Assembly (NCBI GenBank): GCA_018825865.1 | Contig: JAHKAF010000088.1 | Coordinates: forward strand, 1-13,868 | Source: Nanobdellota archaeon | Lineage (GTDB): Archaea; Nanobdellota; Nanobdellia; Pacearchaeales; GW2011-AR1 | Direction of reading: 5' to 3' | DNA: 13,868 nucleotides | In this document: positions 1-13,868 of the stretch, piece by piece | Layout of the letters: each line of letters opens with the position of its first letter | How positions within the stretch are numbered: position 1 is the stretch's first letter | The notes under the pieces: model-generated | The model's database searches: none | Told to the model about the DNA's origin: nothing | Seen by the model: the letters and a program-made list of their open reading frames with translations, nothing else | Made by a program: the position numbers and the translations under genes

Positions 1-165
1 ACTGAGAAAGATTTCTTTGAAAGAACATCACTGAATTATGATTCATTAATCGCTGTTGCAACAAAGATGCATCATTTAGAAGAGATGAGATTCCAAGAAT
101 ACCTAATAGAAGAACTTAATCAAAAATTAAGACAAAGAACACCTCGTGGTTCAGAAAGATTATAA
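1..165 (+). CDS. 3' end of an unrecognised gene (54 codons visible)
   Basis: Frame 1 is open from the window edge to a TAA at 163-165. The visible tail is polar and helix-prone, with an acidic/basic stretch around MHHLEEMRFQEYLIEELNQK, and ends in basic RQRTPRGSERL. No motif is recognisable, so no function is offered. It lies immediately upstream of the ribosomal-protein promoter on the same strand, and that promoter starts directly at its stop codon. It is therefore probably a separate transcription unit. The start and most of the gene lie outside the window. Confidence 0.55.
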   Translation, partial: TEKDFFERTSLNYDSLIAVATKMHHLEEMRFQEYLIEELNQKLRQRTPRGSERL

Positions 166-180
166 CGAAAACATTATAAA
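165..180 (+). promoter_or_regulatory. BRE/TATA promoter of the ribosomal-protein operon
   Basis: A purine-rich BRE-like stretch (CGAAAAC) is followed by the TATA-like octamer ATTATAAA at 173-180. The usual archaeal spacing of about 25 bp places transcription start near 202, leaving a leader of about 41 nt before the S19e ATG at 243. Most other genes here have the TATA box only about 25 bp from the ATG, so this operon is the exception with a real 5' leader. Confidence 0.55.
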
Positions 181-206
181 CCCATCATCTTCTATATTTT
201 TAGTTA

Positions 207-222
207 AATGGCTTTGGCCATT
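207..222 (+). promoter_or_regulatory. Hairpin in the S19e leader
   Basis: AATGGC (207-212), TTTG loop, GCCATT (217-222): a perfect 6-bp stem near the predicted 5' end of the mRNA and upstream of the Shine-Dalgarno-like GAGAGG at 231-236. A stem here could protect the transcript or regulate translation of the operon. This is inference from position only. Confidence 0.35.
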
Positions 223-246
223 CTAATTCCGAGAGGAATACTATGA
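208..246 (+). CDS. Possible 12-residue leader peptide overlapping the S19e start
   Basis: ATG at 208 opens a short frame reading MALAILIPRGIL. Its TGA (244-246) overlaps the S19e ATG (243-245) as ATGA, the arrangement this window uses for coupled genes (RNase H/Nudix, lysK/membrane protein). The predicted transcription start near 202 would make it nearly leaderless. Twelve open codons can occur by chance, so the coupling geometry is the only real support. Confidence 0.25.
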   Translation: MALAILIPRGIL

Positions 247-668
247 ATCCAGTATTTGAATTAAATGCACAAGAGTATAATTTGAAGTTAGCTGAGGCTT
301 TGAAGAATGTCGAGGAGTTTGCGGAGCCAGAGTGGGCGCAGTTTGTTAAGTCAGGTCCTGCAAAAGAGAGGCCGATTGACGACGCTGATTTCTGGTATAA
401 AAGAGCAGCAAGTATTTTGAGGCAGATTTATAAAAAGAAAATCGTCGGTGTTAATAGACTTAGGACAAAATACGGAAGTAAGAAAAATCGAGGTATGCAA
501 CCAGATATATTCAAACGGGGAAGTGGAAAAATTATACGGACGATTTTGCAACAGTCAGATGCTGCAGGTTTTACTGAAATCGCTAAAGACCTTAAGGGTT
601 TGAGAAGAAGAAAGCCAGGGAGACAAATTACTGCAAAAGGAAAAGAATTTTTGGAGGGTGTGAAATAA
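243..668 (+). CDS. rps19e: Small-subunit ribosomal protein S19e
   Basis: This 141-residue protein is near the usual archaeal S19e length. It has the family layout: an N-terminal helical part with WAQFVKSGPAKERPIDDADF and WYKRAASILRQIY, then a winged-helix core with VGVNRLRTKYGSKKNRG, and a C-terminal GRQITAKGKEFLEG. S19e is an archaeal/eukaryotic protein of the 30S head, needed for late maturation of the small subunit. The start is supported by GAGAGG seven bases upstream. It opens an operon that continues with two unknown small proteins, L39e and L31e. In many archaea a PDCD5-like protein follows S19e; none is visible here. Confidence 0.93.
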   Translation: MNPVFELNAQEYNLKLAEALKNVEEFAEPEWAQFVKSGPAKERPIDDADFWYKRAASILRQIYKKKIVGVNRLRTKYGSKKNRGMQPDIFKRGSGKIIRTILQQSDAAGFTEIAKDLKGLRRRKPGRQITAKGKEFLEGVK

Positions 669-669
669 G

Positions 670-867
670 ATGGCAGGGTATAAAATAATAAGTGAGAAAA
701 GAAAAGGGGAAACGCACCACCTATATTTTGTAGATGGAAAAGAAATAATAATTAGTAACATTGGGGAATTCCTACCTGAAGCAGTTATTCAAATTACAGA
801 CGGGCATTCAGAAATATTAAAGAAGATTACTACATTAAACCGATTAACTTATCTTGGAGAACATTAA
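670..867 (+). CDS. Small unknown protein in the ribosomal operon (65 aa)
   Basis: It starts one base after the S19e stop, with a strong GGAGGG at 653-658 inside the end of S19e. The first half alternates charged and hydrophobic residues in short strands (GYKIISEKRKGETHHLYFVDG, KEIIISNI), suggesting a small beta-rich fold. The second half looks helical (FLPEAVIQI, SEILKKITTL). There is no signal peptide or membrane segment, and I do not recognise the family. With the next gene it occupies the slot where many archaea carry PDCD5. The tight spacing argues that it is a real, co-translated gene, perhaps ribosome-linked, but no function can be read from it. Confidence 0.6.
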   Translation: MAGYKIISEKRKGETHHLYFVDGKEIIISNIGEFLPEAVIQITDGHSEILKKITTLNRLTYLGEH

Positions 868-868
868 A

Positions 869-1090
869 ATGGTAATTAGAAATAACATAGAATACCAATT
901 GATTGATAAATCCTTACTACCCCCAGGGTTGACAGAACATGCCTTTGGTAAAAGAGGAGATAAAGTATTAGTCGGCGAAGAAGGTAGAGAAGTTTACCTA
1001 CAACCTCTTTTATTAAAAGGGCGAAATCAATTCCTCCAGATTACTCAAGGAAAAAATACTCTCTTAGAACACTTAAAATATATTCAATAA
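869..1090 (+). CDS. Small unknown protein in the ribosomal operon (73 aa)
   Basis: The ATG at 869 lies one base after the preceding stop (TAA-A-ATG). An in-frame TTG at 854 exists but would overlap the upstream gene and is less likely. The protein begins MVIRNNIEYQLIDKSLLPPG and continues with a Gly/Lys/Glu-rich middle (GKRGDKVLVGEEGREVYLQP), which suggests a small beta barrel, and a C-terminal helix. There are no Cys, membrane segments or recognised motifs. It is adjacent to L39e with a 4-base gap (TAA-TAAA-ATG). Co-transcription with ribosomal proteins is the only clue to a role. Confidence 0.6.
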   Translation: MVIRNNIEYQLIDKSLLPPGLTEHAFGKRGDKVLVGEEGREVYLQPLLLKGRNQFLQITQGKNTLLEHLKYIQ

Positions 1091-1094
1091 TAAA

Positions 1095-1298
1095 ATGGGA
1101 ATAAAAAATAAAGCTAAAAAAGAAAAACTTGCTGTGAAAGCGCGGCAGACAAAATGGGCGCCGATATGGGCTGTACTTAGAAAGTACGGGATTGGTAAAA
1201 GAGTTCATCCGTCGACGATGACCAAGCACAGACGTTCATGGAGAAGAACTAAATTACATATTAAACCGCGAAAACAGAGGAAATCGCACTTCGGATAA
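1095..1298 (+). CDS. rpl39e: Large-subunit ribosomal protein L39e
   Basis: This 67-residue, highly basic protein has the L39e pattern: Lys-rich N-terminus, then WAPIWAVLRKYG (the conserved PxW region), a loop, and RRSWRRTKLHI. L39e is a tiny extended protein that lines the peptide exit tunnel in archaea and eukaryotes. Family members are usually about 51 residues. This one has extra residues in the loop (GKRVHPSTMTKH) and a basic tail of about 12 residues after RRTKL. It is followed after 4 bases (TAAA) by L31e, the classic archaeal L39e-L31e pair. Confidence 0.9.
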   Translation: MGIKNKAKKEKLAVKARQTKWAPIWAVLRKYGIGKRVHPSTMTKHRRSWRRTKLHIKPRKQRKSHFG

Positions 1299-1302
1299 TA
1301 AA

Positions 1303-1887
1303 ATGGCAAAGAAAAAATCAGAAGCAAAAGCAGACAAGATTGAAAGAGAATATGTTATTCCGCTTAGAAGAAAAGTCAAGCACGCTGTGAGGTATAAGAA
1401 AACACCGAAGGCGATTAGGACGATTAAAGAATTCTTGGCGAAACACATGAAAGTCTATGATAGAGATTTGAAAAAGATTAAAATTGATGGTTATTTGAAT
1501 GAGGCTGTTTGGAGAAGAGGGATAAAGAACCCCCCTCATAAAATTAAAGTTAAAGCTGTGAAGGACGGAGATATTGTCAGGGCAGAACTTGTTGATTATC
1601 CTACGAAGTTGAAGTTTAAGAAATTAAGATTAATTAAGAGAGACCAAACAGCACAAGATACTCTTGATAAGAATACCCTAAAGGGCACGAGAAAGAAAGT
1701 TGTGAAGGAAGATGTTAAACCTATGGAAAAAACCGACGAGGAGAAAAGAGAAGAGAAAGAGAAAGCACAGGCTGGTGCAGAGGTTATGCAGAAGATGGAG
1801 AAGGCTGCTGCGAAGACTGCAAAGCATCAGGCAGGCGGGAAAACTAAGTTACCAAAGAGAGAAAGAAGAATGGCTTTGGCTAAGTGA
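1303..1887 (+). CDS. rpl31e: Large-subunit ribosomal protein L31e with long C-terminal extension
   Basis: Residues about 12-113 match L31e: EREYVIPLRRKV, RTIKEFLAKHMK, LNEAVWRRGIKNPPHKIKV and the final strand ending KKLRLIKR. L31e sits near the tunnel exit on the large subunit. The family is normally about 80-100 residues, whereas this protein has 194. The extra roughly 80 residues are very charged: an acidic/basic coiled-coil-like stretch (EEKREEKEKAQ) and a basic end (KLPKRERRMALAK). Residues 124-130 are encoded by a 19-nt repeat also found in truB. The stop (1885-1887) overlaps the convergent RT gene by 8 bp. The eIF6 gene that often follows L31e in archaea is not here. Confidence 0.9.
   Translation: MAKKKSEAKADKIEREYVIPLRRKVKHAVRYKKTPKAIRTIKEFLAKHMKVYDRDLKKIKIDGYLNEAVWRRGIKNPPHKIKVKAVKDGDIVRAELVDYPTKLKFKKLRLIKRDQTAQDTLDKNTLKGTRKKVVKEDVKPMEKTDEEKREEKEKAQAGAEVMQKMEKAAAKTAKHQAGGKTKLPKRERRMALAK
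1673..1691 (+). repeat. Intragenic repeat core, copy 1 (in rpl31e)
   Basis: The 19-mer ATACCCTAAAGGGCACGAG is identical to 8172-8190 in truB and is 3 changes from 7947-7965. It contains the palindrome CCCT-AA-AGGG. It is read in frame as NTLKGTR within the non-conserved extension of L31e, where an insertion would be tolerated. Confidence 0.55.
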
Positions 1888-2908
1888 TTATTTCTCTTAT
1901 AAGTTCACTTCTCAATTTATTGGTATTGGCCAGATTTGTATAAGCACTCCAACCTTGAAAAATCTCAAAGAATTTTTCATAGCTAATTTCCCTTTTATTG
2001 AATAACTCTATTTTACATAGGATATTTCTAATATTCCTTTTCCTTAGAAGTTTGAAGTAATAAAAATTCCTGAATCCTACAAAATCAATTCCTCTAGAAA
2101 GATTGATAATTCTTGACTTATCTGGATGCAATTCTAATTTCAATTTCTTAGCCAGAAACTTATTAATCTCATTTTTCCAAATCTTTAATTGTTCTTTTGA
2201 AGGATGTAATATTACAAAATCGTCGACATAACGAATGTAATATTTGGCTCTTAGTTTATGCTTTACAAAATAATCCAATTCATTAAGATAAACATTAGCA
2301 AAGAATTGACTTGTTAAATTTCCTAAAGGCATTCCTTTGCCATCATTCATCGCAGTCTCTCTCTGACTCTGCTGGTTCTTCACAATCTGTTTGATTAGCC
2401 AGATTGTATCTTCATCCCTAACTTTTCTTTGAATAATTTTCAGCAAAATTTCATGATTAATCTCCTGAAAATAATGCCTAATGTCTGCTTTAAGGCAAAA
2501 TGCTTCTGAAGTTAAATTGTGTGTTACTTTTCTCTGAAATTTCTCGAATCTCTTTAAAGCAAACAAAGTTCCTTTGCCTTTTCTATTTGCACAATTGTCA
2601 TGAATAAATGTCCTGTCAAATATTGGCTCGAGGATATTGCAGATTGCATGATGAACAATTCTATCCCTAAAATCTGATTTTGAGATTTTACGAGTTTTTG
2701 GGTCTCGCAAAATAAATGTTTCTAATGGCTTTGGTTTGTAAATTTGATTCTTTAATTCCTCATGAAGTTTAAGCAGATTCTCTAATAAACTATCTTCAAA
2801 TTCCTTAACATAATCTTTCTTTGTTTTTCCTTTTCTTGCCTTTCTCCATGCTAAAGTCAAATTACCGAGGGAGATTATCTTTAGATAAAGATTTTTGTGA
2901 GATTTCAT
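1880..2908 (-). CDS. DGR-type reverse transcriptase
   Basis: This 342-residue RT is of normal length for diversity-generating retroelements. Visible landmarks are FRDRIVHHAICNILEPIFDR (79-98, fingers), KADIRHYF with catalytic D142, the DGR signature LGNLTSQ at 195-201 (group II intron RTs have QGxxxSP here), catalytic YVDD at 227-230, a primer-grip-like GIDFVGFR (273-280) and a thumb region with FQGWSAY. There is no maturase X, DNA-binding or endonuclease domain. It copies the TR RNA with adenine-specific errors into cDNA that replaces VR in the target gene. TR lies 35-119 bp upstream on the same strand. No separate accessory (Avd) gene is visible. The 3' end overlaps L31e tail to tail. Confidence 0.95.
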   Translation of the reverse strand: MKSHKNLYLKIISLGNLTLAWRKARKGKTKKDYVKEFEDSLLENLLKLHEELKNQIYKPKPLETFILRDPKTRKISKSDFRDRIVHHAICNILEPIFDRTFIHDNCANRKGKGTLFALKRFEKFQRKVTHNLTSEAFCLKADIRHYFQEINHEILLKIIQRKVRDEDTIWLIKQIVKNQQSQRETAMNDGKGMPLGNLTSQFFANVYLNELDYFVKHKLRAKYYIRYVDDFVILHPSKEQLKIWKNEINKFLAKKLKLELHPDKSRIINLSRGIDFVGFRNFYYFKLLRKRNIRNILCKIELFNKREISYEKFFEIFQGWSAYTNLANTNKLRSELIREIIT

Positions 2909-2942
2909 TTTTGCCTACGAAAATAAAGTCCTAGATAAAGAC

Positions 2943-3027
2943 TATTCCGAGATTGGAATTCCTACCAGAAGGATTCCTGTTGCAGTTGAGGTTAGCCCTA
3001 TCAGAGTTGGCATTGAACCTCGCGACT
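2943..3027 (-). repeat. DGR template repeat (TR)
   Basis: This 85-bp non-coding segment lies between the RT gene and the variable gene. Aligned without gaps to 3311-3395 (constant offset 368), it has 12 mismatches, at plus-strand positions 2945, 2946, 2953, 2954, 2960, 2975, 2981, 2987, 2993, 2999, 3008 and 3014. Every one is a T on the plus strand, that is an A in the minus-strand template. Read in the VR frame, TR carries eight AAY (Asn) codons. These codons can change at both A positions without ever giving a stop. Four AGG codons are also present. TR is expected to be transcribed as part of a structured RNA with flanking sequence. Confidence 0.95.
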
Positions 3028-3289
3028 ATCTATTGTAGCCAATTTACCAATTACCACTACCATTTCAATATTCACAATATTTCAGCTACTAATTGTTATG
3101 ATTGAATTTCATGACTTAAAATAAACCTAAATAATGTGCTAGCAAATTGACATGTAGTCTTTTTTTGCTTTTCTTGCTCAAGGAAAAACAAATCTCTAGG
3201 ACAAAGAAAGATAATAAATCATCTTTAAAAAATTTCGCGTCGCTTCGCGAATAATAATCTTTGTTTGATTATTTTAAGCGAGCAAAACC
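3028..3289 (-). other. Non-coding spacer between TR and the variable gene
   Basis: I see no gene of useful length here on either strand. It probably supplies the 5' part of the TR RNA and the 3' untranslated region of the variable gene. A hairpin TTCGCG (3234-3239), TCGCTT loop, CGCGAA (3246-3251) stands out in the AT-rich background. It is loosely flanked by AAAGATAATA-like and AATAATAATCTTT-like arms that could extend it. A T-rich run lies at 3161-3167. An Avd-like helical-bundle protein of about 100-130 residues, common in bacterial DGRs, would fit in this space but no such frame exists. Confidence 0.5.
3234..3251. promoter_or_regulatory. Hairpin between variable gene and TR
   Basis: A perfect 6-bp GC-rich stem (TTCGCG/CGCGAA) with a 6-nt loop, about 40 bp beyond the variable gene stop codon. 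It could be a 3'-end structure for the variable-protein mRNA or part of the TR RNA. It resembles the CTTCGCT-containing hairpins in the window's intergenic repeats. Confidence 0.4.
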
Positions 3290-4153
3290 TTATTCGTGCC
3301 TAACGGCACGTACCCCGAGACCGGAATACCTACCAGAAGGATACCTGTAGCAGTAGAGGTAAGCCCCATCAGAGTCGGCATCGAACCTCGCGACTGAATT
3401 GTTGTCGCTTATTGGAGCCCGATAGTATAAACTTCCTTCTTTTATATTTTTTCTTGGGAAGCCTTGTGCTGTTGGATTCTCAAGCCAATCTTCCAAAGAG
3501 ATTCCAGGAGTTTTGCCCTCCATTAAAGTATTTTTAGCGAGAACCCTTGAATTCTCAGGAATCAGTTTTCCATCTTCAAAAATATGATTAGAATTTACAT
3601 ATAATTTCCCATTCTTAACTTTAAAATCAGCGTCAAGCCATTCTGCTCTCCAAGGAGATGCCACTCCAAAAATATCCTCTCTATAGTTCTTGCAAGTTTC
3701 TGAGGAAATTGGTGTTCCAGAAGCATCATAAATTTTGACGTCTCCTTTACTTGCTTGGCCAAGAATATGTCCATAAGCTGTGAATTCTCTTATCCCAGGA
3801 GTTGTATTCCCTAATGCTAAATTAACCCTCAACATTTCAAACCAATTCATATCCCCAATAAACTCTCTTTCTAAAAAATCTTTTGCTGTATTTCTCAAGG
3901 TTAAATCTAATTTTTGCCCGACTTCCTCAATTGTTGGATTATAAGATAATCTTGCGGGATCGATAAGCATTCTTTGGTTTCCTTTTCTTTGGATTCCTTT
4001 TGGAATTGATTCATAAGGTATTGCCACCCAACCTTTTGTACCCAAATCTGCTATTTGTCCTTGTTCTGACTTTAATTCAAGAGGATTATATCCTAATTTT
4101 CTAAATCCCTCTGCTTGTTCTTTACTTATTTCAAATTGATAGATTGGTGCCAT
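3290..4153 (-). CDS. DGR target (variable) protein with C-type-lectin/FGE-like C-terminus
   Basis: This 287-residue protein has its last 35 residues built on a DGR VR. VR covers residues 253-281, and the protein ends LGVRAVRHE, similar to the GxR.xR end of FGE-sulfatase/C-type-lectin-fold DGR targets. Residues differing from the TR-encoded residue are D258, D260, G263, Y265, Y267, Y269, Y271, Y276, G278 and V281; TR encodes Asn at eight of these. The region SPWRAEWLDADF through LYYRAPISDNNSVARF (about 165-257) looks like the scaffold. Residues 1-90 are a separate, unrecognised N-terminal part. There is no signal peptide or membrane segment, so its site of action is unclear. It is expressed from a TATA box 25 bp upstream, apparently leaderless. 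Confidence 0.9.
   Translation of the reverse strand: MAPIYQFEISKEQAEGFRKLGYNPLELKSEQGQIADLGTKGWVAIPYESIPKGIQRKGNQRMLIDPARLSYNPTIEEVGQKLDLTLRNTAKDFLEREFIGDMNWFEMLRVNLALGNTTPGIREFTAYGHILGQASKGDVKIYDASGTPISSETCKNYREDIFGVASPWRAEWLDADFKVKNGKLYVNSNHIFEDGKLIPENSRVLAKNTLMEGKTPGISLEDWLENPTAQGFPRKNIKEGSLYYRAPISDNNSVARFDADSDGAYLYCYRYPSGRYSGLGVRAVRHE
3295..3310 (-). promoter_or_regulatory. GC-rich hairpin abutting VR (DGR target-recognition-like)
   Basis: CGTGCC (3295-3300), four-base loop, GGCACG (3305-3310): a perfect 6-bp inverted repeat directly next to the VR 3' end (3311), still inside the last codons of the variable gene. In the Bordetella phage DGR a hairpin/cruciform just downstream of VR is needed for efficient retrohoming. 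TR lacks an equivalent; its flank has only a weak 4-bp AGTC/GACT pair. That asymmetry is what would be expected if the hairpin marks the recipient copy. Confidence 0.65.
3311..3395 (-). repeat. DGR variable repeat (VR)
   Basis: This 85-bp segment at the 3' end of the target gene matches TR at 73 of 85 positions. On the coding strand the changes from TR are 7 A-to-G and 5 A-to-T; none starts from a non-A base. Two changes (3313, 3314) sit at the extreme 3' end. One of them is silent, and these may be fixed boundary differences rather than products of mutagenesis. Confidence 0.95.
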
Positions 4154-4174
4154 AAAAACTCTCAGAAATTAAAC

Positions 4175-4182
4175 TTTATAAA
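4175..4182 (-). promoter_or_regulatory. TATA box of the DGR variable gene
   Basis: TTTATAAA is centred 25.5 bp upstream of the ATG (4151-4153), preceded on the minus strand by a purine-rich BRE-like AGAAAAG. This predicts a leaderless mRNA and supports the chosen start. Confidence 0.6.
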
Positions 4183-4216
4183 CTTTTCTATCTGTTACTT
4201 TTTAGAAATAGTCACA

Positions 4217-4534
4217 CTAACCCTTTAACTCAAACCTATTTTGGTCTCGACCATATTGTTTGTCCATCTTTTTCTTCCAGGCTTCGTCGAGGTCAATGTT
4301 ATGTGAATTTGCTAAGCAGATAATTGCAAATATAATGTCGCAAAGTTCCTGTTCAATATCAGCAGTGTCTTCGGGGGACTTTTTTGTCCTCGGACCATAT
4401 CGATTATTAATCTCCCTTGCTAACTCTCCAACCTCCTCAACCATCTGGGCAATAATTTCCATCGGTTTAAAGTACTCAACCTTAAACTGCTTAACCCACT
4501 TGTGCACATCATATTGTGCGTCTTTTATTGCCAT
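4217..4534 (-). CDS. mazG: MazG-like nucleotide pyrophosphohydrolase
   Basis: This 105-residue, single-domain protein has the all-alpha NTP-PPase metal motifs: EEVGELAREI (ExxE at E34/E37) and EQELCDIIFAI (ExxD at E63/D66). Such enzymes hydrolyse (d)NTPs to NMP and pyrophosphate and often cleanse the nucleotide pool. The length is that of short YpjD/MazG-like members rather than two-domain MazG. The exact substrate cannot be read from sequence. It reads in the same direction as the DGR but has its own TATA box, so it is probably independent housekeeping. Confidence 0.88.
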   Translation of the reverse strand: MAIKDAQYDVHKWVKQFKVEYFKPMEIIAQMVEEVGELAREINNRYGPRTKKSPEDTADIEQELCDIIFAIICLANSHNIDLDEAWKKKMDKQYGRDQNRFELKG

Positions 4535-4554
4535 TATCTAGATTAGAAGAGAAT

Positions 4555-4562
4555 ATATTTAA
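4555..4562 (-). promoter_or_regulatory. TATA box of the MazG-like gene
   Basis: TTAAATAT on the minus strand is centred 24.5 bp upstream of the ATG at 4532-4534, consistent with a leaderless transcript. Confidence 0.5.
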
Positions 4563-4586
4563 GGATTTGTATAAGGAAGTAGTAGG

Positions 4587-4758
4587 TTCGCTCCGCTCAC
4601 TTATTGGGGCTTCGAAATCTGCTTCGCTTGATTTCTCCGCTAAGGGAGTTACTATCAATTTAACAAATTTCTAAACTTGGGGCTTAGTTACCTAACCTAT
4701 AATGCGAAGCTATTTAATTAACTACGTTCTTATCTCGAGCACATTGGTGCGAGCAAAT
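4587..4758. repeat. Structured intergenic repeat, copy R1
   Basis: This spacer between divergent mazG and alkD holds, in order: TTCGCTCCGCTCAC; an inverted repeat GAAATC (4614-4619)/GATTTC (4630-4635); a hairpin CTCC (4635-4638), GCTAAG loop, GGAG (4645-4648); AGTTACTATCAA; a TTTCTAAA block; and ATAATGCGAAGCT followed by TTAACT. The same blocks recur in the same order at 12734-12900 and, in part, at 8988-9220. The CTCC/GGAG stem is CTTC/GAAG in the other copies, a compensatory change. A further hairpin, CTCGAGCAC/GTGCGAG (4734-4753) with one bulge, ends just before the alkD TATA box. Confidence 0.55.
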
Positions 4759-4766
4759 CTTTTATA
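4759..4766 (+). promoter_or_regulatory. TATA box of the AlkD-like gene
   Basis: CTTTTATA is centred 25.5 bp before the ATG at 4788, indicating a leaderless mRNA and fixing the start. Confidence 0.55.
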
Positions 4767-4787
4767 CTCCTTCTTCTTCAAACAATT

Positions 4788-5492
4788 ATGTTATCATCTC
4801 TACAAGCTGAACTAAAATCCCTCGCTGATTTCAAACAGGCTGAAATCTCTCAGAGGTTTTTCAAAACTGGCGAGGGAGGATATGGAGAGGGAGATGTTTT
4901 CCTTGGAATAAAAGTTCCTATTCAGAGAGGTGTTGCTAAGAAGTTTATTGGTTTGAGTTTGCCAAGGATTCAGGAATTGTTGAATTCAAAAATTCACGAG
5001 GAGCGGCTTGTTGGATTGTTGATTCTAGTTGAAAAATTCAAGAAGTCCGAGGAAGTGGTCAGAGGGGACATATTTAATTTTTATATTAAAAATACAAAGA
5101 AGATTAATAATTGGGATTTGGTTGATTTGACTGCGCCGAATATTGTTGGAGAATTTCTTCTAGATAAGAAAAAGAAATCTGTATTATATGATTTAGCAGA
5201 ATCAGAAAATCTCTGGGAGAAGAGAATCGCTGTTCTTGCTACTTTCACTTTTATCAAAAACGAAGATTTCGAGGATGCTTTGAGAATTGCTGAGATTCTG
5301 CTTAACGACGAGCACGACTTAATTCACAAGGCTGTTGGATGGATGCTCAGGGAAATTGGTAAAAGGGATTTAGAAGTTGAAGAAAAATTTCTTAAAAGAT
5401 ATTGCAAGAAAATGCCGAGAACAATGTTAAGATACGCGATTGAAAAATTCGACGAGGGAAAAAGGAAATCTTACTTGAGAGGTAAAGTGTAA
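4788..5492 (+). CDS. alkD: AlkD-like DNA alkylation repair protein (HEAT-repeat DNA glycosylase)
   Basis: This 234-residue all-helical HEAT-like repeat protein is of family length. The N-terminal FFKTGEGGYGEGDVFLG and IKVPIQRGVAK are family hallmarks. The key residues described for Bacillus AlkD have clear counterparts: W109 and D113 in NNWDLVDLTAP, an Arg in WEKRIAVL (R146) and a Trp in KAVGWMLREIGKR (W185). AlkD excises positively charged alkylated bases such as N3- and N7-alkylpurines without base flipping. All the catalytic positions are present, so it is probably active. It stands alone between the R1 repeat and convergent glmS. Confidence 0.92.
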   Translation: MLSSLQAELKSLADFKQAEISQRFFKTGEGGYGEGDVFLGIKVPIQRGVAKKFIGLSLPRIQELLNSKIHEERLVGLLILVEKFKKSEEVVRGDIFNFYIKNTKKINNWDLVDLTAPNIVGEFLLDKKKKSVLYDLAESENLWEKRIAVLATFTFIKNEDFEDALRIAEILLNDEHDLIHKAVGWMLREIGKRDLEVEEKFLKRYCKKMPRTMLRYAIEKFDEGKRKSYLRGKV

Positions 5493-5515
5493 GATTTTCA
5501 TTCATTCGTCCAAGC

Positions 5516-5557
5516 ATGGCCAATGAGAGGAAGAAGTATTTGAGGGGGGGAATTTAG
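5516..5557 (+). other. Possible remnant of a duplicated alkD 3' end
   Basis: A 13-codon frame reading MANERKKYLRGGI ends at TAG 5555-5557, directly against the convergent glmS stop. It resembles the AlkD C-terminus (EGKRKSYLRGKV) that ends only 24 bp upstream. This could be a worn duplicate of the gene's tail; with so few residues, chance is possible. Confidence 0.2.
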
Positions 5558-7336
5558 TTATTTAACTGTAACAGATTTTGCCAGAGACCGAGGATAATCT
5601 ACATTGTGCCCTCTAAGAATCCCTAAATAATATGCAAGTAATTGAACTGGAATTAAATTTACAATTGAGGAACTTATCTCAGAGGTGTCAGGAGTTTTTA
5701 TCCAATAATCAAATGCTTCATTGTTCTCTGGAGCAATTCCGATTATTTTTGCTCCTCTTGACTTAACTTCTATTGCATTGCTAATTATCTCGTCTCTTGA
5801 AACATCATTTGATACTAAAACTATTACAGGAGTTCCTTCTTCAATCAATGCTATTGGACCATGTTTTAGTTCTCCTCCTCCAAAACCTTGGGCATGAATA
5901 TAACTTACTTCCATAATTTTAATCGCAGACTCCAAGGCCATTGGATAATTTACTCCCCTTCCAATTATGAACATATTCTCTTTTTGATATATTTTTTCTG
6001 CAATATTTTTGATATGTTCACTATAACGAGGGTTTAACATATCATTTACTTTTGCGGCGAGGTCCACTAACAACCTATCTCCTTCTCTTAACATTCCAGA
6101 ACAAGCATATGCTAGTAAAATAACAACTGCTATTTGAGAGGTTGTTGCTTTTGTTGATGCAACTGCTTTTTCAGGTCCTGCATTGATATGGAATACATAA
6201 TCAGAGATTTTAGACACTGAAGACTCTTGAACATTTACAATAGAAATTACTTTTGAACCTTTTTCCTTAGCTATTTTAAGAGCTTCGAGAACATCTGCTG
6301 TTTCTCCACTTTGCGATATTGCAATAACTAATGTTTCTGGTAATAAAAAATGTTTATAATTCCCAAATTCAGAAGCTGGTACAAAATTTACATGTTTGTC
6401 TGCTATAGAAGAAAAGACATATTCAGCAGTATGGCAAACCCTCGCAGCTGTCCCACATCCAATAAAGAATACCCCTCTTGAATTATTTATTTCTTCTGCC
6501 ACATGCATTAATTCTCTATCATTCTGATTAATTGCTTTCATTAATGTCTGTTTTTGGTCCATAATTTCCTTTAACATGAAATGCGCATAATCTCCTTTAG
6601 TAACTGGTGAAAAATCTATATCTATCTTAATTAATCTTTTTTCTATTTTTTCATTAGTATTAATATCATAAAATTCAGGTTTTTCTTTGATTATAACTAT
6701 TTGATCATCGTCGAGATACATTACTTCTTTTGTTTCATGTAAAAAAGCTTGTATATCTGAAGCAATAAAAATTTCTGAAAATCCATTAATCTTTTTTAAC
6801 CCAACAATTAAAGGAGACCCGTTTCTAAATGCAATTATTTCTTCTGTATCTGCATGTAAAACAACAAAGGCATTTCTTCCTTTCAATTTCTTACCAGTGT
6901 TTATTACAGCTTGTTTTAATGAGAATCCCTCTCTGATTTCATCTTCTATTAAATGAGGTATTACTTCTGTATCTGTTTCACTAAAAAATTTATGTGTTCT
7001 CAAAAGTTCATTCCTTAGTTCTTGAAAATTTTCAATAATCCCATTATGAACAACTGCAATTTTTCTACTGCAATCTATATGAGGGTGCGTATTTTTCTCT
7101 GTAACCTTGCCATGGGTTGCCCATCGAGTATGACCAATTCCAATTTTCCCACTAACTTCATTGCATTTTGTTTCACTTACTTTCCCAACTTGTTTCTCAA
7201 TGTTAAGGCTCCCACTTTCTGAAAGAACGGCCAGTCCAAAACTATCATACCCTCTATATTCCAATTTTTTCAATGAATCTATAATCACTGGAAAAGCTTG
7301 CTTTTCTATATTCCAAAAACCTATAATCCCACACAT
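5558..7336 (-). CDS. glmS: Glutamine--fructose-6-phosphate aminotransferase (isomerizing)
   Basis: This 592-residue enzyme makes glucosamine-6-phosphate from fructose-6-phosphate and glutamine, the entry to amino-sugar and glycan synthesis. I place the start at 7336 because the class II glutaminase needs Cys as residue 2 (MCGIIGFW), which becomes the free N-terminal nucleophile. An ATG 12 bp upstream (7348) would bury it, and the TATA spacing also fits 7336. Landmarks: YRGYDS, HTRWATHG and HNGIIENF in the glutaminase domain (1 to about 220); two SIS domains with GCGTAAR, SQSGETADVLEA, KAVASTKATT and GGGELKHGPIALI; and the conserved end DYPRSLAKSVTVK. Full length and intact. It is divergent from truB with a shared promoter. 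Confidence 0.97.
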   Translation of the reverse strand: MCGIIGFWNIEKQAFPVIIDSLKKLEYRGYDSFGLAVLSESGSLNIEKQVGKVSETKCNEVSGKIGIGHTRWATHGKVTEKNTHPHIDCSRKIAVVHNGIIENFQELRNELLRTHKFFSETDTEVIPHLIEDEIREGFSLKQAVINTGKKLKGRNAFVVLHADTEEIIAFRNGSPLIVGLKKINGFSEIFIASDIQAFLHETKEVMYLDDDQIVIIKEKPEFYDINTNEKIEKRLIKIDIDFSPVTKGDYAHFMLKEIMDQKQTLMKAINQNDRELMHVAEEINNSRGVFFIGCGTAARVCHTAEYVFSSIADKHVNFVPASEFGNYKHFLLPETLVIAISQSGETADVLEALKIAKEKGSKVISIVNVQESSVSKISDYVFHINAGPEKAVASTKATTSQIAVVILLAYACSGMLREGDRLLVDLAAKVNDMLNPRYSEHIKNIAEKIYQKENMFIIGRGVNYPMALESAIKIMEVSYIHAQGFGGGELKHGPIALIEEGTPVIVLVSNDVSRDEIISNAIEVKSRGAKIIGIAPENNEAFDYWIKTPDTSEISSSIVNLIPVQLLAYYLGILRGHNVDYPRSLAKSVTVK

Positions 7337-7358
7337 AATAAAATCCATAGTTTAAAAA

Positions 7359-7366
7359 TTTATAAA
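7359..7366. promoter_or_regulatory. Shared palindromic TATA box for glmS and truB
   Basis: TTTATAAA is its own reverse complement. Its centre is 26.5 bp from the glmS ATG (7336) and 25.5 bp from the truB ATG (7388), the spacing expected for leaderless transcripts in both directions. No second TATA box is evident in the 51-bp gap. TBP could bind either way, with orientation set by the flanking BRE on each side (TTTAAAAA for truB; AAATC for glmS). Confidence 0.65.
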
Positions 7367-7387
7367 GATTTATGTTGTAGGGTATTT

Positions 7388-8389
7388 ATGGCTATAAATC
7401 TACAAAAACTAAAATCAAAAAAATCAATTCAAGAACTCCTTGAATTCGGCATTATTAATATTGATAAGCCGTCGGGACCGACGAGTTTTAATGTTTCTGA
7501 TTTTGTTCGGAAAACTTTGGGTTTGAGGAAAACGTCTCACTTTGGAACACTTGACCCGAAGGTTACAGGAGTTTTGCCTATAGCACTGAATAGGGCTTGC
7601 AAACTTACAGGTTATTTTATTGGGGAAGATAAAGAGTATGTTGGAATTATGAGAATCCACGACGATGTTTCACTTGATAAAATTAAGAAAATGATTAAAG
7701 AAAAGTTTATGGGGGTGATTAAACAAACCCCACCTGTGAAGTCGCGGGTTAAACGGCAGGAGCGCGAAAGGGAAATTATTAAGTTTAAGTTGTTGGAGAA
7801 AGACAGAAGAGATATTTTGTTTCATGTTGAATGTCAAGGGGGAACTTATATTCGGAAGTTAGTTGATGATTTGGGAAAGGAGTTGGGAATCGGTGCGCAT
7901 ATGTTAGAACTCCGACGGGTTCGGGCAGGTATTTTTGAGGAAAACGATACCCTAAAGGACACAAGTAAAGATTATCCGTCGGTAAATTTGTATGATTTTG
8001 AAAAAGCGGTTGAAAAGTATAAAGAAGGTGATGATAAATTATTGAGAGAGATTATAATTCCGGGAGAGGTGATTAGCAAATTGCATCAGGTTATTAAAAT
8101 TAAAGATGATAATCTCGCAAAATTATTAACAGGTAAACCGATTCATGAAGATGATTTGCGCAGTTCTGCGTATACCCTAAAGGGCACGAGCCCAAAATTG
8201 CGGAATGAAGGGGCAAAGAAATCAAAGATTGGGGTAGGAGAGATTGTGGTTGTTTTCTGCGGGGAGAGATTTGTGGGGATGTATAAAGTTATTAAAGATG
8301 GGAATGTTTATGCTAAATCAGAGTTTGTATTTCAAGAAATTAAATTGCCGACTTCGTCGGACGCTCGTCGACGCAGTCACCACGCATAA
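7388..8389 (+). CDS. truB: Cbf5/TruB-family RNA pseudouridine synthase with in-frame insertions
   Basis: This 333-residue protein starts at MAINLQKL because of the TATA spacing; a longer in-frame extension from 7298 would run through the promoter and glmS. The catalytic core has IDKPSGPTSF and HFGTLDPKVTGVLP with catalytic D56, then QTPPVKSRVKR, GGTYIRKLVDDLG and LRRVRAGIF. A PUA domain follows at about 233-317. Archaeal Cbf5 acts in H/ACA RNPs on rRNA and, with Nop10, on tRNA. Two stretches look inserted: residues about 190-198 (between DTL and VNLYDF) and about 257-279 in a PUA loop, both carrying the TLK(G/D)T-encoding repeat. The C-terminal tail after VFQEI is also odd and hairpin-encoded. 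Followed by trmY. Confidence 0.92.
   Translation: MAINLQKLKSKKSIQELLEFGIINIDKPSGPTSFNVSDFVRKTLGLRKTSHFGTLDPKVTGVLPIALNRACKLTGYFIGEDKEYVGIMRIHDDVSLDKIKKMIKEKFMGVIKQTPPVKSRVKRQEREREIIKFKLLEKDRRDILFHVECQGGTYIRKLVDDLGKELGIGAHMLELRRVRAGIFEENDTLKDTSKDYPSVNLYDFEKAVEKYKEGDDKLLREIIIPGEVISKLHQVIKIKDDNLAKLLTGKPIHEDDLRSSAYTLKGTSPKLRNEGAKKSKIGVGEIVVVFCGERFVGMYKVIKDGNVYAKSEFVFQEIKLPTSSDARRRSHHA
7947..7965 (+). repeat. Intragenic repeat core, copy 2 (in truB)
   Basis: This stretch matches the 19-mer at 1673-1691 and 8172-8190 at 16 of 19 positions (GGACACAAG instead of GGGCACGAG at its end). It is read in frame as DTLKDTS, followed by KDYPS before the family sequence resumes at VNLYDF, so a short insertion is likely here. 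Confidence 0.45.
8159..8223 (+). repeat. In-frame intragenic palindromic element, full copy A (truB PUA domain)
   Basis: The element runs: hairpin CGCAG-TT-CTGCG (8159-8170), TATACC, palindrome CCCT-AA-AGGG (8175-8184), CACGAG, then GCCC (8190-8193) pairing with GGGC (8211-8214) around a loop with CGGAATG, then AAAGAAA. It matches copy B at 13321-13403 block by block, including CGCnGnTCnGCGTATACC, GGGCAC, CGGAATG and GGGGCAAAGAAA. It encodes RSSAYTLKGTS and PKLRNEGAKK in the middle of the PUA domain, between GKPIHEDDL and IGVGEIVVV. Confidence 0.65.
8348..8360 (+). repeat. Hairpin encoding the odd truB C-terminal tail
   Basis: CCGAC (8348-8352), TTC, GTCGG (8356-8360) is a perfect 5-bp stem followed by the GC-rich ACGCTCGTCGACGC. 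It encodes the tail LPTSSDARRRSHHA beyond the normal PUA end. The composition differs sharply from the AT-rich surroundings and resembles the other GC-rich repeats in the window. Confidence 0.35.
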
Positions 8390-8402
8390 TGCAGGAGATA
8401 AA

Positions 8403-8987
8403 ATGAAACACCTAATATATTTTTCAGCAAAAGCAGCGACGAGTGGGAAGGCTTTGTCCCAGGGAAATTTAATGAAAGCAGGTAGAATGGATATTGCAAT
8501 TCATTCACTTATTCAAGGGATTTTTCTTTCGCATGATTTTCGGAAAGATATTAGGTTTCATTTTGTTTTTTATGGAATGCCAGACCCTCCAAAACATATT
8601 GAGATTCAGGTTGAAGATGGGACACCAATAAGCAAGAAAGATGTTGGGAATTTGATTAAGCAGATTTTGTATAAGTATCGGGAGGGTGAGAAGACAGAAG
8701 TTTTTCCTGGGTGTTTTGTGGAGAAAAAGAGTTTTTTGAATGTTGTGGAGGAATTGGAAAAGAAGGGTAGTGAGATTTTCATTCTTGATAAAAGAGGTGA
8801 GGATATTAGAAAGGCAGAGATTTCTGAAAATTGTGTTTTTATATTGGGGGACCAGAAAGGGCTTCCGAAGAAGGAATTGAAAAGGTTGAAAAAAATAGCG
8901 ACTTCGGTTTCTGTTGGTCCTAAAACATATTTTGCCTCGCAGACGATTGCGATTGTGAATAATGAATTGGATAGGCGAGGGATTTAG
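8403..8987 (+). CDS. trmY: tRNA (pseudouridine(54)-N1)-methyltransferase TrmY
   Basis: This 194-residue SPOUT-family methyltransferase starts at ATG 8403 with AGGAG at 8393-8397; the longer frame upstream overlaps truB and is not used. The family signatures are MKHLIYFSAKAATSG, GNLMKAGRMDIAIHSL, the SAM-binding trefoil-knot region CVFILGDQKGLPKKEL and VSVGPKTYFASQTIAIVNNELDR. TrmY methylates N1 of pseudouridine-54 in the archaeal T-loop, giving m1-pseudouridine in place of ribothymidine. It lies 13 bp after truB in the same direction, so a pseudouridine-forming and a pseudouridine-methylating enzyme are probably co-expressed. Confidence 0.95.
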   Translation: MKHLIYFSAKAATSGKALSQGNLMKAGRMDIAIHSLIQGIFLSHDFRKDIRFHFVFYGMPDPPKHIEIQVEDGTPISKKDVGNLIKQILYKYREGEKTEVFPGCFVEKKSFLNVVEELEKKGSEIFILDKRGEDIRKAEISENCVFILGDQKGLPKKELKRLKKIATSVSVGPKTYFASQTIAIVNNELDRRGI

Positions 8988-9220
8988 TCTCGCTTCGCTC
9001 GGGATTAATTACTCCGAAATCTGCTCTTGATTTCGCACGAGTTATTGATTTCAGATTACTCTCTACCACGAAGTCGTTCGGCTTCACCAAATTTCTTCGC
9101 TAAAGAAGTTGTTAATCTAATGGGCTAAGGATTATAATCTGATAATTATCACAAATTTATTTTGTTTAACTATTCCGCGCGTCAGCGCCTAAGGGCGGGG
9201 GGCGGACGAAAGAAGTAATC
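8988..9220. repeat. Structured intergenic repeat, copy R2
   Basis: It begins directly after the trmY TAG with TCTCGCTTCGCTCGGGATTAATTA. Next come GAAATC (9016-9021)/GATTTC (9029-9034), nested with AATCTG/CAGATT (9018-9023/9052-9057), a GAAGTC/GGCTTC hairpin, CTTC (9095-9098)-GCTAAA-GAAG (9105-9108), and the 10-bp palindrome GATTATAATC (9130-9139). A GC-rich tail follows with CGCC-TAAG-GGCG (9186-9197). The first half shares its blocks with R1 and R3; the GC-rich tail is specific to this copy. No coding frame is convincing here. Confidence 0.55.
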
Positions 9221-9229
9221 TCAACAAAC

Positions 9230-9237
9230 TTAATAAA
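9230..9237 (+). promoter_or_regulatory. TATA box of the acylphosphatase gene
   Basis: TTAATAAA is centred 25.5 bp upstream of the ATG at 9259, implying a leaderless transcript. Confidence 0.5.
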
Positions 9238-9258
9238 CTACTTCTGTTTATTCTATTT

Positions 9259-9534
9259 ATGAAGAAATCTGTTAGACTTTATATCGATGGAACTGTGCAA
9301 GGGGTTTTTTTTAGGGCATTTGTTAAGGAGAATGCAGAGAGGCATAATGTCAAGGGGTTTGTGAGAAATTTAGAGGATGGAAGAGCAGAGGTTTTTCTTG
9401 AAGGGGATAATAAAGACGTGAATAAAATGATTGAGTTATGTAAAAAAGGTCCGAAGCACTCGCAGATAAGGAAAGTGGAAGTCAAATCGGAGACGTTTCA
9501 GGATTTCAAGGTTTTCAAAATACTTCACGTTTAG
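9259..9534 (+). CDS. acyP: Acylphosphatase
   Basis: This 91-residue protein is of typical family length. The two signatures are intact: GTVQGVFFRAF with the phosphate-binding Arg (R19), and GFVRNLEDGRAEVFLEG with the catalytic Asn (N37). It hydrolyses acyl phosphates such as acetyl phosphate and carbamoyl phosphate in the cytosol. It appears monocistronic, between repeat R2 and a small hairpin after its stop codon. Confidence 0.95.
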   Translation: MKKSVRLYIDGTVQGVFFRAFVKENAERHNVKGFVRNLEDGRAEVFLEGDNKDVNKMIELCKKGPKHSQIRKVEVKSETFQDFKVFKILHV

Positions 9535-9537
9535 TTC

Positions 9538-9552
9538 AGTCTTTTGAAGACT
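9538..9552 (+). terminator. Hairpin after acyP
   Basis: AGTCTT (9538-9543), TTG, AAGACT (9547-9552) starts 4 bp after the acyP stop. It may mark the 3' end of the mRNA. Archaea usually terminate on T-tracts rather than hairpins and no T-tract follows, so the role is uncertain. Confidence 0.3.
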
Positions 9553-9594
9553 TAAAGGCATGCATATATAATATATTTTAGAGGATAATAATTG

Positions 9595-9602
9595 ATTTAA
9601 AT
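9595..9602 (+). promoter_or_regulatory. TATA-like box of the small unknown gene at 9623
   Basis: ATTTAAAT is centred 24.5 bp upstream of the ATG at 9623. The region is very AT-rich (a GCATATATAATATATTTTAG stretch lies just upstream), so the assignment is tentative. Confidence 0.35.
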
Positions 9603-9622
9603 TCTATATCTTAATTACTAAA

Positions 9623-9883
9623 ATGTTATGTGATTTTGGCAGAGAAATAGATGAAGAATCTCTTGATGGTTGTAATGATGTAGCAAGATATAAATTATTA
9701 TATAGTGTTAATAAAGATATTTGGGAGGAATATGGTTTAAGCGGGGATTGTTGGGGGTATGAAAAATATTCTTGTAAAGACCACCTCTTAAATTCAAGTT
9801 TTATATATGATTCTACTCACGGCACCCCAGACATAATATATGATTTAGAAAAAGATAGAGAAATAACATTAACTACTCGCTGA
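9623..9883 (+). CDS. Small unknown acidic Cys-containing protein (86 aa)
   Basis: The family is not recognised. The protein is acidic and rich in Tyr and Trp, with four Cys (C3, C17, C43, C51). The central segment YGLSGDCWGYEKYSCKD is unusual. It has no signal peptide or membrane segment. Four Cys plus H54/H66 could bind a metal, but there is no CxxC pair. TATA-like boxes stand at the expected distance before this gene and before the next one, so it is probably a separate short transcription unit. It is more weakly supported than its neighbours. Confidence 0.45.
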   Translation: MLCDFGREIDEESLDGCNDVARYKLLYSVNKDIWEEYGLSGDCWGYEKYSCKDHLLNSSFIYDSTHGTPDIIYDLEKDREITLTTR

Positions 9884-9894
9884 TTAACCATCAA

Positions 9895-9902
9895 TTATTT
9901 AA
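9895..9902 (+). promoter_or_regulatory. TATA-like box of the RNase HI gene
   Basis: TTATTTAA is centred about 26.5 bp before the ATG at 9925, matching the leaderless pattern elsewhere in the window. Confidence 0.35.
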
Positions 9903-9924
9903 CTAAAACTTATTTTTATTAATC

Positions 9925-10359
9925 ATGATTTACACAAACTCGGATGGCGGAGCCCGCGGAAATCCTGGGCCTGGAGCAATTGGAGTTATAATTAGGAAAG
10001 ATGGAAAAATTGTTACAAGATACAGTAAGTTTATTGGGCAAGAGGTTACAAATAATATTGCAGAATACGAGGCATTGATAATGGCGTTGGAATTGGCTTC
10101 TGAACACACCAGCGATGAAGTGACTTGCGTTCTTGATTCTGAATTAATTGTTAAACAGCTTCTTGGAGAGTATCGGGTGAGAAATCCAAAGTTACTTGAA
10201 TTGTTTTTGAAAGTGCAGAAACTTCAGGAGAGGTTCAACAAAATCAAATATCTTCATGCAAGTAGATGGGACAAATTCCAGCAAATTGCCGATGAACTTG
10301 TCAACGAGGAACTCACAAAAAGAGGTTTCAGGAAGAAGGGTTGGGGGAAGAAGGGATGA
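9925..10359 (+). CDS. rnhA: Ribonuclease HI
   Basis: This 144-residue type 1 RNase H cuts the RNA strand of RNA-DNA hybrids. The four acidic active-site positions can be seen: D7 in NSDGGARGNPGPGAIG, E47 in NNIAEYEAL, D71 in VLDSELIVKQL and D123 in QIADELVNEEL. The family relative is the archaeal/Sulfolobus-like type with a compact RNase H fold and no N-terminal hybrid-binding domain. The C-terminal GFRKKGWGKKG is basic. Its stop overlaps the next start as ATGA, so the Nudix gene is translationally coupled to it. Confidence 0.93.
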   Translation: MIYTNSDGGARGNPGPGAIGVIIRKDGKIVTRYSKFIGQEVTNNIAEYEALIMALELASEHTSDEVTCVLDSELIVKQLLGEYRVRNPKLLELFLKVQKLQERFNKIKYLHASRWDKFQQIADELVNEELTKRGFRKKGWGKKG

Positions 10360-10763
10360 AAATAAAGAAATGTGTTGGTGCAATAATTCATAATAACGAA
10401 GGGAGAATATTTCTGATGACCTCTCCAAAATGGAAAGGATGGATTATTCCTGGGGGAGAAATAGAAAGTGATGAAACAGAAGAACAATCACTAAAGAGGG
10501 AGATTTTAGAAGAATTGGGGATTGAAATAGAAGATATTACAAGGGTCGGAGAGAAGATAAAAAAAGCAGAGAGGGATTTTTATGATAGTAACGTGGAATT
10601 TCATTTTATTGATTTTTTTGCAAGGGCAAAACAAACAAATATAACCCCTAATGAAGAGATTTCTGATTATGGATGGTTTACAATTGACGAAGCGCTCCAG
10701 CTTAATCTGCTTGACACTACAAAAGAGCTAATTGAAAAGTTCAGAGATTTCAATAAAGATTAA
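10356..10763 (+). CDS. Nudix hydrolase
   Basis: This 135-residue protein carries a perfect Nudix box from G34 to I56 (G-x5-E-x7-REILEELGI, matching GX5EX7REUXEEXGU). The preceding KWKGWIIPGGEIE is also typical. Nudix enzymes hydrolyse nucleoside diphosphates linked to another group. The substrate is not predictable here; sanitation of damaged NTPs is one possibility next to RNase H. The ATG at 10356 overlaps the RNase H stop by 4 bp and is preferred over an in-frame TTG at 10341. Confidence 0.92.
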   Translation: MKIKKCVGAIIHNNEGRIFLMTSPKWKGWIIPGGEIESDETEEQSLKREILEELGIEIEDITRVGEKIKKAERDFYDSNVEFHFIDFFARAKQTNITPNEEISDYGWFTIDEALQLNLLDTTKELIEKFRDFNKD

Positions 10764-10764
10764 A

Positions 10765-10772
10765 TATAAAAA
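10765..10772 (+). promoter_or_regulatory. TATA box of lysK
   Basis: TATAAAAA is centred 25.5 bp upstream of the ATG at 10794, just after the Nudix stop. This indicates that lysK starts its own leaderless transcript. Confidence 0.55.
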
Positions 10773-10793
10773 GTTGATTTATTTTTTTCTTTA

Positions 10794-12290
10794 ATGACAC
10801 AGGAAAAGTTTTTTTGGGCAGACCAGATTGCTGATAGAATAATTAAAGAAAAGGGTAATAAAAAAGAATATGTTTGTGCTTCGGGAATAACTCCTTCTGG
10901 AACAGTTCATATTGGTAATTTTAGAGAAGTTATTACAACAGAATTAGTGGTCAGAGCCTTACAAGACAAAGGGAAGAAAGTCAGATTTATTTATTCATGG
11001 GATGATTATGATAGATTCAGGAAAGTTCCTGTTGGGATTGATAAAAAATATGAAAATTATATCGGGATGCCCTTGAGCAAAGTCCCCTCTCCATTCAAAA
11101 AAAGTCAGAGTTATGCAGAACATTTTGAAAAAGAGTTTGAAACTTCTTTAGTGAAAGTTGGGATTAATCCAGAGTTCATTAGGCAAAGTGAGATGAATAA
11201 AAAATGTAAATATGCGTCGCTGATAAAAGTTATAATAGATAAAAGAATAGAGATAGTGAAAATTCTCAACAAATATAGAAAGGAGCCTTTGAAAAAAGAT
11301 TGGATGCCTGTAAAAGTTTATTGTGAAAAATGCGGGAACGATTTTACAAGAATAATAAATGCTGAAGGATATTTTATAGAATATGAATGTAAGTGTGGGT
11401 TTAAAGATAAAATAGATTATCGCAAGAAAGGGCTTGTTAAGGTTCCTTGGAGAATCGACTGGCCAATGAGATGGAAATATGAGGAAGTTGATTTTGAGCC
11501 AGGTGGGGCAGACCATAGTGCAGCAGGAGGGAGTTTTGATACAGCGAAGGAGATTATAAAAAAAATTTTTGATTATGAAGTTCCGTTATATTATGTATAT
11601 TCATGGATAAAAATTAAGGGAGGAAAGGATTTCTCAAGTTCTGAAGGAAATGCTCTGAGTCTTGATGAGGTTGAAGAAGTTTATGAGCCTGAAGTGTTGA
11701 GGTATCTTTTTGTAGGAACAAGGCCAAATAAAGAATTTCAAATTAGTTTTGACAACGATATAATTAAGATTTACGAAGATTATGATGTGCTTGAAAAGAA
11801 ATATTACGAAGGCCAGGCAAATCCGCAGGAGAAACGAATTTATGAGTTGTCGCAAGTAAATAAGCCAGCGAAAAAAAGGCTAAAAAAAACAGGATTTAGG
11901 CATTTGATTACTTCTGTTCAATTAAAGAAAGAGAAAGAACTTAACAAAGAATCACAGGTGCGGGCAAAGAAAGTTGCAAGATGGATAGAAAAATATGCAG
12001 GAGAAGATATGAAGTTTGAGGTTCAGACAAAAGTTTCTGCGAGGCTTGAGGGTAAGGAAAAAGAAACAATGAAAGAATTGAAGAAAAGTTTAGAGAGCAG
12101 AGACTTTAACGAGAAAGAATTGCTTGATGAGTTTTATATGATTTGTGAAAAGATTGGAATGAAAAACACAGAATTCTTCGACGCTGCTTACAGAGTTATT
12201 ATTGGAAAGAGTAAAGGACCTCGGCTCGCAAGTTTGATTTTAACAATTGGAAAGGATAAAATAATTAAACTCTTGGAGCAAATAAAATGA
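10794..12290 (+). CDS. lysK: Class I lysyl-tRNA synthetase
   Basis: This 498-residue enzyme charges tRNA-Lys. It is the class I form typical of archaea, not the class II enzyme of most bacteria and eukaryotes. Visible: HIGN at 39-42 (HIGH motif), YSWDDYDRFRKVP, a zinc-knuckle-like CEKC (177-180) with CKC (199-201), VPWRIDWPMRW, FEPGGADHSAAGGSFDTA and the KMSKS equivalent KDFSSSEGN (278-286). The helical C-terminal domain (about 367-498) ends FFDAAYRVIIGKSKGPRLASLI. That last domain is duplicated at 13418-13815, fused to another protein. The stop overlaps the next ATG by 4 bp (ATGA). Confidence 0.96.
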   Translation: MTQEKFFWADQIADRIIKEKGNKKEYVCASGITPSGTVHIGNFREVITTELVVRALQDKGKKVRFIYSWDDYDRFRKVPVGIDKKYENYIGMPLSKVPSPFKKSQSYAEHFEKEFETSLVKVGINPEFIRQSEMNKKCKYASLIKVIIDKRIEIVKILNKYRKEPLKKDWMPVKVYCEKCGNDFTRIINAEGYFIEYECKCGFKDKIDYRKKGLVKVPWRIDWPMRWKYEEVDFEPGGADHSAAGGSFDTAKEIIKKIFDYEVPLYYVYSWIKIKGGKDFSSSEGNALSLDEVEEVYEPEVLRYLFVGTRPNKEFQISFDNDIIKIYEDYDVLEKKYYEGQANPQEKRIYELSQVNKPAKKRLKKTGFRHLITSVQLKKEKELNKESQVRAKKVARWIEKYAGEDMKFEVQTKVSARLEGKEKETMKELKKSLESRDFNEKELLDEFYMICEKIGMKNTEFFDAAYRVIIGKSKGPRLASLILTIGKDKIIKLLEQIK

Positions 12291-12544
12291 AATTCTTACT
12301 AAAAATCTTAATTGGAATAATTGCCATAGTAATCGCAGTTCTCTTAGTTGTGCAAGGCAACCCTCCTGAGTTCTTTGACATATTTGGGTTAATTGTATTT
12401 ATCTTCTTATTTATCATAGGTATCTTAATGATTCATGGAAAGAAACTTCCTGATTGGACAGGATTTGTAATTTTACTAATCGCCATATTAGGTTTAATTG
12501 TCGACGGCTCAATAATAATTAAAAAATTTATCTTAGGAGGTTAA
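12287..12544 (+). CDS. Small membrane protein with three transmembrane helices
   Basis: This 85-residue protein is almost entirely hydrophobic. Helices run at about 3-22, 32-49 and 58-74, with short polar loops (QGNPPEFFD and HGKKLPDWTG) and a basic end (IIIKKFILGG). The family is not recognised. It is translationally coupled to lysK and followed with no gap by the histone-fold gene. A second copy of this gene begins at 13812, again coupled to a LysRS C-terminal domain, and the first 19 codons there are identical at nucleotide level. Confidence 0.75.
   Translation: MKFLLKILIGIIAIVIAVLLVVQGNPPEFFDIFGLIVFIFLFIIGILMIHGKKLPDWTGFVILLIAILGLIVDGSIIIKKFILGG
12535..12541 (+). promoter_or_regulatory. 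Strong Shine-Dalgarno before the histone-fold gene
   Basis: AGGAGGT is encoded by the last Gly-Gly codons of the membrane-protein gene and lies only 3 bp before the ATG at 12545. It indicates initiation within the lysK operon rather than from its own promoter. Confidence 0.55.
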
Positions 12545-12733
12545 ATGCCAGGATTAATCATAAAATCAAACATCAAGAAAGCTGTTAAAGAACTGGATAA
12601 AAATAACGAAGTCACGAGTGTTGCCGAGGAAGTTGGGCTGGCTCTTGAAAGGAAAGTTGAGGAAGTTTTAAAAGATGCTATCCAAAGGGCGAGGGAAAAT
12701 AAAAGGCGGACTTTGCAGGGGAGAGATATTTAG
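12545..12733 (+). CDS. Short histone-fold (DUF1931-like) DNA-binding protein
   Basis: This 62-residue protein is shaped like half of an archaeal histone fold: a short N-terminal helix (MPGLIIKSNIKKAVKEL), then a long helix ALERKVEEVLKDAIQRARENKR and the closing RRTLQGRDI, which matches the ...KRKT(V/I)...DI end of histones. Such proteins dimerise to bind and compact DNA. It is shorter than classic HMf-type histones (about 67 residues) and closer to DUF1931-type proteins. It is the last gene of the lysK operon, and repeat R3 begins right after its TAG. Confidence 0.7.
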   Translation: MPGLIIKSNIKKAVKELDKNNEVTSVAEEVGLALERKVEEVLKDAIQRARENKRRTLQGRDI

Positions 12734-12900
12734 TCTTGCTCTCGCTCGTATTAATTTCTATGAAGCCGACGCTGTCAGATTTCTTCGCTAAGAAGTTATT
12801 ATCAAATTAGCATATTTTCTAAATATGTTCGGTTGCTCAAGGTATTACGCGAAGCTCTTCTGTTAACTGCTTCTCTTAAACGAACGAAGTGAGCCAATAA
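12734..12900. repeat. Structured intergenic repeat, copy R3
   Basis: It starts immediately after the histone-fold TAG with TCTTGCTCTCGCTCGTATTAATT, parallel to R2 after the trmY TAG. It then has GATTTCTTCGCTAAGAAG (hairpin CTTC 12783-12786/GAAG 12792-12795), TTATTATCAAATTAG, a TTTTCTAAA block, TATTACGCGAAGCT and TTAACTGCTTCTCTTA. The same order is seen in R1, with ATAATGCGAAGCT and TTAACT. No gene is visible in the spacer. Confidence 0.55.
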
Positions 12901-12910
12901 ATTAATATAC
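12901..12910 (+). promoter_or_regulatory. TATA box of the chimeric gene
   Basis: ATTAATATAC is centred about 25 bp upstream of the ATG at 12931. That supports this start over the out-of-frame ATG at 12915 and over the internal Met codon of residue 16. Confidence 0.45.
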
Positions 12911-12930
12911 TTCTATGAATAATTTAGAAT

Positions 12931-13815
12931 ATGATTCTGAAAAATCAGGTGAAAAAAGCCCGCAGAGAAAAGATTATGGGGATTGTTAGAAAAGCTGGAA
13001 GTGAGGAATATGAAACTGAATGGGATGAAAAAGGAATTCCAGTATCTAAGAAAAAATCTGAGATTAAAAAAGGTAGATTGTCGAGGGCGCGTGGTGCAAG
13101 GTTTGAACTGAAGGTTCGAGAAGAGCTTGAATCACAAGGATGGATTATGGATAAGTGGACGAATAATGTTGATTTATCCCAAAGGGATGACTCTAATGAG
13201 CCTTCTGGTGAGCCTCTTGAAGGGAAACTTGTGAAAGCTAAAAGAAAATATAATCCTTTCAAAAAAATGCTCGTCGTGGGAACAGGTTTTCCTGACTTTA
13301 TCGCATTCAAAAAGCCTGTGCGCCGCTCGGCGTATACCCAACCAAGTAGGTGCAGAGCAAGGGCACAAGACCCCAAAGCACGGAATGTTGGGGCAAAGAA
13401 AAAGCCAGAGAAAGCAGGATTCAGACATTTGATTACTTCTGTTCAACTGAAGAAAGAAAAAGAACTTAACAAAGAATCACAGGCAAGGGCAAAGAAAGTT
13501 GCGAAGTGGATAGAAAAATATGCTGGAGAAGATATGAAGTTTGAGGTTAAAACAGAAATTTCTGCTGAATTAAGTGAGAAAGAGAAAGAAGCTATGAAAG
13601 AATTAAGGAAAAGTTTGGAAAGCAGGGATTTCAATGAAGAGAAATTATTTGATGAATTTTATAGTATTTGTGAAAAGCTTGAAATGAAAAATAAAGAATT
13701 TTTCGACGCTGCTTATAGAGTTATTATTGGGAAAAATAAAGGTCCAAGATTAGCAAGTTTGATTTTAACAATTGGAAAAGATAAAATAATTAAACTCTTG
13801 GAGCAGGTTAAATGA
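12931..13815 (+). CDS. Chimera: nuclease-like N-terminus fused to a LysRS C-terminal domain
   Basis: This 294-residue protein has three parts. Residues 1-128 resemble a small PD-(D/E)XK-type nuclease family (RARGARFELKVREELESQGW with E59; KAKRKYNPF; GTGFPDFIAF with D122). The E-x-K strand expected after the PDF motif is missing. Residues about 129-158 are encoded by the palindromic element (copy B). Residues 163-294 duplicate the LysRS C-terminal domain (LysRS 367-498; about 113 of 132 residues identical). It probably arose by recombination between a nuclease gene and a lysK duplicate at or near the element. It is open throughout, so it may be expressed, but nuclease activity is doubtful. The stop overlaps the next ATG, as in lysK. 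Confidence 0.75.
   Translation: MILKNQVKKARREKIMGIVRKAGSEEYETEWDEKGIPVSKKKSEIKKGRLSRARGARFELKVREELESQGWIMDKWTNNVDLSQRDDSNEPSGEPLEGKLVKAKRKYNPFKKMLVVGTGFPDFIAFKKPVRRSAYTQPSRCRARAQDPKARNVGAKKKPEKAGFRHLITSVQLKKEKELNKESQARAKKVAKWIEKYAGEDMKFEVKTEISAELSEKEKEAMKELRKSLESRDFNEEKLFDEFYSICEKLEMKNKEFFDAAYRVIIGKNKGPRLASLILTIGKDKIIKLLEQVK
13321..13403 (+). repeat. In-frame intragenic palindromic element, full copy B
   Basis: Hairpin CGCCG-CT-CGGCG (13321-13332), TATACCC, a longer middle than copy A, GGGCACAAG, then CCCCAA (13371-13376) pairing with TTGGGG (13388-13393) around CGGAATG, then GGGGCAAAGAAA. The first stem is perfect in both copies although the pairs differ (CGCAG/CTGCG in copy A), which is compensatory change. 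The element lies exactly at the junction between the nuclease-like part and the LysRS-like part. Confidence 0.65.
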
Positions 13816-13868
13816 AATTCTTACTAAAAATCTTAATTGGAATAATTGCCATAGTAATCGCAGTTCTC
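13402..13868 (+). repeat. Diverged duplicate of 11861-12343 (lysK 3' end plus membrane gene start)
   Basis: Homology starts near AAGCCAG(A/C)GAAA and runs to the window edge, keeping the ATGA gene overlap. The coding part differs at scattered sites (19 of 132 residues). By contrast 13810-13868 is identical to 12285-12343 over 59 bp. The right end lies outside the window. Confidence 0.85.
13812..13868 (+). CDS. 5' end of a second copy of the small membrane protein gene
   Basis: Nineteen codons beginning MKFLLKILIGIIAIVIAVL are visible before the window ends, identical at nucleotide level to 12287-12343. The gene overlaps the upstream stop as ATGA. Whether the rest is intact, or a second histone-fold gene follows, cannot be seen. 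Confidence 0.75.
   Translation, partial: MKFLLKILIGIIAIVIAVL

Follow-up and report, generated by a model that had tools for sequence, protein, structure and literature searches.

A diversity-generating retroelement, probably Avd-less and with a template RNA of retron topology, in a DPANN archaeon

Judged from its sequence, a cassette in a small uncultured archaeon is a genuine diversity-generating retroelement (DGR). The best explanation for it as a whole, to which we give a probability of about 0.78, is a chromosomal DGR that operates without Avd and with a self-contained template RNA of retron topology. The cassette lies in a stretch of 13,868 nucleotides (contig JAHKAF010000088.1), referred to here as the window, and all features described below are on its minus strand. 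DGRs in DPANN archaea are already known; the RNA architecture and a repeat tract in the reverse transcriptase (RT) gene look new in the sources searched.

The original prediction had read the locus as a DGR, and this reading is supported: the proposed RT with LGNLTSQ and YVDD, the 85-bp pair of template repeat (TR) and variable repeat (VR), the target gene with the VR at its 3′ end, and the minus-strand order target-VR-TR-RT were all recovered. The TR (2943-3027) and the VR (3311-3395) are each 85 nt long. Over 81 nt, the ten differences between them, five A to G and five A to T, all fall on the 22 adenines of the TR (hypergeometric p = 3.4e-7); extended to 85 nt, the alignment holds 12 differences, all 12 at the 25 adenines and none elsewhere. 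An IMH*-like sequence (TCGGAATAG, 2942-2950) ends the TR and an IMH-like one (TCGGGGTAC, 3310-3318) ends the VR, by comparison with motifs in the accessible part of PMC4372165, and a hairpin, CGTGCC-GTTA-GGCACG (3295-3310), follows directly after the VR within the target gene.

The target gene (3290-4153) encodes a protein of 287 aa, and codons 253-281 hold the VR. Its structure model is similar to DGR variable proteins, and the predicted C-type-lectin-like fold would place the VR in the 3′ part of the type of gene expected of a DGR. VR codons with a TR adenine are more variable (2.44 versus 0.94 bits, p = 1.8e-4, 44 homologues), a variability between homologues rather than within one population. 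No known Pfam or NCBIfam domain was found in the target protein; a B3-like domain matched in one of the 44 family members (E 0.006) was taken as chance, and the single match of the target profile to PDB sequences (E 0.32) was not used.

The RT (ORF 1880-2908, 342 aa) belongs to the DGR clade by sequence, structure model and tree. The closest solved structure to the model, which is of modest quality (pLDDT 75.5), is the BPP-1 DGR RT, and in a tree with long branches and unsettled bootstrap values the protein groups with DGR RTs. Neither sequence, model nor tree makes it a retron-type RT, a grouping that the original prediction had set against its own reading. The DPANN origin suggested there agrees with the ribosomal proteins S19e and L31e and the archaeal histone-like protein encoded in the window, and with the three named relatives from a genome-contig scan, two Candidatus Pacearchaeota and one unclassified archaeon. 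The assembly to which the window belongs (590,629 bases, 77% complete) has a single match to the RVT_1 profile, and a TR query with adenines as N finds only the present TR and VR there. A viral origin was considered and set aside, there being no match in a viral-contig scan that detects close relatives only.

Adjoining the TR is an RT-16 RNA (RF03019, 3030-3192), matched along the entire Rfam model (positions 1-158 of 158) at 94.3 bits against a gathering threshold of 50. This part of the cassette had been overlooked in the original prediction. A TR/VR pair was detected in 43 of the 54 RT-16 loci examined, and in 38 of these 43 the TR starts between -9 and +4 nt from the RT-16 end. Within the phylum, 107 of 371 genomes (counting that of the window) contain RT-16, 118 have an RT match and 103 have both, the RT tally comprising any match at E <= 0.001 and possibly a few RTs of other classes. 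Four genomes carry RT-16 without an RT match and 15 an RT without RT-16. Among these 15, a shortened RT-16 adjoins the RT of G119, and a sub-cut-off match to RT-11 (RF03106), a sister family of RT-16 that cross-matches some of the same places, adjoins that of G399; no RT-16 was seen at the G412 locus. Rfam describes RF03019 only as 'RT-16 RNA', the accessible text of the Rfam 15 paper (PMC11701678) gives it no function, and the terms Avd, accessory and non-coding RNA are absent from the accessible main text of Roux 2021 (PMC8144416). No link between RT-16 and DGRs was found in the accessible literature searched, and Weinberg 2017 and Paul 2017 may already treat RT-16 or archaeal DGR RNAs.

Two helices join the RNA ends around the TR, as indicated by covariation and folding. 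The outer helix, P1, pairs GUCCUAGA (3195-3202), the predicted 5′ end of the RNA, with UCUAGGAC (2928-2935); the inner helix, P2, pairs AAAGACUA (3155-3162) with UAGUCUUU (2937-2944), which overlaps the last two nucleotides of the TR. At the level of sequence, the locus thus has the complementary 5′ and 3′ ends that in retrons enclose structured RNA and template. Compensatory changes in P2 across 49 loci leave 490 of 588 cells paired versus 370 ± 9 after permutation (maximum 406 in 5000), and the paired fraction, 0.83 in the true register, is at most 0.48 in slid registers. A rule-only subset of 33 loci, with no choice by eye, gives 319/396 versus 247 ± 7 (maximum 275 in 20,000 permutations). 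At the six positions checked, explaining the pair types takes 6-10 changes along the RT tree, and for common pair types 2-5 changes are forced by well-supported branches. The covariation score of P1 is 1012 versus 785 ± 20 (n = 49). A motif-free test of end pairing scored 23.6 versus 18.2 ± 0.45 in 40 RT-16 loci, with no such excess in nine DGRs without RT-16 (p = 0.21).

Both helices form in the unconstrained fold prediction of the window RNA; the probability of P2 in free folding exceeds 0.5 in 34 of 49 loci and is only 0.40 in the window, and position 3 of P2 is a C-A mismatch in 14 of 49 loci. The 5′ strand of P1 also pairs locally above chance (738 versus 637 ± 16), as in the Rfam consensus, which leaves room for other folds. 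A helix between the TR end and the 3′ end of RT-16 (GGCUA) was rejected because the TR end is tracked by a CCA, CTA or TTA element (the TR ends in TGR in CCA loci and in TAR in CTA or TTA loci) and its changes are not followed by the 3′ GGCTA. Pairing of a core AAGUC with a tail GACUU was likewise dropped, AAGTCAT being present in only 12 of 54 loci, and the tail motif was rejected as a ribosome-binding site because four loci retain it even though their RT is encoded on the opposite strand.

DGRs characterised in the laboratory have Avd and a 3′ spacer among their core components, and the cassette might be conventional in just this sense, with a BPP-1-type spacer overlapping the start of the RT gene, a small, unrecognised protein acting as Avd, and RT-16 as a separate regulatory or leader RNA. 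The incompleteness of the window's assembly leaves room for this, as do weak Avd-like proteins in 22 further genomes of the phylum and the unassigned Avd-size ORFs drawn in the accessible part of the DUSEL4 DGR description (Paul et al. 2015, PMC4372165). We nevertheless consider it unlikely. No match to the avd model (NF033474) was found in the 77% complete assembly, and over the phylum the model exceeds its cut-off in 3 of 371 genomes, whose loci have the order Avd-TR-long spacer-RT and are without RT-16; two of the seven weak matches inspected lie beside rRNA genes. The window has only 34 nt between TR and RT in place of a structured BPP-1-type spacer, and across 32 loci this distance spans 12-80 nt (median 24.5), whereas BMP-1, L086 and L087 have about 155-226 nt. 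RF03022, which in BMP-1 is located in the TR-RT spacer, has no match in the window at gathering, and none in 2800-3450 at E up to 1. Enclosure of the TR by P1 and P2, and retention of the tail in loci with an oppositely oriented RT, also speak against a conventional arrangement.

Decay, in which the TR/VR pair would testify to earlier activity while RT or RNA had ceased to function, would fit the 14 of 76 related RT genes that are split over two frames. It is improbable for the window, whose RT is intact, carries the active-site YVDD and shares 65-74% identity with the 119 other proteins listed; TR, VR, IMH, hairpin, RT-16, P1 and P2 are all retained, and non-adenine TR/VR differences are zero over 85 nt. 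The split genes had been considered as a two-subunit RT, which was discarded when the junctions read as frameshifts at repeat tracts. Poly-G or GA tracts are frequent in one loop of the related RT genes, preceding RT motif 4, and the long ones sit at the site matching window 2355-2365, where CAGAGAGAGAC contains a short (AG)4.5 tract, in frame, at about RT codon 182. The 14 two-frame genes suggest phase variation, of which no report for DGR RTs was found in the accessible literature searched. Least probable is recruitment of a true retron relative, the RT-16/TR/RT unit, for mutagenesis: the topology of the RNA would suit it, while the RT points to the DGR clade in sequence, model and tree, the template is a TR matching a VR, and no retron effector is among the Pfam matches of neighbouring genes.

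On the favoured reading of an Avd-less DGR with a retron-topology RNA, the template would be a self-contained RNA, about 275 nt long and probably with its own promoter, for which a T/A-rich, TATA-like element 22-30 nt upstream of P1 (3224-3232) is a candidate; its position is common to relatives, in a comparison without a shuffle control. The RNA would run from the 5′ strand of P1 through a local hairpin, the 5′ strand of P2, the CUACACGC element and the RT-16 core to the TR, followed by the 3′ strands of P2 and P1 and a T-rich end. The RT would bind the RT-16 core and start cDNA synthesis next to P2, where the TR has its 3′ end. As retrons and the internal adenine of BPP-1 suggest by analogy, the primer may be a 2′-OH within or next to the conserved CUACACGC, the putative priming site being the CUACAYGY element (3150-3157) located where the 5′ strand of P2 ends. 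The TR would be copied with errors at adenines until synthesis halts at the RT-16 core adjoining the TR 5′ end, and the cDNA would replace the VR through homology, with the IMH/IMH* difference and the hairpin that follows the VR giving direction, so that up to 13 codons could vary on a lectin-like binding face. The template RNA, which appears to fold back in the manner of a retron RNA, suggests a possible second way to start mutagenic copying. Because its RT is of a different class from those of retrons, the RNA may have come to resemble theirs by convergence, and the analogy on priming may not hold.

A broader joint reading is tentative, at somewhat less than even odds: a large archaeal clade of Avd-less DGRs would have replaced Avd and the 3′ spacer by a retron-topology RNA with 5′ 2′-OH priming, and slippage at the G or GA tracts before RT motif 4 would switch the RT on and off. 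Priming from a 2′-OH located 5′ of the template would give DGRs and retrons a common geometry of initiation, and an RT that is a slippage-switched contingency gene would make hypermutation itself phase-variable, a switch at the level of the population. If the RNA part is true, a clade found in one phylum, 107 of whose 371 sampled genomes carry RT-16, has exchanged Avd and the 3′ spacer for a compact RNA, mutagenic reverse transcription can be initiated in a second way, the RT-16 and RT-11 families gain a function, DGRs are linked mechanistically to retrons, and a two-part hypermutation system of RT and RNA is open to direct testing.

Among known systems, the DUSEL4 Nanoarchaeota DGRs, as far as the accessible part of their description goes (Paul et al. 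2015, PMC4372165), share with the window a DPANN host, a hairpin within the target gene, and Avd-size ORFs at most with no sure Avd. Their IMH and IMH*, TGGGGT and TGGAAT, resemble CGGGGT and CGGAAT in the window; their hairpins have GRA triloops, matched by GAA or GGA in 16 of 33 loci here and unlike the GTTA tetraloop of the window; they number four or more, against one in the window's 77% complete assembly; and a structured RNA 5′ of the TR, where the window has RT-16, is absent from that part of the description. The BPP-1/BMP-1 DGR resembles the window in RT class, TR/VR adenine rule, target fold class, IMH pair and hairpin after the VR. In BPP-1, according to the accessible text of PMC12875486, avd lies 5′ of the TR, and a structured TR-RT spacer recruits RT-Avd and primes the cDNA, whereas in the window RT-16 lies 5′ of the TR, the TR-RT gap is short and Avd is not found. 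The Rfam consensus of RT-16 draws a local 5′ hairpin; covariation here pairs the 3′ arm of that hairpin with the TR end instead. In retron msr-msd RNAs, as described in the accessible part of PMC6868368, a 5′ structured RNA is followed by the template and an end-to-end helix, the 5′ strand of which ends at a conserved element. Unlike a retron, the window combines a DGR RT with a TR that has a VR, and no effector was recognised; its RNA shares the retron order and helix, P1 and P2 tying the ends as msr and msd ends are tied, and at the place of the retron priming guanosine it has the conserved CUACACGC, by analogy a candidate priming site.

The DGR of the window is real: on the minus strand it comprises an RT (1880-2908), a TR (2943-3027), a VR (3311-3395) and a target gene (3290-4153), but the inventory in the original prediction overlooked an RNA. 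RT-16 (Rfam RF03019) matches over its full length at 3030-3192 on the minus strand (94.3 bits), leaving a gap of 2 nt to the TR. With the window's own genome counted, 29 of 92 genomes among relatives carry RT-16, as do 107 of 371 genomes of the phylum; an RT match is present in 118 of the 371, both together in 103, RT-16 alone in 4 and the RT alone in 15. An adenine-aware scan of 54 RT-16 loci including the window detected a TR/VR pair in 43 and none in 11. In 38 of the 43, the offset of the TR start relative to the RT-16 end is between -9 and +4 nt; among the other five, two have offsets of +29 and +45, and in three the top-scoring repeat is elsewhere. Within the fetched stretches of the 54 loci, the RT is on the same strand as RT-16 in 43, on the opposite strand in 4 and absent in 7, some of which are at contig ends. 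These data identify RT-16 as the 5′ part of a DGR template RNA. Matches to a second family, RT-11 (RF03106), occur in 24 of the 371 genomes, all under its cut-off (e.g. loci L080 and L131); several coincide with RT-16 places, and RT-11 is apparently a sister form of the RT-16 RNA.

Two helices enclose the TR. The inner helix, P2 (3155-3162 with 2937-2944), pairs nucleotides at and just 5′ of a conserved element, CUACACGC, with those at and just 3′ of the TR end. In a fixed register across 49 loci, standard pairs fill 490 of 588 cells, compared with 370 ± 9 when 3′ strands are reassigned among loci (maximum 406 of 5000); some TR ends in this count were chosen by eye, and the 33 loci with TR ends set by rule only give 319 of 396 against 247 ± 7 (maximum 275 of 20,000). 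Shifting the register by 1 to 3 lowers the paired fraction from 0.83 to at most 0.48. All 49 loci have either U-A (32) or C-G (17) at position 2, and position 3 is C-A in 14. Mapped onto the RT tree, the pair types at each of the six positions checked require a total of 6 to 10 changes, and for the common types 2 to 5 of these are imposed by the well-supported branches by themselves; shared descent alone therefore does not explain the covariation.

The outer helix, P1 (3195-3202 with 2928-2935), joins the 5′-most GUCCUAG-like motif to a CUAGGAC-like tail, with a best ungapped helix score of 1012 against 785 ± 20 (n = 49). A generic, motif-free end-pairing test yielded 23.6 versus 18.2 ± 0.45 in 40 RT-16 DGRs (an earlier run had 41 rows, one locus being duplicated) and no excess in nine DGRs without RT-16 (18.8 versus 18.1 ± 0.8, p = 0.21). 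The free minimum-energy fold of the 282-nt window RNA contains P1, a local hairpin, P2 and a core stem (z = -2.1 against shuffles, equally good in 4 of 200), and the predicted probability of P2 is 0.40 in the window and above 0.5 in 34 of 49 loci. Local pairing of the P1 5′ strand, as in the Rfam drawing, likewise exceeds chance (738 versus 637 ± 16), which counts against one single fold.

Upstream of the P1 motif, on which 29 loci were aligned, positions -29 to -27 are T in 75-89% and positions -24 to -22 are A in 72-79%. The spacing to P1 is the usual archaeal TATA-to-start distance, and this element, in a T-rich region, looks like a candidate archaeal TATA box for a start at P1. In four loci (L018, L024, L025 and L028), an RT-16-TR unit is followed downstream by an RT on the opposite strand; the tail motif is retained there, and the template RNA thus seems to be a separate unit of its own. 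Together with the seven further loci whose fetched stretch, in some cases at a contig end, contains no RT, these four point to possible action of the RNA in trans.

The RT genes have a peculiarity of their own. Among 76 non-redundant related genes, 14 are in two frames and 23 carry at least one tract (a run of at least 8 G/C or at least 4 GA/TC units), the tracts number 24 over 76.7 kb of RT, against 14 over the 292 kb of DNA next to these genes (Poisson p = 1.8e-12). All but two of the 24 fall at window-RT residues 177-196 or 237-240, the first region being a predicted loop with low model confidence (181-189). Thirteen of the 14 two-frame genes have a G8-12 or 18-26 nt GA tract in those loops; the remaining one, L097, has no long tract, and long tracts also occur in in-frame genes (e.g. 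G12 in L085). Poly-G tracts in the related genes measure 8-12 and GA tracts 8-26 nt; tract-bearing loci include L100, L102, L104, L108, L111, L112, L118, L020, L033, L038, L049, L052 and L054. The window tract, AGAGAGAGA (2355-2365, residue 182), is in frame. The pattern looks like possible phase variation of the RT via G/GA tracts, with the proviso that assemblies may give the length of such tracts incorrectly.

The flanks are chromosomal, encoding S19e, L31e, MazG, a DNA alkylation repair protein, a GlmS-like GATase/SIS protein, TruB, lysyl-tRNA synthetase and a histone-like protein. L31e (1303-1887; 194 aa in total) bears a long charged C-terminal extension. A block at 11868-12343, running from the last part of the lysyl-tRNA synthetase gene into the beginning of the gene after it, is repeated at the contig end (13393-13868, 86-87% identical), where it sits in an ORF (12931-13815) after a different N-terminal part. 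Three target homologues (P0178, P0195 and P0217 in alignment A3) are shorter, at about 200-230 aa; they retain the variable C-terminal domain, and their N-terminal part is shorter and different. All three named relatives of the window RT, two Candidatus Pacearchaeota and one unclassified archaeon, have RT-16. A viral-contig scan for close relatives of this RT found none, and its closest match among 177 phage records is the ANMV-1 virus (41%). The proposed DGR in a DPANN archaeon is genuine and of the nanoarchaeal kind, a kind reported in 2015 (PMC4372165); we found no description of the template-RNA architecture or the RT tract in the literature searched.

In a tree with two retron-like rows as its only outgroup and no group II rows, the RTs of RT-16 DGRs (36 rows) form one group beside phage and Avd-type RTs (9 rows), in line with the predicted DGR RT. 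In BMP-1 (BPP-1 group, L122), the Rfam Phage_DGR RNA (RF03022) lies between TR and RT (2855-2987 of L122), whereas RT-16 DGRs have 12-80 nt between the TR and the beginning of the RT gene (median 24.5 over 32 loci). PMC12875486 assigns RT-Avd recruitment and the priming adenine to the TR-RT spacer of the BPP-1 type. The model of Avd, the accessory protein of BPP-1-type DGRs, scores above cut-off in 3 of 371 genomes; these loci have the order Avd, TR, long spacer, RT, and RT-16 is absent from all three. One genome, G063, has both DGR kinds, on different contigs. Two of the weak Avd-like matches, in loci L090 and L095, adjoin rRNA genes. Such a neighbourhood is expected for rRNA-intervening-sequence proteins, and the setting of these two is as expected of that group, not of a DGR Avd. 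PMC10053308 places rRNA-intervening-sequence proteins beside rRNA genes. By its sequence the window RT is no retron, but the P1/P2 helix invites comparison: its 5′ side terminates in CUACACGC and its 3′ side at the end of the TR, the point from which cDNA has to start, and by analogy with retrons we infer that cDNA could be primed by a 2′-OH from the 5′ side of the template.
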